From: Candidatus Saccharimonadota bacterium
GTDB lineage: Bacteria > Patescibacteriota > Saccharimonadia > Saccharimonadales > UBA4665
Reading direction: 5' to 3'
DNA: 64,000 nucleotides
NCBI GenBank assembly: GCA_029288485.1
Contig: JARIHC010000006.1
Location: 62,001-126,000, forward strand
Shown: positions 1 through 64,000 of the stretch, in pieces
How the letters are laid out: each line of letters begins with the position of its first letter
Position numbering within the stretch: the first letter of the stretch is position 1
Made by a program: the position numbers and the translations under genes
The notes under the pieces: model-generated
The model's input: only the letters and a program-made list of their open reading frames with translations
What the model was told of the DNA's origin: nothing
Database searches by the model: none

Positions 1-336
1 ACTAATCAGAATTTTGCCGTTACCGCCCAATTAACCCTCACAAGCGCGCAGCAGGAGCTCCTTACGTATATGCAGAAGAATGGTAAAAAAGTAAAAACTA
101 AGACGCTGGGCCTAAAAATTAATACTATGACCGATCAACAATTGACCGCGGCGGCAACAAACAGCACCTACGACGCAACCTTTAAACAAATAATGCAGAC
201 ACAGCTAACTGATTATCAGACCGCAATAAAGCAGGCTTACCAACAGACCGCAGGAGCCAAGGGCCGGAAATTGCTAAACGACGACTACAAAGCTTCCCAG
301 CTTCTGCTCACCCAGCTTAACTCGCCGTCCAGTTAA
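1..336 (+). CDS. C-terminal part of a helical protein, possibly DUF4142-like (5' truncated by window edge)
   Basis: Frame 1 is open from the first base to a TAA at 334-336, so the gene starts before the window. The visible 111 residues are rich in Ala, Gln, Lys and Thr, without Cys or a membrane segment. A pattern near the end (YDATFKQIMQTQLTDYQTAI) recalls the conserved second half of DUF4142 proteins, small secreted helical bundles of unknown role; this is a weak resemblance, not a firm assignment. The stop overlaps the stop of the convergent downstream gene by three bases. Function unknown. Confidence 0.55.
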   Translation, partial: TNQNFAVTAQLTLTSAQQELLTYMQKNGKKVKTKTLGLKINTMTDQQLTAAATNSTYDATFKQIMQTQLTDYQTAIKQAYQQTAGAKGRKLLNDDYKASQLLLTQLNSPSS

Positions 337-653
337 CTCTCAGCCACCAGTAGGTAGCTATGACGGATCAGATCCTGCACCTCCGGCCACTTAAGCTGGC
401 CGGTTAACACGAGTGTATTCCAATGCTTTTTATTCAAGTGATAACCAGGCATAACCTCTTCGTACTTTTCCCTTAGAGTCAGGTTAAGTTTGGGGTCGCC
501 TTTTAGGCTGAGTCTAACTGGCTGCTTGCCTTCGCTGATTAAAGCGAACATTTTATCGCCAGCTTTATAGACAGCTACACCCTCGCCAAATGGATAATCC
601 AGCCGAGCGTTCGGCATACTTAAGATATATTCTTCGACAGTTTTATGGTCCAT
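333..653 (-). CDS. MmcQ/YjbR family protein
   Basis: A 106-residue protein of the MmcQ/YjbR (DUF419) family, small cytoplasmic proteins with a CyaY-like fold sometimes described as DNA-binding. Family marks are the early aromatic/Pro stretch (LDYPFGEG), the central FALI and LSLKGDP strands, and the C-terminal KHWNTLVL followed by LIRHSYLLV, which is the best conserved signature. The length is that of a complete family member. It is a single gene, convergent with the partial gene at the window start. The biological role of the family is poorly defined. Confidence 0.88.
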   Translation of the reverse strand: MDHKTVEEYILSMPNARLDYPFGEGVAVYKAGDKMFALISEGKQPVRLSLKGDPKLNLTLREKYEEVMPGYHLNKKHWNTLVLTGQLKWPEVQDLIRHSYLLVAES

Positions 654-705
654 AGCTATCCATATTACTATAACTCGCTAACGTTAAGTATTTATAAAAA
701 TCTTA

Positions 706-772
706 TTGCAATAAATAAAAGTAAGTTGTATACTAGATAATCTAAACGGACAGTTTTGGTGGAGTTCTGTCC
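706..772 (+). promoter_or_regulatory. Promoter and leader hairpin of the polysaccharide deacetylase
   Basis: A -35 TTGCAA (706-711) and -10 TATACT (729-734) are 17 bases apart. The leader then holds an inverted repeat, GGACAG at 748-753 and CTGTCC at 767-772, with a 13-base loop. The start codon follows at 791 after a CGGAG-type ribosome site. The hairpin has no T-run, so it is more likely a stability or translation element than a terminator. Confidence 0.6.
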
Positions 773-790
773 TGAATAAACGGAGTTTTT

Positions 791-3013
791 ATGAAGTTCT
801 TCCAAGGTTTACGAGTCACTATTATGGCAACCATCGCCTTTGCGTTAATCGCCGTACCTATTCAGCCCTCGTCACAATCCAGCATCAAGATATCGCCAGC
901 TTTTCAGACCGCTGCCAAGAAAACCACAACCAACTCCGCATCTAATAAAAGTTCCGCCAAAACCCCTAAAGCTTCTAAGACTCCTAAAGTAACCGCACCG
1001 ACAATTAGTATCACAAGCCCTTCTAACAAAGCGAAGGTAGCCGGTTCGCAAACTATTACCGCAAATGTTGCCGATAAAAATGGCACTATTGCTAATGTCC
1101 AATATAAATTGGATGGTGTTAACTTAGGCTCTGCTGTTACTGCTACGCCATATAGTTTCACGTGGGACACCACTTCTACCACCAACGCCAGCCATAAGTT
1201 AACCGCTGTGGCAACCAATACCGCCGGCATGGCTACAACCTCAAAGGCTGTCACCGTGACCGTCAATAATCCAGTTGTAGATCCTAATCCGCCAATCACT
1301 GTTCCAACTACTCCGCCGACAAATACCAGCCTATCACCGTCCGGCCGCATTTCGTTTACTTTTGACGACGGCTTGGCCAGCACCTATAACTATGCTGCAC
1401 CTACTTTAGCTAAGTACGGCCTAACCGGGACTGATTACGTTATAACCAGTTGCGTCGATATGGTAACAGCACCGAATACTTGCCACGCCAATGGTGATAC
1501 CACCTATATGACATGGCAGCAGATAGAAAGTCTGCAAAACGCTGGATGGGAAATTGGTTCGCATACTGCTGACCACCCTTGTTTAGCCAGCAATGCTAGC
1601 ACCGATCCAGACGATTGTCCGCAAACTTCTCTCACAAAAGCTCAGGTTGACCAGGAGCTGGCTGGCAGTCAAGCGGCACTGGCTGCTCATGGTATTAACG
1701 CCACTGACATTTCTACTCCTTACGGCGACTACAATAACAGCTCCTTGGCCGAGATCGCCAAATATTACGCTACTCAGCGTGGTTTCGCCGATCAGAATAC
1801 TAATGTTTGGGGTTACACCAACGATTACATCATCAACGACTACCATGTCGAAGGTACAACCACAGTCGCCCAAGTTGAAGCAAAGATCGACACCGCTATA
1901 GCCAATAATCAGTGGTTAGTGCTGACTTTCCATGACGTCTTCCCGAACGCCAGTACCGATCCCGACGACTATCAGTGGGACGTAACCAAACTTGATCAAA
2001 TCGCTGCCTACGTAAAGGCTAAACAAGATGCCGGCCAGTTAAGTTCCATCCACGTCAATCAGGGCGTTACAAAAAGCGATACCAACCTCTTACAAAACGC
2101 TAGCTTCAACAATGGGATTGCTGACGGCTGGACAACTGACGCGCCAAGCAATATTACCCTCGACACCAATAATAACGGCAGTTACCCCGACCCAGCCAAC
2201 TCCGTTAAACTTACCAGCTTGTCTTCTGGCGAGGGACACCTATTCTCGCAACACGTGGCGGTCTCTCCAGGCACTACCTACATGATTAAAAGCTTCTTGA
2301 ACGTCCAGACTATTAGCAGCGGGTCAGTCGGCTTCTACGTTGATGAATACGATGCTAACGGAAACTGGATCTCCGGCCAGTACCTAAAGGCCGAACCCAG
2401 TGCCTTCGTAGAAGAAATGAGCTTCCTCTACAAGCCAAGTTCAGCCAATGTCGCCAGCGCAAGCTTGCAGATTATCGTCGGCGGTAGTGGTATCAATGCT
2501 TATATTGACAACGTTCAGTGGTTCCCAACAGGCATTACGCCCACCCCGCCACCTCCGCCCACAAACCTCGTGGCAAACGGCGCCTTTGACAGCGGCCTAA
2601 GCAACTGGACAACTGACGCGCCAGCTAACGTAACGTCCGACAGCGCTGGCAACGGCGGCCCAAACAACCCAACTAACTCAGTTAAGATGGTGGCTGGCAC
2701 AAACGGCAACATTCATCTGTTTTCGCCCAAGATCAGCGTAGACTCTGCCAAGAAGTACAACCTCACCTGCTACCTAAACCTAAAAGCTATTAACAGCGGT
2801 GTAGTTGGTTTCTATATCGACGAATACGACGCCAACGGCAACTGGATCTCCGGACAATATAAGACCGATACTAATGTTGTTGGCGCTAAGGATATAAGTT
2901 TTAGCTACACTCCAAGTTCAGCAAACGTTAAATCTGCGAGCTTGCAGATTATCGTCACTAGTAATTCCGGCATCACGGCTTACGTGGACGATATCCGTTG
3001 GTACCAAAACTAG
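791..3013 (+). CDS. Secreted polysaccharide deacetylase with Ig-like and two carbohydrate-binding modules
   Basis: A 740-residue exported enzyme of the NodB/CE4 family, expected to remove N-acetyl groups from a surface polymer (peptidoglycan, chitin-like or poly-GlcNAc). Order: signal sequence (1-29), Ser/Thr/Lys-rich linker, an Ig-like domain (about 67-160), Pro-rich linker, catalytic domain from about 187. Visible catalytic marks are TFDDG at 190-194 (base Asp and metal Asp), HTADH with metal His 258 and 262, STPYGDY, and LTFHD with His381. The C-terminus holds two copies of a beta-sandwich module of about 150 residues (about 435-585 and 605-740), each ending in a VDEYDANGNWISGQY-like stretch, resembling CBM4/9. 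Neighbouring sortase and GT2 synthase suggest a surface-polymer module. The exact substrate cannot be read from sequence. Confidence 0.92.
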   Translation: MKFFQGLRVTIMATIAFALIAVPIQPSSQSSIKISPAFQTAAKKTTTNSASNKSSAKTPKASKTPKVTAPTISITSPSNKAKVAGSQTITANVADKNGTIANVQYKLDGVNLGSAVTATPYSFTWDTTSTTNASHKLTAVATNTAGMATTSKAVTVTVNNPVVDPNPPITVPTTPPTNTSLSPSGRISFTFDDGLASTYNYAAPTLAKYGLTGTDYVITSCVDMVTAPNTCHANGDTTYMTWQQIESLQNAGWEIGSHTADHPCLASNASTDPDDCPQTSLTKAQVDQELAGSQAALAAHGINATDISTPYGDYNNSSLAEIAKYYATQRGFADQNTNVWGYTNDYIINDYHVEGTTTVAQVEAKIDTAIANNQWLVLTFHDVFPNASTDPDDYQWDVTKLDQIAAYVKAKQDAGQLSSIHVNQGVTKSDTNLLQNASFNNGIADGWTTDAPSNITLDTNNNGSYPDPANSVKLTSLSSGEGHLFSQHVAVSPGTTYMIKSFLNVQTISSGSVGFYVDEYDANGNWISGQYLKAEPSAFVEEMSFLYKPSSANVASASLQIIVGGSGINAYIDNVQWFPTGITPTPPPPPTNLVANGAFDSGLSNWTTDAPANVTSDSAGNGGPNNPTNSVKMVAGTNGNIHLFSPKISVDSAKKYNLTCYLNLKAINSGVVGFYIDEYDANGNWISGQYKTDTNVVGAKDISFSYTPSSANVKSASLQIIVTSNSGITAYVDDIRWYQN

Positions 3014-3043
3014 ACGCCTCTATCGACACTAAATAAAGTAATT

Positions 3044-3076
3044 AAGCAGTCTGAAACAGGCTGCTTTTTTATTTTT
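3044..3076 (+). terminator. Rho-independent terminator of the deacetylase gene
   Basis: AAGCAG/CTGCTT arms (3044-3049 and 3061-3066) enclose a CTGAAACAG inner hairpin and run into a T-rich tail. It lies 30 bases behind the stop codon. Confidence 0.85.
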
Positions 3077-3083
3077 CGTTGAA

Positions 3084-3175
3084 AATATTTAATAATCGAT
3101 TTCCAAATTAAAGGTTTAGCACAATAACACGACCCCTGGAATTATTAAATTTCCCTATCAATATTTAATAATCGA
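3084..3175. repeat. Two direct copies of a 16-base AT-rich motif upstream of the LPNTG gene
   Basis: The identical 16-mer AATATTTAATAATCGA occurs at 3084-3099 and 3160-3175, 76 bases apart and just upstream of the promoter at 3188. The position suits a binding site pair for a regulator, but no regulator is identified. Apart from these copies and a few AT-rich bases I see no gene in 3077-3187. Confidence 0.6.
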
Positions 3176-3187
3176 GTGATAATATTC

Positions 3188-3216
3188 TTTACAAATTGTC
3201 ATTTTTTTTATAAAAT
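3188..3216 (+). promoter_or_regulatory. Promoter of the LPNTG-protein gene
   Basis: TTTACA (3188-3193) and TAAAAT (3211-3216) are separated by 17 bases. The predicted start near 3223 gives a leader of roughly 98 bases, unusually long for this genome. Confidence 0.7.
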
Positions 3217-3225
3217 AAGGATTAA

Positions 3226-3298
3226 GAGAATCTTGGTCTCCAGAGGGTATGCCTGCAACACGTGAACAGGCGTGCCCTTTTTTAGACCCCGAATTCTC
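3226..3298 (+). promoter_or_regulatory. Nested structured 5' leader RNA with terminator-like core
   Basis: Three helices are nested. The outer is GAGAAT (3226-3231) with ATTCTC (3293-3298). The middle is GGTCT (3235-3239) with AGACC (3284-3288). The core is GGGTATGCCTG (3245-3255) with CAGGCGTGCCC (3267-3277), 11 pairs including two G-U. The core is followed directly by six T residues, so it resembles a terminator, yet the outer helices close around the T-run. The small LPNTG gene starts 22 bases later with a GGAGG site. No known riboswitch class was recognised; a conditional element is an inference. Confidence 0.55.
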
Positions 3299-3320
3299 GT
3301 AAGTTAATGGAGGACGTACT

Positions 3321-3506
3321 ATGTACGGAGGCAAAGGAGGCGGCGCAGCATCAGCAGCTACTACTGCTACAGGTGTTGTTGTACTGCCAAATACAGGAGG
3401 CAACGAACTTTTAATGGTTGCTTCTATCGTGAGCATAACAGTTGGTGGAGCTGTATTGCTGTCAGGCTTGATCCGCTTAGCAGCTAAGCGGGCTTACCAA
3501 GCCTAA
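3321..3506 (+). CDS. Tiny LPXTG-type sortase substrate without signal peptide
   Basis: A 61-residue protein made almost only of a sorting signal: a Gly/Ala/Thr-rich head of about 20 residues, LPNTG at 22-26, a hydrophobic helix at about 29-50 and a basic tail (RLAAKRAYQA). This is the standard sortase substrate layout of motif, membrane helix and positive charges. No N-terminal signal peptide is present, so membrane insertion would depend on the C-terminal helix alone. The start is ATG at 3321 with GGAGG upstream. It has its own promoter and terminator and lies directly before the sortase gene. It may be a filler anchor, a coat peptide or a pilus-like subunit; which one is unknown. Confidence 0.82.
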   Translation: MYGGKGGGAASAATTATGVVVLPNTGGNELLMVASIVSITVGGAVLLSGLIRLAAKRAYQA

Positions 3507-3522
3507 AACTTTTAAAACAAAG

Positions 3523-3563
3523 GGAGGGGATGAGGCGCCATCGGCGTCCGTCTCCTCCTTTTT
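3523..3563 (+). terminator. Strong terminator between the LPNTG gene and the sortase
   Basis: GGAGGGGATGAGGCGCC (3523-3539) pairs with GGCGTCCGTCTCCTCC (3543-3558) over sixteen pairs with one bulge and a three-base loop, followed by TTTTTGTTT. It ends the LPNTG transcript so that sortase expression needs read-through. Confidence 0.88.
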
Positions 3564-3580
3564 GTTTGGTGGAGGTTGTT

Positions 3581-4171
3581 TTGAAACTAAATCTTAAGCA
3601 CCAGGGCCTCAGGTTCTACTTCTTAATTGGTCTGTTTTTTATGCTGGCCGGCCTGCTGCTTGGTTCGCCGCACTTTATCCAACAGTTGCACCAAAGCAAT
3701 TCCCAGCCGGTTTTCGCGGCTGGTATAACTCAAGGAAATGGTGCTCAAAAAGCCACTATCAGTGGTACGCCTGCGCATATCTCTATACCGGCCGTTAACA
3801 TCTCTGTGGACGTAGAACCGGGTTATTACAACAAATCATCCCAAACCTGGACGCTCAGTCTTAATAAGGCTGAATACGCCACTGTTACGCCGCCTGCTAA
3901 CAATGGCGGAGGCAACACCTTTATATACGGCCATAACCGCTGGGAAGTGTTTTACAGGCTGCTAAAGGCCCAGAATGGCGATGAGGCTATCGTCACCACC
4001 ACTAATCACCACACATTCGTTTACAAAATGGTGGGCCGGCACGACACTAACCCGCACGATGATTCCCTGTTCCACTACCAAGGCCCACCTATTTTGACTC
4101 TGCAGACTTGTTCCGGCCTATGGTATCAGAACCGCAGCTTATTCGTATTTAACCTCGTGAAGGCATCTTAA
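3581..4171 (+). CDS. Sortase (membrane-anchored transpeptidase)
   Basis: A class of cysteine transpeptidase that cleaves LPXTG-like signals and joins the protein to the cell wall. From the chosen TTG start the protein is 196 residues: a membrane anchor at about 12-30, an IPAVNIS strand typical of sortase entry, FIYGHN with catalytic His118, LQTCSG with Cys177 and NRSLFVF with Arg185. The start is placed at TTG 3581 because GGAGG lies at 3571-3575. An upstream in-frame ATG at 3530 falls inside the terminator stem and has no ribosome site. The adjacent LPNTG peptide is the likely substrate, and the GT2 gene follows 8 bases later. Confidence 0.9.
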   Translation: MKLNLKHQGLRFYFLIGLFFMLAGLLLGSPHFIQQLHQSNSQPVFAAGITQGNGAQKATISGTPAHISIPAVNISVDVEPGYYNKSSQTWTLSLNKAEYATVTPPANNGGGNTFIYGHNRWEVFYRLLKAQNGDEAIVTTTNHHTFVYKMVGRHDTNPHDDSLFHYQGPPILTLQTCSGLWYQNRSLFVFNLVKAS

Positions 4172-4179
4172 GGCTAGAT

Positions 4180-5460
4180 ATGCTGATCACTTTCCTCTTC
4201 TACCTTTTCATTACCATAAGTGTAATTGATGTTATCCATCTTGGGATGTATCTGGTGGGAGCTAATTATTACGACATCCGCCAATTCAAACGCCGAGCAG
4301 CGGCCAGGAAACGCAATCACCATGCTATCAGGCCGTTAGTAAGCGTGTTAATTCCTGCCCATAATGAGGAACTTGGCATAATTCGTTGTTTAGATTCCGT
4401 GCGTCGTAACACTTATCGTAAGCTGGAAATCATAGTCGTCGATGACGCTTCAACCGACAATACGCGTCAATTAGTGCGCGAATACATTAAAAAACATCCT
4501 AAACGCGGCATTCGATTAATGTACAAACGAAAAAATGTTGGTAAAGCCGAAGCGTTAAACCATGTACTGCGCCGCGGCGCAAAAGGTGACCTGATAATGA
4601 CATTAGATGCTGACTCTGTGTTGCACAAAAAAGCTGTTACTAACGCCGTTGAGTACTTTGAAGATCCCAAAGTGGTTGGGGTAGCCGCCAACGTACGCAT
4701 TATGGACAGCTTAACTATTCTTGGCTTGCTCCAAAAATTTGAACACATGATCGGGTATCGTTCTAAGAAATTCTTCGCTGTCACTAATAGTGAATACATT
4801 GTTGGTGGTGTGGCTTCCACTTACCGACGTGAAATTATCAAAAAAGTTGGTTATTACGACCATGATACCACCACTGAAGACATTGGGCTTAGCTTAAAAG
4901 TAGTGGCGGAGGGGAATAAGGAAAACCGTATTATGTACGCTGCCGACGTATTAGCGATGACCGAAGGTGTACAAACCTTCAAGGCTTTACTTCGCCAGCG
5001 TTACCGCTGGAAACTTGGCGGCCTGCAAAACCTCATCAAGCATAACGACCTAGTAGCAAATACCGATCGCCGTTATAGCCGCATGTTAACTTTCTATCGC
5101 TTGCCCATGGCATTTTTCGGTGAATTAATGCTACTGCTTGAACCTCTGGCAATAGCTTACGTCATTTACGTCTGTTGGATGCTGGCTACCCCATCGATGA
5201 TAGTTGGTGCCTATATGACCATTACCTTTTATTTGCTCCTTAATCTATGGCCCGATGAGCATATGACCACCAGCAAAAAGATCCGCATGAGTTTGCTTAC
5301 GCCAATTATGTACTTCGTGTTTTATCTAATGAACATTGTCCAGTTAGTGGCTATCCTGCGCTGCTTGGTTAACCACCAGCAAGCCTTGGGCAAAACCCAG
5401 GTTAGCAGCAGCTGGGTATCGCCAAAACGCCGCGGTGAAACCCAAGTTCAATTCTCTTAG
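4180..5460 (+). CDS. Processive family 2 glycosyltransferase (IcaA/PgaC/hyaluronan-synthase-like)
   Basis: A 426-residue membrane enzyme that polymerises a nucleotide sugar and passes the chain outwards. It has an N-terminal membrane helix (3-27), a GT-A domain with LIPAHNEE, VVDDAST (DD at 88-89), DAD at 143-145, TED at 232-234 and QRYRW at 273-277, and C-terminal membrane helices from about 300 to 400. The Q-x-x-R-W motif marks processive beta-glycan synthases such as those for poly-GlcNAc, hyaluronan or cellulose. It is close to the sortase and shares the locus with the deacetylase, recalling synthase/deacetylase pairs of poly-GlcNAc systems. The polymer is not determined by sequence. Confidence 0.88.
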   Translation: MLITFLFYLFITISVIDVIHLGMYLVGANYYDIRQFKRRAAARKRNHHAIRPLVSVLIPAHNEELGIIRCLDSVRRNTYRKLEIIVVDDASTDNTRQLVREYIKKHPKRGIRLMYKRKNVGKAEALNHVLRRGAKGDLIMTLDADSVLHKKAVTNAVEYFEDPKVVGVAANVRIMDSLTILGLLQKFEHMIGYRSKKFFAVTNSEYIVGGVASTYRREIIKKVGYYDHDTTTEDIGLSLKVVAEGNKENRIMYAADVLAMTEGVQTFKALLRQRYRWKLGGLQNLIKHNDLVANTDRRYSRMLTFYRLPMAFFGELMLLLEPLAIAYVIYVCWMLATPSMIVGAYMTITFYLLLNLWPDEHMTTSKKIRMSLLTPIMYFVFYLMNIVQLVAILRCLVNHQQALGKTQVSSSWVSPKRRGETQVQFS

Positions 5461-6017
5461 TCTTCTTGACCCTTAAACCACTCCAGATAGTGCTGAAGCT
5501 CAGCGATGCTGGCTTGAATGTCATCGAACGCTCTATGCACCTCTTTTTTCTCGAATTTTACGCCGTAAGCGCCCTGCATAAAGACTTTCCAGGCGGACAC
5601 ATCTAGCATCCGGTAGTGCAGCTTTAGGTCCAGCTGCGGCCACCAACTTTTAATAAACAACCGGTCGTTATGAATACTATTGCCTGCCAGCACTGCCGGC
5701 TCTGAACCGAATTGTTGCTCAACAAGCTCAATTAGCTCCTTCTCTACCTGTGCCGGGGGCTTACCGCTATCCATTTTCTTTACAAATTCATCGCGGTTTT
5801 CCGGAAAATCTTTCCACCAGATGTTCTTTTGCATCCGCTCAACCACCGTTTGTTTGTCCTGCTTAACTATTGCTTCATAGCTGGCTAGCGTTTTGAATTT
5901 AAAATCCGTTATTTCTGCTGCAATCTCTATGATCACGTCCTTTTCCGGGTCCAGTCCGGTCATTTCTAGATCCACCCAGAGTAACTTCGTAGGTACCGCG
6001 TTTTTATCAATCATCAC
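5457..6017 (-). CDS. orn: Oligoribonuclease (DEDDh 3'-5' exonuclease)
   Basis: A 186-residue cytoplasmic enzyme that degrades two- to five-nucleotide RNA and pGpG. Family marks are LLWVDLEMTGLDPEKD near the N-terminus with the first acidic pair, IIEIAAEITD, AGNSIHNDRLF with the next Asp, and HRAFDDI with the last His/Asp pair. The length equals that of standard Orn. It is convergent with the GT2 gene and their ends overlap by four bases; its start is close to a divergent regulator gene. Presence of Orn is common in reduced genomes that must recycle nanoRNA. Confidence 0.95.
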   Translation of the reverse strand: MMIDKNAVPTKLLWVDLEMTGLDPEKDVIIEIAAEITDFKFKTLASYEAIVKQDKQTVVERMQKNIWWKDFPENRDEFVKKMDSGKPPAQVEKELIELVEQQFGSEPAVLAGNSIHNDRLFIKSWWPQLDLKLHYRMLDVSAWKVFMQGAYGVKFEKKEVHRAFDDIQASIAELQHYLEWFKGQED

Positions 6018-6051
6018 CGATATTATACAAGAGTCTGATAATAATTTTTGG

Positions 6052-6057
6052 TATACT
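6052..6057 (+). promoter_or_regulatory. Extended -10 box of the HxlR gene (leaderless start likely)
   Basis: TATACT with a TTGG just before it lies nine bases before the ATG at 6067. The predicted transcript would start within a few bases of the start codon. Confidence 0.5.
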
Positions 6058-6066
6058 TTTTATAGT

Positions 6067-6402
6067 ATGAGATCTCTCACCTTAGATAAGCCGTTAGAAC
6101 CGCAAACCGGTTGCATAGCGTCGGCTATGCAAGTAGTCGGCGGTAAGTGGACAGCTTTAATTTTGCGTGATCTGTTCGCCGGACCCAAACGTTTTTGCGA
6201 ACTCGAAAAGTCCGTCGGCAAAATCAACCCTAGGACTTTAAGCCAACGCCTAGACGACTTGGCAAAGTACGGCATTATTAGCAAAAAAAGCTTTGCCGAA
6301 GTACCGCCGCGGACAGAATACAGCTTAACCAAGAAAGGCGAAGATTTACTGCCTATCCTCAAGCAGATGGCCGCTTGGGGTGAAAAATACGGTAGCTGCT
6401 AA
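6067..6402 (+). CDS. HxlR family winged-helix transcriptional regulator
   Basis: A 111-residue DNA-binding protein. The HxlR pattern is clear: CIASAMQVVGGKWTALILRDL (recognised in pieces around residues 16-36), RFCELEKSVGKINPRTLSQRLDDL with the recognition helix, then PRTEYSLTKKGEDLLPIL as the wing and end helix. A single Cys near the N-terminus (Cys16) fits redox- or electrophile-sensing members. The ATG at 6067 is preferred over a longer upstream frame because the promoter -10 lies at 6052-6057 and the family begins here. It is convergent with msrB, overlapping by four bases, which loosely suggests an oxidative theme. Confidence 0.9.
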   Translation: MRSLTLDKPLEPQTGCIASAMQVVGGKWTALILRDLFAGPKRFCELEKSVGKINPRTLSQRLDDLAKYGIISKKSFAEVPPRTEYSLTKKGEDLLPILKQMAAWGEKYGSC

Positions 6403-6788
6403 GCGCTTTTCTTCTCTTTAAAATCGAGTGCTGCAGAGTTGATGCAAAAACGCATACCTGTCGGTTGCTGAGGAGCATCGTTGAACACATGACCCAGATG
6501 GCTGCCGCAATTAGCGCATGTTACTTCTACCCGTCGCATGCCATGACTGGCATCCTCCGCTAGTTTAACCGCCTCGGTGTTAGCTACATCATAAAAACTC
6601 GGCCAGCCGCTGCCGCTGTCAAACTTAGTATCGCTTTTGAACACTACCTGGCCGCAAGCCGCGCAGGTGTAATCCCCGGTTTTATCATTATGGAGTAATT
6701 TGCCGCTAAACGGCGCCTCAGTACCCTTTTCTCTCATGATTCGGTACTGCTCTGACGTTAGTTTGTTTTTCCACTTATCATCAGCCAT
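6399..6788 (-). CDS. msrB: Peptide-methionine (R)-S-oxide reductase
   Basis: A 129-residue enzyme that repairs the R epimer of methionine sulfoxide in proteins. Structural zinc is held by CAAC (Cys42, Cys45) and CANC (Cys91, Cys94). The core motif SGSGWPSF is at about 58-65, GHVFNDAP at about 99-106, and the catalytic Cys115 sits in MRFCINSAAL. Full length for the family, no signal peptide, so cytoplasmic. It follows the MscL-like gene at a 36-base distance on the same strand and may be the last gene of that transcript. Confidence 0.96.
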   Translation of the reverse strand: MADDKWKNKLTSEQYRIMREKGTEAPFSGKLLHNDKTGDYTCAACGQVVFKSDTKFDSGSGWPSFYDVANTEAVKLAEDASHGMRRVEVTCANCGSHLGHVFNDAPQQPTGMRFCINSAALDFKEKKSA

Positions 6789-6824
6789 AAGCCCATTATA
6801 CCCTCTTAAAAACAGTCAGTTTAG

Positions 6825-7283
6825 TTATTTCTTGGTTTTAGGCTTGCCTAGTTTATCGAGCTGAAAAATCTTGATAACTAGGTAAATTACGATCAGGACG
6901 AACAGAAAGTCTATCGCCGCGGAGGCTAGATCGCCCCAGGCAAAGTTGGCGGCCCGGCTGCGAAAGTGCAGCGTAAAAGTCCGCGTACTAAGGGCGTTGC
7001 CAAAAAGCAGTTTCGTTAGCGGGTCAATAAAGCCGGCCACTAGTTGCTTAACTAAGCCCTGTACTTGCTGGGCTACTACAAAACCTATCGCCAAGGTAAC
7101 TACGGTATACTCACGCAAAAAATCAGTAAAGCCGCCTACTGGATTAACCTCTTGGACTACCTTCTTGGTAGTACTGGGTTTAGGCTTGCGCTGGCTGCGC
7201 GGCTGCTCGAAACGGATAGGCGAACCGCTAGTGACGGCTGCTCGTCTGGTTTGAGGTTTAGCTTTTCGTTTTCTTTCTGCCAT
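6825..7283 (-). CDS. mscL: MscL-like large-conductance mechanosensitive channel
   Basis: A 152-residue membrane protein. After a basic, proline-containing N-terminal tail of about 45 residues come GGFTDFLREYTVVTLAIGFV (first helix with the Gly/Ala packing face) and a C-terminal helix of AIDFLFVLIVIYLVIKI, joined by a short loop, and a Lys-rich end. This two-helix plan with the FxxF amphipathic lead-in is that of MscL. The basic extension at the start is longer than in typical MscL (about 130-150 residues overall). It lies 15 bases after argS on the same strand. Expected role: emergency release of solutes at osmotic downshock. Confidence 0.78.
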   Translation of the reverse strand: MAERKRKAKPQTRRAAVTSGSPIRFEQPRSQRKPKPSTTKKVVQEVNPVGGFTDFLREYTVVTLAIGFVVAQQVQGLVKQLVAGFIDPLTKLLFGNALSTRTFTLHFRSRAANFAWGDLASAAIDFLFVLIVIYLVIKIFQLDKLGKPKTKK

Positions 7284-7298
7284 TACCCGGTCATTATA

Positions 7299-8972
7299 TC
7301 ACATTTTATCCGGTGATGCAATACCTAGCAGCTGTAGTCCGCCCTTGAGCGTATCGGCATATTTTGCTACTAGAGCTAGGCGAGCAGCCTGGCGCTCATC
7401 ACCGATTACGCGGTTGTTTTCATAAAAACGGTTGAAGGACTGGGCTAACTCGTACAGATAAGTGCAGACATGATGCGGCATGAGCTCGGCTGCAGCCTTG
7501 TCTACAATCTCTGGATACTCGCTAATTTTGCGCGCCAGCGTACGCTCGCCCGGCTGCAATTCGACAATTTGACCGTCCGCGGCACTAGCTTTTGCAAGAA
7601 TACTCCTGGCTCGGGCATGTGCGTATTGCAGATAAGGCCCGCTGTTTCCCTCAAGGCTAACCGATTCGTCCGGATCGAAAATCAGGTCGCCGCCAAGGCG
7701 ATTCTTTAGAAAAGCATATTTAATGGCTCCAAGAACAGTTTCGTTGTTTGGCGGCCTATCAGCGGCTGTGATAGCTTCGATCGTCAAGTCAATGACCGTA
7801 TCAGCCGGTATGATGTTTCCCAGGCGGCTACTCATCTTCACGCCGCCAGCAAGGCGCACCATGCCGTGCGGAATATGTGTCGTGGCCTCCACTAAATCCG
7901 GCAGGAAATGCTCCATGGCCTTGAGCACCACTACCATGTACTGCTCCTGCTCGTTAGCGGTTATGATAACTGACTTATCAAAGTTATAGTCCTCTTTTTT
8001 CTTAATCATCAGGCCAACTTCCTTGGCTTCGTAGGTTGGCAGGCCTTGGCTATTTATGAAGACGCGGGTATGCAGGTTGTATTTTTCGCCATCGAAAACT
8101 ATAGCACCATCGGATTCGGTAAAAACGTCACCAATGTGCTTTTTGACAGCCTCAAGGCCTAGTCCAGCGACTTTGCTCTCCGGATAATATTTTTCCATGT
8201 TGGCACCCAGGCGTTCATAGAATGCGTCAAAAGCTTCGTAGCTCCACTGTCGGCAAGTCCAGTATATTTTTGCGAAATCCGAGTCATGGTCATCGTCGGC
8301 ATGCAGTTGGTAGACTCGCTTATTAAGCTCGGTGATGTTTTTTTTGGCTGTTTCGTCCGTCTCATAAACATTATTGCCTTTGACATAAGCCGCGGCCAGC
8401 CAGGCGGACCTTTCCTGCGGCTCTACCCCGTCAAGTTTGGTCGGGTTTTCTCCCCCTAATCGTTCCAAGACCGCCCACATTGTCTTGCCAACATGCAAGC
8501 CAACATCACCACCGTAATTAACGCGGTGGACTTCGCCGCCGGACGCCTCCATAAGATTAGCAATAGCGTCGCCTACTATAGTGGTGTAGACGTGTCCGGC
8601 ATGCAGCATCTTAAACGGATTGGGGTCGGAATACTCGGCCACAACGGTTTTGCCGCTTAGTGATTGCTCTGGCTCAGTTTCAAGCGTCTCGATCAACGCT
8701 TCGTCGGTTAATTTCAGATTCATGAAACCAGGACCGGCCACCGAAACTTCGCTGACTTCGCCGGCTAACTTTTCACGAGTTTTCACGGCTAGCTCTTCGG
8801 CTATTTCACGCGGCGGCTTGCCTAACTGTTTAGCTAACTGCAGGGCTACATTGGTGGCGTAATCTCCAAATTGTTCTTCCGGCCTGGTCAACTCCACGCC
8901 CGCTTCAATGCCAAATAGCTCATTGCAAGCCGCAAACACCTCTTGGCTGATTTTTTGTCGCATCTTGATCAT
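7299..8972 (-). CDS. argS: Arginyl-tRNA synthetase
   Basis: A 557-residue class I synthetase that charges tRNA-Arg. The order is an N-terminal Arg-tRNA N domain (about 5-90), a catalytic core starting at SDPNPFKMLHAGH (HIGH-type HAGH at 124-127), a KMSSRLGN motif in place of KMSKS, and the C-terminal DALR anticodon-binding domain ending in LQLLGI. An alternative ATG lies three codons downstream. The start follows the argB-like stop by one base, so both genes are read from one transcript, which carries an arginine attenuator at its front. Confidence 0.96.
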   Translation of the reverse strand: MIKMRQKISQEVFAACNELFGIEAGVELTRPEEQFGDYATNVALQLAKQLGKPPREIAEELAVKTREKLAGEVSEVSVAGPGFMNLKLTDEALIETLETEPEQSLSGKTVVAEYSDPNPFKMLHAGHVYTTIVGDAIANLMEASGGEVHRVNYGGDVGLHVGKTMWAVLERLGGENPTKLDGVEPQERSAWLAAAYVKGNNVYETDETAKKNITELNKRVYQLHADDDHDSDFAKIYWTCRQWSYEAFDAFYERLGANMEKYYPESKVAGLGLEAVKKHIGDVFTESDGAIVFDGEKYNLHTRVFINSQGLPTYEAKEVGLMIKKKEDYNFDKSVIITANEQEQYMVVVLKAMEHFLPDLVEATTHIPHGMVRLAGGVKMSSRLGNIIPADTVIDLTIEAITAADRPPNNETVLGAIKYAFLKNRLGGDLIFDPDESVSLEGNSGPYLQYAHARARSILAKASAADGQIVELQPGERTLARKISEYPEIVDKAAAELMPHHVCTYLYELAQSFNRFYENNRVIGDERQAARLALVAKYADTLKGGLQLLGIASPDKM

Positions 8973-8973
8973 A

Positions 8974-9861
8974 TTATAGACTACTTACCCCATCATCAAC
9001 ATGGATCAAGGTACCAGCACCTTCATCGGTTAAAAGTTCCTTCATGAGGTCGTCTGGACTGGTTATAACAACGTCGTGTATACCCTCGTTAAGCAGGTTT
9101 AACGCTTCATTGACTTTGGGTATCATACCGCCATTAATCACGCCGCGTCTAATCAATGCTTGGGCTTGCGGGGCCGTCATATTAGCAATCCTCTCTGCGC
9201 CATTCTTAATAGCACCTTCTTTCGTGAGTGAGATGTGTTTAAGCACTCCTAGGTGGGCAGCTAAAGCTCCGGACGACATGTCGGCGTTAATATTTATTGG
9301 CTGGTTAATTGAACTGTTAGTTGCCAAATGTCCTATGCAGCTTACTACCGGCAAGATTCCGCGCATTGAAAGTCTCTCTATTCCCCAACTATCGACTTCA
9401 GTAATTTTATCGGTTGAGCCCAGGTCATTTGGATCGCTTAAAACACCTGCGAATATGCCGCGTACGCCTGCCGCATCACCGCCTTGATCAACTATAGCCT
9501 GGCTCAACAAAACGTTTGCCTTTAATAGTGCAGTTTCTACGGCTGGCATATGTTCTTGTCGTGTGATTCTTCTGCCGTTTACCTTATCGGTTGTTTGGCT
9601 GCTTGCGGCAAGTTCTCTATCTATTTGCTGACCGCCGCCGTGCACTACTACCGGCGACAAGCCAAGTACTTGCAAATTGACTAAACTTGTGACTGTAGTA
9701 CGGAGTAGTTCGGGGTCATCAATAATAGCACCGCCAACTTTTATAACAGCAAAACTCTGGCCCAGCTCAGCAAATTTATCCACGTATTTGTCTCCGTTCG
9801 GAAACTCTTCATAGATCTGCTGGCTTACCTCATTAATTTCAGGTTTTACTTTGAGTAACAT
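8974..9861 (-). CDS. argB: Acetylglutamate kinase-like amino-acid kinase (fused-NAGK/NAGS type, kinase part only)
   Basis: A 295-residue kinase that would phosphorylate N-acetylglutamate, the second step of arginine synthesis. Marks: AVIKVGGAII near 38-47, VVVHGGGQQID near 73-83, NINADMSSGALAAHLG, NGGMIPKV and the end DEGAGTLIHVDD. An N-terminal extension of about 35 residues before the AVIKVGG strand and the shape of the end resemble bacterial and fungal kinase domains normally fused to an acetyltransferase domain; that second domain is absent. It is followed at once by argS. A GGAG ribosome site precedes the ATG. Without other arginine genes in view, the actual substrate is not certain. Confidence 0.8.
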   Translation of the reverse strand: MLLKVKPEINEVSQQIYEEFPNGDKYVDKFAELGQSFAVIKVGGAIIDDPELLRTTVTSLVNLQVLGLSPVVVHGGGQQIDRELAASSQTTDKVNGRRITRQEHMPAVETALLKANVLLSQAIVDQGGDAAGVRGIFAGVLSDPNDLGSTDKITEVDSWGIERLSMRGILPVVSCIGHLATNSSINQPININADMSSGALAAHLGVLKHISLTKEGAIKNGAERIANMTAPQAQALIRRGVINGGMIPKVNEALNLLNEGIHDVVITSPDDLMKELLTDEGAGTLIHVDDGVSSL

Positions 9862-9875
9862 TTGTTCTCCATATA

Positions 9876-9919
9876 TTAAAAAGCTCCCTGGTTAGAAGGG
9901 AGCTGTCTGGAGCTTTTTT
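9876..9919 (-). terminator. Attenuator: competing terminator and antiterminator before argB-argS
   Basis: Read on the minus strand, AGCTCCC (9888-9882 pair region with 9904-9898) forms a seven-pair hairpin with a nine-base loop followed by TTTTTAA, a terminator. An upstream copy of the same arm, AAAAAGCTCC (9918-9909), can instead pair with GGAGCTTTTT and so bury the T-run, which is an antiterminator. The upstream copy begins six to seven bases after the leader-peptide stop, where a terminating ribosome would cover it. Confidence 0.8.
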
Positions 9920-9925
9920 ATTTAG

Positions 9926-9997
9926 CTAATTACAAGGACAACTCCCGTTAATACGTGGGCTCAGACGGCGGTAATTGACTTTAATAATTTCTAACAT
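9926..9997 (-). CDS. Putative arginine leader peptide
   Basis: A 23-codon open frame, ATG at 9997-9995 to TAG at 9928-9926. Residues 9-15 read YRRLSPR, with adjacent CGC CGT codons and a third CGT, then a tail with two Cys codons. It is placed directly before a terminator/antiterminator pair and the argB-like/argS genes. That is the layout of translation-coupled attenuation, where scarcity of charged tRNA-Arg stalls the ribosome and lets transcription continue. A TATAGT -10 box lies at 10015-10010. Translation is not proven; the Cys codons give a second, less likely sensing option. Confidence 0.7.
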   Translation of the reverse strand: MLEIIKVNYRRLSPRINGSCPCN

Positions 9998-10022
9998 AAA
10001 ACTTATCGTACTATATTACGTG

Positions 10023-10739
10023 TTATTTTACAATTATATTGTTGGTGTCTGCGGTCTCAGCGTCAATTCTCCCAGCGTACCGTAGCAGCCGGGCGCCGCG
10101 CCATAACAGACCGTACATGCTTATCAGCAGCACGAAAAATGACACAATTGTTATTAACATTTGCGGGTACTGTGCCGGATGCAGCAACCGGTCTGACATA
10201 TCAAATAACAAACCGCCGGGATTAGTGAGAATATCCCAGCTGTTCCATCTTAGATCACGGCCTACATACACCGCTACACAACTAACTAGCAGCGTAAAAA
10301 CTATCCATAGAAACGCAGATACGCGGCTAAGCCGGCGGCGCAACTGCAGATGTACCAGATAAAGACTGCTAAAGCCCAGAGTTACTCCGGTGTATATAAA
10401 TGAGGTTAGCATGACCGTATCGTATATTAAGTCGACGCGCTGCACATCTTGCAGGTGAATAAAATCGCTTATCATATAAAAACTATTGGGTAAAAAAACC
10501 AGCCACAATAAACTAAGACCCATAGCCTCCCAGCTGGACCATAATTTGCGCCTTAGAACACTCACTAAACGCACGGCGAAGATCAGCGGCAACCATGCTA
10601 AAAACAAGTTCCAAATTAAGTAGTTAAACTCTAAGCTGTTATTTCGCCAAGCGCCATATGCGAACAAGCCAACACTAACTAGTGTTGAAAACCCTAGCGC
10701 CAAGATGTATTGGTCGCGCGGCGACCGCCACCTAGCCAT
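10023..10739 (-). CDS. DUF1361 integral membrane protein
   Basis: A 238-residue protein with about six hydrophobic helices. It shows the DUF1361 hallmarks: NLFLAWLPLIFA in the second helix region, LSLLWLVFLPNSFYMISDFIHL with the conserved PN and D-x-H, and a later VYVGRDLRWNSWD loop. The family is a set of bacterial inner-membrane proteins without established function. It is the last gene before the argB leader, and its stop lies inside the leader promoter region. The upstream neighbour at 10763 is a small anchored protein on the same strand. Confidence 0.88.
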   Translation of the reverse strand: MARWRSPRDQYILALGFSTLVSVGLFAYGAWRNNSLEFNYLIWNLFLAWLPLIFAVRLVSVLRRKLWSSWEAMGLSLLWLVFLPNSFYMISDFIHLQDVQRVDLIYDTVMLTSFIYTGVTLGFSSLYLVHLQLRRRLSRVSAFLWIVFTLLVSCVAVYVGRDLRWNSWDILTNPGGLLFDMSDRLLHPAQYPQMLITIVSFFVLLISMYGLLWRGARLLRYAGRIDAETADTNNIIVK

Positions 10740-10762
10740 AAGCCTATTATATCTTAGCCAGA

Positions 10763-10978
10763 TTAATATCTTTGGAGTACGGCTTGTTGATCTTTATTCA
10801 TTGTGTGCTGAGCGCTAGACACTGGTTTGCTACCAGCAGCAATCCCGTCTGCGTTATTTGCTACATATTGATAGGTCTTATTGAGATCGCTCGCCTGTTT
10901 AAGCACGATATTGGACGTGTAAAACAAAAAACCTAGATACGAACCAGCAACAAACACCAAAGCTAAAAATAGTTTCAT
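10763..10978 (-). CDS. Small membrane-anchored protein of unknown function
   Basis: A 71-residue protein with an N-terminal hydrophobic helix (about 2-21) followed by a polar, Gln/Asn/Ser-rich tail of 50 residues that would face outside. No motif was recognised. It lies between the isomerase and DUF1361 genes on the same strand, 23 bases before the latter, so it is probably part of that transcript. Support comes from the clean signal-anchor and the position, not from homology. Confidence 0.55.
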   Translation of the reverse strand: MKLFLALVFVAGSYLGFLFYTSNIVLKQASDLNKTYQYVANNADGIAAGSKPVSSAQHTMNKDQQAVLQRY

Positions 10979-11024
10979 ATAGGTGTTATATCAGCCTGTT
11001 TAGACCGATGCAAGCATAGGCTTT

Positions 11025-12068
11025 TTACCCAGCTAGAGCTTTTTTGAGCTTTTCGATCAGTTCAACCGGCGTTGGATTAAGCCCGTTTAGCAAGGCAGTA
11101 TAGAGACTAACGAAGTCTCCCAGTGCAATAGTCGAGAATAGCTGCTCAAGCTGATTGGCGCCTTCGGCTTCAACCACTATGGGCTGAGGCCTGAGACCAG
11201 ATAATAAACGCTCAGTTACCTCGAAGCGTTTTTGCATCCGGGGATTTTCTAAACGGCTTCGTAAATCAATAACAGCGTACGGTTTATCGACGGGCTGCTT
11301 GGTCCAACCAAGTATTTCGTTGTGATTAAACTCTGGGAATTGGTTATCCCACGCAACTTGCTTAGCGTTTTCGTTAAAGCTAATTTTCCACTTGTAAGCC
11401 GCCGGCCAAAGCTGCGGCCCGGCGTATACCACCACCGACTTGCCAATTACTTCAAGAGCAATTTGTTTAGCTAGATTATTTTTAGTGGGAACTACAGGCA
11501 ACCAGTTTTTAATACGTTGTTCCAAGTTTTTGGCAGCCGCTTCAATTAGCGGAATTTGATTATCCTGCAGCGGAGTCGCATTAAGTATTTCAGCTAAAGC
11601 TCGATACTGATAGCCAAACGTAAAACGCGGCTGGAAACCCGCTGGCAATTCTATATACGGAAGTTGCTGGGCTTTAGCTTTTTCTAGCAGCTTGCCGCCT
11701 GATGCTACGACTACGACCATTGGAGTCTGGCGAACGCTTTCTTCGCTTATAGCGTCTTCTAAAACACTCAAGACCTCTTCCGTATTACCCGAATAACTAG
11801 AACAAATTAACAGAGTGTTTTCATGTGCGTAGTCCGGCAAATCATAACCTTGGACGACTTCGAACGGCACATGCGGGCTATTGCCCACTTTGTATGCTTT
11901 AGCCGCTAATCCAGAACCGCCCATCCCAGCTACTATTACGTCATAAACCGGCTTCGGCGGCTGCCATTTAAAGCCAAAATCGTGCATATACTGCTCAGTT
12001 TGTTTTTCGGCGATTCCCAGGGCATCCTGGGTGTCGCGTTCATGTATCACTTTAAGGTCGTCTAACAT
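11025..12068 (-). CDS. Bifunctional phosphoglucose/phosphomannose isomerase (SIS type)
   Basis: A 347-residue cytoplasmic enzyme of the SIS-domain PGI/PMI family, interconverting glucose-6-P, mannose-6-P and fructose-6-P. Marks: VIVAGMGGSGLAAKAY at about 44-59, SSYSGNTEEVL at about 90-100 (the SIS phosphosugar site), FGYQYRAL, VVVYAGPQLWPAAYKWKIS and an ENAKQ motif with the catalytic Glu, then FNHNEILGW with the active His. Family members occur in archaea and CPR bacteria in place of classical PGI. It supplies hexose phosphates for glycolysis and surface sugars. Confidence 0.9.
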   Translation of the reverse strand: MLDDLKVIHERDTQDALGIAEKQTEQYMHDFGFKWQPPKPVYDVIVAGMGGSGLAAKAYKVGNSPHVPFEVVQGYDLPDYAHENTLLICSSYSGNTEEVLSVLEDAISEESVRQTPMVVVVASGGKLLEKAKAQQLPYIELPAGFQPRFTFGYQYRALAEILNATPLQDNQIPLIEAAAKNLEQRIKNWLPVVPTKNNLAKQIALEVIGKSVVVYAGPQLWPAAYKWKISFNENAKQVAWDNQFPEFNHNEILGWTKQPVDKPYAVIDLRSRLENPRMQKRFEVTERLLSGLRPQPIVVEAEGANQLEQLFSTIALGDFVSLYTALLNGLNPTPVELIEKLKKALAG

Positions 12069-12208
12069 AATGCCTCTTTGTTAATAACGTCTAATAACCA
12101 GTAAATAGTATTCCGCGCTATAAAGCCAGTTTCTGTTTGCTAAGTGCCAAGCCGTTTATGCTACAATCGAGGTATATTGGAACTTAGTAACTTCTTAAGG
12201 GGAACTCT

Positions 12209-12679
12209 ATGTTTGGGCACGACGATAACGACAATCACCATCAATCAGACGATGACGCTAAAACCGTTGTTGCTAACGGAGACTGGCAGCACCCTGACTT
12301 AGAACAAAATGGTCCAGCTGCCGAAAACCACGGCGAAGCTACCCAGCAGGAAAATCACCATACAGAGCAACCTGCTGATCCTACTACTACGTCGCAATCA
12401 GATGCTTCAGGCGCTCCTCATAACAATGACTTGATAGACCTTAAGCAACAAGCTTTGTCTAAGCTTTCGCCCTTGGTAGATAAGCTTAACCAGTCGCCAG
12501 ATGATAAATTCCGAACGCTCATGATGATGATTCAGGCTAGCGACAACCAACGTTTGGTCCACCAGGCCTACGAAACCGCTCTTCAGATCCACGACGAAAA
12601 AGAACGCGCCCAGGCTTTGTTAGATATCATTAACGAAATCAACTACTTCACCCAAAACGGCGGCTCCTCGGACGAATAG
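12209..12679 (+). CDS. Acidic hypothetical protein with disordered head and helical tail
   Basis: A 156-residue protein. The first 80 residues are rich in Asp, Asn, His, Gln and Glu and probably unfolded; residues 85-150 (LIDLKQQALSKLSPLVDKL onward) look like three amphipathic helices. No Cys, no membrane segment. A TGCTACAAT extended -10 lies at about 12158-12166 and an AAGGGGA ribosome site before the ATG. It is convergent with the kinase gene, the two stops abutting at 12679/12680. Family not recognised; such short acidic proteins recur in Saccharibacteria. Confidence 0.75.
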   Translation: MFGHDDNDNHHQSDDDAKTVVANGDWQHPDLEQNGPAAENHGEATQQENHHTEQPADPTTTSQSDASGAPHNNDLIDLKQQALSKLSPLVDKLNQSPDDKFRTLMMMIQASDNQRLVHQAYETALQIHDEKERAQALLDIINEINYFTQNGGSSDE

Positions 12680-13552
12680 CTAGGCAGCTAAAGCTAAAGT
12701 TTCTGCCGGGTGTAACCAATATTCTAGATCTTCTGCCATTTCTGCTGCTGATTGGTACCTGTCTTCGGGCAATAGCTGAAGAGCCCTATCTGCTATGTCT
12801 ACCAAAGCCATTGGTACCTCTCGACCCCAATGCGCAGCAGGGTCGTACTCAGTCGGGCCATGATGGTTAATAGCCTCGATTCTGCTCAGCGGGTCAGACG
12901 GTCTTTTACCAGATAAGAAATGCAACAGCACCTGCCCCATAGAATATATATCGCTTCGCGTATCTACAGACATATCTGCAGCGCATTGCTCGGGCGACAT
13001 ATATTCCAGTGTGCCTATAGTGGTTTTAACTGGACCATCTTGCTCGCCCAGAATACCGCCCGCCGGATCGTCTATATACTTTGAAATGTCGAAATCCGTC
13101 AGATCAGCCCCTTCCCAGCTTAGGAGCAAATTGGCCGGCTTAACGTCACGGTGGATCACGCCCTGCTCATGGATATAACCAATAACGCCTAGAGCCGAAG
13201 CTCCTACTTCGGCAGCCAATTTTGGATCACCAAATTCACGGAAACGCTTTATTACCGTAGGGTCGTGGTTCCTAAGTTCGGTTACTATGTACGGACTGGA
13301 AGCGTCTGTGTTGGCAGTCCGATAAGCTGGTATTTGAGGATGGCTCAGACTGCCTCTTATGTTGGCTTCATTAACGATTTTACTAACAGCAAGTTTGTCG
13401 CGCAAAGGATTGCGCGCTTTTAGGAAAACTGTTTCGTCGGCCTGTTGGTCGTAAGCTGCTATGGCCAACATTTTTTCGTCGCCGGCGATTTTACGAACTA
13501 CATCATAACCTTCGGGGATTACGATTTCCGGGTTGTGGCACTGTTTGTACAT
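12680..13552 (-). CDS. Cytoplasmic serine/threonine protein kinase
   Basis: A 290-residue Hanks-type kinase domain without membrane helix or sensor part. Invariant Lys45 (VFLKA), HRDVKPAN at 134-141, an activation loop starting DFD at 153-155, GTLEYMSPEQ and the SDIYSMGQVLLHFLSG region are all visible. The magnesium motif reads DFD instead of DFG, and the glycine-rich loop is weak (KIAGDEKML), so the nucleotide site is unusual, though the catalytic HRD and Lys are intact. Possible substrates cannot be read from context; it stands alone between the acidic hypothetical protein and groEL. Confidence 0.9.
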   Translation of the reverse strand: MYKQCHNPEIVIPEGYDVVRKIAGDEKMLAIAAYDQQADETVFLKARNPLRDKLAVSKIVNEANIRGSLSHPQIPAYRTANTDASSPYIVTELRNHDPTVIKRFREFGDPKLAAEVGASALGVIGYIHEQGVIHRDVKPANLLLSWEGADLTDFDISKYIDDPAGGILGEQDGPVKTTIGTLEYMSPEQCAADMSVDTRSDIYSMGQVLLHFLSGKRPSDPLSRIEAINHHGPTEYDPAAHWGREVPMALVDIADRALQLLPEDRYQSAAEMAEDLEYWLHPAETLALAA

Positions 13553-13612
13553 TTCATTTTAATTATTGGCGGTTCTGTTTTTAGGACCTGTTTTAATTAT
13601 ACGCCTGAATGT

Positions 13613-13640
13613 AAAGACCCGGCCATAAGCCGGGTCTTTT
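13613..13640. terminator. Bidirectional hairpin behind groEL
   Basis: AAAGACCCGGC (13613-13623) and GCCGGGTCTTT (13629-13639) form an eleven-pair stem with a five-base loop. It is followed by T residues on the plus strand and by TTTACA on the minus strand. It lies 23 bases after the groEL stop and upstream of the kinase gene. Confidence 0.8.
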
Positions 13641-13662
13641 ACGTCTGATGCTCTTAACGAGT

Positions 13663-15315
13663 CTACATCATTGCGCCCATGCCTCCCGGCATACCGCCGC
13701 CGGCTGGAGCCTCAGGTTCTTTTTCCGGCACTTCTACCACTAAGGCGCCCATGGTCATTGACGTACCAGCAATACTGACCGCGTTTTGAATAGCTTCTTT
13801 GGTGACACGGGTTGGATCAACTATACCGGCAGACTTTAGGTCTACTAACTTGCTTGCATCATTAACATTTACACCTTGCCCGGCTTTTGCTTTCTTAACC
13901 TGCGGCAACCACTCATCCGGGTTCAAACCAGCATTTTCAAGCAACACGCGGAAGGGCTGGCTTAAAGCCTTCACTAGCAGTTGCTGGCCGGCGCTGACAG
14001 AATCGTCGTCACTTGTAGCTTGAACTTTAGTGGTTAGGTTAATCAGGGTTACTCCGCCGCCTGGAACTACACCTTCGCTAAGAGCCGCTTTCACAGCATG
14101 GACAGCGTCATCTACCCGGAATTTCTTTTCTTCTATCTCAGTTTCTGTCACCCCACCAACCTTAATAACGGCAACTTTACCGCTCAGAGCCGCTTGACGC
14201 TTTTCTAAGTGCTCTTTGTCATATTCACTGGTAGCAGCCCCCGCCTGAGCAGCAATTTGCTTAATGCGAGCGTTGACCTCAGCTTGCGAACCGCCGCCTT
14301 CGATGATAGTAGTTTCATCTTTGGTGACAATTACTTTGCGGGCCGATCCAACCACATCCAAATCAGCAGTTTCAAAACTATGGCCCAAGTCTTCGCTGAT
14401 CACATCACCGCCGGTTAGTATGGCAATGTCGTTCAGAACGTCTTTACGACGATCTCCAAATTCCGGCGCTTTAACAGCTACTGTATTAAAGACACCTTTT
14501 AGACGATTCAGTATCAAAGTGCCTAATGCCTCGCCCTCGAGATCCTCAGCAATGATCACTAGATCTTTTTTGCCAGCTTGAGCTAACTTTTCCAGCAGCG
14601 GCAGTATATCTTGCACACTGGAAATCTTTTTATCGGTCACAATGATTGCCGGCTTGTCATACACGGCTTCCATGCGTTCGGTGTCGGTAACCATGTACGG
14701 GCTAACAAAACCCCTGTCGAACGTAAAGCCTTCTACGACCTCGCTTTCTAGCTGGAGGCCTTGGCCTTCCTCTACAGTAACCACGCCATCTTTACCAACT
14801 TTCTCAATGACGTCTGCTATCAGGTTGCCAATCCCGGCATCACCAGCCGAAATGGTAGCAACCTCTGCTACGCGAGTTTTCTTACTTGAGATATTTTCGC
14901 TCATGCCGCCAAGCGCCTTAATAACATCTTGGGCAGCAGCTTCTAGTCCTTTGCGCAATAACATAGGGTTGTGGCCTGCCGCAATCAGTTTGTTGGCTTC
15001 ATTTAAGATGTGGTAAGTCAGCACTGTTACTGTGGTTGTACCGTCGCCAGCCACATCGTTCATCTTAGAAGCTGCCTGTTTAATGAGCTCGGCGCCGACT
15101 TTTTGACCTAAAGTTTCATCGTCAACATCTGCTAACTCTACTCCTTTAGCAACAGTCACGCCGTCGTGGGTTACGGTTGGGCCACCAAAGCCCTTGCTAA
15201 TAACTACGTTGCGGCCTTTGGGTCCCATAGTTGTCTTAACAGCGTTATATAAAATTTCTGCGCCTGCCAAAACTCGCTTGCGTGCTTCCTCGTCATAAAA
15301 TACTTTCTTGGCCAT
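13663..15315 (-). CDS. groEL: Chaperonin GroEL (Hsp60)
   Basis: A 550-residue chaperonin subunit forming the double-ring folding chamber. Recognisable blocks are KTTMGPKGRNVVISKGFG with the ATP-site, VAGDGTTTVTVL with the catalytic Asp, GDRRKDVLNDIAILTGG, and the Gly/Met end typical of bacterial GroEL. Length and domain order are standard. An AGGAGG ribosome site precedes the ATG. It follows groES by 14 bases and shares its CIRCE-controlled promoter. Confidence 0.98.
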   Translation of the reverse strand: MAKKVFYDEEARKRVLAGAEILYNAVKTTMGPKGRNVVISKGFGGPTVTHDGVTVAKGVELADVDDETLGQKVGAELIKQAASKMNDVAGDGTTTVTVLTYHILNEANKLIAAGHNPMLLRKGLEAAAQDVIKALGGMSENISSKKTRVAEVATISAGDAGIGNLIADVIEKVGKDGVVTVEEGQGLQLESEVVEGFTFDRGFVSPYMVTDTERMEAVYDKPAIIVTDKKISSVQDILPLLEKLAQAGKKDLVIIAEDLEGEALGTLILNRLKGVFNTVAVKAPEFGDRRKDVLNDIAILTGGDVISEDLGHSFETADLDVVGSARKVIVTKDETTIIEGGGSQAEVNARIKQIAAQAGAATSEYDKEHLEKRQAALSGKVAVIKVGGVTETEIEEKKFRVDDAVHAVKAALSEGVVPGGGVTLINLTTKVQATSDDDSVSAGQQLLVKALSQPFRVLLENAGLNPDEWLPQVKKAKAGQGVNVNDASKLVDLKSAGIVDPTRVTKEAIQNAVSIAGTSMTMGALVVEVPEKEPEAPAGGGMPGGMGAMM

Positions 15316-15329
15316 CTTATAATATCCTC

Positions 15330-15596
15330 CTATTTAACAGTCGCTAGAACGTCTTTTTCTTCTACTAATATATATTCATCTTTGCCAACTTTAACTTCCG
15401 TGGTGCTAAAGCTTTTATACACAATACGGTCGCCAACTTTAATTTGTTTGACGGCCGGTCCGACCGCCGCTACTTTGGCCGTTTTGGGCTTCTCGGCTGC
15501 CTTCTCAGGCAAATAGATACCGCTAGCTGTCTTAGTTTCAGCTTCCTCGCCCACAGCAACTACATAGTCGCCCAGCGGCTGTAAAGGTGTGCTCAT
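15330..15596 (-). CDS. groES: Co-chaperonin GroES (Hsp10)
   Basis: An 88-residue lid protein for GroEL. PLGDYVVAVGEEAETKTASG is the first strand and mobile loop, followed by AKVAAVGP, GDRIVYKSFSTTEVKVG and the EEKDVLATVK end. The mobile loop is present though variant (KTASGIYLPE), with the hydrophobic I-Y-L contact for GroEL. GGAGG lies just before the ATG. First gene of the groES-groEL operon. Confidence 0.97.
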   Translation of the reverse strand: MSTPLQPLGDYVVAVGEEAETKTASGIYLPEKAAEKPKTAKVAAVGPAVKQIKVGDRIVYKSFSTTEVKVGKDEYILVEEKDVLATVK

Positions 15597-15665
15597 CTGT
15601 AACCTCCATTTAATTCACGCATACACGCATATTTGCAGATGTGGTCTCGCAATGTACACCTGCTT

Positions 15666-15704
15666 CTGGCACTCACTATACTAGAGTGCTAATTTTGCTG
15701 TCAA
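15666..15704 (-). promoter_or_regulatory. CIRCE operator over a sigma-70 promoter of groES-groEL
   Basis: CTGGCACTC (15666-15674), nine bases, then GAGTGCTAA (15684-15692): the right half matches the CIRCE consensus fully and the left half at seven of nine. On the minus strand TTGACA (15704-15699) and TATAGT (15680-15675) with an 18-base spacer form the promoter, so a bound HrcA repressor would cover it. HrcA itself is not in the window. Confidence 0.92.
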
Positions 15705-15763
15705 GTTTATCTGTCCATTAAATTAAAATAAATTAACACTTGCTTTTTAGCTATTAATCTGAT

Positions 15764-15775
15764 TTACTATAGTAA
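15764..15775. promoter_or_regulatory. Perfect 12-base palindrome at the promoter of the 15811 gene
   Basis: TTACTATAGTAA is a perfect palindrome. It contains TACTAT/TATAGT, usable as a -10 box, about 35 bases before the TTG start. An operator overlapping the promoter is plausible; no regulator is known. Confidence 0.4.
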
Positions 15776-15810
15776 TTCCCCTGTTCCTACTACAGTGAGG
15801 TGAAGTTCTT

Positions 15811-16212
15811 TTGACTACCAGTACGATTGACTCACAGGTCGACGAAGTACACACCACGCGGGACATTCAGTTTCCGCTGAAGGCATTGGCCAACGGTAAG
15901 GGCTTTAAGGTCCTCACCAGCCAGATCGCCATTGGCGGAAAAACGCTCGAGCTCGCCGACGGCTTGCCTGGCAAGCTCGTCAAGATGGCAAAGCGCCAAC
16001 CGAGCTTCGGGCTCCGCAGAGCTAAAGCCGACGGAAGCGGCGAGATCACCTTCGAATTCGACAAACCTGTCGATACGATGGAAGCAGCCTCCCTCGAGAA
16101 GCACATTTTCGAACCCATGGCGCGCAAGATCAGGCGCAGCCACCAGGCATTGCTGCCCAAAAAGCGCAAGGACAGCGAGGTGAACTCCCTGCCCCAGCCC
16201 GCAATGGCGTAA
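15811..16212 (+). CDS. Basic hypothetical protein with foreign codon use
   Basis: A 133-residue protein starting at TTG behind a GAGGTG ribosome site. It has a central alpha/beta-looking part (IQFPLKALANGKGFKVLTSQ to FEFDKPVD) and a basic end (KIRRSHQALLPKKRKD). No known family recognised. The codons are GC-rich and favour CTC, AAG, GCC and ATC, clearly unlike the neighbouring genes but like the 29156 and 30641 genes. A long paired 3' region follows. Together this suggests acquisition from another genome, as inference. No membrane segment. Confidence 0.72.
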   Translation: MTTSTIDSQVDEVHTTRDIQFPLKALANGKGFKVLTSQIAIGGKTLELADGLPGKLVKMAKRQPSFGLRRAKADGSGEITFEFDKPVDTMEAASLEKHIFEPMARKIRRSHQALLPKKRKDSEVNSLPQPAMA

Positions 16213-16239
16213 GCCACTCGTATTAGGACCACCGGAATC

Positions 16240-16294
16240 CCGGACGGCGCACAACGCGCACATTTATATGTAAGCGCGGTGAAGCGCCGTCCGG
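16240..16294 (+). repeat. First hairpin behind the 15811 gene
   Basis: CCGGACGGCGC (16240-16250) is fully complementary to GCGCCGTCCGG (16284-16294). The 33-base interior holds a second, smaller helix of CGCGC with GCGCG around ACAT/ATGT. It begins 27 bases after the stop codon and has no T-run, so it looks like a 3' stability structure rather than a terminator. Confidence 0.75.
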
Positions 16295-16296
16295 TC

Positions 16297-16380
16297 TCCG
16301 GGTTTAGTAAGTATTTACGGCTTGAGGCCACACACCTCGCCCCCTACCCCAACTTTTTACAGACACTTACTAAACCCGGA
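16297..16380 (+). terminator. Long-looped 16-pair inverted repeat with T-rich tail
   Basis: TCCGGGTTTAGTAAGT (16297-16312) and ACTTACTAAACCCGGA (16365-16380) are exact inverse complements separated by 52 bases that include a small GAGG/CCTC hairpin. A TTTTTACTTTTT tail follows. It sits between convergent genes and can act as terminator for the 15811 transcript, but the loop is far longer than usual. Confidence 0.65.
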
Positions 16381-16408
16381 TTTTTACTTTTTATAAACGA
16401 GCTATAAG

Positions 16409-17461
16409 TTAGGCGCCGGCAACACGGCCCAGCCGCGCTATAAGCTCTTCGGCGTTACGAGAAGTAACACGCAAATTTTTATACTGTTCAACGGAAATGC
16501 CATTGATACGCTCAATGCGGTCGTCAACTGATTCGATTTCTGCGTTCCAGTTCGGTGACGGACGATATAGAATCCGATGGGCCTCCAGATCTGCCGCCAT
16601 CTGCTTAGTCTCGCGCCTCAGCTGAATACCCTCTGTATCGGGCTCCTTAAATCGAGTACTTAACCAGTAGCGCCCGATGCGAGACCTTTCACTTGCCGAG
16701 TTGGCTGCTTTAGTAGTATCGCGATCGCCCACGCCGCGACCCGTAACTCTTCGTTCGTTGTACCATATTGGGAGTTCAGTATTACTGCGTTGACCTGATC
16801 TCGGGTCCACTTTGACTTGACCGTCCATCCAAGATACTGGGACTATTTCAGACGCATCCGGGAAAGCCCGATTTAAGATTCGGTCTGCAATGCGCAGGGT
16901 GTCACCAGATACCCGCACCTCATCGATTACCATGACCTTCTTGCCGCTTAGCATAGAAGCTTCTGGTGCCGGGTCCTCTTCTTCTACTAATTTGCCAACT
17001 GGGGCCATAACCTTACGCAACTCATCAATCCGTTCATGAGGAATGGTTCCGACATCTATCATGCCATCTTCTGTGCGACCAACTACCGCTTCCCATTGCT
17101 CTCGGTCAATATTTAAAAATTTCAGTTCCGGCTCTTTATAAGCAGTTCCATCAGGCTTAGCGGGCGGAACCAGCTGGTCCCACAGAGCATGTACCATCCA
17201 AGCTACCGGCCGGGCTGACTTATCTAAGAAGATAGCAACTTCTGTTTCTTTTTCCACCATTTGCCGGATTAAATTATCTGTTAATTGCAGATAGCGCATC
17301 CTGTCTTCAGGCGACCTCAAAATTTCATAAGGAACGTGCTCAATAGCACCGGCCTCCGGCTTAAGAGGATCGCCAGAGCCTAACAACTCACTCGCACCTT
17401 CCCCTGTTTCTTGGGGAAGCGCAAGCGGTATAGGCTGTATGCTGGGTGATTTTACTGTCAT
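16409..17461 (-). CDS. PRTase-like protein with SARP motif (paralogue type A)
   Basis: About 350 residues. Numbering from the upstream GTG, a FLDKSARP stretch lies at 82-89, followed by an aromatic helix and LKFLN, and a phosphoribosyltransferase-type PRPP loop VIDEVRVSGDTL at 182-193. After that come a WMDGQ segment and a conserved-looking RIGRYWLSTRF region. The same ordered elements occur in the 36581 gene, so the two form a family. ATG 17461 was chosen; a GTG at 17473 is also possible. Preceded by a good promoter. Substrate unknown; a nucleotide-related or regulatory role is only suggested by the PRPP loop. Confidence 0.65.
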   Translation of the reverse strand: MTVKSPSIQPIPLALPQETGEGASELLGSGDPLKPEAGAIEHVPYEILRSPEDRMRYLQLTDNLIRQMVEKETEVAIFLDKSARPVAWMVHALWDQLVPPAKPDGTAYKEPELKFLNIDREQWEAVVGRTEDGMIDVGTIPHERIDELRKVMAPVGKLVEEEDPAPEASMLSGKKVMVIDEVRVSGDTLRIADRILNRAFPDASEIVPVSWMDGQVKVDPRSGQRSNTELPIWYNERRVTGRGVGDRDTTKAANSASERSRIGRYWLSTRFKEPDTEGIQLRRETKQMAADLEAHRILYRPSPNWNAEIESVDDRIERINGISVEQYKNLRVTSRNAEELIARLGRVAGA

Positions 17462-17487
17462 AGTATTACGCACTAAATAACACTTGT

Positions 17488-17516
17488 ATTATAGCATAGA
17501 TTCGCTATTAAATCAA
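17488..17516 (-). promoter_or_regulatory. Promoter of the 16409 PRTase-like gene
   Basis: On the minus strand TTGATT (17516-17511), a 17-base spacer ending in TGC, and TATAAT (17493-17488). The TGC makes it an extended -10 promoter. Confidence 0.75.
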
Positions 17517-17582
17517 CTTATTATATTAATGCTTATTAAGCTCTCGGTGCTTTCGTTAACAGGGGTATGTTACAATTGCTAT

Positions 17583-18524
17583 ATGTCTCAGACTGCCGCT
17601 ACAATTATTGGCGCTCCTCTTGATCTAGGAGCTCAAAATCTAGGGGTCGACATCGGTCCGGACGCTTTTCGTTATCAAAAAATTATCCAGAAGTTAGAGA
17701 CAGCAGGCATTAAAGCGGAAGATACCGGAGACGTTGCGGTGCGCGATCGCAGTGAGCTTGAAATTGGCGATCATCGCCTGCGTTATATGGACGAGATTAT
17801 CCGCGTAAATGAAGAAATTGCTAAAAAAACTTCAGATGCAGTAAAACAAAACCGCAAAGTAATTGTACTGGGCGGCGACCATTCGGTGTGTTTAGGCGCG
17901 GTTTCCGGCGCGTCCGCTGCCCTAAATGGCAACTTGGGGCTGGTTTACTTCGACGCCCACGGCGATATGAACACTCACGAAACAACCCTAACAGGCAATA
18001 TACACGGCATGCACTTAGCATCCTTAATGGGTTTTGGCGAGCCGGCATTAACCAAGGTACATAGCGACCAACTTAAAGTGGCTAAAGAAAATCTGATACA
18101 CATTGGAGGCAGCGACTTTGACCAGGCGGAAATCGATCTTATTAAGCGCGAGCATCTAACAACTTTCACGCTGTTAGATTTGCTGCGTAGTGGTCTCGGC
18201 CCCTGTTTAGATATGATAGATTCCCTTTCTGCCAGAGTTCCCGACGTATGGGTCAGTCTAGACCTTGACTCTATCGACCGAATTTACGCCCCCGGTGCCG
18301 GCATGCCCAACGCCAAAGGCCTAACTTACCGGGAAATTGCTACGATATCTCAATATATTGGTCAAAATTGTAACGTGGTGGGTATCGACGTGGTTGAGTA
18401 CAATCCATTGCAAGACGAAGATCACAAAACAGCAGAGCTGGGCATAGAGCTGATAGCTACTTTATTCGGCAAAGAATACAGCTGGTACAGCGGTTACATG
18501 AAGAAAAATAAACTAGACTCTTAA
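17583..18524 (+). CDS. Arginase/agmatinase family ureohydrolase, probably arginase
   Basis: A 313-residue binuclear manganese enzyme that releases urea from arginine (or a related guanidine compound). Metal ligands are seen as GGDHS (His100), FDAHGDMN (Asp124, His126, Asp128) and SLDLDSID (Asp227, Asp229). TGNIHGM at 137-143 resembles the arginase substrate loop, and VGIDVVEYNP the conserved end. The last Asp position reads SID-R rather than SID-P, a minor change. ATG 17583 is preferred to an upstream frame because an extended -10 box (TGTTACAAT) ends eight to ten bases before it. Arginine use fits the arginine-linked biology of oral Saccharibacteria. Confidence 0.88.
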   Translation: MSQTAATIIGAPLDLGAQNLGVDIGPDAFRYQKIIQKLETAGIKAEDTGDVAVRDRSELEIGDHRLRYMDEIIRVNEEIAKKTSDAVKQNRKVIVLGGDHSVCLGAVSGASAALNGNLGLVYFDAHGDMNTHETTLTGNIHGMHLASLMGFGEPALTKVHSDQLKVAKENLIHIGGSDFDQAEIDLIKREHLTTFTLLDLLRSGLGPCLDMIDSLSARVPDVWVSLDLDSIDRIYAPGAGMPNAKGLTYREIATISQYIGQNCNVVGIDVVEYNPLQDEDHKTAELGIELIATLFGKEYSWYSGYMKKNKLDS

Positions 18525-19865
18525 CGATTTAGCTGCGGTCTGAGCTGTAGCTATTTCATCCCAGTCATCTGTTACTACACGGTCCAGGTTACTATCATCC
18601 TGTGGCAAATGCCTTAGCTCAGCAGCCCGCGGCCCGTTGCGCTCAATAGTCTTTTCGTGGCCTTTGCCAAGCAGCATCACGGTGTCGCCTTTAGCTGCCC
18701 GTTTAGCGGCAAAGTTAATGGCTTCTGCGCGGTCATGCACCAAAAACAAATCTTTGTCGACTTTCTTACCAGCTTTTTCAGCGCCAGCAGCTATTTCTTT
18801 CATAATTGCTTGGCCGTCCATGTCACGGTCATCTTCTTCTGTTATCACTACTTCATCAGCGTACTTTCCAGCAATCTCGCCCTGCACTGTCCGCTTAGCC
18901 TCATCGCGTCGGCCGGCCGAACCAAACATAACTATCAACTTGCCCTTTACCACTGGTTTTAAATCTTTAAACAGCTTCTCAAAACTGTCAGGGGTATGCG
19001 CGTAGTCGACTATCATGTCAAAGTTTTGGCCTTCATCTATGCGTGTCATTCGGCCTTTCACCCCTTCTAATGCGGCAATTCCCTGCTCTATCTGCTCGTT
19101 AGACAAGCCAAGTTTCAAGCCCACGCAAACCGCCGCCAACGAGTTATAAACGTTAAAGCTACCCGGTAAATGGCAGTTTATTTTTAATTTTTTATCCGTT
19201 ACTTCATAACTAACGCCAGACGGAGACAATTTAACTCTGCTAGCTCTTATGTCGCCTTTCTTTACCCCATATAGCATAGGATTTTTAACATCAGCAGCAA
19301 ACCACTTAGCACTGGGATCTTCGGCGTTCACCACTCCTGTTCGCAAACCGCGCCAATTTTTGTTGGCCCGTTTGAACAATTTTCGCTTAGCTTCTCTGTA
19401 ACGCTCAAATGTTTTGTGATAATCCAAGTGTTCATGCGTTAAATTGGTCATTACAGCCACCGATATCGGCACGCCCCATGCCCGGTTCTGAGCCAATGCT
19501 TGGCTAGTTATTTCCATAACCACCCAGTCCACTTTGGCGGCCCGTAAATACTTAAGACGCTTCATAAGCGTCGGTACCGGCACATTAGTATAATGCTGTA
19601 CTTGCTGCTTGATTTCATTGCCGGAACCCCACGCCACGGTTGTCATAAGACCGGTCTTATACCCCGACTCTTGCAACATCTTATGGATCAAAAACGCTGT
19701 CGTAGTTTTGCCATTCGTGCCGGTCACGCCGATTACTTTAAGTCCACGACCTGGGAAGCCATTTATCAGGTTAAAAATAAATGCCTCCGCTAAGTGGCCG
19801 TACGGCTCAACCGCCGTAAACAGACCGGCTGGAATGACCTTTTTAACGGTGCTGCGGGCGCTCAT
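18513..19865 (-). CDS. murE: MurE-like Mur ligase with reduced N-terminal domain
   Basis: A 450-residue ATP-dependent ligase of peptidoglycan precursor synthesis that adds the third stem-peptide residue. ATP loop GVTGTNGKTTT (about 47-56), MTNLTHEHLDYH, GRMTRI and the C-terminal GHE region identify MurE. In usual MurE about 100 residues precede the ATP loop and bind the UDP part; here only about 46 remain, covering the end of that domain. The amino acid added (Lys or meso-diaminopimelate) is not assigned here. It converges on the arginase gene with a 12-base overlap. Confidence 0.9.
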   Translation of the reverse strand: MSARSTVKKVIPAGLFTAVEPYGHLAEAFIFNLINGFPGRGLKVIGVTGTNGKTTTAFLIHKMLQESGYKTGLMTTVAWGSGNEIKQQVQHYTNVPVPTLMKRLKYLRAAKVDWVVMEITSQALAQNRAWGVPISVAVMTNLTHEHLDYHKTFERYREAKRKLFKRANKNWRGLRTGVVNAEDPSAKWFAADVKNPMLYGVKKGDIRASRVKLSPSGVSYEVTDKKLKINCHLPGSFNVYNSLAAVCVGLKLGLSNEQIEQGIAALEGVKGRMTRIDEGQNFDMIVDYAHTPDSFEKLFKDLKPVVKGKLIVMFGSAGRRDEAKRTVQGEIAGKYADEVVITEEDDRDMDGQAIMKEIAAGAEKAGKKVDKDLFLVHDRAEAINFAAKRAAKGDTVMLLGKGHEKTIERNGPRAAELRHLPQDDSNLDRVVTDDWDEIATAQTAAKSLRV

Positions 19866-19887
19866 TCTTTACAGTATACGCGACCGT

Positions 19888-21669
19888 CTACTCTTCAACC
19901 CAGTCCCAGTCTTCTTCCCAATCCCATGGACGTTGCTGGGCAGCAACTTCACGTCTTGCCTGCTCAACAGTAATTGGCTCATTGATAGCAGATTCGTTAG
20001 CGGCTGACTCATCAGCTGCTGATTCCTGACGCTTTTCGCTTTTGCTTCCAGAGTTTCTCTTAATGAATGACCGTAGTCGGTTCGGAATCGAGATCATGCG
20101 GTCAAAGGCTACATGCCCAAGGTAAGCTGCCCTTTCTTTTACTGCCTCTTTGGTGTTGGCAGCTCGCTCAACGCTTGGACCTGCAGCATTGGCGATACGA
20201 TCTAGGACTGCGTTGGCTTTATCGTCAGCTACGCCGCTAGCGTATCGAACGCTATCTATAGCATTACCGGCGTAATAAGCTGTGTCAGCAAGAGCCATGT
20301 CGCCCATGTATAGAGCGAAGTCGGCCATTTCGCTTAGTTTTTCAACTGTCTTTTCTGCCGACCGGCTTACCCGGCCCGGTTCTTTATTAGCTTGTTTATC
20401 GGCATACCATTCCTCAAACGGCCTGTCCGGCTGGATAGTCGGCCCCATAGGGCTCATATCGATAGGTGTTTCATACATGTGCCTCCAGAACCCTTCTTTT
20501 AGGCGTTCCCAGCGGCTTTTAGGTGCTTGCTCGTTATCGGGTTCAGTTTCGTACTCGTCAGTTGGCGGCAGGTCTTCCGCTCCATCGCCTCCATCTTGCT
20601 CTACGGGCAGCACAGCTGTTTCGGCTGTGGCAGGCTCGCTAGCAGCAGCGCTGGCGGCGTCAGAAGCTTCTGAGTGACCATCTTTAGTAGGCTCGGGCTC
20701 CGGTTCGTTACTGCCTGTTGCTTCGTTGGCAGGGTCAGCCGCATGCGGCTCTTCGGCAGCGGTTGATGCGTTGCCGTTTGGCCCGTTATCATCAGGGGTT
20801 TCTGGCTCTTTCGGTTCAACTTCTGATTCGTCGGATTCGTCAGGTTCGTCGCCTTCCGCCTGATTGGTATCATAAATTTCTTGGTACTCCTCGGCACGCT
20901 CCCTAGCCAGCTTTTTCCGGCGTAAAGTGTCGGCTATTTTTTGTCGTTCGGCTGCGTCGTGATCCCTTTTAGCTTCAGCTATTGAGCTATCGCGGTATGC
21001 TATAAACTCTTTGCGCTCGCCCTGCTTAGAGCTACCGTGTTTAAAGCGGAATTTATCGTAATCTGCGCGGCTAAACAGGCCTTCGTTTCGCACAACCTGC
21101 TCTATTAATTCATCTTCGTTGCCGTGGCGAAGCCTAGATTTTTCGACGCGCTCTGCGGCAGAGCGGGAATCAGTATAGCGCTCCAGCTTAGAAGCCAGAC
21201 GGTTCTCTGTGGCATCGTGTTCCTCTCGCAGATCCATAATTAGCTTGGCCTGAGACAACTCGAAGCCGTCTTTTACAAGGTCGTCAACGTCCGCCAGATA
21301 GTCTTTAGCAGCCCTTTCGCGGTCGCTTTGCTTGGTACCGTAACGAGGATTTTCCCGGATTTCATCAAGCTTACCCTTAGTAGGTTCAGCCAGCACTGTA
21401 CCGTCATTGTCTACGTAACCACGTGAACCGTGAATTGCTATTTCAGCTTGTCTGTTTAAGGCCCACACCTCTTGAGAGCCGCGGCGTTCCTCTATATCGT
21501 TTAGCTTGGCAGCACGCTCGGCTCCTGCCTGGATTTGAGCATCCATCGCCTTAGCTTCAGTTTGCATTTGCAACATAGCCTCTGCTTCAGCTTGCTCTTG
21601 TTCGGCAATATGCGCGGCTGCGTTTGCTTCCATTTGTTGGTGGCCTGTTATATTTAGTTGTTCATTCAT
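19888..21669 (-). CDS. Large charged hypothetical protein with coiled-coil and disordered acidic region
   Basis: A 593-residue protein without signal peptide. Residues 1-265 are rich in Ala, Glu, Lys, Arg and Gln and look helical or coiled-coil. Residues 270-385 are a low-complexity acidic stretch of Glu, Pro, Asp and Ser. Residues 395-540 form a more ordered helical part (WERLKEGFWRHMY onward). The end is Trp/Glu-rich (WDWEEDWDWVEE). No known domain recognised. It has a consensus promoter. Comparable long acidic proteins are frequent in Saccharibacteria, possibly surface- or secretion-related, but nothing here proves it. Confidence 0.75.
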   Translation of the reverse strand: MNEQLNITGHQQMEANAAAHIAEQEQAEAEAMLQMQTEAKAMDAQIQAGAERAAKLNDIEERRGSQEVWALNRQAEIAIHGSRGYVDNDGTVLAEPTKGKLDEIRENPRYGTKQSDRERAAKDYLADVDDLVKDGFELSQAKLIMDLREEHDATENRLASKLERYTDSRSAAERVEKSRLRHGNEDELIEQVVRNEGLFSRADYDKFRFKHGSSKQGERKEFIAYRDSSIAEAKRDHDAAERQKIADTLRRKKLARERAEEYQEIYDTNQAEGDEPDESDESEVEPKEPETPDDNGPNGNASTAAEEPHAADPANEATGSNEPEPEPTKDGHSEASDAASAAASEPATAETAVLPVEQDGGDGAEDLPPTDEYETEPDNEQAPKSRWERLKEGFWRHMYETPIDMSPMGPTIQPDRPFEEWYADKQANKEPGRVSRSAEKTVEKLSEMADFALYMGDMALADTAYYAGNAIDSVRYASGVADDKANAVLDRIANAAGPSVERAANTKEAVKERAAYLGHVAFDRMISIPNRLRSFIKRNSGSKSEKRQESAADESAANESAINEPITVEQARREVAAQQRPWDWEEDWDWVEE

Positions 21670-21724
21670 AGTGAGGTTTCGCTTGCTTGATCGATTTTTT
21701 GTTTTTTATCTTGAAACTCACACT

Positions 21725-21753
21725 ATTGTAGCAAAATAATTACGTTTTGTCAA
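21725..21753 (-). promoter_or_regulatory. Consensus promoter of the 593-residue protein
   Basis: On the minus strand TTGACA (21753-21748), a 17-base spacer beginning AAACGTA and ending TTTTGC, and TACAAT (21730-21725). The spacer start and end recur in two other promoters of this window (36466 and 47070). Confidence 0.82.
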
Positions 21754-21781
21754 TTATATGTAGTTATCAGCTAGAGTCAAT

Positions 21782-22549
21782 TTAGAGTCGGTAGCCAGCT
21801 AACGGAGCATCAAGGATGTACACGCCAAGAACCGCATCTTCGGCCGAACCACTCAAGCGTGTAGCGTATCCGTCCCGCTCCATATATGTTGGATCATAAA
21901 CAATTACTGCCGGGAAAATGTCTTCTCCCCTACCCTCTTGACTGACATGGCGCCGGAGTTCGGCTAGTTCGCCTACGTAATCTTTAAAGGGGTAATACCT
22001 ATTTTGTGTTGGCTGGCTGGTATCAATCTGGACTATGTCATAAGCGCCTGGCCCTTCTCCCTCTACCTGTTGAGCGGCGTCTACCGCGTCTAGTATGACC
22101 GCATCGCGCAACCTTACAGATCCGTTGATTGATACGTGCGTGGTTTTGGTAAGAACAAGCTGATTAGGAAAATCTTTTCTAATTTGCGCATCTAGCGGAA
22201 ACAGTACTCTATGCTCGTACCCTCGAGCGTTCATAAACCCCATAGGGCTCTTTTTAAAACCAGGTGTGGGCGCTATGGGAAAATACCGTGCCTTGGGCTC
22301 TTCGCGTTCAATCATGTTGATCAGTACGTGGTCGGGTTGTTCAAGACGAGCGCCGCGAGCAGCAGCGTGCACGGTGTTTATGGTCTCTTCGGCACGCTTG
22401 GGCCGGTATGGCCGCTGATCGCCGTAATCTGCTACCTCCCTAACACCCAAAAATCCCATTCTAGAAAGAACCTGATGACTGAGTTTTAGCGGTGGCGCCA
22501 AGTCCGCGATCGGGGCTTGAGTTTTCATTGCTGATAATTGTTTTAACAT
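21782..22549 (-). CDS. Hypothetical protein
   Basis: A 255-residue protein with no signal sequence, membrane helix or Cys. Composition is normal for a globular alpha/beta protein. Stretches such as VLINMIEREEPKARYFPIAP and FPAVIVYDP look like ordered strands, but no known fold or active-site pattern was recognised. It lies divergent from tsaD with about 37 bases between the starts, and upstream of the 593-residue protein on the same strand. Function not assigned. Confidence 0.7.
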   Translation of the reverse strand: MLKQLSAMKTQAPIADLAPPLKLSHQVLSRMGFLGVREVADYGDQRPYRPKRAEETINTVHAAARGARLEQPDHVLINMIEREEPKARYFPIAPTPGFKKSPMGFMNARGYEHRVLFPLDAQIRKDFPNQLVLTKTTHVSINGSVRLRDAVILDAVDAAQQVEGEGPGAYDIVQIDTSQPTQNRYYPFKDYVGELAELRRHVSQEGRGEDIFPAVIVYDPTYMERDGYATRLSGSAEDAVLGVYILDAPLAGYRL

Positions 22550-22586
22550 ATGTGATTAATTAATTCAATCTATATAATGTCTGGTA

Positions 22587-23645
22587 GTGAAAGTTTTAGG
22601 AATCGAAACCAGCTGCGACGAGACGGCTGCAGCAGTAGTGGAAAACGGGGATACGCTCTTGTCTAATGTGGTAGCAAGCAGTATGGACCTTCATGTGAAA
22701 TACGGCGGTGTCGTACCGGAGATAGCCGCACGCAGCCATATTGAAGTTATCCTGCCAGTTATTAAACTGGCACTCGATGAAGCTAAGTGCACATGGGACG
22801 ACATAGACGCTATAGCTGTTACTTATGGGGCTGGCCTGAGCGGCAGTTTACTGATAGGTGTAATGACGGCGCGTACATTAGCTATTGCTCGCCAAAAGCC
22901 TCTGTATGCTATCAACCATGTAGAAGCCCATGTATACGCCAACTTTTTAACTAAGACTTCCCTGTTGAGTTACAAAATGCCATCTAGCCAGCCGAAGTTT
23001 CCACTCTTAGCAATTATTGTTTCAGGCGGCCACACCCAGCTGACGCTTTTCCGCGATCATTTTGATTATCAGCTGTTAGGGCAGACGCAAGATGATGCCG
23101 TGGGCGAAGCGTTCGATAAAGTCGCTAAAATGCTTGGTCTTCCCTACCCTGGCGGACCTTCGGTATCCAAAGCAGCTCAAAAAGGCAATCCTAACAGATA
23201 CGTTTTGCCTACTCCCAAGGTAGATAAATACGGTTTTAGTTATTCGGGGCTCAAAACGGCCGTTCTAAGGCTAGCCCAGAAGTTGATTGGTGAAGGATAC
23301 GACTTCCCGTCTATCAAGCTGCCAGAACGGCTCTCTGAAGCTCAGAAGGCCGATATCGCAGCATGTTTTCAGCGCGTAGCGGTAGAAGTTATAGCCGACA
23401 AGGCGCGAGCTGCTTACGATGAATTTCGGCCGCACAGCGTTATAATTGCCGGCGGCGTGGCCGCTAATCAGGAATTACGCCGCAAACTAACCGATTCTAT
23501 TCCCTTACCTTTGGAATATCCTGACCTCAGATTGTGTACCGATAACGGTGCTATGGTAGCCGCTCTGGGTTGTTTTAAGCTGACAGGCCAACAGTCGCAG
23601 GCTGACCCCTATTCCCTCTCTGTTGAGCCCAGTCTCAGCATGTAG
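22587..23645 (+). CDS. tsaD: tRNA N6-adenosine threonylcarbamoyltransferase
   Basis: A 352-residue ASKHA-fold enzyme that transfers the threonylcarbamoyl group to A37 of ANN-decoding tRNAs. It starts MKVLGIETSCDET, has the iron-binding HVEAH pair (His111, His115), SGGHTQL, GEAFDKVAKMLGLPYPGG, FSYSGLKTAV and the C-terminal VIIAGGVAAN and DNGAMVA. The GTG start lies nine bases behind a TATAAT box at 22573-22578, so the transcript is probably leaderless. The valS gene follows 16 bases after the stop, suggesting one transcript. Confidence 0.96.
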   Translation: MKVLGIETSCDETAAAVVENGDTLLSNVVASSMDLHVKYGGVVPEIAARSHIEVILPVIKLALDEAKCTWDDIDAIAVTYGAGLSGSLLIGVMTARTLAIARQKPLYAINHVEAHVYANFLTKTSLLSYKMPSSQPKFPLLAIIVSGGHTQLTLFRDHFDYQLLGQTQDDAVGEAFDKVAKMLGLPYPGGPSVSKAAQKGNPNRYVLPTPKVDKYGFSYSGLKTAVLRLAQKLIGEGYDFPSIKLPERLSEAQKADIAACFQRVAVEVIADKARAAYDEFRPHSVIIAGGVAANQELRRKLTDSIPLPLEYPDLRLCTDNGAMVAALGCFKLTGQQSQADPYSLSVEPSLSM

Positions 23646-23661
23646 GTGATATTATAGGTAC

Positions 23662-26214
23662 GTGAAACTACCGAAGACTTATCAGCCAAGTGAACACGAA
23701 GATAGCATCTATGCTTTATGGGAAAAGAGCGGAGCCTTCCAGCCCAGCGGAAAAGGCAAGCCCTATTCTATAGTGATGCCGCCGCCCAATGCTAACGCGA
23801 ACCTTCACCTGGGGCACGGTCTAACACTAGCGATTGAAGACATTTTGATACGCTATCACCGTCAAAAAGGGGAGAACGTACTGTTTGTCCCAGGCGCCGA
23901 CCATGCCGGTTTCGAAACCTGGGTCGTGTACGAGAAAAAGTTGGTTCAGGAAGGCAAGAGCCGGTTCGATTTTTCACGTGAAGAATTATATAAACAGATA
24001 TGGGATTTTGTTGCCAAAAACAAAGACAACTATGAGAGGCAGTTTCGACAACTCGGCGCCAGCCCTGATTGGCGTCACTACGTTTATACGCTCGACGACA
24101 AGATAGTTAAGCGGGCTTACGCCACCTTTAAGAAGATGTTTAAAGAGGGAAGAATTTACCGTGCCGAGAAGCTAGTTAACTTCTGCACTTACCACGGCAC
24201 AGGCTTTGCTGATATAGAGGTAGCCCACAAAGAAGAACAGGGACACTTGTGGCATATTAGGTATCCGTTGACTGACGGCAGCGGGGAAATGGTTGTAGCT
24301 ACTACGCGCCCGGAAACTATGCTTGGCGACACCGCTGTAGCCGTTAACCCTGGCGATAAACGCTACGCCAAGTTGGTAGGCAAGACTATTAAGTTGCCGC
24401 TAACACACCGCGAAATCCCCATCTTGGCGGACGATTTTGTTGATATGGAGTTTGGCACCGGAGCCGTTAAAGTCACGCCTGCCCATGATCCGAACGACTT
24501 CGAAATCGGCCAGCGCCATGACCTGCCGCTCATATCTGTTATAAGCCATGAAGGTAAGTTGGTTGACGTACCAGAAAATTACCGAGGCATGAGTGTGGAA
24601 GAGGGCCGCCAGAAGATCCTTGCGCATCTAAAGGAGCAGGGCTTTTTGCTAAAAACCGAGAAACACACCCATAGCGTCGGCCACTGCTACAAATGCGACA
24701 CGGTCATCCAGCCACTCCTTCGCGAACAGTGGTTTATAGATGTGCAGCCGTTAGCTAAGCGGGCAATTGAGCAACTGAAGAATAAGAAGATTGTTTTCCA
24801 TCCTGAAAGCAAGCGCGATCAACTTATAAAATACTTGGAAGGGTTACGAGACTGGAATATAAGCCGCCAGATTGCTTGGGGTATACCTATACCGGCCTTT
24901 CAAAATGTGGATGATTCAGATGATTGGATTTATGATGATCGGGTAAAAGAGGAGATTATAGAGGTTGAGGGCAAAACTTATAGGCGCGATCCGGACGTTT
25001 TTGATACTTGGTTCTCGTCTAGTTCCTGGCCTTACGCAACCATAGACTATCCTGACGGCGATGATTTTAAGACCTTTTACCCTTTATCTGTCATGGAAAC
25101 AGCTGCAGACATTCTATACCCTTGGGTGTCGCGCATGATTATGTTTGGGCTGTACGTAACAGATGAAATTCCTTTCCGCGAGGTCTATTTGCATGGGCTT
25201 ATACAGGACGAACACGGCCAAAAAATGAGCAAAAGTAAAGGCAATGTGGTTAATCCTATCGACAAAGTAAAGGAATACGGCTCTGACGCTTTCCGCATGG
25301 GCATTATCAGCGACGAATCTGCCGGCAAGAACCGTCCGTATGATGAAAGTAAGCTTGTTGGCGCCCGGAATTTTGCTAACAAGTTATGGAATATTACTCG
25401 TTATATAGAAGATGTGCTGGGTGATGAAACCGCTAGGGAAGAGACCAAACCTAACACTGCCGCTGATCATTGGATATTGAGCAAATTACAACAATCACAG
25501 AAGAAGATTTGTCAAGATTTAGACAGTTACCGCTTCGCCGAGGCATATAACACTCTGTACCATTTTGTCTGGGACGATTTGGCGGATTGGTACATTGAAG
25601 CTAGCAAGACCGATCCAAATAAACCTCTGCTGGCTTACTTGCTCGAAAAAGTGTTGATTTTAGCACATCCGTTCGCACCTTTTTTGACTGAAACTATTTG
25701 GCAAACGCTGGCTTGGGAAAACGAGTCTGTGCTGGCTGTTCGCGTAATTAAGGAAACTAGCCCGTTCGACAGCAAACAGGCAGAGGAGTTCGGAGAAGTG
25801 CAGGCAATAGTGGCTGAAGTTCGTGCTATTCAACGCGCACTCAAAGTATCTGGAGTGACTTTACAGCATGACAACATATCATTTTTGAATAATAACTCGG
25901 GGGTTATTAAGCGTTTGGCCAGATTAAAATCGGTGGCTATAGCCAAGAAAGGCAGCGGCATACAGTTAACTGGAACTAAACATGCCTGCTGGCTTAATAT
26001 AGAAGTCTCTCAGGCCCGCAAATACGCCAAAGAGCTATCTGACAAGCACGAGCGACAAAAGGCCATTATAAAGCAGCTGGAAGGCCGGCTAGCCAATAAA
26101 AACTACGTGGAGAACGCTCCCGGCAAGATTGTAGACCAAACGAGACAGCAGCTTACAGAGGCAAAAGAGTTAATTTCTGCCATAGAGACAGAACAGAAAC
26201 GCTACGCCAGTTAA
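23662..26214 (+). CDS. valS: Valyl-tRNA synthetase
   Basis: An 850-residue class Ia synthetase. PPPNANANLHLGH gives the HIGH motif at 49-52, the editing domain carries TTRPETMLGDTAVAVNP, KMSKSKGN starts at 521, and the anticodon-binding domain and a C-terminal coiled-coil (about 785-850) follow. GTG start; a TATTAT box lies about seven bases upstream. Full length and well conserved. Downstream of tsaD with a short gap, as translation genes often are in this group. Confidence 0.96.
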   Translation: MKLPKTYQPSEHEDSIYALWEKSGAFQPSGKGKPYSIVMPPPNANANLHLGHGLTLAIEDILIRYHRQKGENVLFVPGADHAGFETWVVYEKKLVQEGKSRFDFSREELYKQIWDFVAKNKDNYERQFRQLGASPDWRHYVYTLDDKIVKRAYATFKKMFKEGRIYRAEKLVNFCTYHGTGFADIEVAHKEEQGHLWHIRYPLTDGSGEMVVATTRPETMLGDTAVAVNPGDKRYAKLVGKTIKLPLTHREIPILADDFVDMEFGTGAVKVTPAHDPNDFEIGQRHDLPLISVISHEGKLVDVPENYRGMSVEEGRQKILAHLKEQGFLLKTEKHTHSVGHCYKCDTVIQPLLREQWFIDVQPLAKRAIEQLKNKKIVFHPESKRDQLIKYLEGLRDWNISRQIAWGIPIPAFQNVDDSDDWIYDDRVKEEIIEVEGKTYRRDPDVFDTWFSSSSWPYATIDYPDGDDFKTFYPLSVMETAADILYPWVSRMIMFGLYVTDEIPFREVYLHGLIQDEHGQKMSKSKGNVVNPIDKVKEYGSDAFRMGIISDESAGKNRPYDESKLVGARNFANKLWNITRYIEDVLGDETAREETKPNTAADHWILSKLQQSQKKICQDLDSYRFAEAYNTLYHFVWDDLADWYIEASKTDPNKPLLAYLLEKVLILAHPFAPFLTETIWQTLAWENESVLAVRVIKETSPFDSKQAEEFGEVQAIVAEVRAIQRALKVSGVTLQHDNISFLNNNSGVIKRLARLKSVAIAKKGSGIQLTGTKHACWLNIEVSQARKYAKELSDKHERQKAIIKQLEGRLANKNYVENAPGKIVDQTRQQLTEAKELISAIETEQKRYAS

Positions 26215-26236
26215 CCCTAGAGCGTCAAAGATTTAA

Positions 26237-26265
26237 TTGATTAAGTGCAGCAATTGTGGTATACA
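26237..26265 (+). promoter_or_regulatory. Promoter of the 26274 gene
   Basis: TTGATT (26237-26242), 17 bases, TATACA (26260-26265); the ATG at 26274 lies eight bases later, so the transcript is probably leaderless. Confidence 0.7.
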
Positions 26266-26273
26266 TTGGTATC

Positions 26274-26750
26274 ATGACGGGTCGGGCTTCATCTTCTAAC
26301 ATATATGCTGCGATTAACGATTTTTCGCAGGAGTGCCGAGAGTGGCGGGACATTCCCGACGAAGTCAGATTACTTTGCGTAGAGGTAGTGGGCGATACTC
26401 TGACTTTGAGTGACGAAGAGCTTATTTATGCCGCTATGGATTTAGATGACGCAGCTAACACTAACGACCGTGTAACGAGAGAAGTTATTCGTTTTGCCAA
26501 GCTGGGAGACGCATTTCGTAGAGACATTAATAAATCGCAGGTTCCGGCTCTTGGTATTGGCCTTGATATGATTCAAACTTGCGCCATGGAGGGGCTGCGT
26601 ATAGGAGTAGCTACAAGAAGGTTCCGAGTAGAATACCCCGACAAGTTTGACGTTATAGGCGACGGATACTACGCAAGCGATGCATTTAACAACGGTACGC
26701 TGCTTGCTAAACGCCTAATTACAGGCTACATCGAGCAGCAATCTAGCTAG
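26274..26750 (+). CDS. Hypothetical protein
   Basis: A 158-residue acidic protein with no signal or membrane helix. It appears mainly helical (EVRLLCVEVVGDTLTLSDEEL, LLAKRLITGYIEQQ). No known family recognised. ATG 26274 was preferred to a GTG at 26256, because the latter lies inside the promoter spacer. The gene converges on the HD-domain gene and overlaps it by four bases. Confidence 0.65.
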   Translation: MTGRASSSNIYAAINDFSQECREWRDIPDEVRLLCVEVVGDTLTLSDEELIYAAMDLDDAANTNDRVTREVIRFAKLGDAFRRDINKSQVPALGIGLDMIQTCAMEGLRIGVATRRFRVEYPDKFDVIGDGYYASDAFNNGTLLAKRLITGYIEQQSS

Positions 26751-27439
26751 GTTATTATTCTGTTACTAAAAAGCCATTCAACCCGCTGCTCGCTTGTCGG
26801 GAAGTTTTCTAGAAGAACTGCCTTTTGAGCATCAGTGTCGCCGAACTCGGCAAGACCTTTGTCGTTTTTACGAGTGGTTAGCGCATCAAAGAAATCTACA
26901 AGCATTATAAGCTTAGCCATCGCTTCGACTTTTTGTTGCGCTCCGTCAGATAAGGGTGGTGAGGTATGGTCTTCTAGCTCTATGCCGTAACCGTCAGGTT
27001 TATATGCGTGGTGCAGCCCGGCTACTAGGCCGGAATATAAGTGAGTTTCTTTTAGGGTGTGGTAACCAATTTCGGCGTGGCGCTTGATGTCTTCGTACTG
27101 TTCTTCGGTGATGCCGCTTGTAGTCTCCAGCGTACCTTTTTCTATGCCAATTTTTCCAATGTCATGCCCGCAACCGGCAAATAGTGGAAAGTGTAAGTCT
27201 GGCTGGTCCTCTGATAAAGCTATGCCGTGGGCATAAATTCCAACTCGCAAACTGTGGGCATAAGTTATGGGGCTGTGTTCGGCTAACGGCTGAATAACAG
27301 ATTTAAAGTTTTGCCATGTTTCTGGTTTGATACCTGCTTGGCGAGCCAGAGCGTCTACTACGGCAGTTAAACTATCAATTTCAGGCGTGAGGTTCACTTC
27401 TTCGCCCTGAGTAATTGCCGATTCTTGCTCTTTCGACAT
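26747..27439 (-). CDS. HD-domain metal-dependent phosphohydrolase (HD-GYP-like)
   Basis: A 230-residue cytoplasmic protein. His62 precedes the HD pair at 92-93 (FAGCGHDIGKIGI), followed by HAEIGYHTL, GLHHAYKPDGYG and a later LVDFFDALTTRK with the closing Asp. This is the HD/HD-GYP fold that hydrolyses nucleotides or cyclic dinucleotides. The GYP signature is present only in part (DGYG rather than the HH-GYP form), and no partner input domain is fused, so the substrate is undecided. It is adjacent to the HTH-HAD regulator on the same strand. Confidence 0.85.
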   Translation of the reverse strand: MSKEQESAITQGEEVNLTPEIDSLTAVVDALARQAGIKPETWQNFKSVIQPLAEHSPITYAHSLRVGIYAHGIALSEDQPDLHFPLFAGCGHDIGKIGIEKGTLETTSGITEEQYEDIKRHAEIGYHTLKETHLYSGLVAGLHHAYKPDGYGIELEDHTSPPLSDGAQQKVEAMAKLIMLVDFFDALTTRKNDKGLAEFGDTDAQKAVLLENFPTSEQRVEWLFSNRIIT

Positions 27440-27482
27440 ATTAAAATTATATCATTAAAAGTCGACTATTGCAAAACAAGGT

Positions 27483-28334
27483 TTAGGTGGCGGGCTCTAA
27501 GGCCTGACGGACAGCGTCCGCTGATTTGTCTGGCTGGGTGTCATCAAACCACATTACATTCCACCCCAGTTTAGCAGCAGCACCGAGGTTAGGCCGCGAA
27601 TCGTCTATCAGCATGATTTCCGATGCGGGGAGATCGGATTCCTTAGCGGCAGCCTCATAAATCGCCGCTTCTGGCTTGAGAGCGCCGATTTTTGACGAGT
27701 CAATAATAGCGTCGTAACTGATATCTGGTATCTTACCGGCTTGGCGTAGGGCGTCTATAAAGCCGGGCATGGTGTTGGTTAATAAGCCAACTCCGTAGTG
27801 CTTGGAGGCTGATTCAATAATCTCGTGCATAATCTGTACTTTATCAACGGCCGACAAGTAATATTCCAGCCAATTTATCTCTTTGACGCCTGTTTTTTTG
27901 GCTAGTTCTACATTGAGATCGTGAAGGCTCGCGCGGCCGCGGCAAACTTCGTCATTATAGCGCCAGTAAACAGATTCCACGACATCTGGAGCAGCGCCGG
28001 TGTCAGCCGCTATTTTAATAAGTGCTGCTTGATCTGACCCAACCAGGCAGCCATTCATATCAAAGTATATGAAACTAGCTCCTGATTTGGTCTTATATAG
28101 CTCGCGGCGGACTTTAACAGGGGACTGTCCGACCAATTCGTCCAGGCTTAGGCCTATGGTCTCAGCGATGGACTGAATAGTAAAAATAGAAGGTGCTTTA
28201 ATAGCGCCGCGCTCAATCTTGGTTAATGTCGAAAAGCTTAGTCCGGCTTTTTGACACAACTGTTGCTGTGTTAATCCGGCATTTTGGCGTGCCTTTTGCA
28301 GCCTTTTGCCCAACCCCCTCTCATCCATAGCCAC
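27483..28334 (-). CDS. XRE helix-turn-helix fused to a HAD-like hydrolase
   Basis: A 283-residue two-domain protein. Residues about 8-67 are a Cro/CI-type helix-turn-helix (LQKARQNAGLTQQQLCQKAG, LSFSTLTKIERG). Residues about 88-270 are a haloacid dehalogenase fold: FIYFDMNGCLV with nucleophile Asp92, GLLTNT for motif II, GALKPEAAIY with the Lys, and MLIDDSRPNL for motif IV. The second acidic residue of motif I is Asn94 instead of Asp, which may weaken phosphatase activity and favour ligand sensing. The fusion suggests a phosphorylated-metabolite-controlled regulator. Targets unknown. Confidence 0.85.
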   Translation of the reverse strand: MAMDERGLGKRLQKARQNAGLTQQQLCQKAGLSFSTLTKIERGAIKAPSIFTIQSIAETIGLSLDELVGQSPVKVRRELYKTKSGASFIYFDMNGCLVGSDQAALIKIAADTGAAPDVVESVYWRYNDEVCRGRASLHDLNVELAKKTGVKEINWLEYYLSAVDKVQIMHEIIESASKHYGVGLLTNTMPGFIDALRQAGKIPDISYDAIIDSSKIGALKPEAAIYEAAAKESDLPASEIMLIDDSRPNLGAAAKLGWNVMWFDDTQPDKSADAVRQALEPAT

Positions 28335-28395
28335 ATATTACCAATTAACAGAGGAAAATCCAAACCAAAATGGCATTAAATGGCTAGAAAACTTC

Positions 28396-28575
28396 TTATT
28401 GAGGTGTTATGAAGTAAGCTAAGATTGTGTAGAAAACTATTGTCGCGATGATAAAGAATACGCCTGTTATCAGCCAGACGTTTTGCGAATTACCGTAGCC
28501 GACACGGCGGCCAAGGATACTGTAAGCTACAGCAGCAACACCAGCACCAAAAAATATAGAGTAGAGAAGGTTCAT
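28396..28575 (-). CDS. Small two-helix membrane protein (59 residues)
   Basis: An open frame from ATG (28575-28573) to TAA (28398-28396). It encodes two hydrophobic helices, about 2-22 and 33-55, joined by a polar turn LGRRVGYGNSQ. No family recognised. It lies between the HIT gene and the HTH-HAD gene, 14 bases after the HIT stop, on the same strand. The dense coding, clean hydrophobic pattern and position support it as a real gene. Confidence 0.6.
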   Translation of the reverse strand: MNLLYSIFFGAGVAAVAYSILGRRVGYGNSQNVWLITGVFFIIATIVFYTILAYFITPQ

Positions 28576-28589
28576 GCCTATATTGTAGC

Positions 28590-28982
28590 TTAAAGCGCAA
28601 GTTTTTTAGCCATTTGGGCCAGAGCATCATGGTCAGGCTCTGATTCTAGATCTTGGGGCGCCTTAAACTCACTGGAATCGTTAAAGGGTATTAATTGTAC
28701 ATGAGCGTGCGGTACATCTACGCCGACAATTCGTTCACCTACATACTTAGTACCAAGGGTTTCGCGCAGACGCTTGGCTAGCTTCAAGGTAGTTGCCATC
28801 ACCGCCTGGTAGTCTTCTAAGGGTAAGTCCCAGACAAATTCTATCTGTTTTTTGGGGATAATTAGGGTGTGGCCGGGTTGTACGGGGTGAATATCCAAAA
28901 AGGCCAGGGTCAGATCATCTTCGTATAATTTATGGCAAGGAATTTCGCCTTTAATAATTTGAGTGAAAATGGTGTCGGCCAT
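28590..28982 (-). CDS. HIT-family nucleotide-binding hydrolase
   Basis: A 130-residue protein of the HIT superfamily, hydrolysing or transferring nucleotidyl groups. Marks: an FTQIIKGEIPC-type start, AFLDIHPVQPGHTLIIPK, and the active-site motif PHAHVQLIP with His92, His94 and Gln96 in the third position (as in galactose-1-phosphate uridylyltransferase and several bacterial HIT proteins). The ATG at 28982 matches the family start better than the upstream frame; a TATACA/TACAAT box lies shortly upstream. Confidence 0.92.
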   Translation of the reverse strand: MADTIFTQIIKGEIPCHKLYEDDLTLAFLDIHPVQPGHTLIIPKKQIEFVWDLPLEDYQAVMATTLKLAKRLRETLGTKYVGERIVGVDVPHAHVQLIPFNDSSEFKAPQDLESEPDHDALAQMAKKLAL

Positions 28983-29037
28983 GGGATTTATTGTATACCA
29001 TCTGCGGCCTAGCTCAGATACGGACTCTTGCAATATA

Positions 29038-29092
29038 TACTAAAACATGCTATTATTACTCGGCTTGTTTCTTTGGGAAGTATATTTTAGTA
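29038..29092 (+). repeat. Inverted repeats in the 170-base leader region of the TPM/LemA-like operon
   Basis: TACTAAAA (29038-29045) pairs with TTTTAGTA (29085-29092), and CTCGG near 29060 pairs with CCGAG at 29093-29097. A GAGG ribosome site precedes the start at 29156. The region 28983-29155 otherwise holds only the HIT promoter and AT-rich DNA. Confidence 0.45.
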
Positions 29093-29155
29093 CCGAGGTT
29101 ATAAGGGCTCGTTAATTTTTTAGAGCTAAATCGCAACTATAAGCGAGGTTAGAGC

Positions 29156-30604
29156 ATGCTCACGATTGTGTGCATCCTGATCTCTCTCGCTATATTCGGC
29201 GTCATTGCCTTTTTTGGCAACCGTGCGAAGGTGAGAGATTTCTACGGGAAGCTGCGGAGCATCACGCTGCACGAGTTCATTGCCGGCGCAATCGTGATCG
29301 GCATTGCAGCGTTTCTGGCTACCGTGGTTGTGGGACCCGGCCTGGCGCGTGAAAGTGCCATCGGCGGTTACCACGAGTTTTGGAACGGCTCGGTTACGGA
29401 ACCGGTCGTCCAGGTCGACGAATGTCACCGTGATGGTTCGTGCGAGCACACCTACAGGTGTGATCACGAAGAAGTCTGGCACACCACCTACAACAGCAAA
29501 GGCGAAGCGAGCGGCGGCTACTGGGAAGATATCTATCACCAGTGCCCGTACGCCACGCGCGAGCTGAAGTACGTGCTGGAAACCAACATCGGCAAGTCGT
29601 TCACGATTGCTGACGGTTACTTCGAAGCCCATCCAGAGGAATGGAGGAGTGGAGAAGGTTTGCCAAGCGTCAGTGAAGTGCCGCGTGAACCGCCTGAACG
29701 GTGGATCAAGGCCAAGACTGACCTGGAAAACGGTCTTTCGGATCCGGTAACTAAAGTTGCCGAATACGAAAACTTCATCCTGGCCAGCGATAGCGAACTG
29801 TACACCGAATACGAAGGAGGCATTGAAGAGTACCAGAAAGCCGGCCTGTTGCCCAAGACCACGGCTCATCTGGACGAAGACAACATGCTGTTCGATTACG
29901 ACATGCAGGCGCAGAAGGTCCAGGCAGTAGGCGGACTTAAGCTTGCCAATATTGGCGAGTGGCAAAACCGCTTGATGCGCCTAAATGCAGCACTCGGCGT
30001 TGACTTTCAGGGTGACATTCACATCGTTCTGGTGCCCGCTGACAAGATCAGCAATCCGGACGAATACATCACCGCTCTGAAGGCCTACTGGACGAGTTTG
30101 GGCAAGTGGAGTATTTCCAAGAACGGCATCATCCTGGCTATCGGAGTGAGTCCCGACGGCAAAACCGTCGAATGGTCTCGCGCTGAAACTGGGATGCCCG
30201 TGGGTAACGAGCAGATGCTCGCCGCCCTGAAGTTCGACCTGTCGGGTGAATCGTTCGATCCGGACGTCTTGCTCGGCAATGTCTCAGCCAGCATCCACAA
30301 AAAAGGCAGCGAATCCGAAATCGTTTACGACAAGGCCGGAGGCGGCTTGGTGGGCAACATCGTGTTTACCAAGTTCCCGTTTGCGCGGGCTTGCATGAAG
30401 TGCGAGGACGAAGGCGATAACGGCGCTGGCTACGTCGATCTTCGAGATCAGGTTCCGATTACCACCGGAGCAAAGATTGAGATGATCATCGTTGTTGCAG
30501 TCATAACGCTGGTGCTCGGCGCGCTGTTTTATTTCCTGGATCCGTTCGGGAAATTGTTTGGTTCGTCGGACGAAGAAGAAAAAACCAACCGTTACACGTA
30601 CTAG
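29156..30604 (+). CDS. TPM-like membrane protein with Cys-rich extracytoplasmic domain
   Basis: A 482-residue protein with two N-terminal hydrophobic helices (about 1-18 and 41-61), a large outer part and a C-terminal helix (about 439-462). Residues 80-125 hold a Cys/His cluster (DECHRDGSCEHTYRCDHEE). Residues about 270-370 resemble the TPM fold (DIHIVLVPADK, then NGIILAIGVS), as in YgcG-like proteins that pair with LemA. Codons are GC-rich with many CTG, AAG and ATC, unlike neighbouring genes. The LemA-like gene follows 36 bases later. Role unknown; the TPM/LemA pairing supports an envelope function. Confidence 0.7.
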   Translation: MLTIVCILISLAIFGVIAFFGNRAKVRDFYGKLRSITLHEFIAGAIVIGIAAFLATVVVGPGLARESAIGGYHEFWNGSVTEPVVQVDECHRDGSCEHTYRCDHEEVWHTTYNSKGEASGGYWEDIYHQCPYATRELKYVLETNIGKSFTIADGYFEAHPEEWRSGEGLPSVSEVPREPPERWIKAKTDLENGLSDPVTKVAEYENFILASDSELYTEYEGGIEEYQKAGLLPKTTAHLDEDNMLFDYDMQAQKVQAVGGLKLANIGEWQNRLMRLNAALGVDFQGDIHIVLVPADKISNPDEYITALKAYWTSLGKWSISKNGIILAIGVSPDGKTVEWSRAETGMPVGNEQMLAALKFDLSGESFDPDVLLGNVSASIHKKGSESEIVYDKAGGGLVGNIVFTKFPFARACMKCEDEGDNGAGYVDLRDQVPITTGAKIEMIIVVAVITLVLGALFYFLDPFGKLFGSSDEEEKTNRYTY

Positions 30605-30640
30605 AAGTGCCTATCCGTTAACTCCGACCATAGGAGAAGC

Positions 30641-31324
30641 ATGCAAGAGAAAGGCAGTTCCAAACCCTGGTACCAAAGGCCCGGGCCGTTGGCTGGGGTG
30701 GGCATCGCTATTTTGGTGGTGCTTTTCGCGGTTTTCCTTTTCTCGAAGCACGAAAGCATCGTGAGCGAAGGCAACAAGAAGCAGCAGGGCCTGATCGTTT
30801 TCTGGAACGAAACGACTAACGTCCTGAGCGGCTGCATCATCGAAACGAAGGAAGCAGCCGGCATTGCGGAAGCGCAGACGGGGGCCATTAACAAGGTCAT
30901 CTCGGAAGCGGTTCGCGGTCGCTACGAAGAGCCATCCACGGCGCAGCCTGGCGGAGGAAAGAACTCCCTGTTCAGCGCCATGGTCGAGGCTTATCCGAAT
31001 ACGGATCAGCTCTCGAAAACGTTCCAGGACGTACTGACGGTGGTCACCGGATGCCGGACGAAATTCCAGCACACCCAGGCCGAACTCCAAAAGCACGTCA
31101 CCATGTTCAACGAATGGCGGGAAGGTTCATTCCTGAACCGAAAGCTCGGCGCGGAAAATTACCCCACCGACAAGCTCGTCATCGAAGTTGGCAAAAAGAA
31201 GGTCAGCGGTCAAGCTGCGCTCGACAAGATGCGCCAGCTCGTGGTCATCAAAGAAGCAAATACTGGCCGCGAAACCGGTGAAATCGAAGCGGTCAATCCG
31301 TTCGGAGAAAAATCCGCCGAATAG
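30641..31324 (+). CDS. LemA-like membrane protein
   Basis: A 227-residue protein with one N-terminal helix (about 17-37), then a long helical outer domain. LFSAMVEAYPNTDQLSKTFQDVL and KHVTMFNEWREGSFLNRKLG follow the LemA pattern in which an EAYP motif precedes the last long helices. Two Cys (in SGCII and TGCRT) are unusual for the family. GC-rich codons as in the preceding gene, with an AGGAG site before the ATG. The two genes form a pair that probably arrived together. Function of LemA proteins is unsettled. Confidence 0.72.
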   Translation: MQEKGSSKPWYQRPGPLAGVGIAILVVLFAVFLFSKHESIVSEGNKKQQGLIVFWNETTNVLSGCIIETKEAAGIAEAQTGAINKVISEAVRGRYEEPSTAQPGGGKNSLFSAMVEAYPNTDQLSKTFQDVLTVVTGCRTKFQHTQAELQKHVTMFNEWREGSFLNRKLGAENYPTDKLVIEVGKKKVSGQAALDKMRQLVVIKEANTGRETGEIEAVNPFGEKSAE

Positions 31325-31360
31325 CGGTTTAGCTAGGAGAACTATACGAATCTAACAGCC

Positions 31361-31396
31361 GAGACCCTAGGTCTCTAAATCCTCTCAACCGAGAGG
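31361..31396 (+). repeat. Two short hairpins at the head of the 340-base 3' region
   Basis: GAGACC (31361-31366) pairs with GGTCTC (31370-31375) across CTA, and CCTCTC (31381-31386) with GAGAGG (31391-31396) across AACC. Further downstream GGGCG near 31399 can pair with CGCCC near 31441. The gene-free stretch 31325-31664 is thus mainly a structured 3' region ending in a terminator and a ribozyme. Confidence 0.6.
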
Positions 31397-31510
31397 TGGG
31401 CGAGGGATCGTCATCTGAGCCATGTGTTCATTTGGATTCCCCGCCCGGCAGCCGGATTAACTTGTAGAGTCCCTTCCAGGATTCCTTGCAATATCCATGT
31501 CTGCCAGCGA

Positions 31511-31562
31511 GGTAGAATCACTTTGTAGCAGCCTAACGGCTCCAAATGATTCCTACCTTTTT
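31511..31562 (+). terminator. Long terminator hairpin behind the LemA-like gene
   Basis: GGTAG-AATCA (31511-31520) pairs with TGATT-CTACC (31548-31557, one bulged C), continued inside by TTTG/CAAA and AGCC/GGCT around TAAC. Five T residues (31558-31562) follow. The hammerhead ribozyme begins two bases later. Confidence 0.82.
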
Positions 31563-31563
31563 C

Positions 31564-31614
31564 GCACTCCACGAATGCGTATTCGTGCTGATGAGTCCAA
31601 AAGGACGAAAGTGC
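31564..31614 (+). ncRNA. Type III hammerhead self-cleaving ribozyme
   Basis: All conserved parts are present in order. Stem III is GCACT (31564-31568) with AGTGC (31610-31614). The cleavage residue is C31569. Stem I is a closed hairpin, CACGAAT (31570-31576) with ATTCGTG (31581-31587) and loop GCGT. The core CTGATGA is at 31588-31594. Stem II is GTCC (31595-31598) with GGAC (31603-31606) and loop AAAA. The core GAAA is at 31607-31610. The open end is stem III, which defines type III. Cleavage is predicted after C31569. It lies just behind the terminator of the foreign-looking TPM/LemA-like pair. Confidence 0.9.
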
Positions 31615-31629
31615 ACCAGTGTTAGAAGA

Positions 31630-31658
31630 TTGACTTATAGCGATATTAATGCTACTAT
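31630..31658 (+). promoter_or_regulatory. Promoter of the DUF4097-like gene
   Basis: TTGACT (31630-31635), 17 bases ending TGC, TACTAT (31653-31658). The ATG at 31665 lies six bases later, so the transcript is predicted to start at or next to its start codon, and the ribozyme lies outside it. Confidence 0.75.
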
Positions 31659-31664
31659 TATCTT

Positions 31665-32450
31665 ATGTCTGAAAAGCCGCAAGATGTACAAACTGTAGAC
31701 CTTCCAGGTCTTAAATCCAGTGAGATTGATCTTATGTCCGCCGATGTTCGTATCGGCCAAGCTGAATCTGGTACGGAGCATCCTCAGCTTCTCCTAGAAG
31801 GTGGCTCTGATGCTTTTAAACACTCTTTTAATGACGGGCACTTAACCGTGCAAGAAGGAGGCGAGAGCGATATTACTATAGACGGCGACAGCACTGTAGT
31901 TATCAGCGGAGTCGACAAAAGCCGAATCAATATTCAAGGCGGCCGTATTAGAGCGGGCGGAGTAGTCATTGGCTCTAATATCAGCAGTCGGGGCAGTGTC
32001 CAAATCGGTAATGTCCAGGTAAGTTCAGGCAAAGACGGCACTAGAGTAGTTTTAGGCGGCGATATAAACGAATCAGCTCGCCAACGAGCTACATTGCTGT
32101 TGCCCGAAGGCCACATGGCGAGCCATAACATTTCTACTCAATCCGGCGACATAGATCTAGAAAATCTAACAGCCCGTATATTAAAAATCGCTACGCAGTC
32201 AGGAGATCTAGCTCTGCAAAGCGTAGGCGTTGAAAGTATCTCTGCAGAGACTCAGGGGGGCGATGTCGACATGGAAGGCGTCAAGTCATCTTCGACCGTC
32301 AAAGCCAAAACTATGGCAGGCAACGTAACTTTACGAGACAGCTCAGCTCCTGCATGGAATCTAGAGACTATGAGCGGCAACATACGAGCGAAGAGCGTGG
32401 AAGGTGAACTAGACACTTCTACCATGTCCGGCCGCACCCGAGTCTCGTAA
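31665..32450 (+). CDS. DUF4097-like beta-strand repeat protein (putative adhesin fold)
   Basis: A 261-residue protein. The second half is a repeating beta pattern with S-G-D/G-D-V steps (STQSGDIDLENL, TQSGDLALQSV, TQGGDVDMEGV, TMAGNVTLRD, TMSGNIRAKSV), which is the DUF4097 right-handed beta-helix type. There is no signal peptide or membrane helix, so it is probably cytoplasmic or exported by an unusual route. Such proteins often accompany envelope-stress or membrane-organising systems. It starts without leader after the ribozyme. Confidence 0.82.
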   Translation: MSEKPQDVQTVDLPGLKSSEIDLMSADVRIGQAESGTEHPQLLLEGGSDAFKHSFNDGHLTVQEGGESDITIDGDSTVVISGVDKSRINIQGGRIRAGGVVIGSNISSRGSVQIGNVQVSSGKDGTRVVLGGDINESARQRATLLLPEGHMASHNISTQSGDIDLENLTARILKIATQSGDLALQSVGVESISAETQGGDVDMEGVKSSSTVKAKTMAGNVTLRDSSAPAWNLETMSGNIRAKSVEGELDTSTMSGRTRVS

Positions 32451-32581
32451 CAACCTGAGTAATTAAATTTTCTTAGTTGGGGGATTATTAAATTTGTGCG
32501 CAGCTTCCGGCGTTGAGGCATGTAATAATTTAGCCGAAAAATAATTACAAAAAAGCTAGAGTGTGCTTTACAATAATCATC

Positions 32582-33730
32582 ATGCGAAAGTTTGGCGTGG
32601 TTATTTTTTCTCTTATTTTGTTCGTCAGCCTGTTGGCATTAGCCTTTTCCACTAGCACCAACTCGGCTCTTACTAATCCCAGAAAAATTGAAACATGGTT
32701 AGGGCAGAGCGGCTTTTACGACAGCTTTGTCGATACTGCCATCAACCAGGCCAACAAGACCGCCGGCAACGACCAAGACGGCGGCGTTTCGCTGAGCGAC
32801 GCAGCCGTAAAGCAGGCCGCGGAGTCAACTTTTTCTTCTCAATTGATTCAGAAAAACACTCGCGTATTTTTAGACAGTAACTACGCCTGGCTTCGGGGGA
32901 AAACCGATAAACCGGCTTTTACGATTGATTTAACAAGCGCTAAAGCCAGCTTTGCCCAGAAAGTAGGCAAATATGTTACGACTTACTTATCTACTTTGCC
33001 AGCTTGCACTCCAAGTCAAACCGCCCAGATTAACCTTTCGAGCATTGATCCGCTAACACTGCAGTGCCGACCCACCGGCTTGGACCCCAAGACAGAAGGC
33101 GCTCTGGTCACAGAACAGATTGAGTCTAACGGAAACTTTCTGAGCAATCCCGTAATTACTGCTAAGACTTTTAACACACAAGGTGAAACTGACGCCACGC
33201 CTTATTACCAAAAGCTTGCTTCTGCACCCAAAATGTACCAGACCGCCGTTAAAGTTCCTTGGATAGCCGGCATACTTACAATTCTCAGCAGTATAGGCGT
33301 ACTGTTTCTAGCCGTACGAAAGCGTAAAGGCTTTAAGGTTATAGGTGTTTTACTAGCAATATCCGGTTTAACACTAGTGTTAACCAGGCTTGTTTCGGAC
33401 CAGATCTTTAAGGCTGTGGAAGGAAATATCTTTAACCAAGCTTCTGTCGGATCACTCCAGAAATCGCTAACCGGATTTTTGCACCACGTTGAAAGCCAGA
33501 TAGTTAAAGTCGATTTTTGGTTTGGTATTGCATACTTGCTGCTGGCGCTAGTAATTTTAGCTTTGTTGATCGGCACGCGGCAGCGAGGTCTGAGAATGCC
33601 AAAGCCTCTGCAAAACCTTACCCCGTCGGATACTGGACCACTGCCAGCCGCAAGCGCACAGCCATCTAATGATAAGCCATCCACAAGGCCAAAACCGCGG
33701 CCGTCAAAACCGCGCCGCTTAGTTCAGTAG
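32582..33730 (+). CDS. Membrane protein with large outer domain, unknown function
   Basis: A 382-residue protein. An N-terminal signal-anchor (about 3-24) is followed by an outer domain of about 190 residues with two Cys (ACTPS, LQCRP; a possible disulfide), then three helices (about 223-245, 250-270, 308-330) and a Pro-rich basic tail. ATG 32582 is chosen because a TACAAT box lies a few bases before it. No known family recognised. It stands between the DUF4097-like gene and the convergent leuB. Confidence 0.7.
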   Translation: MRKFGVVIFSLILFVSLLALAFSTSTNSALTNPRKIETWLGQSGFYDSFVDTAINQANKTAGNDQDGGVSLSDAAVKQAAESTFSSQLIQKNTRVFLDSNYAWLRGKTDKPAFTIDLTSAKASFAQKVGKYVTTYLSTLPACTPSQTAQINLSSIDPLTLQCRPTGLDPKTEGALVTEQIESNGNFLSNPVITAKTFNTQGETDATPYYQKLASAPKMYQTAVKVPWIAGILTILSSIGVLFLAVRKRKGFKVIGVLLAISGLTLVLTRLVSDQIFKAVEGNIFNQASVGSLQKSLTGFLHHVESQIVKVDFWFGIAYLLLALVILALLIGTRQRGLRMPKPLQNLTPSDTGPLPAASAQPSNDKPSTRPKPRPSKPRRLVQ

Positions 33731-34783
33731 TTAGAGATATGAAAGAATTTTGTCGGTCGCTTCAATCGTGGTGGCTTGGCCGCCCAGATCTTTAGTTCGT
33801 AAGCCCTCGTCAAGCGCCTTACTGACAGCCGTTTCTACAGCCTCAGCCTCACTTGGGCTATCCAGACCATAGCGTAACATTAAAGCTACGGAGAGGAATG
33901 TAGCTAACGGATTAGCAGCACCTTTACCAGCGATGTCTGGAGCTGAACCATGAATCGGCTCAAATAAACCTGGCGAGTCTTCTTTACCAAGCGATGCGCT
34001 GGGGAGCATGCCGAGCGAGCCACTTAACATAGCCGATTCGTCGCTCAATATGTCGCCAAACATATTTTCGGTTAATATAACATCAAAACTAGCTGGTTTG
34101 GATACGATTTGCATAGCCGCGTTATCTACTAAAAGAAGGTTCAGCTCAACGTCAGGATAATTTTTAGCGACATCCGTAACAACTTCCCGCCATAAACGCG
34201 AAGTTTCTAACACATTTGCCTTATCTACACTGGTTAATTTATGTTTTCTTTGCTGAGCTGCACGAAATGCTACATGCGCGATACGTTCTATTTCTTGCCA
34301 CGAATACTCACAAGTATCTTGTGCTGTATCCTTGGTTTTATCAGTGTGTCGAATACGGTCTTTTTGTCCAAAGTAAATCCCACCAGTTAGCTCGCGAACC
34401 ACTAATAAATCCACTCCCTCTAGTAATTCTTTTCGAATAGGGCTAGCTTCATATGCAGCAGGCGAAGGCCGGACAGGGCGCAGATTAGCAAATAACTCCA
34501 TGCCTTTGCGCAGATTTAATAGGCCTTGCTCTGGCCGCGGAGCTTCAGGGTCGCTTGTTTCCCATTTCTGCCCGCCTACAGCACCCAAAAGCACGGCATC
34601 AGAAGTACGGCATGCCTGTAGTGTTTCGTCGGTTAAGGGTGTGTCGTATTTATCAATAGAAGCACCCCCAATCGGCAAAGAGTTAATCTCAAAACTTCCG
34701 ACATAATTTAAAAGACGAGCCGCAGCACTTATAACCTCAGGCCCAATTCCGTCACCGGGCAGCACAATCACTTCTTTAGACAT
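33731..34783 (-). CDS. leuB: 3-isopropylmalate dehydrogenase
   Basis: A 350-residue NAD-dependent beta-decarboxylating dehydrogenase, third step of leucine synthesis. Marks are VLPGDGIGPEV at the start, LLGAVGGQKW, RKGMELFANLRPVR with substrate Arg, VVRELTGGIYFG (the LeuB-type signature), VDKANVLETSRLWR, NMFGDILSDE with metal Asp and EPIHGSAPDIAGKG for NAD. No other leucine gene lies in the window, which is odd for a lineage with few amino-acid pathways. A TATAGT box lies just before the ATG. Confidence 0.95.
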   Translation of the reverse strand: MSKEVIVLPGDGIGPEVISAAARLLNYVGSFEINSLPIGGASIDKYDTPLTDETLQACRTSDAVLLGAVGGQKWETSDPEAPRPEQGLLNLRKGMELFANLRPVRPSPAAYEASPIRKELLEGVDLLVVRELTGGIYFGQKDRIRHTDKTKDTAQDTCEYSWQEIERIAHVAFRAAQQRKHKLTSVDKANVLETSRLWREVVTDVAKNYPDVELNLLLVDNAAMQIVSKPASFDVILTENMFGDILSDESAMLSGSLGMLPSASLGKEDSPGLFEPIHGSAPDIAGKGAANPLATFLSVALMLRYGLDSPSEAEAVETAVSKALDEGLRTKDLGGQATTIEATDKILSYL

Positions 34784-34841
34784 AATAATACACTATAGTC
34801 AAGGAAGTCGAGAAAGGCAAGCTAATCAATATTGAGCTGAC

Positions 34842-36164
34842 TTAAAGGCGCATTGTTTCTGCGGCTTCTTTGCCCAATACGGTAGATTCAGCAACTGTTG
34901 CTAAGGGCCCTGTCATAGACATAGACGCAGCTATCGACAGACCTGTAAATACAGCAACCTTGGCTTTGCTTACGGATACTCGTTTTCTAGCATGCGATAG
35001 CTCTTCTTCAACTAAAGACTCCAGTAGCTGAGCATAAGCTTCGTCGGCCTCTTCTGGCTTGTCGGCTACTGTTTGTATTTCTTCGCCGTGATTTAAAACT
35101 ACATCGCCCACATAGCGCTTAGTCTCACTAGGAGCGTACACGTCGCCCTCATGATTACCAGAGCGATTACGCGACCGGCTAACCACCCGCTTAGTAATAT
35201 TCGCGCTAGCCTCGTCGGCCTCAATCTGAGCTGCCTGTTTAGCAGCCTGGCGAGAAAGTGATCGTTCTTTTAGGCGTTCGGCAATTGCGCCCTGGGAGTT
35301 TCGAGCAAACATGAAAGCCGTTACAACATTAAGACTATTTTCTACCATGTGTGTGCTGGCTTCTGTAGGCAACATACCAAAGCGAGTGGCCAGGGCAGTG
35401 CCTATTAGGCCGCTTACCATCGACATTCTAACTTTCTTGTTGCCTAGCAAGCGGCTGGCTACATTAGGCTTAGGGCCAGCATCTTGCAATCCTTCGCGCA
35501 TCTTATGTCTTTCTGTTAGAACAAGATCAGTGACTATGCTTAATCTCTCTTCTGCTAATCTTTCCGCCGTTGGTTTACCTTCGCTTTCGCCGGCAGGCGT
35601 TTCATTTTCGCGCTGAGAAGCTTCGCGAAAGGCCGCAACAACTGCCTCTTTATAATGTTGTTGTGCTGTCTCGCGAGCGCCTTTATCTTTACTAGCTAAG
35701 GCTCTTATGTATTCTTGGCGAGCCGCTTGCATGTCTGACTCTGGGCCAGCAGACTTTTTGCCACGCAACTCGTCAATTTCTGTCAAAGCCGTTTCTATAC
35801 CGCCGCCAGCGCGGACATAATCGCGTGTTTCATCTGATAATGTAGCACTGTCTCCAGCTAGTTCGTCTACGGCATTGCGAAGAAAGAGTACTCTGGCGTC
35901 AACCGGATCAACCTGCTCGCCATTTTGGTTAGCGCCTCCTGTAGGGGAAACATCATAATCTTGGCCGCCCGATTGCTGCTCTTCGAACATCCCAGGCTGC
36001 ATAGCACCGGTCTCCACAACTGGCACACCTTCCATCTGAGTCTGTAAGATGTCCGGTTGCCCAGCTACAGCCTCCGGATTATCTCCGGTGGGTTGTAGAG
36101 GCGCGCGTTCTGCAAGTGCTGACCCTGGCATAGCGTCCGCCTTATTGTGCTCCGCCTGCGCCAC
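34842..36164 (-). CDS. Hypothetical protein with charged helical body and two hydrophobic segments
   Basis: A 440-residue protein. The first 90 residues are polar and low-complexity; residues 95-230 are charged helices (many Glu, Arg, Ala). A hydrophobic segment lies at about 240-260 (SMVSGLIGTALATRFGML) and a second near the end at about 405-425 (VAVFTGLSIAASMSMTGPLA). No known domain. It overlaps the upstream 36142 gene by 23 bases in another frame, indicating translational coupling. It may act with that protein; function unknown. Confidence 0.72.
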   Translation of the reverse strand: MAQAEHNKADAMPGSALAERAPLQPTGDNPEAVAGQPDILQTQMEGVPVVETGAMQPGMFEEQQSGGQDYDVSPTGGANQNGEQVDPVDARVLFLRNAVDELAGDSATLSDETRDYVRAGGGIETALTEIDELRGKKSAGPESDMQAARQEYIRALASKDKGARETAQQHYKEAVVAAFREASQRENETPAGESEGKPTAERLAEERLSIVTDLVLTERHKMREGLQDAGPKPNVASRLLGNKKVRMSMVSGLIGTALATRFGMLPTEASTHMVENSLNVVTAFMFARNSQGAIAERLKERSLSRQAAKQAAQIEADEASANITKRVVSRSRNRSGNHEGDVYAPSETKRYVGDVVLNHGEEIQTVADKPEEADEAYAQLLESLVEEELSHARKRVSVSKAKVAVFTGLSIAASMSMTGPLATVAESTVLGKEAAETMRL

Positions 36165-36456
36165 CCAGCTGTTCGCTTAGAGAGGCGTCGACATCTGCTA
36201 TTACTTCATCACGAATTTCTGTAAGTGCTGGCACTCTTTCGGCAAGCCAATCCATGGCCTGTCCAGTCGATTCGCTTTCTTCAGCAACCCGCTGGAATTC
36301 CTCGGCCTGAGCTTCTGTTAGTTGATCGCCTAAGCGATCAGTCAGCTGAAGCAATATCAGCTCACTAACTGCGGCCTTTATTTTAGTACGTTGGGGTTCT
36401 TGCAGAGATTCGACCTGCTCAAGAAAACTAGTTGATTTTTGTTTTTTATCTTTCAT
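36142..36456 (-). CDS. Small acidic helical protein, DUF5663-like
   Basis: A 104-residue protein, Lys-rich at the start, then helical and acidic. LILLQLTDRLGDQLTEAQAEE followed by WLAERVPALTEIRDEVI recalls DUF5663, small CPR proteins of unknown role; this is a resemblance only. The ATG at 36456 lies nine bases behind a TACAAT box, so the transcript is almost leaderless; a longer upstream frame would start inside the promoter. Its end overlaps the 440-residue gene by 23 bases. Confidence 0.72.
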   Translation of the reverse strand: MKDKKQKSTSFLEQVESLQEPQRTKIKAAVSELILLQLTDRLGDQLTEAQAEEFQRVAEESESTGQAMDWLAERVPALTEIRDEVIADVDASLSEQLGGAGGAQ

Positions 36457-36465
36457 GATGCTTGC

Positions 36466-36495
36466 ATTGTAGCACATATACATACATTTTGTCAA
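36466..36495 (-). promoter_or_regulatory. Promoter of the 36142-34842 pair
   Basis: On the minus strand TTGACA (36495-36490), an 18-base spacer starting AAATGTA and ending GTGC, and TACAAT (36471-36466). It shares its spacer start with the promoters at 21725 and 47070. Confidence 0.82.
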
Positions 36496-36512
36496 TATTT
36501 TATGTAATTGAA

Positions 36513-36541
36513 TTGACTTAAATTAATATTCATGATATATT
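36513..36541 (+). promoter_or_regulatory. Promoter of the 36581 PRTase-like gene
   Basis: TTGACT (36513-36518), 17 bases, TATATT (36536-36541). It is divergent from the promoter at 36466, and the intervening DNA is strongly AT-rich. Confidence 0.72.
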
Positions 36542-36580
36542 AGATATAGTCATTTAATTTAAGTAAAACGAAAAATAAAA

Positions 36581-37402
36581 ATGCCTAATCCAACAATGAA
36601 AACAGAATCAGGACCGATGCCCGCTGACGGTGATTTTGGGGGTGGCTTTTCAGATATGTACGCAGACCGACATGGCAGCGGCCATATGCAATATGAAATA
36701 TTCACCGATCCTGAAAAGCGTCATGACCTTTACCAGATCGGCCGGTCTTTGTCCGATTATGTAGCGAATAACGGCGTTGGCGCTGTTTGTTTTATAGACC
36801 GTTCAGCCAGGCCTGCTTATGTTGCCATGGAAGAGTTTTGGAAATTACAGTACCCAGGCTTACCTTTGCCTGAAATTAGGTTTTTGAACCCCAAAGGCTT
36901 TGTCGCGCGCGAGGACATCGAAAGCGGCAACGTTAGCTTGACTGAACTTTTATATAACGACCGCAACAAGCAAGGCATGGAAGAAGACCCGAGCAATATA
37001 CGTCCTGCCGCGGACATAGTAGAGGAACTTCAGGAGGGCCTAGATAGAGACATGAAAGGCAAGAAGATTCCTAGGGAACGCCCAATTCTCTTGTTTGACG
37101 CCTGTATTCATACCGGCGATAGCGTATGGCCAATTATAGACAAATTTAAGAAAGCCGGGGTAGAAGACGTGCGTTTCGGCGTAGTTAGCGCATCTAATAA
37201 TCGTTCCGAAATCCAGCCTGACTTCGTAGCTATAGATGGAACGCCGGCCGCGGTATGCTATCCGTTTGCTAATGATCGTTCGACAACCAAAGTCTATGGC
37301 AGCATAGCTGCTGAGAAAAATCCTTCTGCGATGGAAGCTAGTTTTAGCCGCCAGCTAAGGCGGGAAATAAGCAGCGTGATTCACGAGTTCGCCACCCGCT
37401 AG
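36581..37402 (+). CDS. PRTase-like protein with SARP motif (paralogue type B)
   Basis: A 273-residue protein. It shares with the 16409 product, in order, FIDRSARP (71-78), an aromatic helix (AMEEFWKLQYPG), IRFLNPKG (99-106), and a PRPP-loop-like LLFDACIHTGDSV (170-182). In this copy the loop reads FDACIHTGD, with an acidic residue and TGD as in phosphoribosyltransferases. There is no signal or membrane helix. A tRNA-Arg gene lies downstream on the other strand. Substrate unknown; the pairing of two diverged copies suggests separate partners or substrates. Confidence 0.65.
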   Translation: MPNPTMKTESGPMPADGDFGGGFSDMYADRHGSGHMQYEIFTDPEKRHDLYQIGRSLSDYVANNGVGAVCFIDRSARPAYVAMEEFWKLQYPGLPLPEIRFLNPKGFVAREDIESGNVSLTELLYNDRNKQGMEEDPSNIRPAADIVEELQEGLDRDMKGKKIPRERPILLFDACIHTGDSVWPIIDKFKKAGVEDVRFGVVSASNNRSEIQPDFVAIDGTPAAVCYPFANDRSTTKVYGSIAAEKNPSAMEASFSRQLRREISSVIHEFATR

Positions 37403-37432
37403 CTTGTAATACAATCAAATAAGATAAAATCG

Positions 37433-37509
37433 TGGTACGCGTGGCAGGATTTGAACCTACGACCTTCGGCTCCGCAAGCCGACGCTCTATCCAGCTGAGC
37501 TACACGCGC
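37433..37509 (-). tRNA. tRNA-Arg (anticodon GCG)
   Basis: A complete cloverleaf with encoded CCA. Acceptor GCGCGTG pairs with CACGCGT (position 1-72 is G-U). The D arm has GCTC/GAGC, the anticodon stem TCGGC/GCCGA encloses TTGCGGA (anticodon GCG), and the T arm is GTAGG-TTCAAAT-CCTGC. Anticodon GCG reads CGC and CGT without needing inosine, unlike the usual bacterial ACG. Confidence 0.93.
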
Positions 37510-37579
37510 GTGTCTGCAACAGGGGTAATTCTAGCATGTCTGCATTAAATATGCCAGGGGTGCTAAAATAAACCACCGA

Positions 37580-37672
37580 GGAAGGGTGCAGGAGTGGTTG
37601 AACTGGCCTGTCTCGAAAACAGGTGTGCCGCTTTTCGCGGTACCGTGGGTTCGAATCCCACCCCTTCCGCCA
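37580..37672 (+). tRNA. tRNA-Ser (anticodon CGA)
   Basis: Acceptor GGAAGGG with CCCTTCC, anticodon stem CCTGT/ACAGG around CTCGAAA (anticodon CGA), a long variable arm typical of serine tRNA, T arm GTGGG-TTCGAAT-CCCAC and encoded GCCA end. Confidence 0.95.
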
Positions 37673-37682
37673 AATTAAGTTC

Positions 37683-38585
37683 TTAGTATTTAGCGGCTGT
37701 ATTCGCAGCCGACCGTTTATCGGCCTCTGTTGGCCTATGCCCACTTAGACTGCGTGGCCATAAATTATGCGAACGCACAGCTGCAATTTCCAGTGAGTAA
37801 AACATTACTTGCACCTGTAAATATATCCAGAAGAGAAGACCGAGCGCTAGTGCAAAGTAACTGTAGAGGGCATCTAGGTGTTTGAGTTCGCGTGATAATA
37901 GGTATCCCCCTAACACCTGTAGTATTACCAAGCCAGCGGCAGAGGTAAGAGCGGCCGCACGAGTCTCTTTGAAAGGTATGTGCCGGGGCAGGCTGATATT
38001 AAGCAGCAGTACGAAAATCCCAGACCAAATAATCAGATTAATGACGATGGATAGCAGCCGAAAAACCCAGCCGTGTCCAGCAGCCCCAGCTAGGGCAACG
38101 CTAATCGAGGCTACCACGAAGCCTACGCCGGCAATCAGTATAATACTCAGGCTTTTTAAAGTAGATTTAGGGAAGCCGTCCCGTTCTGAGTTCGGCACTT
38201 TCCAAAGATGCTGAACACCGCGCCGGAAAGCGTCGGCCACACCGTGAGCACCATAAAGAGTAAATAAAACACCTATTACTAATGCGAAGCCGCTTTTTTG
38301 AATAGTATTAACGTGGGCCGCAAGTTGAGCGCCAAGGACTGGAAAGTAGTTAGTAGCCCCTTTAACAATGTCAGCCTGCAATTCGGGGTGGTTATTGCTA
38401 AGATATTCTGTCAGCGTAGTTAGGATCAGAAGAAGCGGAAACAGCGACAAGAAAGCATAGTAAGTCAGTAAGGCCGCTTGGCGGCCTGCATCGTCCTCGT
38501 CGTACTTTTTAGCTACCGCCACCACAAGGCTAGGGAATCTATGTCGCCGCTGAAAGTTATCAAGCCATTGAATTAATTTTTGCAT
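37683..38585 (-). CDS. YihY/BrkB family membrane protein
   Basis: A 300-residue protein with six hydrophobic helices. RQAALLTYYAFLSLFPLLLILTT is the family's first-helix block with the ALTYY...LFPL pattern, followed by ALVIGVLFTLYGAHGVADAFR and the W-x-V-P loop, and a C-terminal LYSYFALALGLLFWIYLQVQVMFY block. YihY proteins were once called ribonuclease BN but are now regarded as inner-membrane proteins of unclear function. It lies between tRNA-Ser and a short acidic gene. Confidence 0.93.
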   Translation of the reverse strand: MQKLIQWLDNFQRRHRFPSLVVAVAKKYDEDDAGRQAALLTYYAFLSLFPLLLILTTLTEYLSNNHPELQADIVKGATNYFPVLGAQLAAHVNTIQKSGFALVIGVLFTLYGAHGVADAFRRGVQHLWKVPNSERDGFPKSTLKSLSIILIAGVGFVVASISVALAGAAGHGWVFRLLSIVINLIIWSGIFVLLLNISLPRHIPFKETRAAALTSAAGLVILQVLGGYLLSRELKHLDALYSYFALALGLLFWIYLQVQVMFYSLEIAAVRSHNLWPRSLSGHRPTEADKRSAANTAAKY

Positions 38586-38741
38586 TTAGTTTGAATCCTC
38601 TCTGTTATTACAGCACAGTGGCGTAGATTTATCCACTGTTTATCCTCCTTGCAGATTTTTTTGTTAAAAAGTTTACAGCTTTTCTTAGGCTAGGTGAGAG
38701 ACAATAACCTCCACTAAAACATAACCTGCAAGGGGGTAATT

Positions 38742-38867
38742 ATGTCACACGAAGAAGCTGAACTAATGATGGAAGAGCTGGAGAAGTGGGACGCCAAGCA
38801 CGCTAAACAAAACTTTATAAGTAAAATGGAGCGGAAGCTACACCGAAAAGAAAAGCGCCAGCCCTAA
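38742..38867 (+). CDS. 41-residue charged small protein
   Basis: ATG at 38742 with an AGGGGG ribosome site eight bases upstream, stop TAA at 38865-38867. The product is helical and highly charged: MSHEEAELMMEELEKWDAKH, then a basic end (ERKLHRKEKRQP). No family recognised. It overlaps the convergent 38864 gene by four bases. The strong ribosome site makes it likely to be translated. Confidence 0.6.
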   Translation: MSHEEAELMMEELEKWDAKHAKQNFISKMERKLHRKEKRQP

Positions 38868-39574
38868 AAGCGAATACGGCGCATTAAGCTGTCGACTGCG
38901 TCCAGCTTGTGTCGCTCAAAGGGTAATTGATCGGATAAAAGATTGACTATTTTTTCCTCATCTTCGGGTGCATAGTAAATGGTGGTAAGCGGAGCAAACC
39001 GTTTAAGCGGCATGAAAACTATACTTGAAAAAGTGCCTTCGGGCACAACAGCAAAAGACTTGAAAAGACCGTATTCAAAGTGTTTTTGACCAACTGTTAC
39101 ACCGCTACCGTCGACTCTATACTGTAATTGGCGAGGCTTGCGTCCAGCCAGTATCGCTAAAAAGGCTGCGCATATGAGCACCACGCCCGCTGAAACTTTA
39201 TCTCTTGTCAGCAGGTAAACAATTACGATTATTATGATTGTGGCAAGTAGCAAAGTTGCATACCACCCGGTTGATTTTTCATGAGCAACAAATTCGGAGG
39301 CCGTCCAGGTTACACCTTCGTCTGAACTATGCGCTTGGGTGCGATTAGGCTCGGGCTGTGTAGTGGCCTGGTTTTCGTTCGGCGAAAATTTAAACGACGA
39401 TTCGGTAGCTTGTTGTGGTGCTGCCGGTGACTGCACAGATTGCGGCGGCGCAGCCACGACTGGCGGCGAAGTCGGTGCAGCATCAATCGAGCTTTCGGAT
39501 TGGCCCGGCTTAATAACTTGGCCTGGTTGTTGGTTGTTGGCGTCTCCGCCCGCTGGAATACTTGCCTCTGCCAT
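38864..39574 (-). CDS. Membrane protein with Pro/Gln-rich head, unknown function
   Basis: A 236-residue protein. Residues 1-85 are a polar Pro/Gln/Ser/Ala-rich tail. A tryptophan-containing WTASEFVAHEKSTGWY stretch leads into two hydrophobic helices (about 107-125 and 129-147), followed by an alpha/beta domain of about 90 residues (QYRVDGSGVTVGQKHFEYG, AVVPEGTFSSIVFMPLKRF) that resembles a bacterial PH-like domain. No catalytic pattern seen. Similar two-helix plus PH-like proteins are common in CPR genomes. Confidence 0.75.
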   Translation of the reverse strand: MAEASIPAGGDANNQQPGQVIKPGQSESSIDAAPTSPPVVAAPPQSVQSPAAPQQATESSFKFSPNENQATTQPEPNRTQAHSSDEGVTWTASEFVAHEKSTGWYATLLLATIIIIVIVYLLTRDKVSAGVVLICAAFLAILAGRKPRQLQYRVDGSGVTVGQKHFEYGLFKSFAVVPEGTFSSIVFMPLKRFAPLTTIYYAPEDEEKIVNLLSDQLPFERHKLDAVDSLMRRIRF

Positions 39575-39655
39575 AAGCGTATTGTACCGTATCTGTCAGA
39601 TTTTGAGGAGAGGTCGCCTAGCTGATATAATCACCTCTGTTTGGCCTGCTGCGAG

Positions 39656-39745
39656 GGAAGGGTGACCGAGTGGTTTAAGGTACTGGTCTTGAAAACCAGC
39701 GTGCCGGAAACGGTACCGTGGGTTCGAATCCCACCCCTTCCGCCA
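39656..39745 (+). tRNA. tRNA-Ser (anticodon TGA)
   Basis: Acceptor GGAAGGG/CCCTTCC, anticodon stem CTGGT/ACCAG around CTTGAAA (anticodon TGA), long variable arm, T arm GTGGG-TTCGAAT-CCCAC, encoded GCCA end. Confidence 0.95.
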
Positions 39746-39778
39746 TATTAAGTTTCAGGTTACAATTTCTATCTGTAC

Positions 39779-39871
39779 GGAGAGGTACCCAAGTGGCTGA
39801 AGGGGTCGGTTTGCTAAATCGATAGGGGGGCGCAAGTCCCCGCGAGGGTTCGAATCCCTCTCTCTCCGCCA
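39779..39871 (+). tRNA. tRNA-Ser (anticodon GCT)
   Basis: Acceptor GGAGAGG with TCTCTCC (one G-U), anticodon stem TCGGT/ATCGA around TTGCTAA (anticodon GCT), long variable arm, T arm GAGGG-TTCGAAT-CCCTC, encoded GCCA end. It follows tRNA-Ser (TGA) by 33 bases. Confidence 0.95.
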
Positions 39872-39884
39872 AACTTATTAATTC

Positions 39885-40496
39885 TTAAGCGCAAGCGAAT
39901 ACTATAGCATCTACTTGGCTTGCGCCGGACGCTAGCAAAATAGAGGCAGCCGCTTCCAGCGTAGCTCCGGTGGTTACTACGTCGTCAACGATCACAATAC
40001 GATTGCCTCCCAACATATAGCCACTTTTTAGCTGAAAGGCGTTTCTTAGCTGCATTAAACGCTGCTCTCGCGATGCGCCTACTTGATGTGTTTGGCCGCT
40101 GCGTCTTAAACAATCCATGTAGGGCAGTTGTTTTTGTCTAGCCATATGGCGCGCCAGTAATTTGGCTTGGTCATAACCGCGTTGGCGAACTCGCTTGGTA
40201 GCAGTAGGCACGGGAACAATCAAGTCGTGTTCGTCCGTCTGCAGCAAGGCGGCCATGCGCATCGACATATCAGCGGCCGCAGCTTGGGCTCCCTGGAATT
40301 TAAGCTGCCATACCAGCTTCTTAGCTATAGAGTTATATGTGGTCGCAGCAGTGATCCGGCCCACTTTCTTTGGAGCGTGATTTTCTACAGGTGTTAGTTT
40401 AGCGGCGCATATGCAGCAAAGCAGAGCACCTTCTTGTCCACACCCCAAGCAATCATGGGGTGCAAATTTACTGATTAGAATATCTATAAGGCTCAT
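39885..40496 (-). CDS. comFC: ComF-family phosphoribosyltransferase-like protein
   Basis: A 203-residue protein of the ComFC family, linked in other bacteria to DNA uptake. It starts with a zinc-type Cys region (DCLGCGQEGALLCCICAAKL) and ends with a type I PRTase part: YDQAKLLARHMA, QVGASREQRLMQLRNAF and the PRPP loop IVIVDDVVTTGATL. The ATG at 40496 matches the family start; an upstream ATG at 40541 would add 15 residues. Competence proteins are expected in Saccharibacteria, many of which take up DNA. Confidence 0.93.
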   Translation of the reverse strand: MSLIDILISKFAPHDCLGCGQEGALLCCICAAKLTPVENHAPKKVGRITAATTYNSIAKKLVWQLKFQGAQAAAADMSMRMAALLQTDEHDLIVPVPTATKRVRQRGYDQAKLLARHMARQKQLPYMDCLRRSGQTHQVGASREQRLMQLRNAFQLKSGYMLGGNRIVIVDDVVTTGATLEAAASILLASGASQVDAIVFACA

Positions 40497-40533
40497 GTTG
40501 TGTTTATTGTGTTGTAAATATGTGCCCCACCGG

Positions 40534-40563
40534 TTGCGCATGCTTTGCTGCCTAAGCTATACT
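40534..40563 (+). promoter_or_regulatory. Promoter of the Hsp20 gene
   Basis: TTGCGC (40534-40539), 18 bases, TATACT (40558-40563). The leader is about 70 bases and no CIRCE element is seen in it. Confidence 0.55.
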
Positions 40564-40638
40564 GCTAGCAAGATAAAAATGCAAGACTCCTAAAGAATTA
40601 TTTAATCACTTTAAACAAAAGTGGAGGGTAACAAACTT

Positions 40639-41121
40639 ATGGCGCGCCGAAACCGCGATGACGATTTACTACTTGAAGAAGATGAGCTAACCGCGGCCTT
40701 CTTGGGGGATGATGCAGCAGCTCCAGCAGCTGCCGATAACCAGACTGCAGCCGCTGCGCCCACTGAAGACGAATGGGCTGAAGACGAAGCTGACGTACCT
40801 GGCCAGCTTGCCGTAGATGTTTATGAGACTAAACAAAAGCTGGTTGTAAAAGCACGTACTGCCGGTGTTAACAAGAATGATCTGGATGTTAGCATTTCCG
40901 ATAATCAACTCACTGTTAAAGGCACGCTGAGCGGTGGTGCGGAAGAGGGTGTAGAGAATTATTTCTTGCAAGAATGCTACTGGGGAGAATTTTCACGCAC
41001 TATAGCATTGCCGGTGCCAGTTAAAGAAGAAGAGATTGAAGCCGTTCTGAAGGACGGGGTACTAACTATTAGCTTCACCAAGGTTCAACAGGATACGGTT
41101 AAGAAAATTCAGGTACTGTAG
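40639..41121 (+). CDS. Hsp20/alpha-crystallin family small heat-shock protein
   Basis: A 160-residue ATP-independent chaperone. An acidic, Ala-rich N-terminal arm of about 55 residues precedes the alpha-crystallin domain: LAVDVYETKQKLVVKA, DLDVSISDNQLTVKGTL, FSRTIALPVPV and the conserved AVLKDGVLTISF before a short tail. The ATG at 40639 is chosen because GGAGG lies at 40622-40626. It stands alone, ending at a shared terminator with the pilin array. Confidence 0.95.
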   Translation: MARRNRDDDLLLEEDELTAAFLGDDAAAPAAADNQTAAAAPTEDEWAEDEADVPGQLAVDVYETKQKLVVKARTAGVNKNDLDVSISDNQLTVKGTLSGGAEEGVENYFLQECYWGEFSRTIALPVPVKEEEIEAVLKDGVLTISFTKVQQDTVKKIQVL

Positions 41122-41154
41122 GCTGTCAATCTTAGCTGACTTATAGCCTGAATT

Positions 41155-41180
41155 AAAAGAAGCCCCGTGGGGCTTCTTTT
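41155..41180. terminator. Bidirectional terminator between hsp20 and the pilin array
   Basis: AAAAGAAGCCC (41155-41165) with GGGCTTCTTTT (41170-41180) around a four-base loop. It has A/T tracts on both sides and serves two convergent genes. Confidence 0.9.
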
Positions 41181-41214
41181 AATAGTTAACGTTTCTATAT
41201 GTGTGTTTGCTCTA

Positions 41215-41658
41215 CTACTGGGTACCTGTGTCTACATTACCCGACAGTGCCGCATTCAGCACAAAGTGTACTATCAATTGGGCTAGAGCCACTATGATTA
41301 GACCAACTATCGCATAAATTATGGTGTTTTTGGCGTTGCCGACCGAGCCGCTATCACCACCGGAAGTTATGTACCTCAGGCCACCGTAAATTATCATTAT
41401 GACTGCCGCAATACCAACTACTAGCGAAAGAATGTTAACAGCTGTTTTTGCTACGCTAGCTAGACTCTGAGTGCCTCCGCTGGTTTGAACGTCACAAGTG
41501 TCAGTTCCAAACGGAGCATTAGCGCCAGCATTGATGTTATTAGTTTGGCCAGTACAGGTAGCAGCAAAGGCAACACCAGACACCGAAACGGCCGGTACGC
41601 CTAGCGTTAACAATGTAGTGGCTAGAATTATTAGCGAGTTTTTAATTTTTTGAATCAT
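41215..41658 (-). CDS. VirB2/TrbC-type T4SS pilin, copy 6
   Basis: A 147-residue secreted pilin-like protein. The signal peptide spans about 1-33, followed by a short loop with two Cys. The family core comes next: helix VNILSLVVGIAAVIMIIYGGLRYI, the SGGDSGSVGNAKN turn, and helix TIIYAIVGLIIVALAQLIVHFV, then a short tail GNVDTGTQ. This hairpin of two helices with an SGGDS turn is the T4SS_pilin plan. An extended -10 (TGCTATAAG) lies before it, so it can be expressed apart from the other five copies. The tail is nearly the same as in copy 5. Confidence 0.88.
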   Translation of the reverse strand: MIQKIKNSLIILATTLLTLGVPAVSVSGVAFAATCTGQTNNINAGANAPFGTDTCDVQTSGGTQSLASVAKTAVNILSLVVGIAAVIMIIYGGLRYITSGGDSGSVGNAKNTIIYAIVGLIIVALAQLIVHFVLNAALSGNVDTGTQ

Positions 41659-41724
41659 GATTAGATTGCCTTTCTTTACTTAAGTTTACTTATAGCACAG
41701 TGGTTATGCATCCGCAAGCCCATA

Positions 41725-42141
41725 CTACTTTGTGTTCGTATCTACGTTGCCGCTTATTATGGCATTCAGCACAAAGTGTACTATTACTTGGGCTAGAGCC
41801 ACTACTACAAGTCCAATGATGGCATATATAAGAGCGTTTTTAGCGCCGCTAACAGAATTGCTGTCACCGCCAGAGGTCGTAAAACGAATACCGGACACAA
41901 TTAACATAATCACTGCTATAGCTCCAGCAAAGAAACTAAGTATGTTAACAGCTGTTTTGAGGGTTGTAGCAACACCGCTATCGTCACAATTACTACCGCT
42001 TTCGCCTACTCCTTGCAAAACTTGGCCTTTGGGATCGTTACTATTTGGGCAATTAGCAGCAGCTGCCGTGCCGATAGGGATAATAGTCATCGTAAAAGCT
42101 GCGAACATCGTGATGGCTATTCTGATAAAAGTTTTTTTCAT
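41725..42141 (-). CDS. VirB2/TrbC-type T4SS pilin, copy 5
   Basis: A 138-residue protein with a signal peptide (about 1-28), a loop with two Cys (ANCPN, SNCDD), then helix VNILSFFAGAIAVIMLIVSGIRF, the SGGDSNSVSGAKN turn and helix ALIYAIIGLVVVALAQVIVHFV, ending GNVDTNTK. It is the closest relative of copy 6. It is the last gene of the operon that begins at 44065, six bases after copy 4. Confidence 0.88.
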   Translation of the reverse strand: MKKTFIRIAITMFAAFTMTIIPIGTAAAANCPNSNDPKGQVLQGVGESGSNCDDSGVATTLKTAVNILSFFAGAIAVIMLIVSGIRFTTSGGDSNSVSGAKNALIYAIIGLVVVALAQVIVHFVLNAIISGNVDTNTK

Positions 42142-42147
42142 AATCTT

Positions 42148-42528
42148 CTACAATCTATTTACTACAAATGTTATCAAAACTCTGGCCAATGCCACAATAA
42201 CTAAACCAATCAAAGCACCTATTAATGTGTTTTTGGCGCCACTGATAGCGTTACTATCACCGCCAGAGGTTATGTATCGGACACCGGCCACGATTATTAA
42301 TATTACGGCCGCGGCGCCAGCTATGTAAGAGACTATGTTGCCAATGTGAGCGAGCAACCCGTCGCTACCCGCTATAGGGTCAGAAGGATTACCGCGATTA
42401 CATACAGCAGAATTTCCAGCGTGGACACAATCGGCTCCTTGGAGAGCGTTGTAGGCAAAAGCGGGCACAGACACCGTTAATAGACTAAAACCTACAACCA
42501 TACTAATAAGTAGCAATGCCTTTTTCAT
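42148..42528 (-). CDS. VirB2/TrbC-type T4SS pilin, copy 4
   Basis: A 126-residue protein with a signal peptide (about 1-25), Cys pair (ADCVH, AVCNR), then the two helices NIVSYIAGAAAVILIIVAGVRYI and TLIGALIGLVIVALARVLITFV around SGGDSNAISGAKN. It ends soon after the second helix. The start overlaps the stop of copy 3 by four bases (ATGA), so they are coupled in translation. Confidence 0.88.
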   Translation of the reverse strand: MKKALLLISMVVGFSLLTVSVPAFAYNALQGADCVHAGNSAVCNRGNPSDPIAGSDGLLAHIGNIVSYIAGAAAVILIIVAGVRYITSGGDSNAISGAKNTLIGALIGLVIVALARVLITFVVNRL

Positions 42529-42827
42529 ATTCTTGCCACCACAAAGTTTACTATTGCTTCTGCAGTGATGGCAATCACGATTCCGACTAATGCGTATATG
42601 ATACCATCCTTGGCTTTAGACATGCGCTGCGGATCGCCAGCCGACAAAATATAACGAAGACCCGAGACTATAATCATAAGCAAGGCAAGAGCGCCAACTA
42701 TGCCGAAAACAATAGTTAAAACAGTTTGGATTGTACTAGTATTGGCGCTGGGTTGCGGGAGTACGGTGGGCGCATCTACAGGGCTAAGCGAGTTGCTAGC
42801 TGCAAATATGTGCGATAAATCTATCAC
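42525..42827 (-). CDS. VirB2/TrbC-type T4SS pilin, copy 3 (short)
   Basis: A 100-residue form. It has no classical basic N-terminal signal: the polar first 35 residues lead directly into helix VLTIVFGIVGALALLMIIVSGLRYI, the turn SAGDPQRMSKAKD and helix GIIYALVGIVIAITAEAIVNFVV. The turn is AGDP instead of GGDS. It is likely a membrane-inserted pilin or cap subunit. It lies two bases after copy 2. Confidence 0.85.
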   Translation of the reverse strand: MIDLSHIFAASNSLSPVDAPTVLPQPSANTSTIQTVLTIVFGIVGALALLMIIVSGLRYILSAGDPQRMSKAKDGIIYALVGIVIAITAEAIVNFVVARI

Positions 42828-42829
42828 GG

Positions 42830-43375
42830 TTAACCTCCCAGCCGATTACTTATAAATGACACGAAGGCTACCGACACTATTGCTACGGCTAGACCAATTA
42901 GCGCGTTAACTACGGTAGACTGAGCCTTGGCAACGCTTTCTGGATCGCCTTGGCTGGCAGTATATTTAACTGCGCCGTATATAACAAAGCCTATTGATAC
43001 CAACGCGGCTATTCTTAACAGATCGTCTACTATTGCTAAAAGTACTAGTGGTACGTCCGAGCCGTGTATGACGTCAAAATGCACTATATTGCAGTTATTG
43101 TCAAAATCATCATTAGGTAAGTATTGCCACCAGGGTATAAGCCCAAAGAACTCATTGCCCTTACAGCCATTAGTGCCAGCAGCAGCTGGATTACCGCCTC
43201 CGCCTGAAGGGCCACCCTTTTTACTGCAAGTACTTTTATTGCCTACGCATTTGCTTGGCCCAACAGTCTGGGCAGCGTGGGCAATTCCAGACGTTGTAGC
43301 TAGGCAGAATACTATTGCCAGGGGCAATATCAATATGCTCATCAATTTTTTTTGTCGGCTAAGTGCGTGAAACAT
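42830..43375 (-). CDS. VirB2/TrbC-type T4SS pilin, copy 2 (long, Cys-rich loop)
   Basis: A 181-residue protein with a signal peptide (about 1-34), then an outer region of about 75 residues with four Cys and Gly-rich linkers (KCVGNKSTCSKKGGPSGGG, GCKGNEF, NNCNI), then helices LLALLVSIGF-like and VNALIGLAVAIVSVAFVSFI around ASQGDPESVAKAQ. The larger outer part makes it a candidate tip or minor subunit. It lies nine bases after copy 1. Confidence 0.85.
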   Translation of the reverse strand: MFHALSRQKKLMSILILPLAIVFCLATTSGIAHAAQTVGPSKCVGNKSTCSKKGGPSGGGGNPAAAGTNGCKGNEFFGLIPWWQYLPNDDFDNNCNIVHFDVIHGSDVPLVLLAIVDDLLRIAALVSIGFVIYGAVKYTASQGDPESVAKAQSTVVNALIGLAVAIVSVAFVSFISNRLGG

Positions 43376-43384
43376 GCAGCTCCT

Positions 43385-44065
43385 TTAATGCCTGTTGAAG
43401 GCACCTCCGGGTATTAAGAATTGCAAGAACGCGTATAAAAACATATACGCTACCAATGCTAACACCGTTTTGGTAATTCTGCTTTTCGCGTTTGCAGCTT
43501 TCTGGGGGTCTCCCTCGGACGCCGAATACTGTATACCGCCTAAAATAAGCGACATTACCACTATAATGCCGACTATTATGGATAGCACCTTAATTGCTGG
43601 GTTTACGTAAGTATCAACGAGGTCACAATTGCCTTGAGAACACTCTACAGCGGAATCGGTGCAGGAGGTTTTGGAGCAATCTACACAATTTTTCCCATAA
43701 CAACTGGCACATTGTCCGTTCTCTAGGGTACAGCCGCCGTTGGCGCCATTTCCTCCGTTGTTGTTACCGTTCCCATTGTTTCCGTTATTCCCGTTGTTGC
43801 CATTGTTATTATTGTTGTTACCGGTGTTATTGTTGCCGGAGGTGCCGGTTTTATTGTTATTGTTGCTCTTATTGTTATTATTTCCTTTTGATCCGCCACT
43901 GCCACTGCTGCTGTTACTGCCGCCACTCGAAGAAGGAAATAAAGGGGCTACATGAAATGGGCTCGGGGCCGCCATCGCCTGAAGAGGGGCGACCAAAATA
44001 ATACAGCTAAATACGAGAGCAGCGAGCGCGGATAGTACTTTCTTTTTTAAGTTTGGGGTTTTCAT
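43385..44065 (-). CDS. VirB2/TrbC-type T4SS pilin, copy 1, with Asn/Gly-rich and Cys-rich outer region
   Basis: A 226-residue protein, first gene of the array. After a signal peptide (about 1-32) comes a low-complexity stretch of about 60 residues of Asn and Gly with Ser/Lys. A compact Cys-rich part with nine Cys follows (CTLENGQCASCYGKNCVDC and onward), then the two pilin helices with ASEGDPQKAANAKS between. The Asn/Gly stretch looks like a flexible spacer and the Cys-rich part like a small disulfide-linked head, so this may be the exposed end of the pilus. Confidence 0.82.
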   Translation of the reverse strand: MKTPNLKKKVLSALAALVFSCIILVAPLQAMAAPSPFHVAPLFPSSSGGSNSSSGSGGSKGNNNNKSNNNNKTGTSGNNNTGNNNNNNGNNGNNGNNGNGNNNGGNGANGGCTLENGQCASCYGKNCVDCSKTSCTDSAVECSQGNCDLVDTYVNPAIKVLSIIVGIIVVMSLILGGIQYSASEGDPQKAANAKSRITKTVLALVAYMFLYAFLQFLIPGGAFNRH

Positions 44066-44094
44066 GTCTTGGTTTTAGGAAACTTGCTAATTGT

Positions 44095-44123
44095 ATTATA
44101 GAATTACCGAGTTTAATAAACAA
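44095..44123 (-). promoter_or_regulatory. Promoter of the pilin array
   Basis: On the minus strand TTGTTT (44123-44118), 17 bases, TATAAT (44100-44095). It is divergent from a TGCTATAGT extended -10 at about 44154-44162 that serves the VirB6-like gene. Confidence 0.72.
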
Positions 44124-44182
44124 GCCGCTAACAAGAATAAATATTACTGCTTATGCTATAGTTACTAAGAGAAGAGATAGAA

Positions 44183-47014
44183 ATGAAACACCGTTTGTTC
44201 AGCTTGTTCGCCATCTCGGTCATCCTGGCCTCGTTTGCTGGCAATTTTATTCATCCCGCGTCGGCAGCAGCGAGCGGCGAGGATTACATGCTGGACTTCA
44301 AGCAAGCCAGTTTTCAGGCTACTGAAGATGAATACAATGACTCTGCTGTTTACGCTCGAAACGGCGCATTTGGCAATGGTCCTGTAACATTCTCTCCCGG
44401 CAACTCGTCGAGTTCTACAGGTAATCATACAGCAGATGTAGCACTAAGTACTATTTTAACCGGACGTATCAACAGCTATTACCCGGCCGTTGCCGGAGGA
44501 CATGGCTTTTATTTAGGGAGCTACAACTGCGCCGGCTTAAAAGTCTATGCAATGATTGGCCTTACCGAAGTAACGCAATCAAACGGCTTTGGCAGCAGTC
44601 AAGATAGCGTCAACTCCGAAGTCTGGATACTTGGCGCCTCCAAAGGCGGATCGTCTATAAACGGTCCGACTTTGAAGTCCTCCCACCCTAATTGTGTGCC
44701 ATCGAGCGCCGATGTCTATCCCACCAACTGGGGTGGCAATATAAAATCCACTTCGTTGCCGTCATATTATGGAATGACATATTCCAAGCAGCAAGACTGG
44801 TTTAATTTTCTTAAAGATCATGGCACCACTATTGATAGTCCGCCGGGCCCATTAGGGTCGAACCCAACTACTCCCACCGCTGGTGCCGCCGGCGGCGACG
44901 ACTCGGCACAGCTAAGTTGCGACGCCGGATGGAATCCCCTTAATTGGTTAATTTGCGCTGCTATTAAAGGCATGGTGGCAGTGCTAAACGGTGTCGACGA
45001 TACTATAAACAGTTTGCTAGCGGTCGGCACGCCCAACAACTCACCCAGTGGTGATCCATCGCAGATATTCGACACCAACACAGATACCGGCAAGGCTTAC
45101 TACAAAGCCTGGAGCAGTTTCCGCGATATTGCGTTAGGCCTGTTGGTAATTGCTGGCTTGGTTATGATTATTGCCCAGGCATTGGGTATGGAAATATTGG
45201 ACGCTTATACTATCCGAAAAGTGCTACCGCGCCTTGTTGTTATGGCAATTTTAATAACACTGTCTTGGGCATTGCTCCGGTTTGTAATCCAGCTGTTTAA
45301 CGATTTGGGATACGGTGTGCGCTTTTTGATAGAAAAGCCATTCAGCAGTCTCAATAACACCATAACCCTTTCCGGCGGCGGCGGTGTAGCTGTAGCTCTG
45401 GCCACAGCTGCCGTTATCGTTTCGCTCGGCATATTCGGACTGTTTACATTTGTTTTATCCGCGGTCTTGGCTGCTTTTACAGCTTTCATTGTGCTAATTT
45501 TGCGGCAAGTAGTGGTGGTCGCTCTGGTAATTTTGGCACCGGTAGCGCTTCTTATGTATATATTGCCAAATACTCAGCGCTTTTATAAGCTATGGTTCGA
45601 TTCGTTCAGCGGCGCGTTAATAATGTTTCCTTTGATTGTTGCCTTGATTGCCTCCGGGCGCGTGTTCGCAGCCGTAGCCAACACCGATAACCCGCAAAGT
45701 ATCGGAGGCTTTATAGCCTTCGCAGCTTACTTCGCGCCGTACTTTATGATTCCCATGACTTACCGCATGGCGGGCGGAATTATGAGCGGCATAGGCAATT
45801 TCGTAAACAGTCGAGCCCAGCCGTATCAGCAAGCACTCGGCAAAAAGCGGCAAGAAGTTGCGGCAGATCGCCGGCACCGCATGGCAGAAGGCAACTTATA
45901 TAGAGCCAGCAATCCGTTTGCCCGCGGCTTTAACCGGGCTACCCGCGGTGTGGCCAATGTTCCAAGCGCTGGCGTAACTCCATGGAAAATGCGTTCGCGC
46001 TTCCAAGCCGGCATGTCCCAGCACGAGATGACCGCTATGAACGAGTACATGGAAAAGAGCCAGGCTTTCAAAAAAGTTTCCGGCAACGACGATTATCTCC
46101 AAGCTACTATGGCTAACATGGGCGGCGGCCATACAGAGGCCGATTGGCGGCGATACCTCTCTGAACATGGATATAGGGGTAGAGCGCTTGAACAAGGTGT
46201 TGCAGCTATCCGCGCCGCCAAACGCGATACAAATGATGAGGTCTTCCAGCGAGCTGCTGTGGTCGCTAATGCTAGCACTGGCACTGGCTGGAAAGACGAT
46301 GGCGCTGGCGCCATGATGGCGTCCATCAACGAAGCGGCTGGCGGCGACCGAGATATGGCTGCCGGTATGTTAGCCGAGATGCGCCAACGCTCTACTCAGG
46401 CTCGTCGGACAGATTTGGGCGGTGCCGGCTTTGGCGGTCAAATGAGAGACCTGAATGCTATGTATGCCGCCGAATATAACCTTGACAATCAAGGCAATTC
46501 TCTGGGTCATCAGATGACTCAGGCGGAAGCTACTGACCGAAATAATGAACAGGTTCTGGAACTTCAAGGCTCGGGTGGCATTCTGGGCGCCCGCGGCGAC
46601 ACAATGAAGTTATTAGCACCACAGATGAAGAAAAGGCTACGCCGAGCCCATGTTGTTAATAATCAAGCTCAATCTAACCCCAACGCTACACCCGCACAGA
46701 AAGCCGCAGCCGAGCGTACGCTAAAACAAGAGTATGCCTCGCTTGCCGGACGGTATGATGCTATGTCTCAATCGTCGCCCGAGAATGCTAAGATTATGGC
46801 CGATACTGTTTTGAAAGAAGACCTTGGAGGCCAGACAGTACAAGAAGTTATTGAGTCACTGCGAGGCGACGATCAATTCTTGCAGATGCGTCGGGAATAC
46901 GGCAACCAGGCAGCTGCAGCTGCTGCCGCTGCCGGCAACCCTCAGGGACAGGGACCAGGTCAACAGGGCGGCCAGCCCGGCGGGCAGCCCGGCGGAGGCC
47001 AGGGCACGAATTAA
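44183..47014 (+). CDS. VirB6/TrbL-like polytopic T4SS channel protein
   Basis: A 943-residue protein. It has a signal peptide (about 1-30), an outer domain to about 250, then a helix-rich core with about six to eight membrane helices (about 265-555, including FRDIALGLLVIAGLVMIIAQ and LRQVVVVALVILAPVALLMY). A long hydrophilic, Ala/Gln/Gly-rich cytoplasmic tail reaches the C-terminus. The core has the VirB6/TrbL layout with the conserved ALVILAP region. It starts the plus-strand T4SS genes opposite the pilin array. Confidence 0.88.
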   Translation: MKHRLFSLFAISVILASFAGNFIHPASAAASGEDYMLDFKQASFQATEDEYNDSAVYARNGAFGNGPVTFSPGNSSSSTGNHTADVALSTILTGRINSYYPAVAGGHGFYLGSYNCAGLKVYAMIGLTEVTQSNGFGSSQDSVNSEVWILGASKGGSSINGPTLKSSHPNCVPSSADVYPTNWGGNIKSTSLPSYYGMTYSKQQDWFNFLKDHGTTIDSPPGPLGSNPTTPTAGAAGGDDSAQLSCDAGWNPLNWLICAAIKGMVAVLNGVDDTINSLLAVGTPNNSPSGDPSQIFDTNTDTGKAYYKAWSSFRDIALGLLVIAGLVMIIAQALGMEILDAYTIRKVLPRLVVMAILITLSWALLRFVIQLFNDLGYGVRFLIEKPFSSLNNTITLSGGGGVAVALATAAVIVSLGIFGLFTFVLSAVLAAFTAFIVLILRQVVVVALVILAPVALLMYILPNTQRFYKLWFDSFSGALIMFPLIVALIASGRVFAAVANTDNPQSIGGFIAFAAYFAPYFMIPMTYRMAGGIMSGIGNFVNSRAQPYQQALGKKRQEVAADRRHRMAEGNLYRASNPFARGFNRATRGVANVPSAGVTPWKMRSRFQAGMSQHEMTAMNEYMEKSQAFKKVSGNDDYLQATMANMGGGHTEADWRRYLSEHGYRGRALEQGVAAIRAAKRDTNDEVFQRAAVVANASTGTGWKDDGAGAMMASINEAAGGDRDMAAGMLAEMRQRSTQARRTDLGGAGFGGQMRDLNAMYAAEYNLDNQGNSLGHQMTQAEATDRNNEQVLELQGSGGILGARGDTMKLLAPQMKKRLRRAHVVNNQAQSNPNATPAQKAAAERTLKQEYASLAGRYDAMSQSSPENAKIMADTVLKEDLGGQTVQEVIESLRGDDQFLQMRREYGNQAAAAAAAAGNPQGQGPGQQGGQPGGQPGGGQGTN

Positions 47015-47069
47015 GTCTCCAAACCTATCGTAATTGGCGCAGGCTCTCTCTGCGTCGGTTTCTCTTCTC

Positions 47070-47098
47070 TTGACAAAAGCGTAAAAATTTGCTATTAT
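47070..47098 (+). promoter_or_regulatory. Promoter inside the T4SS locus (47139 gene onward)
   Basis: TTGACA (47070-47075), 17 bases starting AAAGCGTA and ending TTTGC, TATTAT (47093-47098). The leader then holds the palindrome ACGGGCCCGT at 47110-47119, about 20 bases before the ATG. Confidence 0.8.
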
Positions 47099-47138
47099 TT
47101 ATAGAGGTTACGGGCCCGTTAAACACCTAAAATAAGCT

Positions 47139-48113
47139 ATGTCAGCAGAACGCAATCCATCAGGACCAACAGGACAAGACCCCGCACTCATGGGCGGTGA
47201 AGTCGTTTCTGGACCACCTCACGATCTAATCCAGTATCCTGAAACAAATGGCGTGATACCTTTGGCCGAGAGTTATAACTTGGACGGCACAGAAATCGCA
47301 TGGGAAGAAAATCCTTTTACTGCAACAGGCGATCAGAGCCAGCCGTCGGAGCGCAGAGCTATTATAGCTACAGATGACGGCAACTTACATTATCTCAGGG
47401 GCGATACGATGTATGACTTCGGTCACACCCAAGCTACAGGCAATATCCACGAAACTCGCTGGACTCCTAGAACACCTATGCCTGACGTCACTATCGGCGA
47501 ACCTGCGCCTTTTAGCCCAGGCGCAAATGTAGAGCGAGTATTAATAGCGGCTGGTGAAGTTACAGCCGGCGACCCTCGTTCTGCCGACTTGCTCAATGGC
47601 GCTGCCAGAGAAGACAATAACCCTTTTGACGCCTTAGATAAAGCTGTCATTGGTATTAGAGTACAGCATGCTCGAGCAGCCGCTAAGCGCCAATCGAGTG
47701 TGGACCTCACTGGTTTGGCCATAGCGCCTGATACCGAAACTGAACATTATGCTTATACCTATCGTTTCCGCGACGACAGAATGCATGGTATCTCCGCCGA
47801 AAATCGCAACAGAGGCTTGCACCCTGAGGATATCGACTCGGGCGTAACCAATACTGCGCCAGGGTCACAAGAAGCTGCAGACGAAGCCCCTGATAGAAGA
47901 AAAACCTCACGCGAAGGTGTGCCTATTTCGCCGCCTTTATATGGCGACAGCACTTATGAACCCCGTGTTATAGACGACTTAACTCAAAGAGCCGGCGAAA
48001 GTGTTCGTGAAGGCATTCGTGAATCATCAGTCGTTCGCGGCGCCTCCGACACTATTCGTTCCATGCGAGAGCGCAGACGTCGTAGCTCTGACAGGCCGAG
48101 ACGTAAGCTCTAG
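47139..48113 (+). CDS. Hypothetical soluble protein in the T4SS locus
   Basis: A 324-residue protein without signal or membrane helix. It is acidic and polar in the first 240 residues; the end (about 290-324) is strongly basic with many Arg (SMRERRRRSSDRPRRKL). No known family recognised. The Arg-rich tail might bind nucleic acid or membrane. It lies between the VirB6-like and PrgI-like genes with its own promoter, so a T4SS-linked role is suggested by place alone. Confidence 0.72.
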   Translation: MSAERNPSGPTGQDPALMGGEVVSGPPHDLIQYPETNGVIPLAESYNLDGTEIAWEENPFTATGDQSQPSERRAIIATDDGNLHYLRGDTMYDFGHTQATGNIHETRWTPRTPMPDVTIGEPAPFSPGANVERVLIAAGEVTAGDPRSADLLNGAAREDNNPFDALDKAVIGIRVQHARAAAKRQSSVDLTGLAIAPDTETEHYAYTYRFRDDRMHGISAENRNRGLHPEDIDSGVTNTAPGSQEAADEAPDRRKTSREGVPISPPLYGDSTYEPRVIDDLTQRAGESVREGIRESSVVRGASDTIRSMRERRRRSSDRPRRKL

Positions 48114-48151
48114 CACCATAAACCCCTGATGCGCTATACTTATGTATAGGT

Positions 48152-49246
48152 ATGGCAACATACAAACTTATTCAAGATATTGAGGCTGAAGACCATATAC
48201 TTGGCCCGCTGTCGCTGCGCCAATTTATTTTTGCGCTGGCGGGAGCATTTTGTTGGTATTTATCTTTCATTATTTTTGTTAAACATGTGTATTTTTTGCT
48301 GGCGATTACAGCGCCGCCTGCAATTTTTTGTACTTTCTTTGCGGTTCCGTTTGGCCGCGACCAACCAACCGAAGTATGGTTTTTGGCTAAGCTGCGTTTT
48401 TGGTTTAAACCCCGGCAACGTATTTGGGATCAAAGCGGCGTAAAAGAGCTGGTTACAATTACCGTACCCAAAAAAGTTGAGCGGGTGCTTACTAAAGGAT
48501 TCAGTCAAAATGAAGTTCATAGCCGGCTTAAAGCGCTGGCCAATACGTTAGATAGCCGCGGCTGGGCTGTAAAAAACGTTAACTTAGAGACCTACACACC
48601 TATGGACCTATTTAATCAAAGCGGGTCAGACCGCCTGATCGGCATTAACAGCGCTCCGCAGCAAGTACCCGCTTACGATGTCCAGGCTTCTGATGACATT
48701 TTGGACGAGACAAGCAACCCGGTAGCTCAGCAATTTCAGACTATGATTAATCAATCCTCGCAACAGCACCGGCAACATCTTATTGATGAAATGAACGAGA
48801 TCCGATCCGACCAGGCTCAAGCAGCCCAGACAAGCTCCCAGCCAAGCGGCTGGTTTATGAGCCCGCCGGCAGCAAAGGCGACAGGCGCAGCTCCAATAAA
48901 CCAGCCTTCGGTTTCTGGAGGACAACAGGTGTCAGCGGCAGCTGATGACTCTATGTTAGCGGCGCAGTTAAAGGCTCAGGGCAGTTCCAAGTCTTTATCA
49001 AATTCGCATATGCGTACTCTAGCCCCTCTACCTATAGGCAACCAACCTTTAACACCGCCTGCGGCACCCGTTATTCCAGCTGCTAACTACCAGCAGCCAG
49101 CTGGCCCAGCCGCCCCTGATCCTGCTATACTGTCATTGGCAAATAACAACGACTTGAGCGTGTCGACGTTAGCTCGTCAAGCCTACAAGGCTAAGCACGA
49201 CGACGAACCACCTCAAGACGAAGTTGTAGTTTCACTACACCAGTAG
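48152..49246 (+). CDS. PrgI-family T4SS membrane protein
   Basis: A 364-residue protein. The N-terminal part follows the PrgI family: YKLIQDIEAEDHILGPLSLRQ (in pieces), two membrane helices (about 27-48 and 50-68, LAGAFCWYLSFIIF and LAITAPPAIFCTFF), then DQPTEVWFLAKLRFWFKPR. The rest (about 90-364) is a soluble, Gln/Ala/Pro-rich tail. PrgI proteins accompany VirB4 in Gram-positive conjugation systems, taking a VirB3-like position. A TATACT box lies near 48135, giving a short leader. Confidence 0.88.
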   Translation: MATYKLIQDIEAEDHILGPLSLRQFIFALAGAFCWYLSFIIFVKHVYFLLAITAPPAIFCTFFAVPFGRDQPTEVWFLAKLRFWFKPRQRIWDQSGVKELVTITVPKKVERVLTKGFSQNEVHSRLKALANTLDSRGWAVKNVNLETYTPMDLFNQSGSDRLIGINSAPQQVPAYDVQASDDILDETSNPVAQQFQTMINQSSQQHRQHLIDEMNEIRSDQAQAAQTSSQPSGWFMSPPAAKATGAAPINQPSVSGGQQVSAAADDSMLAAQLKAQGSSKSLSNSHMRTLAPLPIGNQPLTPPAAPVIPAANYQQPAGPAAPDPAILSLANNNDLSVSTLARQAYKAKHDDEPPQDEVVVSLHQ

Positions 49247-49295
49247 GTATTGTTGGTGGGTGATAGCTCTAACAAACAAAGGTGGGCCAACTAAG

Positions 49296-50336
49296 ATGAA
49301 TCCTTCAGATCAGAACCAGCCGCCTCCTCCCGGAGGCCAATCGGCAGGTGTTCCGCCTCAGATTCAATCCACGGCTTTGCCGCGAGATGTAGATAGCCGC
49401 TTTGTGCCATCGATCGCTAATCCTGACCAGCCCTTGCCTCCGCCGCCCAAACCACAGCCCGCGCCTCAGCCTCAACCGGCGGCACCGGCAGCCCCACCAC
49501 CTCAACCAAGTAGTCCCCCAACCACAGGCCGAAGCAGCCAACAGCCCGTCGGCACCACAGGCGGCCAGCCAGTGGTTGGCAAGCCAGCAACCGCTCAGGC
49601 TAAACCTAAAAATCCCAACAGTACTCAGAACTCACTACAGATCGCCGAAATCCGCGACGGTATAGTTATTATGAATGATGGCTCGTACCGCTCGGTAGTG
49701 ATGGTTAAAAGCATTAACTTTGATCTCATGAGCCCACAGGAGCAAGAAGCTGTTGAGTTCAGCTATCAGGGCTTTTTAAACTCTCTGTATTTTCCAATTC
49801 AGATTTTTATGCGTTCTCAGAAAGTCGACTTGCAGCCTTACATAGCAAAGTTAGATAAAATCCGCACCGAGCACGACAACATGTTACTGGCACTGCTTAT
49901 GGAAGACTATATTACTTACATAAACGATCTGAGTCAGCACACCAACATTATGGATAAAAAATTCTATGTGGTGATTCCGTTTTTCCCGGCCGTAGACACC
50001 CAGCACGCCTTAAAACAAAGCCGAAGTTTCTTTACGGGTTTGGGTGGTTTGTTCAATAAAAAAGAGGAGCACATAGTCATTAATGAACCGGACCTGGAAA
50101 ATGCTAAAACGGAACTGCGTAATCGAGTGCAAGCCGTGCTGGCAGGCTTGCTGCAATCAGGTATTCAGGGGCTGCCACTAGATACCCAGGAATTGATTGA
50201 GTTATATTACGACACTTATAATCCTGATACCGCTACACGCCAACAGTTAAAGAACTTTGACGACTTATCGGCAGATATTGTTACTAAAGGCACCGGCAAC
50301 GCGCCGCAAGCCCACTTACAGCGGGAGCTGCAGTAA
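49296..50336 (+). CDS. VirB4 N-domain-like (TraC-like) protein
   Basis: A 346-residue protein. Residues 1-100 are Pro/Gln-rich and probably flexible. Residues 110-330 resemble the N-terminal domain of VirB4/TraC-type ATPases (VVMVKSINFDLMSPQEQEAVEF, then QIFMRSQKVDL, a KFYVVIPFF strand). The ATPase part is missing here; it is encoded in the next gene, which has its own N-terminal part. ATG 49296 is chosen because AAGGTGGG lies ten bases upstream. Likely a partner or regulatory subunit of the VirB4 machine. Confidence 0.8.
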   Translation: MNPSDQNQPPPPGGQSAGVPPQIQSTALPRDVDSRFVPSIANPDQPLPPPPKPQPAPQPQPAAPAAPPPQPSSPPTTGRSSQQPVGTTGGQPVVGKPATAQAKPKNPNSTQNSLQIAEIRDGIVIMNDGSYRSVVMVKSINFDLMSPQEQEAVEFSYQGFLNSLYFPIQIFMRSQKVDLQPYIAKLDKIRTEHDNMLLALLMEDYITYINDLSQHTNIMDKKFYVVIPFFPAVDTQHALKQSRSFFTGLGGLFNKKEEHIVINEPDLENAKTELRNRVQAVLAGLLQSGIQGLPLDTQELIELYYDTYNPDTATRQQLKNFDDLSADIVTKGTGNAPQAHLQRELQ

Positions 50337-50372
50337 TGATAGACACTATACGACCATCCAAGGAGGCGCCTA

Positions 50373-52334
50373 ATGTTTGGTAAGAAACAAAAAACGCCGA
50401 CTGATCCCGTAGCCATTGCACAGGCGCAGCGTCAGCGCGAAGAGCAGGAGGTGCAAGCTGCTTTTCAGAAGGGTGTTACAGCGCTTCGCGACTTTATCGC
50501 GCCTAGCTCGCTAGAATTTAAGAGCACTTACTTTCAGTTAGGCACGCGCTACGCTCGGACTTATTACGTTTACGGCTACCCGCGCCAACTCTATACCGGC
50601 TGGTTAAGCACCATGGTCAATTTGGACGAAGTGATCGACCTAAGCCTGTACATCTACCCTGTAGAAAGTCAGATTGTGCTAGAAAATCTGCGTAAAAAAG
50701 TCACTCAGTTGGAAGCTGGCATTCAAATTGACGCCGAAAAAGGACGGGTGCGTGATCCAGCCAAACAAGCAGCCATCTTAGACGCCGAGGAAATCCGCGA
50801 CAAGTTGCAAGTCGGCGAAGAGCGGTTCTTCCGCTTTGGTTTGTACTTCACAATTTACGCCGGCAGCATGGAAGAACTAGAGTTTGTTAGCCACAAAGTA
50901 GAGTCAATGCTTGGCCAGCAATTGGTATACAGCAAGCCTGCTAGCTCCCAGCAAGAGCAGGGATTAAACAGCAATGTTCCGCAACTAGTTGACCAGTTGC
51001 AGATCCGTCGCAATATGAGCACCGGTGCGCTAAGCACCAGCTTTCCTTTTACAAGCGCCGACCTTAGTCAAGATAATGGCATTCTCTATGGGATAAACAT
51101 GCACAACTCCGGTCTGGTTATATTTGATCGATTTAGCTTGGAAAACGGTAACTCCGTTGTCTTCGCCAAGTCAGGCGCCGGTAAAAGTTTTAGCGTCAAG
51201 CTAGAAGCGCTTCGCAGCATGATGTTTGGTACAGAGATCTTTATTGTTGATCCAGAGAATGAATACCAAAGGATGTGCGACGCCGTCGGTGGCGCGTATG
51301 TTCGCCTAAGCTTAAGTTCTAACACCAGAATTAACCCGTTTGACTTGCCTAGAGTCGTGGATAGCGAAGAGGCCGATAATGCCCTCAGATCCAATTTAAT
51401 AACTTTGCATGGACTGCTGAGATTAATGATGGGTGGCGCGCAGACCCAAATTGTCGGTGGCAATTCTGCGGTCACACCGGCGTTAGCGCCAAGCGAAGAG
51501 GCTGACCTAGATGCAGCTCTAATTGAGACTTACGCTAAAGCTGGTATTACCAATGACCCCCTAACCCATACCGGCATTCCGCCTACCATTATCGATCTTT
51601 ATGACACCCTGCTTCATATGGGCGGCACGGGACCGCAACTAGCTCAGCGCTTGCGTAAATACACCTCGGGTACATTTGCTGGTATTTTCAGCCAACAAAG
51701 TAACACAGACGTTAATAATCCAATGGTTGTCTTTAACCTGCGCGACCTCGAAGACGAGCTGCGGCCAGTAGCGATGTATATTGTGTTGAACTATATTTGG
51801 AACAAGACTAAGACCGACCAAAAACGGCGAATACTAATAGTTGATGAAGCCTGGCAGCTTATGAAATACGAAGATTCAGCCAACTTCTTGTTCAGTTTGG
51901 CTAAGCGGGCTCGTAAGTATAACTTAGGGGTCACTACAGTGACTCAAGATGTTGAGGACTTTATGGGCTCACGAATGGGCCGAGCTATAGTAGCTAACGC
52001 CTCCATGCAATTCCTGCTCAAACAGTCTCCGTCGGCTGTCGACGTATTAACGGATGTCTTTAAGCTAACCAGCGAAGAGAAAAAGCGTCTTAGTCAATTT
52101 CCGGTTGGGCAGGGTCTGTTCTTCGCGGGCCAAAACCATGTACACATCCAGGTGGTGGCTAGCCCCACTGAGACTGGCCTAATTACTACCAATCCCGGTC
52201 AGGTTGCCCAGATCAATGCCGCAGAAAGCGGGGCAGCAGGCGGACAGCCGCAAGCCGGCGAGCTTGATCAATTACAGGGCACCATTGATCTGGGCAACCG
52301 CCTGTATCCAGGCAGTACTAGTGCGCCCCAGTAA
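50373..52334 (+). CDS. virB4: VirB4/TraC-type T4SS ATPase
   Basis: A 653-residue energy-supplying ATPase. An N-terminal domain (about 25-240) leads into the motor: Walker A KSGAGKS at 266-272, EIFIVDPENEYQ, and Walker B ILIVDEAWQLM with DE at about 491-492, then RARKYNLGVTTVTQDVEDF and the C-terminal arginine-finger region. It ends in a Gly/Gln-rich tail. The start is preceded by AAGGAGG. Normal size for the family if the separate N-domain gene is not counted. Confidence 0.95.
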   Translation: MFGKKQKTPTDPVAIAQAQRQREEQEVQAAFQKGVTALRDFIAPSSLEFKSTYFQLGTRYARTYYVYGYPRQLYTGWLSTMVNLDEVIDLSLYIYPVESQIVLENLRKKVTQLEAGIQIDAEKGRVRDPAKQAAILDAEEIRDKLQVGEERFFRFGLYFTIYAGSMEELEFVSHKVESMLGQQLVYSKPASSQQEQGLNSNVPQLVDQLQIRRNMSTGALSTSFPFTSADLSQDNGILYGINMHNSGLVIFDRFSLENGNSVVFAKSGAGKSFSVKLEALRSMMFGTEIFIVDPENEYQRMCDAVGGAYVRLSLSSNTRINPFDLPRVVDSEEADNALRSNLITLHGLLRLMMGGAQTQIVGGNSAVTPALAPSEEADLDAALIETYAKAGITNDPLTHTGIPPTIIDLYDTLLHMGGTGPQLAQRLRKYTSGTFAGIFSQQSNTDVNNPMVVFNLRDLEDELRPVAMYIVLNYIWNKTKTDQKRRILIVDEAWQLMKYEDSANFLFSLAKRARKYNLGVTTVTQDVEDFMGSRMGRAIVANASMQFLLKQSPSAVDVLTDVFKLTSEEKKRLSQFPVGQGLFFAGQNHVHIQVVASPTETGLITTNPGQVAQINAAESGAAGGQPQAGELDQLQGTIDLGNRLYPGSTSAPQ

Positions 52335-52410
52335 ATCGTTAACACACGCGGGTCTTTGTCAGGTATAATGAAAACATACATAAGGGTTTAAGACTTGCGT
52401 TGAAATAAAC

Positions 52411-55400
52411 ATGGCAAATTCTGTATATGATCAGGACCAGGAGGGCGAGCAGGCATACCGTCCGCCCGACCTAACGTCTGAGAACCGCGACTCGTCCGAG
52501 CCGCGCACTATACATAATCGTCCCGGAACGAGAGACCCAAATAAAACACCATCGGGTGATTCATCGGACCCGCGTGGACCCGGCCCGGATAGCATGGATC
52601 GTCCTTCTCTAAGAAAAGCCGAGCATAGAGGCGGCCAGAGTTCAGGGTCCGCGGGTGGCGGCGCAAAATCGGTTAGCCCATCCGGTTTAGCTAGTTCTGA
52701 GGAGTCCGCGGGTGGCGGCGAATCTTTATTTAACCCAAATGATAAAGGGAGTCGTTTGCAGCGTTTTAAGGGTAAGGTAAGCGGCTTTGCTAAAAACCGA
52801 TGGGCGCGGTTCACGGCTATGGGCGGCGGCGTGGTTGTTATTTTAATAATTTTATTTATCTTGATAATCGGCTCTTTAAAGCTACCGAATGTTATGCAGC
52901 ATATAGAGGGCTACGAATTTGCCCGAGTAACACGTCAGTTCTCTGAAAGCGCACAGCGCACCACTGACGAAGCCTTGGCAGTTGAAGCCACTAATGATAG
53001 CACCTATAGCGCATTGAAAGACAGATATCAGAACCTGCGCGACAACACGTGGGGCAAGCTCGACCAATACCGACCAAGCAAGGTCATCGAAAATCTCGGC
53101 GAGAATAATAACCTGGAGTTAAGATATAAGACGTCTAGTTTGACCGGACGAGAAATCTTTGTCGGTGGCAGCATTAACGGCCAGGAGTTCAATGTTGAGC
53201 CAGTGGAGGGTGTTGCCAAATGGACACCCGGCGTAAATCAGGTAGTCAAATTCAAGAATCGTGTGGCATTCAACCAGAGCGGCTTTTTTCAGGAGATCAC
53301 CGAAGCCCAGAAGGCCAACAATGTGAATGTGCTAGTACGCGGGCAAGTCTTTCGCAGTCTGCTTAAAGACACTGGCGGTAGTTTACGCGGATATTTGCTA
53401 GGTAAATTCACTAGTACTGATCCTGAAAAGAATCTTGCCGAGGCGGCGGTTGACACTTATACCGCTACTGAGGCCGGAGCGACAGCTAAAGATAATGCAA
53501 CGACAGAACAGATTAAAAACGCCGACGAGGCAGTACAAGAGCAATATAAGCAGGACTCGCAGGACATTGAAAAAGTCAAAGATATAGTCAAAAACGGAGG
53601 CGATGATACCGCTGCTCAAGCAGCCGCCGATGCTAAACTTAATCCTTCATTCGGTACTCAAGCATTAGGTGTGGCTAACCCTATATATGCTGCTTCGGTA
53701 CCGATTTGTATTATTTATGACGGTTCTGTTCAGCATTCTCAGCCATCTATAGATAATCAAACTAAGCAGCAACAGAATGCATTTAACAACTTGGCGGCAC
53801 GGGCAGATGAACAAAAGGCTGGCGGTCCGCCGGACGGCTCAGCTAACTCCGGTGAGTTGGCAACTGCTATAGGCGCCACCAACGATCAGATCGGCGACAT
53901 ATCTCAGTCCAATCCTGAGATCCGCGCGGCTGGTGGTACTGTAAATACAGCCAGTATTCCGAGTTCCGAGGCTGGAGCGGGCGGCTCTTTTGACTACAGC
54001 ATATTTAATGCATTAGGTATTCCATCCGGGAGTCCAGAAGGTAAATTTATTAACTGGGCATTCGGCAACACTTGTCCGGTGCTTACTAATATATATGTTG
54101 CTGGCGGCGTTGGTTTAGCTAATCTTGTTTTGGCAATTGTAACTCTAGGTTCCAGCGAAGCCGCTGAAGAAGCTGCTGGTCAGACGGCCAGCGAGGCAGT
54201 CAGCCAATACGTAAAAACTGTTGTCCAGAATGGGTTTCAGCAGCTCTTTGCAAAACAAACCGTGAAAAAGGGAGTAAAAACCGTGGAGCGTGGTTTTCTT
54301 AACCGGGCGATGCGGTTTACCTTTAAACAAGGTCTTATAGTGGGCGCAACGGTGGGGGCCACAGAGCTGGCTCATTTAATAGTTGCGGCACGCTCCGGAG
54401 AGGCAAATAACGGTTTCGCGCAAAATACCGACTTAGTTAACGAAGCGGATTCTGGTGCTAATATACGAGCCGGCGAATATAGCCGCCAGGGGCAATTCGG
54501 CCGTCCGTTAACTAAAGATGAGGTTGGCCAGAGCGACGAGCAAGACCAACAAACTCTAGCCGACCAAAATAGTAGTCGAAGCTTTACCGACCGCTATTTC
54601 GCACTCAGCAATGCTGACTCGCTAGCTTCGCACATAGGTTTGGATTTGTCTGCTAACGCACACGGCGGTTTCATGGCATCTATTTTGCATCTGGCTGGAT
54701 CTATCTTTAGGCCTATGGGCTCGCTGGCTGCGGTTATGGGTTCGATAAACGGCTCCGCTAAAGCTGCGCCCGACCCCAGTACGCAGCATTACGGCAACGT
54801 TCAGTTCGGCTGGTCGAAGCAAGAGGAAAACCTTATAAATAGTGACGGCAGCTACAAAAGCCTGCCTAATCAAGCTATTCTCGACGACAGCGGCCAGGAG
54901 GCTGCCATTGCACAAAAATACGCTAAGTGCTTCGGTTATAGCTCCGACAGTGACGGCAAGTTGACAGCAGATGCGAACGGCGATGGTTCGCTGGGTTCGC
55001 TACTCGCCGATGGTGATATCAGCCGGGACTCGAGCGGCAATGTCACCGAAAGTGGAGACTGTTCGCCCAGCCAACTGGGCCCAAGCAACAATGACTATGG
55101 TAATCATATGGTCTTCCGCTGGCGGTTATCTCATCGTTTTGACAAGACACTAGACCAGTTGATTGACGAACAGCAGATCACATCTAACGATCCGGCCGGC
55201 GGCAGCGGACCGGCTGGAGCCTCGGAGTATCAGAATCCGCTTCGCGATGTCAAAGACCTGCGGCCAGAAAGAATAGACCAGGGCGTGGATTACGCAGGCT
55301 CTGGACCCGTTTACGCGCTAGGCCCAGGGACTATTACCAATTTGACTAACTCCGGCTGGAATTACGGCGGCTACGATGCCTTTATCGGCGAGAAGCTTTC

Positions 55401-55725
55401 CGACGGACCGGCGAGTGGACGGTACAATTATGTGGCCGAGGCTTGTGTGCCAGTGCCCGGGCTTCACGTCGGCCAGCATGTAGATTCAAATACCGTTATT
55501 TGCCACATGATTAACCCCACCAGCACAGGCATTGAAACAGGCTGGGCGTCACCGCCAGGCAACGGCAAGCCTTTGGCCCAAGACTATGGGGGTAATGGAA
55601 GCACTGTTACTACAGTAGGCATAAATTATAACGACTTGCTAAAGTCGCTTGGTGCTCCTTCCGGTCTTTACCAAGGTGGCACTATTGGCAATCAATTACC
55701 CGCAGATTGGCCGAGGTGGAAATGA
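52411..55725 (+). CDS. Large membrane-anchored protein with degenerate M23-like C-terminus
   Basis: A 1104-residue protein. Residues 1-130 are cytoplasmic and disordered; a helix at about 137-158 anchors it; a long outer part follows with a further hydrophobic segment near 555-575. The end (about 940-1080) has the shape of a LytM/M23 domain (RIDQGVDYAGSGPVYALGPGTI), but the first metal His is Gln957, although Asp960 remains, so it is probably not a working peptidase. It would bind or scaffold peptidoglycan. The stop overlaps the start of the following hydrolase (ATGA). Confidence 0.82.
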   Translation: MANSVYDQDQEGEQAYRPPDLTSENRDSSEPRTIHNRPGTRDPNKTPSGDSSDPRGPGPDSMDRPSLRKAEHRGGQSSGSAGGGAKSVSPSGLASSEESAGGGESLFNPNDKGSRLQRFKGKVSGFAKNRWARFTAMGGGVVVILIILFILIIGSLKLPNVMQHIEGYEFARVTRQFSESAQRTTDEALAVEATNDSTYSALKDRYQNLRDNTWGKLDQYRPSKVIENLGENNNLELRYKTSSLTGREIFVGGSINGQEFNVEPVEGVAKWTPGVNQVVKFKNRVAFNQSGFFQEITEAQKANNVNVLVRGQVFRSLLKDTGGSLRGYLLGKFTSTDPEKNLAEAAVDTYTATEAGATAKDNATTEQIKNADEAVQEQYKQDSQDIEKVKDIVKNGGDDTAAQAAADAKLNPSFGTQALGVANPIYAASVPICIIYDGSVQHSQPSIDNQTKQQQNAFNNLAARADEQKAGGPPDGSANSGELATAIGATNDQIGDISQSNPEIRAAGGTVNTASIPSSEAGAGGSFDYSIFNALGIPSGSPEGKFINWAFGNTCPVLTNIYVAGGVGLANLVLAIVTLGSSEAAEEAAGQTASEAVSQYVKTVVQNGFQQLFAKQTVKKGVKTVERGFLNRAMRFTFKQGLIVGATVGATELAHLIVAARSGEANNGFAQNTDLVNEADSGANIRAGEYSRQGQFGRPLTKDEVGQSDEQDQQTLADQNSSRSFTDRYFALSNADSLASHIGLDLSANAHGGFMASILHLAGSIFRPMGSLAAVMGSINGSAKAAPDPSTQHYGNVQFGWSKQEENLINSDGSYKSLPNQAILDDSGQEAAIAQKYAKCFGYSSDSDGKLTADANGDGSLGSLLADGDISRDSSGNVTESGDCSPSQLGPSNNDYGNHMVFRWRLSHRFDKTLDQLIDEQQITSNDPAGGSGPAGASEYQNPLRDVKDLRPERIDQGVDYAGSGPVYALGPGTITNLTNSGWNYGGYDAFIGEKLSDGPASGRYNYVAEACVPVPGLHVGQHVDSNTVICHMINPTSTGIETGWASPPGNGKPLAQDYGGNGSTVTTVGINYNDLLKSLGAPSGLYQGGTIGNQLPADWPRWK

Positions 55726-58160
55726 GATATCTTAAAGCTAAGAAGTTTTTTAATCTGGCTTTTATGTTGCTGTCCGTACTGGTGCTAATAGGATCAGAAC
55801 AAGCTGCCGCAATTACCCAAAACGATATTGATTGCGCCAAAAACAGCAACTGCTTCTTCGAGTCGTGTCCAAATCCCGCCGCGGGCGACGCGGGAGCCCC
55901 TATCCAGGTAGGATCAGAGGTGCCAGATAACCAGTTGCCAGGCAACAGCCGCCGGCAAAAAATTTGGAACTATCTCATTGCACAAGGATGGACGACCGTT
56001 CAGGCAGCGGGTATTATGGGCAATATTGCCGTCGAGGGTGTTTGGGATCCAGAAAATATAGAGGATCCTGCAACTAGAACAAAAGATCCGAATCGTCTCC
56101 GCCAGTTGACCGGCCAAACTCAAGGCTATGGATTAGTCGGGTTCACACCCGGCGCCTCGCTTCTAACCAATAGTCCGATTGACTGGGGTATTTCTGGCGT
56201 AAAAGTGACTGATGATAACTTTTACTACATCTCAACTCAGCTTGATGTGGTTTACGGCTTCATGAAAAACTACCAGGGTTGGCTGCAACAATATCAAAAT
56301 CAAGTAACTGATTCGACCAGTCCTGGGGACGCGGCCTTGGCCTTTGAAAATATTTTCGAGAACCCTGCGGTTGCAGTATCGCATGACTCTAGGCGTGAAG
56401 CCGCCGCTAACGATGCCATGCAGGATTTTGGGAATGGTGGGGGCGGAGCCAATATTGGCGGCGGCGTCTCTGACGGAGGCGGCGGCGGAGGCGTGTGCTG
56501 CGGTGTAGGCGGTGCACCTACCGGCCCATCTGATGCTGTAGGAGCTGGTGACTTGCAATCATTAGCCCAGCGAGTACTCAATAGTGATAATATTACTTAC
56601 GACTACGGACCAAACGGCCCAACCGCCACGCAATTCAAACGGCTAGCAAACGGCCAGAAGGCTGAAACCGATGATGGCAGGCAAGTGGACGTTCAGCCGA
56701 TCTTATTAGTGGCATTACTCCATTTAGCCCAGACCCACAAAGTAACAGTAAGCGCCCTTACAAACGGACAAAGCCACCTAGCTACTGATAATCCGCATGG
56801 TATGGGCAAGGCTATAGACATTGATTACCTTGATGGCGCTGGCACTGACGGCTCGGACTCAGTGGCAAATAAAATCATTAGCGACCTGGAGCAGGTACTG
56901 CCAAGCGGCTCAAACTTTGGTATGGGCAATCATCCTTTTGGCGACAAGACGGTAAACGGCAAGACTTTTCACTCTTTCCCTGATAACCCTAGCCACGTTC
57001 ACTACGATGTAGTGGGAGTCAGCCAGGCCAATGACGATAAAGCCGTGGTAGACGCTAGCAATGGAGGTGATACCAGTGCAGACGCTAATGGTCCATCCGT
57101 TAACGGTGGCGGCATGTGTTGTCCAGGCGGCGGCGGAGCCAGTTTTGGACCAGGCACATTACCGCCGTCGGTTCCCGACCCATACAATGGAATTTTTACG
57201 GCGGCGGCGGCTAAGTTTGACGTTTCACCAGCCTTCTTGGCAGCCGTCTTTTATGGAGGTGAGCATGGTAACAGCTTCCCCGACCCGCCGCCGCCATATG
57301 GCCACGGCAGTCCGTGGGCAACGTCATATGCCGGCGCAAATGGGCCGTTTCAGTTCTTAACTTCAACCTGGGCAGGATACGCGCAAGATGGAAACGGCGA
57401 CGGCAAGAAAGATATTCAAGATCTAACTGATGCAGCGTTTGGTGCCGCAAAATACCTCGCCGATTTAGGGGCTAAAGGTACTACCGATGAAGGAAAACTT
57501 CGCCAGGCAGCAGCTGACTACAATGGTATCCATGATCCTAGCGCTTCTTATCCGAGTCTGGTGTGGGCAGCCTTCCAGAAATTTGGCGGCGTTTCGGGTG
57601 GATCTATCGGTGGCGGTGGTGGCGACGCAGCTGTTACGGCAGCTGGCGGATGCAGCGTACTCAATACCGGCAGTCCGGACTGCACCAAGGCCACAGGCAA
57701 TACCAAAATCCTGTGCGAAGCCAAGCAGTATAATGGTATTTATTATCTGTCGGGGGGCGGCCACGGCACATACGCTAGCTTCCGAAGCAAATGCCCTCTT
57801 ACTAACTTGGCTACCGCTGCTTCAAGTAGTACTCCAGGTGACCCTGGGCCGTGCGCCACGGATTGCAGCGGTTTAGTTGACGTGGCCACGGGTGCCGCCT
57901 TTGGGATCGATATGGGCGGACCTGATGTGGCGGGCATAGAGAAAAGTCACTTTTGGAAAGAAATATCTATAGGCGATGTACGAGCCGGAGATATAGTCAC
58001 CCAGGACCCTAACGTACACGTTGAAATTGTCGATCATAGCTCAGGCGGCACAATATATACTTTCGGTTCTCACGCGCCAGGCGAAAAAACTGGGCCGCAA
58101 TCGTGGAAGCCATCTGATTGGTCGGCCGCTTACCGCTACGTCGGACCAGGAGCAAGTTGA
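55722..58160 (+). CDS. Secreted multi-domain murein hydrolase with four lytic modules
   Basis: An 812-residue protein with a signal peptide (about 1-31). Four modules follow. First, a phage-tail-lysozyme-like domain (about 75-215, KIWNYLIAQGWTTVQAAGIMGN, YGLVGFTPG). Second, a VanY/M15-like carboxypeptidase-type part with PHGMGKAIDID (about 355-365) and HVHYDV (about 422-427). Third, an SLT-type transglycosylase region (about 490-620, GPFQFLTSTWAGYA). Fourth, an NlpC/P60 region with DCSGLV (Cys at 715) and HVEIVDH (His at 766). Gly-rich linkers join them. ATG 55722 is preferred because GAGGTGG lies upstream and it overlaps the preceding stop. It likely opens the wall for the T4SS or attacks a host wall. 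Confidence 0.88.
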   Translation: MRYLKAKKFFNLAFMLLSVLVLIGSEQAAAITQNDIDCAKNSNCFFESCPNPAAGDAGAPIQVGSEVPDNQLPGNSRRQKIWNYLIAQGWTTVQAAGIMGNIAVEGVWDPENIEDPATRTKDPNRLRQLTGQTQGYGLVGFTPGASLLTNSPIDWGISGVKVTDDNFYYISTQLDVVYGFMKNYQGWLQQYQNQVTDSTSPGDAALAFENIFENPAVAVSHDSRREAAANDAMQDFGNGGGGANIGGGVSDGGGGGGVCCGVGGAPTGPSDAVGAGDLQSLAQRVLNSDNITYDYGPNGPTATQFKRLANGQKAETDDGRQVDVQPILLVALLHLAQTHKVTVSALTNGQSHLATDNPHGMGKAIDIDYLDGAGTDGSDSVANKIISDLEQVLPSGSNFGMGNHPFGDKTVNGKTFHSFPDNPSHVHYDVVGVSQANDDKAVVDASNGGDTSADANGPSVNGGGMCCPGGGGASFGPGTLPPSVPDPYNGIFTAAAAKFDVSPAFLAAVFYGGEHGNSFPDPPPPYGHGSPWATSYAGANGPFQFLTSTWAGYAQDGNGDGKKDIQDLTDAAFGAAKYLADLGAKGTTDEGKLRQAAADYNGIHDPSASYPSLVWAAFQKFGGVSGGSIGGGGGDAAVTAAGGCSVLNTGSPDCTKATGNTKILCEAKQYNGIYYLSGGGHGTYASFRSKCPLTNLATAASSSTPGDPGPCATDCSGLVDVATGAAFGIDMGGPDVAGIEKSHFWKEISIGDVRAGDIVTQDPNVHVEIVDHSSGGTIYTFGSHAPGEKTGPQSWKPSDWSAAYRYVGPGAS

Positions 58161-58208
58161 TTATGTACGCTCAGCTTTGTAATACTAGTAAACGTAAGGC
58201 TGCTATAT

Positions 58209-59615
58209 ATGCAAAATAATCAGCTCACCATCAGAAAGATAATCGCATTGCTTGGTCTGGCAATAGTGTTGCTGATTCTAATATCATGGCTGATCAACTA
58301 CCTAACTACCGGGAGAATTGTTATCACCAGCGGCAATAAATATGCTGATGTAAATATCTCCTCGATACAAAAAAATACCACCGGCAAAGGGTTCTCTAAG
58401 CACGCCAAGAGCTCTTTATCAACGCGGCTAAAGGCCGGTGGCTACTTCGTAACAGTCGGTAACGGCACAAACGGTACTACTAGATATGTAAAAGTTAAAG
58501 CTCGTTCAACCACTCGTATAAATGTATCTCTGCTCGATACGACTGGTGTAGAGCCCGTGCTTTATGATTCCGTCCAAAATATAGTCGCTGACAGCTCCCG
58601 CCTTGAGTATTTAAGTTCTGATGATTCTGCCATTGGTCAAATTAACACTCAGAATGAAGAAAGCGAGAGTGGCGAGGAGTACGGTTTGCGGTCAATTCAA
58701 TGGGCAAATACCAATTATGGTGTAGGGCAAAACTCTAAAGGACAATTATTTGTTATCAATAGCGGCCAGGTAAGTGCTTTGCACTCGCCCGTATCAGGTA
58801 AAGAGGATGGTAGCGTAGTATACTCTGTCGCGCCAAATAAAAAAATATATATAGGCAGCGGCTCGTCGGTTTATGCTGGCTCCCAGCATGGTGGTTTTAA
58901 AAAAATATATAGCAATCGGCCGAGCGGCTCGTTTTTACTAGCCGGGTCCGGCAGGGTAGCAGTCTTGAGCAGCGGTTATCATAACACTGGCTCAACTGTT
59001 ACGGTGATTAATAATGATGGCAGCCAGCTCAGCAAAAACTTCGATAAGCCTTTTAATGCTTGGTCTTCGTGGTCTCAGAATGATAAATATCTACTGATAA
59101 CTGTTGGACCGCTAACCGAGATCCTCGATGCTTCTCTGCAAGTGGTGGCAACCGTTCCACAAAGCGGCAATATCGCCTATCCTGCTTGGCTCGACGACGA
59201 CACTGTTTTCTATAGTGTTGGCGGGCAATTATGGTCATTTGAGGTAGGCGGGCAAAAAGCACGACTAGTAGCCAACATGCCCCTCAATAACTCCATAAAA
59301 GAGATAGATGTTAGCACTGATAAAGCATACGTATATTTAGTTACTTTTGACAATAAAAACTTTAGCACTGTGCGGCGTGTTGGTTTGCGCGGGCAAAAAG
59401 TTTCAGAACTTGTATACAGGCTGCAAGACATCATGCCCGCACAGTTTGGCGGGTACACAATACGCCTTATAAACTTTTCAGAACCACCTGTAATCCAAGT
59501 CGTCTTGTACGGCGGTTCTGACCCAGTTGGCTCGCTGCAGTCGGCTAAACAAGAACTTCAATCCAGAGGTTTTGATATAGGCAGCTTGAACATTACCGAG
59601 GAAAGAGTCGACTAG
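58209..59615 (+). CDS. Membrane-anchored beta-propeller-like protein
   Basis: A 468-residue protein with one N-terminal helix (about 12-31) and a long beta-rich outer region of repeated blades (SSVYAGSQHGGF, GRVAVLSSGYHN, DKYLLITVGPLTEI, DDTVFYSVGGQLW and others). The spacing of aromatic and Gly residues suggests a six- or seven-bladed propeller, but no known repeat family can be fixed by eye. A PEGA-like part (IVITSGNKYADVNISS, then GYFVTVG) precedes it. It is the last gene of the T4SS series. Adhesion or structural role plausible. Confidence 0.72.
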   Translation: MQNNQLTIRKIIALLGLAIVLLILISWLINYLTTGRIVITSGNKYADVNISSIQKNTTGKGFSKHAKSSLSTRLKAGGYFVTVGNGTNGTTRYVKVKARSTTRINVSLLDTTGVEPVLYDSVQNIVADSSRLEYLSSDDSAIGQINTQNEESESGEEYGLRSIQWANTNYGVGQNSKGQLFVINSGQVSALHSPVSGKEDGSVVYSVAPNKKIYIGSGSSVYAGSQHGGFKKIYSNRPSGSFLLAGSGRVAVLSSGYHNTGSTVTVINNDGSQLSKNFDKPFNAWSSWSQNDKYLLITVGPLTEILDASLQVVATVPQSGNIAYPAWLDDDTVFYSVGGQLWSFEVGGQKARLVANMPLNNSIKEIDVSTDKAYVYLVTFDNKNFSTVRRVGLRGQKVSELVYRLQDIMPAQFGGYTIRLINFSEPPVIQVVLYGGSDPVGSLQSAKQELQSRGFDIGSLNITEERVD

Positions 59616-59638
59616 CCAAAGACTAAGTGTGTGCCGGT

Positions 59639-60688
59639 TTATCTGAGCGGAATAATATTGGCGCTCTCTGTGAAGTGGCCGACCACAGCATCGGCGTCCG
59701 TAGTTGTTATGAAAGTCTGGTAAGGAGCTATATATTCAGTTAAGGCATGGCGGCGCTTACCGTCCAGCTCGCTAAAAACGTCATCCAGCAATAGGAGCGG
59801 TGGTGTTTCACGCAACTCCTCGATAATTTTTAGTTCGATAATTTTTAAGGCTAGCACGGCCGTGCGGACCTCGCCACGTGACGCTGACTCTTGAGTTGGA
59901 TGCCCGTCAAACAACACAACCAGGTCCTCACGGTGCGGACCAGCACCGGTAAACCCGCGCAACTTGTCCTGCCCTAAACTGTTTTCGAGTTCTTTCAAAA
60001 GGCGGGTCTCATAGTTTTCGGCTGGCCAGCGGCTTTGGTACTCCAAAACTACTTTAGTTTTGCTGCCTGATAGCTTGCGGTATAGCTTGCCAATGTCCTT
60101 ATTAAGGCGCCCTGTTAATTCGACTCGGGCGCGAACAATTTGACCGGCTAGTTCGCTAAGACGAACATCCCACGGAAACACTTGGTTTTGTGTGCCGCCT
60201 TGTTTTAATAAAGCGTTGCGCTGCGCTAAAGCACGCCGGTATTGCCGCCGAACAGCCGTATAGCCGGGCACTATTTGCTCTAGTAAATCATCTAGATAGT
60301 CGCGGCGGCGTTCCGGACTGCCAGATAACAGGCGCAGATTCTCCGGTTCAAACAATACAACCGGTAATGTATTGGGCAAACTAAGGCGCTTGTATATTTT
60401 TTTGTCTAGTTCATACGTTTTGCCCTGCCCATTTTCGGCGGTAATTTTAACTGTTCGCTGGCTGCCGTCTTTTAAGTGAATATCCAACCTAGCCCAAGGT
60501 TTATTAAAATGCACTAGTTCATTGTCTTTAGCCCGGTAAGAATTGCCGAGCGACAACACTAGTAGTGCCTCAAGTAAATTGGTTTTCCCACTAGCGTTTG
60601 GTCCAACCACAATATTAACCCCGGGTGATAGCTCAAATGAAGAATCTTTATATGAACGAAAGTGCTGCAAACGCAGATCGGTGATCAT
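59639..60688 (-). CDS. recF: DNA replication and repair protein RecF
   Basis: A 349-residue SMC-like ATPase that loads RecA at gaps. Walker A is VVGPNASGKTN at about 27-37, the signature ASRGEVRT, and Walker B LLLLDDVFSELD. Order recF after dnaN is the standard arrangement. The start ATG lies 17 bases behind the dnaN stop. Full length. Confidence 0.96.
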   Translation of the reverse strand: MITDLRLQHFRSYKDSSFELSPGVNIVVGPNASGKTNLLEALLVLSLGNSYRAKDNELVHFNKPWARLDIHLKDGSQRTVKITAENGQGKTYELDKKIYKRLSLPNTLPVVLFEPENLRLLSGSPERRRDYLDDLLEQIVPGYTAVRRQYRRALAQRNALLKQGGTQNQVFPWDVRLSELAGQIVRARVELTGRLNKDIGKLYRKLSGSKTKVVLEYQSRWPAENYETRLLKELENSLGQDKLRGFTGAGPHREDLVVLFDGHPTQESASRGEVRTAVLALKIIELKIIEELRETPPLLLLDDVFSELDGKRRHALTEYIAPYQTFITTTDADAVVGHFTESANIIPLR

Positions 60689-60705
60689 ATACTTATTGTA
60701 TATCT

Positions 60706-61797
60706 TTAGCTTTTGAGCGGCATGATGATGTGTTTGTAGTCTTCAACAGCTGGATCAAAAAGCAGTGTGGGTTCTAATTTACCGTTAAAGCCAAATACTA
60801 CCTCTTCGCCGTCCATAGCATTCAACGCATCAAGCAAATAGCGCGAGTTTAATGTAATGCTGCCGCTGCCAGTTATTTTGGCTTCGGCGGTAGCAGTATT
60901 TTCTCCTAATTGTGAAGCCACTGATCGAATACTTAACTGCTTTGTTTTGCTGTCTACTTCGATCGTCACACTGCCAGCGCTCTCGCGAGCAAATAAGCTA
61001 GAGACTTTGGTGACGTTTAGTAGATCAGTGCGTTTCAGTCGAGCTTCTGTAGCGAATTTTTCTGGTATTAGTTTTTTGTAATCAGGGTACTTGCCGTCAA
61101 CCAGGCGTGTTACCAGCTCTATATCGCCAACTTGGAAAAGGACTTGCTGGTCGTCGTGGGTAACTTGTATATTGTCTTCGCCGTCGCCTAATATTCTAAG
61201 TAAATCTTGCATAGCTGAGGCTGGTACTAATATCTGCACCTCTTCTTTGTTGTTGGAAAGTTGTTTCTCAGCTAGACGGTAGCTATCTGTAGCTGCCATA
61301 TTTAATTTACCGTTACTGGTTTGCAGTAAAACACCAGTTAAAATCGGACGAGTTTCGTCTCCAGAAGCCGCAAAAACAACCTGTTGTAAACCTTTTTTAA
61401 AACTCGTTCCGTCGACCGTCCATTTTTTACCGCCGCTTATAGCTGGCATTACAGGAAAGTCATCAGCAACTATACCGTTTACCACGGATTGATATTTATC
61501 GGTTGTGACATTAAGTTTAGAATCTTTTAAGTCTAAGCTAATAACACCTTCTGGCAAGCTGTTAACAAAATCTTGCATTAACCTTGCTGGTACAGTTATT
61601 GAGCCTTCTTCGCTTACTTTAGCTCCAATGTAATGCGTAATAGCTATATCTAGATTAGTAGCTGCTAAACTGAGCCTGTTATTGGTTGTTTTAATAAGTA
61701 CGTTTGCCAAAATTGGTAATGTACCTCTACTGTTTGCCACCCTAGAAACAGAATTAAGAGCCTTGTTAAGGTTTTCTTGAGTGACCTGCAGCTTCAT
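60706..61797 (-). CDS. dnaN: DNA polymerase III beta subunit (sliding clamp)
   Basis: A 363-residue clamp that encircles DNA and tethers the polymerase. It has three similar domains of about 120 residues. Marks are LQVTQENLNKALNSVSRV at the start, ANVLIKTTNNRLSLAATNLDI, PARLMQDFVNSLP in domain one, PILTGVLLQTSNGKLNMAATD in domain two, and SRYLLDALNAMDGEEVVFGF with the closing HIIMPLKS. AGGAGG lies before the ATG. Confidence 0.97.
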   Translation of the reverse strand: MKLQVTQENLNKALNSVSRVANSRGTLPILANVLIKTTNNRLSLAATNLDIAITHYIGAKVSEEGSITVPARLMQDFVNSLPEGVISLDLKDSKLNVTTDKYQSVVNGIVADDFPVMPAISGGKKWTVDGTSFKKGLQQVVFAASGDETRPILTGVLLQTSNGKLNMAATDSYRLAEKQLSNNKEEVQILVPASAMQDLLRILGDGEDNIQVTHDDQQVLFQVGDIELVTRLVDGKYPDYKKLIPEKFATEARLKRTDLLNVTKVSSLFARESAGSVTIEVDSKTKQLSIRSVASQLGENTATAEAKITGSGSITLNSRYLLDALNAMDGEEVVFGFNGKLEPTLLFDPAVEDYKHIIMPLKS

Positions 61798-61860
61798 TTA
61801 TATCCTCCTATAATTAAAATTTAATTAAATATCGTTATTGTATTTATAGGTATTGTTGAA

Positions 61861-62019
61861 AGTGGGTAAAAATTGGTAATTAACAGATTGGAAAAACATA
61901 TTTTCGTAGTGGAAAAACCCATGGAAAAAAGTGGTAAAGACGGTGGTAAATCCAACTAGTTTTCCATTGTCTACAAAGCTCTTCAAGCAGCATGTTAAAA
62001 ACTTGCGCAGTTTACCACT
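61861..62019. promoter_or_regulatory. Clustered TTTACCACT/TTTTCCACT motifs between dnaN and dnaA (possible origin part)
   Basis: DnaA-box-like nonamers occur at 61861-61869 (AGTGGGTAA), 61908-61916 (AGTGGAAAA), 61930-61938 (AGTGGTAAA), 61942-61950 (GGTGGTAAA) and 62011-62019 (TTTACCACT). They depart from TTATNCACA at one to three places. The gap of 268 bases holds no gene. Confidence 0.55.
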
Positions 62020-62065
62020 ATTTTCTAACACACTACCCACACACTTTCCCCAACCAAAATGCAGA

Positions 62066-63469
62066 TTATACATATAAATGCTCCTTGATTTCCGATATTG
62101 CCATTCGCAGATTTGGATCAAGTTTTGATTCTTTCTCGATCTTTTCAACTGAGTGAATGGCTGTCGTGTGATCTTTACGACCCAGTTCCTTAGCTATTTT
62201 AGGAAAACTCAGATTGAGTTCGTTGCGCAATATATACATGGCAATTTGACGCGGCACCACAATATCTTTATCGCGCTTAGGGCCAACAATATCTTCGACA
62301 GGAATCTGGAAGTGTTTGGCGGTACGTTCAATAATCTGCTTAGCACTTAGGTGTTTAGGCCGGGTTTTATTGGCGCTAAGTAAGCTGGACGCGACCGCTA
62401 AAGTTGGGTCTAAACCGCGCATCTCGCAAAAGGCTAATAATTGATTAAGCGCACCCTCTAATTCCCGAATGTTAGTCTGAATATTTTGGGCTAAATACTC
62501 GACTATGTCCTGGCCTAAGACTATCTCATGATCCTGGGCTTTAGTTTGAACAATAGCACAACGGGTTTCATAATCCGGAATCTGCATGTCTATACTCATG
62601 CCGCCAGCGAACCTGGAGCGCAATCGATCCTCTAAGGTAGGAATATCTTTTGGAGGCTTATCGGAGCTGATAATAATTTGTTTATTGGCTTGATGCAGAG
62701 CATTAAAGGTATGGAAAAATTCTTCCTGCATCTTGTCTTTGCCGGCAATGAATTGGACGTCGTCGATGATCAATACGTCAGCTGTACGGTAATAGCTGGC
62801 AAAATCCGCTGTTTTCCTAAACCTGAGAGCATCTACGAATTCCTGCACGAACTGCTCAGTGGATATATATAAGACCTTGGCTTTTGGATTGCGTGCCGCC
62901 AGGGTGTTGCCAACAGCTTGCAACAAATGAGTTTTACCGATACCAACGCCGCCGTATAAGAATAACGGATTATATTTAGTGCCGGGCTGGCCAACAATAG
63001 CTTGGCAGGCGGCAAAAGCTAGTTCGTTGCTGCCGCCAACTACAAAATTATCAAATGTATAACGCTCGTTTAAGCCTTGCCGATATGAATGTGCCAGACT
63101 ATTTGCGCCGGGTTTGGCTGACTGGCCGGTTTCTTTGGCTAACACCGTGCTTTTACTAGGTGAAGGCTGATCTAGAACCACCACATCGTCAGTCGGCCGG
63201 CTTGTGCTGGCCTGAGATGAAATTTTAAATCTGACCTCGCGTACTGCTATACCGTTTTTTTGCAGCACTTTAGCTACTAAGTCACCATACTTAAGCTCCA
63301 GCTGCTGCTTAATAAAAATATTAGGCACGCCTATTACTGCGATGTCATCGGCCTGTTTAAGCAGGCAAGTGTTCTTGAACCAAGTGACATAATTCCCTCG
63401 GGAAACTGAAAGCTCTATCTCCCCTAGAACAGCCTGCCACAAACTATCTTGTTGTGTTGAAGTTCCCAT
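62066..63469 (-). CDS. dnaA: Chromosomal replication initiator protein DnaA
   Basis: A 467-residue AAA+ initiator. An N-terminal domain (about 8-80), a variable linker, then the ATPase: LFLYGGVGIGKTHLLQA with Walker A at 173-180, LIIDDVQF for Walker B, RLRSRFAGG for the arginine finger, and the C-terminal DNA-binding helix with GRKDHTTAIHS. ATG 63469 is chosen over a TTG at 63484 because it gives the usual MGTSTQQDSLWQAVL start. It flanks two possible origin regions. Confidence 0.96.
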   Translation of the reverse strand: MGTSTQQDSLWQAVLGEIELSVSRGNYVTWFKNTCLLKQADDIAVIGVPNIFIKQQLELKYGDLVAKVLQKNGIAVREVRFKISSQASTSRPTDDVVVLDQPSPSKSTVLAKETGQSAKPGANSLAHSYRQGLNERYTFDNFVVGGSNELAFAACQAIVGQPGTKYNPLFLYGGVGIGKTHLLQAVGNTLAARNPKAKVLYISTEQFVQEFVDALRFRKTADFASYYRTADVLIIDDVQFIAGKDKMQEEFFHTFNALHQANKQIIISSDKPPKDIPTLEDRLRSRFAGGMSIDMQIPDYETRCAIVQTKAQDHEIVLGQDIVEYLAQNIQTNIRELEGALNQLLAFCEMRGLDPTLAVASSLLSANKTRPKHLSAKQIIERTAKHFQIPVEDIVGPKRDKDIVVPRQIAMYILRNELNLSFPKIAKELGRKDHTTAIHSVEKIEKESKLDPNLRMAISEIKEHLYV

Positions 63470-63504
63470 ATGCGTAACAACCAATATACTCGACTACGAC
63501 CAAG

Positions 63505-63630
63505 TTTTCCACACCCGTAAAAATTACAATTCGGTGCTTTGGTCAAATTGTACCGACCGAGGTATTTTTATACACACCTATCCATTACCCCTGTAAAATC
63601 TGTGGAAACTTATATTAGTATCGTGGAAAA
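63505..63630. promoter_or_regulatory. Probable oriC: DnaA boxes between dnaA and rpmH
   Basis: TTTTCCACA (63505-63513), TTATACACA (63568-63576, full match to TTATNCACA), TGTGGAAAC (63601-63609) and CGTGGAAAA (63622-63630) lie within 126 bases in AT-rich DNA between divergent dnaA and rpmH. This is the classical place for a bacterial origin. Confidence 0.7.
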
Positions 63631-63654
63631 AGACCAAAAAATAGCGGGCAAACA

Positions 63655-63683
63655 TTGTCAAAAGCACGCCAAATCGATAAAAT
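63655..63683 (+). promoter_or_regulatory. Promoter of rpmH-rnpA
   Basis: TTGTCA (63655-63660), 17 bases, TAAAAT (63678-63683). The ATG at 63693 lies nine bases later. Confidence 0.7.
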
Positions 63684-63692
63684 ATATCAGAT

Positions 63693-63830
63693 ATGCCAAA
63701 AAGAACTTATCAGCCAAAGAAACGCTCTCGCGCAAGAGAACATGGTTTCTTGAAGAGAATGAGCAGCAAAGCCGGCCGCAGCGTACTCAAACGCCGCCGT
63801 AACAAAGGCCGCGCCAGTCTGTCCGCGTAG
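63693..63830 (+). CDS. rpmH: 50S ribosomal protein L34
   Basis: A 45-residue, very basic ribosomal protein: [20 protein letters not shown], followed by [20 protein letters not shown]. The pattern from KRTYQP to the GRxVLxRRRxKGR end is the L34 signature. It precedes rnpA by three bases, as in most bacteria. Confidence 0.98.
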
Positions 63831-63833
63831 GAT

Positions 63834-64000
63834 ATGATCTCTGTTCGTAATCGCTTTCACGGCCGAGGCGGCCTAAAAAGAGTGTACGAACAGGGGCGTA
63901 CAGTTCGCGCGCCGCTTATTAGTCTCAAATATAACGAGCGCAGAAAGCCAGGTTACCGGGCTGCTGTAGTAGTAAGCCGGAAAGTTCATAAATCAGCCGT
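63834..64000 (+). CDS. rnpA: Ribonuclease P protein component (3' truncated by window edge)
   Basis: The first 55 residues are visible: a basic start (ISVRNRFHGRGGLKRVYEQGR), then RAPLISLKY and RAAVVVSRKVHKSAV. NRFHGRGGLKRVY and VSRKVHKSAV fit the RnpA start and the conserved RNR-region lead-in. It follows rpmH by three bases. The end is outside the window. Confidence 0.92.
   Translation, partial: MISVRNRFHGRGGLKRVYEQGRTVRAPLISLKYNERRKPGYRAAVVVSRKVHKSA

Follow-up and report, generated by a model that had tools for sequence, protein, structure and literature searches.

The argB-argS operon in the window (the whole 64,000-nt stretch analyzed, G000:C9:62001-126000, from the 0.91-Mb genome G000) is very probably controlled by the leader preceding it, which we propose to be a ribosome-mediated transcription attenuator sensing charged tRNA-Arg. 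Size and gene content suggest that G000 belongs to the Patescibacteria, probably to the Saccharibacteria. The gene order on the minus strand is a DUF1361 gene, the leader, an argB-like gene, argS, an MscL-like gene, and an msrB-like gene, the last name being assigned by sequence inspection. The argB-like gene scores 147.6 bits with the argB profile, just below the cut-off of 151.3. A sequence-only reading of this DNA had proposed arginine-codon attenuation of argB-argS, based on a 23-codon leader with adjacent CGC-CGT codons and a further CGT, followed by two arms competing for a common partner. All of these parts are present (Table 1), and comparison with related genomes, in which the leader, the control codons, the arms, and the gene context are kept and the arms covary, argues for the proposed regulation.

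Table 1. Features of the proposed attenuator and its surroundings (window positions; arms are labeled A, B1, B2, and C)
Feature	Position	Strand	Remarks
DUF1361 gene	10023-10739	minus	directly upstream of leader, same strand
-35-like TTGTAA	10028..10033	minus	17-nt spacer to -10; similar placing in 23/25 homologous leaders
-10-like TACGAT	10005..10010	minus	ends 7 nt 5' of leader ATG; transcript probably near-leaderless
Leader ORF, 23 codons, MLEIIKVNYRRLSPRINGSCPCN then stop	9926..9997	minus	aligned RR-x-S-x-R-I-x-G homologues
Tandem Arg codons CGC CGT (putative control codons), codons 10-11	9965..9970	minus	conserved with synonymous changes
Third Arg codon CGT, codon 15	9953..9955	minus	
Arm A GGGAGTTGTC, leader codons 18-21	9937..9946	minus	B2 partner (predicted antiterminator)
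Arm B1 AAAAAGCTCC	9909..9918	minus	C partner; first arm of the sequence-only reading
Arm B2 GACAGCTCCC	9898..9907	minus	contains AGCTCCC; terminator 5' arm or A partner
Arm C GGGAGCTTTTT	9878..9888	minus	terminator 3' arm plus T-run, or B1 partner
Intrinsic terminator hairpin, 8 bp, 7-nt loop	9882..9904	minus	T-run 16 nt 5' of argB
argB-like gene, N-acetylglutamate kinase family	8974..9861	minus	first gene of proposed controlled operon
argS, arginyl-tRNA synthetase	7299..8972	minus	TIGR00456 above cut-off

The terminator that had been predicted from the second arm and the common partner is a hairpin, AGCTCCCT-TCTAACC-AGGGAGCT followed by TTTT, that lies 3' of the end of the leader ORF. It folds at about -13 kcal/mol, which was equaled by 1 of 200 shuffled sequences, and its stem (B2:C) is paired in 98.4% of cells across 25 sequences. 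A Shine-Dalgarno sequence (GGAGA) is found between the T-run and the argB ATG, and the gap of 16 nt that contains it leaves little space for a promoter 3' of the terminator. The operon must therefore be read via the terminator, unless a promoter escaped detection.

The strongest antiterminator is a 10-bp helix formed by GGGAGTTGTC (A) and GACAGCTCCC (B2), the 5' arm of which is within the leader ORF. As assessed by duplex energies, A:B2 (-19.0 kcal/mol) is followed by B2:C (-14.3 kcal/mol) and B1:C (-13.3 kcal/mol). None of 5000 shuffled leaders paired with B2 as well as A does, while the pairing of the B1 segment with C was matched by 132 of 5000 shuffles. A:B2 is mutually exclusive with the terminator, and a ribosome stalled at codons 10-11 would leave arm A free, whereas at the stop codon it would largely cover it. 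The antiterminator proposed initially, AAAAAGCTCC:GGAGCTTTTT, does exist as a conserved helix (91.5% of cells paired), but the main antiterminator is A:B2, with its leader-internal arm. The mechanism proposed from the sequence was thus right in its logic and incomplete in its anatomy, and AAAAAGCTCC:GGAGCTTTTT could serve to lock A:B2 as a pseudoknot. Two likenesses are apparent among the arms, since A resembles C and B1 resembles B2, and A:B1 pairing is also possible.

ArgB is rare in the order to which G000 belongs, being present in 7 of 392 genomes (E ≤ 1e-20). The sequence-only reading had made its case depend on relatives that keep argB-argS. The nearest of these with an unfused argB directly before argS, G030, belongs to another genus (40% ArgB identity) and displays the order DUF1361, leader, GNAT, argB, argS; its leader, MDFTVSPTTNRRSPRIPGGCPCN followed by stop, its arms, and its terminator are all homologous to those of G000, and the proposal thus passed its own test. 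No such comparison could be made for G012, which carries an argB-acetyltransferase fusion as part of a larger arg operon, as only 90 nt of contig precede that operon. Leaders were also identified in G019 (MNNQTSIIIVRRSSRISGSCPS, then stop), 5' of argH and an arg operon with argS last, and in G122, from another family (MSKFTDNFEARRSSRIHGSWAFSC, then stop), before GNAT-argG-argH-argS. A covariance model built from these four leaders (G000, G030, G019, and G122) and run on the 392 genomes of the order identified about 20 strong members from nine or more families, with E below about 1e-8. Every strong member has an aligned leader carrying RR..R (R..RR in G120) with R-I a few codons later, and the leader frame is kept across a one-codon indel and synonymous changes in the aligned ORFs. 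The search model included the leader sequence, and the RR conservation among its matches is thus partly ascertainment. On the other side, the arms of G168, and in part those of G166 and G173, pair poorly, and G028 is without RR. Genes behind the strong members are argS with or without GNAT or a GNAT-like gene, argH-argG-argS, argG-argH, or argB-argS, and a second group has an Asp/Glu-racemase-like or AstE/AspA-like gene downstream; argS, argG, and argH were assigned partly by eye, via similarity to profiled examples.

Promoter-like hexamers accompany these leaders, with a -10 box 4-13 nt (mostly 6-7 nt) 5' of the leader start in 23 of 25 sequences. Their mean score, taking the best-scoring start where several were possible, is 11.1, compared with 4.5 at random positions in the same loci. 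Given this short distance, the mRNA on which the leader is translated is probably near-leaderless. Most relatives in which argS has no leader of this kind display a TATAAT-like box near the argS start and no such terminator. In most argB-less members of the family (L010-L038), argS lies directly behind DUF1361 with a TATAAT-like box by its ATG, i.e. as a near-leaderless argS. Wider searches were negative. Outside the order, the refined model, R2, gave no convincing Arg element among the 272 genomes of the phylum to which it was applied, a one-mismatch pattern search of the phylum gave four matches besides G000, which is the level of the reversed-pattern control, and a contig search for ArgB homologues returned two distant proteobacterial loci that were uninformative.

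Covariation was analyzed in the 25 sequences, with arms cut by position and anchored by hand in the block alignment. A:B2 is paired in 96% of cells, and 7 of its 10 pairs show double (compensatory) changes, e.g. U-A to G-C, or C-G to G-C or U-A. None of 500 shuffles matched its paired percentage, its double changes, or its covariation score, and no slide of the arms came close. B1:C displays three double-changed pairs. Considering that A and C are alike in sequence, the sites at which they differ reveal which of them B1 follows: in 22 of 22 such cells, which are not independent since related sequences share changes but are uniform in direction, B1 forms Watson-Crick pairs with C, against only wobbles or mismatches with A. 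A:B1 pairing as the main function of B1 was ruled out by this discordant-site test. In G171 and G165, B2 carries U, C carries G, and B1 carries C, which indicates that B1 is not a copy of B2. The presence of the leader sequence in the search model does not account for the compensatory changes, and the covariation of both helices thus suggests that A:B2 and B1:C are both under selection.

The two helices cross, with spacers of 16-28 nt (L1), 0-4 nt (L2, between B1 and B2), and 5-14 nt (L3). B1 therefore abuts B2 while the remaining spacers vary, which suits coaxial stacking in an H-type pseudoknot. We infer that A:B2 and B1:C coexist and perhaps form an H-type pseudoknot antiterminator.

Folding with a masked ribosome is consistent with such a switch. 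A ribosome placed on either Arg codon of RR gives A:B2 a probability of 1.0 in both G000 and G030, up to the point at which the terminator 3' arm is almost finished; placed at the stop codon, it gives the terminator a probability of 0.998-0.999 in both. The full RNA of G030 stalled at RR keeps antitermination (0.99), whereas that of G000 shifts at equilibrium to the terminator (about 0.9-0.97) unless B1:C is added. Once the G000 leader is fully transcribed, nested A:B2 on its own falls 1.4-2.5 kcal/mol short of the terminator fold in stability, and antitermination would therefore need kinetic trapping or a pseudoknot. By a rough estimate, the pseudoknot energy beats the nested optimum in 21 of 25 sequences. 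With a stalled ribosome, several sequences, G030 among them, reach their minimum energy in the nested A:B2 fold already.

We infer the stalling and the direction of control, and propose the following sequence of events. RNA polymerase would start at or just before the ATG of the 23-codon leader. When Arg-tRNA is ample, the ribosome would reach the stop codon, where it would cover most of A together with the A-rich half of B1; B2:C would then pair, leading to termination 16 nt before argB. With Arg-tRNA in short supply, the ribosome would stall at the tandem Arg codons, leaving A free to pair with B2 once B2 is made. The emerging C would then be left with B1, in the loop of A:B2, as its sole partner, and the resulting H-type pseudoknot would hide C and the U-run, allowing the polymerase to continue into argB-argS.

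Elements of similar design, with leaders rich in codons for other amino acids, were found among the weak matches of the same models; such matches were discounted as noise except where the leader codons fitted the gene. A candidate proline attenuator, L125 (G050:C25:6220-6309), consists of a PTPP leader and a terminator before proB-like and proS genes. Two Cys-rich leaders are present in G047, CCC and CCSC (L108, G047:C17:1210-1302, and L112, G047:C21:5563-5653). The CCC leader is 5' of a PIG-L gene and cysS, and the CCSC leader is 5' of a CysM-like synthase with a rhodanese domain and a sulphur transporter. Related GAWxxSxYxxE leaders with Trp codons occur in G046, G071, G178, and G005 (L107, L103, L105, and L109). 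That of G046 precedes an operon running from a PPDK-like gene to trpS, and the remaining ones precede two kinds of operon, encoding a 277-aa protein and a luciferase-like protein, or a 306-aa protein and a racemase-like protein. In L116 (G187:C60:5627-5721), an IIVLV leader precedes ilvB (acetolactate synthase) and ilvA (threonine ammonia-lyase). Downstream genes fit the encoded amino acid, through its metabolism or its charging, although the genes behind some Arg elements (racemase-like and AstE-like) are less obvious. When seven sister elements were folded, all seven formed an A:B2-type helix when stalled with the terminator 3' arm unmade, and the terminator with the ribosome at the stop codon; for the full RNA, the nested model returns most of them to the terminator. 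This match between codons and operons, which was noticed by inspection rather than in a blind survey, is the best evidence that the codons would act as the sensor.

L101 (G000:C8:36285-36359), in the genome of the window, is a short ORF ending in LVVVVESR, with a similar terminator, before a gene for a 104-aa protein. No amino-acid gene is recognizable downstream of this VVVV leader, which may be of a valine type or may be due to chance.

The 'on' state could be simpler than a pseudoknot. The same ribosome-coupled switch might rely on either A:B2 or B1:C alone as a simple nested antiterminator, with the second pairing a by-product of the repeated GGAGCU/AGCUCC, and this alternative, which differs from our best explanation solely in the anatomy of the 'on' state, is a realistic if minority possibility. 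It would account for the likeness of the arms and the potential for A:B1 pairing, and it fits the elements, such as G030, in which A:B2 alone is the minimum-energy stalled fold. The behavior of B1 argues against it, i.e. that B1 follows C in all discriminating cells, is not a copy of B2 in G171 and G165, and stays next to B2 as coaxial stacking in a pseudoknot would want. Considering these findings, we favor the pseudoknotted antiterminator.

What positions the ribosome might also be something other than the codons. Nascent-peptide arrest sensing free arginine could be read from the conserved RR-x-S-x-R-I-x-G of the leader peptides, but appears improbable, because the C terminus is variable (CPCN, WAFSC, and GARID), some leaders end in RRSTRI or RRTRI, and sister elements built in the same way carry codons for different amino acids. 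In addition, the SRI-G stretch overlaps or abuts the RNA arms, which can explain its conservation. An arrest peptide with a conserved CPCN end had been considered and was dropped, since further leaders do not conserve that end and the ORF pattern RI-x-G-x-CPCN-stop therefore matched two genomes only. It is even less probable, to the point of being barely credible, that the hairpin is an ordinary (bidirectional) terminator of the DUF1361 gene accompanied by a chance ORF. That gene does end at 10023, just upstream and on the same strand, and the A- and T-runs would make a hairpin on both strands. However, the T-run ends close to argB with the Shine-Dalgarno sequence in the gap, the leader ORF, promoter-like site, and A:B2 are kept in other families, also where DUF1361 is not upstream, and most relatives without the leader have DUF1361 followed by the promoter-like site of argS and no such terminator. 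Equally slim is the prospect of a T-box, a riboswitch, or a protein-dependent attenuator. Arginine genes are controlled by T-boxes in some other bacteria (PMC1262725), but an Rfam search of the window and 20 homologous loci returned tRNAs only, with no T-box or other family, and the conserved region is the coding leader, with no further conserved domain seen upstream.

Proteobacterial ribosome-mediated attenuators control the trp, his, leu, thr, ilv, and pheST operons. The leader described here shares with them a short ORF with tandem cognate codons, competing arms, a U-run, and the read-through expected upon starvation; it differs in the amino acid that it would sense, arginine, in its phylum, in its probably near-leaderless ORF, and in the extra B1:C helix that implies a pseudoknotted antiterminator. 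Leader-peptide attenuators are known from Proteobacteria and Actinobacteria (PMC1262725), to which hisS of Firmicutes has been added (PMC2965389). In the actinobacterial study (Seliverstov et al. 2005, PMC1262725), the attenuators of trp, trpS, and leuS include cases in which a leader peptide precedes an aminoacyl-tRNA synthetase gene, and the LEU element combines a leader peptide with a pseudoknot, although in its base stem the Leu codons pair with the Shine-Dalgarno box of leuA. That study found no arginine attenuator, and in the leader-attenuator literature that we found, arginine is named only for T-boxes (PMC1262725). The cysS uORF motif uORFC-8-2 of Rhodobacterales (PMC8632094) and the hisS leader of Bacilli (PMC2965389) likewise place a leader peptide and a terminator before a tRNA-synthetase gene. 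They differ in amino acid and in lineage. To our knowledge, neither shares any sequence with the present leader. T-box leaders of arginine genes have the same signal, uncharged tRNA-Arg, and the same output, but they bind the tRNA directly, whereas the sensor proposed here is the translating ribosome. In the open literature, subscription papers and most preprints aside, we found no description of leader-peptide attenuation in Patescibacteria or Saccharibacteria.

We rate as evenly balanced the chances that these elements form a lineage-specific family, i.e. a network with which reduced-genome Saccharibacteria sense amino acids in general (Arg, Pro, Cys, Trp, and Ile/Val), with near-leaderless promoters and H-type pseudoknot antiterminators, in control of small operons in which a residual biosynthetic gene often stands together with the cognate tRNA synthetase. 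A covarying family of this kind in Patescibacteria would mean that bacteria with reduced genomes and a dependence on hosts have kept the ability to sense single amino acids. Because leader codons name the limiting amino acid, nutritional dependence would be readable from DNA, and uncharacterized neighbors (acetyltransferases, racemase-like proteins, and AstE-like proteins) would be linked to that amino acid. If confirmed, the pseudoknotted antiterminator would represent a novel construction of the 'on' state of an attenuator.

There is no argG match in G000, G030, G016, or G121, and these bacteria are thus probably unable to make arginine by the usual route. This makes a lone argB-like gene under arginine control metabolically odd in G000, which counts against the proposed regulation, whereas control of argS by Arg-tRNA would be sensible for an arginine scavenger. 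The argB-like kinase of the window is an orphan in its argG-less genome, and elsewhere in the order it is fused to GNAT (L039, L005, and L006). Arg-type attenuators also lie before a racemase-like gene (L083, L094-L096, and L100), for which the nearest NCBIfam family is cysteate racemase, below cut-off, and before GNAT and AstE/AspA-like genes (L084, L097, and L099). Both sets of genes are candidates for arginine-linked functions.

Follow-up and report, generated by a model that had tools for sequence, protein, structure and literature searches.

What does a self-cleaving RNA do when it lies directly behind two genes that look foreign to their genome? The question is raised by a 64,000-nucleotide stretch of DNA (the window) from a Candidatus Saccharimonadota genome of 912,562 bases (0.91 Mb; G000), in which a first, sequence-only reading had pointed to a hammerhead ribozyme. 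To our knowledge, bacterial hammerheads have been known for about fifteen years without a settled function. Perreault et al. 2011 (PMC3088659) describe examples such as the three around ardA in Agrobacterium, and the portions of that paper and of PMC10085705 considered here treat the roles of bacterial hammerheads as unproven or unknown. Hammerheads and twisters are also enriched near Mu-like phage genes, for a reason that the same portion of PMC10085705 gives as unknown.

The site (Table 1) reads GCACUC CACGAAU GCGU AUUCGUG CUGAUGA GUCC AAAA GGAC GAAA GUGC on the forward strand. Stem III is open, stems I and II are closed and their order is III-I-II, which makes it a type III hammerhead, and the invariant core is in place (CUGANGA, GAAA and UH before the cut, here UC at 31568-31569). 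Energy minimisation of the 71-nt stretch around the site yields this three-stem hammerhead as well. The complete type III hammerhead of the sequence-only reading is confirmed: every element it named is present in the order it gave, and its coordinates, U31568 and C31569 included, are correct. From these features we infer that the RNA is active as a ribozyme.

Table 1. Features in and around the hammerhead locus (window coordinates).
Feature	Position	Strand	Basis or remark
Left native neighbour, HIT-family protein	28590..29033	-	adjoins right neighbour in at least 16 relatives
Upstream gene 1, 482-aa membrane-anchored protein	29156..30604	+	ORF; GC 0.55
Upstream gene 2, 227-aa protein, N-terminal transmembrane stretch	30641..31324	+	ORF; GC 0.56
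Structured 3' UTR, gene 2 to ribozyme	31325..31563	+	fold; alignment with second site in this genome
Stem-loop directly 5' of ribozyme, GGTAGAATCA/TGATTCCTACC	31511..31557	+	fold; followed by T5 at 31558-31562
Type III hammerhead ribozyme	31564..31614	+	predicted cleavage 3' of C31569
Stem III	31564-31568 with 31610-31614	+	includes U31568-A31610
Cleavage residue (predicted)	C31569	+	
Stem I	31570-31576 with 31581-31587	+	loop GCGU
Core CUGAUGA	31588-31594	+	
Stem II	31595-31598 with 31603-31606	+	loop AAAA
GAAA	31607-31610	+	
Promoter-like site of next gene, TTGACT-17-TACTAT	31630..31658	+	consensus scan, 9/12; a match only, function not implied
Downstream gene, DUF4097 toastrack protein	31665..32450	+	Pfam PF13349, E 1.2e-18; GC 0.49
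Right native neighbour, 381-aa membrane protein	32585..33730	+	adjoins HIT gene in at least 16 relatives

The site shares with the Rfam type III family RF00008 its permutation, core nucleotides and three stems, but its stem III is short (4 bp plus U-A), loop 1 is GNGU-like and loop 2 is AAAA. In the covariance search that had been proposed as a check, RF00008 does match the site (29.0 bits, E 3.4e-4 in 501 bases), but the score stays under the gathering score of 48.5, which is a database threshold and no structural feature. For this reason the hammerhead is missing from standard annotation, and a default Rfam scan of the window returned tRNAs only. The same holds for all CPR hammerhead sites scored with RF00008, which fall under the threshold although their structure is complete. 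A covariance model of 41 relatives (R1) gives the window site 73 bits (E 1.8e-19 per genome), partly by construction because the window sequence is among the 41 training sequences.

The sequence-only reading had missed that the site is one of a large family. Within this genome, the pattern CTGATGAGTCC-N3-8-GGACGAAA, representing the stem II core, has four matches (the reversed control pattern has zero), the RF00008 search ranks six convincing sites and R1 finds seven hammerheads. RF00008 at E<=1 has matches in 20 of 60 relatives, with 14 in one of them, and R1 at E<=0.01 has at least one match in 49 of 380 genomes drawn evenly from the phylum. A pattern scan of GTDB genomes recovered at least 117 stretches with the core, a sample biased by the fixed AAAA loop and stem II since the scan fixed only CUGAUGA, stem II, AAAA and GAAA. 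The named records among the matches listed are nearly all Saccharibacteria and other Patescibacteria/CPR (Kaiser-, Nomura-, Falkow-, Shapiro-, Woese-, Berkelbacteria and others), and the confinement of the architecture to CPR rests on these record titles among the matches listed together with Rfam controls. Two of the few non-CPR titles among them are a Polynucleobacter MAG (L054) and Smithella (L114), for which bin contamination is possible.

Stems I and III, on which the pattern imposes no bias, are in place together with UH in 142 of the 155 distinct core matches listed (viral contigs included), compared with 22 of 155 when left and right flanks are mixed. In an alignment of 41 sequences, 97% of pair cells are paired, two-sided changes occur at 13 of 15 pairs and the core is invariant; these sequences had been pre-filtered for pairing, so the flank-mixing count is the fair test. 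The stems of the relatives thus covary as those of type III hammerheads do. GNGU predominates in loop 1 and AAAA in loop 2, the latter biased by the query. A structure finder applied to 363 kb of locus sequence returned dozens of sites, and zero after shuffling. Conservation of the core in related genomes, on which the sequence-only reading had staked its claim, is strongly present.

These hammerheads occupy a recurring position: one or more accessory genes come first, then a strong stem, the hammerhead and the next gene. At 145 of 168 CPR sites the upstream gene shares the strand of the ribozyme (p 8e-23; median gap 93 nt), and it is GC-richer than the downstream gene at 116 of 145 (0.534 and 0.475, p 6e-16), both p values being optimistic because sites in related genomes are not independent, and some gene starts being wrong because ORFs were called by a longest-ORF heuristic. 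Control pairs of neighbouring genes in the same loci are evenly split (472 of 953). High GC as a sign of high expression was considered and rejected, because ribosomal protein genes beside one unit have a GC of 0.43-0.44 and the unit at least 0.53. The 103 upstream proteins (alignment A3) mostly belong to no known family: at least 79 have no Pfam match. Only 14 Pfam families are matched, on which a gene-specific partner for the hammerhead is rejected. Recognised proteins include NUDIX, SPFH, MoxR, vWA, response regulators and TelA. Two hammerhead-tailed genes encode relatives of the Thoeris inhibitor Tad4, and some resemble CRISPR-associated proteins (weak Csx3/Csx16-like matches, and Unk_01).

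Some units form arrays, with six hammerhead sites in 12 kb (G001) or five in 3.2 kb (G187). In the latter, a hammerhead is followed by a short spacer, in some units by a repeated leader with AAAGGAGGTGA, and then by gene, stem and a further hammerhead. Across the phylum, then, hammerheads stand directly behind acquired-looking accessory genes and, judging from this arrangement, probably cut the end of each message. As in the sites described in PMC3088659, they are chromosomal, near accessory or phage-like genes and sometimes several in a row; the part of that paper considered here does not mention TM7 and does not describe a fixed position 3' of foreign genes, a GC bias or leader pairing. They also resemble the Mu-like phage hammerheads and twisters, as far as the considered part of PMC10085705 describes them, in occurring with mobile genes and close to other ribozymes, but their partner genes are diverse accessory genes. 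Literature searches for hammerheads or other ribozymes in Saccharibacteria, Patescibacteria, Parcubacteria or the candidate phyla radiation returned no paper; subscription papers and preprints lay outside their scope, and a prior description is possible.

The two genes upstream of the window ribozyme fit this pattern. Their GC content exceeds that of the flanking genes (0.45-0.49) and the segment is missing at the same place in relatives, which upholds their foreign character. The names TPM (gene 1) and LemA (gene 2), given to them earlier, find no confirmation in Pfam: gene 1 has no Pfam family above cut-off, and the LemA likeness of the gene 2 product is by eye only. Pfam scans of the neighbouring genes detected no phage structural genes around the site. 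In at least 16 relatives the HIT and 381-aa genes are divergent neighbours with 36-311 nt between them; in the window the distance is 3.5 kb and takes in the gene pair, the hammerhead and DUF4097. None of the gene 1, gene 2 and DUF4097 proteins was found at this locus in nine relatives inspected. Five other relatives (L271-L275) carry different, mostly larger genes there, and the interval (window 29034-32584) is an insertion hotspot. Of these relatives, the one closest by HIT identity (70%; G011) carries another hammerhead-tailed gene in the same block, between valS and an HTH-HAD gene; its product is a putative secreted protein and its GC is ~0.60.

Among 393 genomes of the class, a gene 1 homologue was detected in one other genome (G546), where it is followed by a gene 2 homologue (31% identical), a long stem and a hammerhead. 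G546 is of another family, and the pair sits there at another place, between the side of a dnaX-like gene and ribosomal genes such as rplL and rplJ.

Other loci record gain and exchange. A site that is uninterrupted in one genome (G155) is occupied in its congener G113 by ~0.87 kb comprising a leader, a 94-aa gene and a hammerhead. The segment lies within the 3' end of a conserved gene, ends 3 nt past the ribozyme and is flanked on both sides by the last ~30 bp of that gene; a simple 5-bp target duplication is rejected, since the flanks are two copies of the gene end. The interrupted gene is matched in 21 genomes of the family, and in the 20 others no hammerhead lies within ~1.5 kb of it. At one locus shared by G095, G274, G342 and G155, the leader and hammerhead are kept and the gene between them encodes 204, 338, 211 and 191 aa, respectively; some of these are diverged relatives, and the 338-aa protein appears to be unrelated.

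Within one genus, the rfb operons of G356 and G751 hold hammerhead-tailed NUDIX-like genes (GC 0.67), and the rfbC promoter resumes ~15 nt after the hammerhead. The NUDIX gene of G474, 82% identical to its G356 counterpart, ends in an ordinary GC hairpin instead, and G556, whose RfbC is 99% identical to that of G356, has another NUDIX-like gene in reverse. The rfbB-rfbC intergenic region (L362-L366) is itself a hotspot, taking different GC-rich NUDIX-like genes in both orientations in related species. The hammerhead standing in place of a terminator favours a role in 3'-end formation. Gene and ribozyme are separable: SPFH homologues in three other genomes have no ribozyme nearby, so the SPFH gene is independent of it and an inseparable pair is rejected.

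The segment just before the ribozyme has pairing partners of its own, scored here by ungapped complementarity. It pairs well with the 3' UTR in 28% of sites (0.7% in shuffles) and, at a score of at least 26, with the 5' leader of the gene in 25 of 134 sites (~19%; shuffles 0, other windows of the same loci 1.8%). Leader pairing involves the last 10-16 nt before the ribozyme and always ends 1-5 nt before stem III, and its pairs change together between sites (TGACAAGCAAGGATAG/CTATCCTTGCTTGTCA, GACAAGCAGATGAAT/ATTCATCTGCTTGTC, TAGCGTGTGGTGA/TCACCACACGCTA). At several sites the segment is able to pair with both leader and 3' UTR. Pairing may therefore bring the two ends of the mature RNA together next to the cut; alternatively, the segment may change from one partner to the other. 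In the window, the partner is the 3' UTR; the site shows no strong leader pairing and is not among the leader-pairing matches. At L076, L207, L209, L145 and other Saccharibacteria sites, the segment can pair with leader or 3' UTR and similar sequences form direct repeats around the gene, possibly a switch or a recombination site.

We consider it fairly probable that the hammerhead is a portable 3' end and that, in the window, an active type III ribozyme ends an acquired two-gene unit. Going by position and sequence, 3'-end formation of accessory-gene mRNAs is the most likely function, and trimming of the upstream transcript, already suggested by the sequence-only reading, is the likeliest role of the predicted ribozyme. 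RNA polymerase would run through both genes, their structured 3' UTR and the ribozyme, and the RNA would cut itself after C31569. Hammerhead cleavage leaves 2',3'-cyclic-phosphate ends; the mRNA would end in such a phosphate 12 nt past the strong stem, separated from the following sequence, and the stem and blocked end would slow 3' exonucleases. RtcB is missing from 38 CPR genomes, so cyclic-phosphate ends may persist in those cells. The cut would also uncouple the two-gene unit from the next gene. The same stem-plus-hammerhead would serve many unrelated Patescibacteria accessory genes where other genes have ordinary terminators, and in tandem arrays the hammerheads would cut the joint transcript into one-gene pieces. 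Leader pairing would hold both mRNA ends together at about a fifth of sites, and the window site would use its local 3' UTR stem. Counting against this account, T5 follows the window stem, and some transcripts may stop before the ribozyme.

If this is true, an RNA enzyme would be a general mRNA 3'-end device in bacteria. Its sequence would also mark recently acquired genes, some of them related to phage-defence proteins, in bacteria that are difficult to culture. The hammerheads form a large set with one architecture in one phylum, some genomes having a dozen, and natural comparisons (the same gene with hammerhead or ordinary terminator, filled and empty sites) make the function testable.

The units may also be mobile, with the hammerhead as 3' boundary, leader-pairing inverted repeats and a ribozyme that takes part in both mRNA end formation and movement or cargo exchange; this double role is possible, though doubtful. 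That the hammerhead instead belongs to the mobility of the units appears unlikely, whether transcripts are trimmed to unit length, made circular, copied into DNA and inserted, as for retrozymes or viroids, or the stem and hammerhead act as a recombination site like integron attC. The units are cassette-like in their arrays, foreign GC and the gain in G113, the ribozyme marks where the variable segment ends (3 nt away in G113, ~15 nt in G356), and the gene stands between inverted repeats made up of the leader and pre-ribozyme segments. However, most sites have a single ribozyme, and the G113 flanks show no clear target duplication. Viroid, satellite RNA and retrozyme hammerheads produce unit-length RNA and would be similar in this respect, but the CPR hammerheads are encoded in DNA beside bacterial promoters, usually one per unit, and the RtcB ligase was detected in 0 of 38 CPR genomes (a control found it in 9 of 14), on which RtcB-based RNA circles are rejected. 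Integron cassettes likewise consist of single accessory genes in same-strand arrays with a folded repeat after each, whereas here the repeat consists of a ribozyme whose catalytic core is invariant and no integron integrase (TIGR02249) scored above cut-off in the 38 genomes, which gave Xer-like matches only; identity with integrons is rejected. Literature matches for hammerheads and integron cassettes concerned other subjects, judged by title.

The preferred reading, a cleaved 3' end, must also be weighed against termination ahead of the ribozyme. Folding of the 31325-31569 segment gives -86.1 kcal/mol (z -4.37), a value matched by 0 of 200 shuffles. A second hammerhead site of this genome (G000:C8, L193), lying behind an unrelated SPFH gene, has a 3' UTR that aligns with this segment. 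A structured 3' UTR of ~230 nt (window 31325-31557; L193 9862-10101) is thus common to two unrelated hammerhead-tailed genes, and it matched no Rfam family. The sequence-only reading had put the ribozyme two bases after the T-run of a strong terminator, so that only read-through RNA would contain it. Only one base (C31563) separates them, and the terminator itself fares poorly: the stem followed by T5 is there, yet TTTTT precedes the ribozyme at just 7 of 205 CPR hammerhead sites (3%), and L193 keeps the stem with CTTCC in place of T5. The window stem is also unlisted by a terminator scan, though its loop exceeds the limit of that scan. It is quite unlikely, then, that most transcription stops at 31562 and that the hammerhead acts on read-through RNA only.

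Regulation of the downstream gene (DUF4097 in the window), through cleavage of its 5' leader or release from read-through, seems distinctly improbable. The next gene is on the same strand at 113 of 168 sites, often after a short gap, but it is on the other strand at the remaining 55, the association with the upstream gene is stronger, and in the window the ribozyme and the next gene have a promoter-like site between them. That the hammerhead is an inactive remnant of an old insertion, to which the presence of hammerheads in a minority of genomes might point, is extremely improbable given the invariant core and the stems covarying across the phylum.

The same hammerhead core also occurs in 34 viral contig stretches from IMG/VR (L157-L190), often several times per contig. 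These hammerheads often lie 20-40 nt after genes, many of them amidoligase-like by eye, and often follow a palindromic hairpin.
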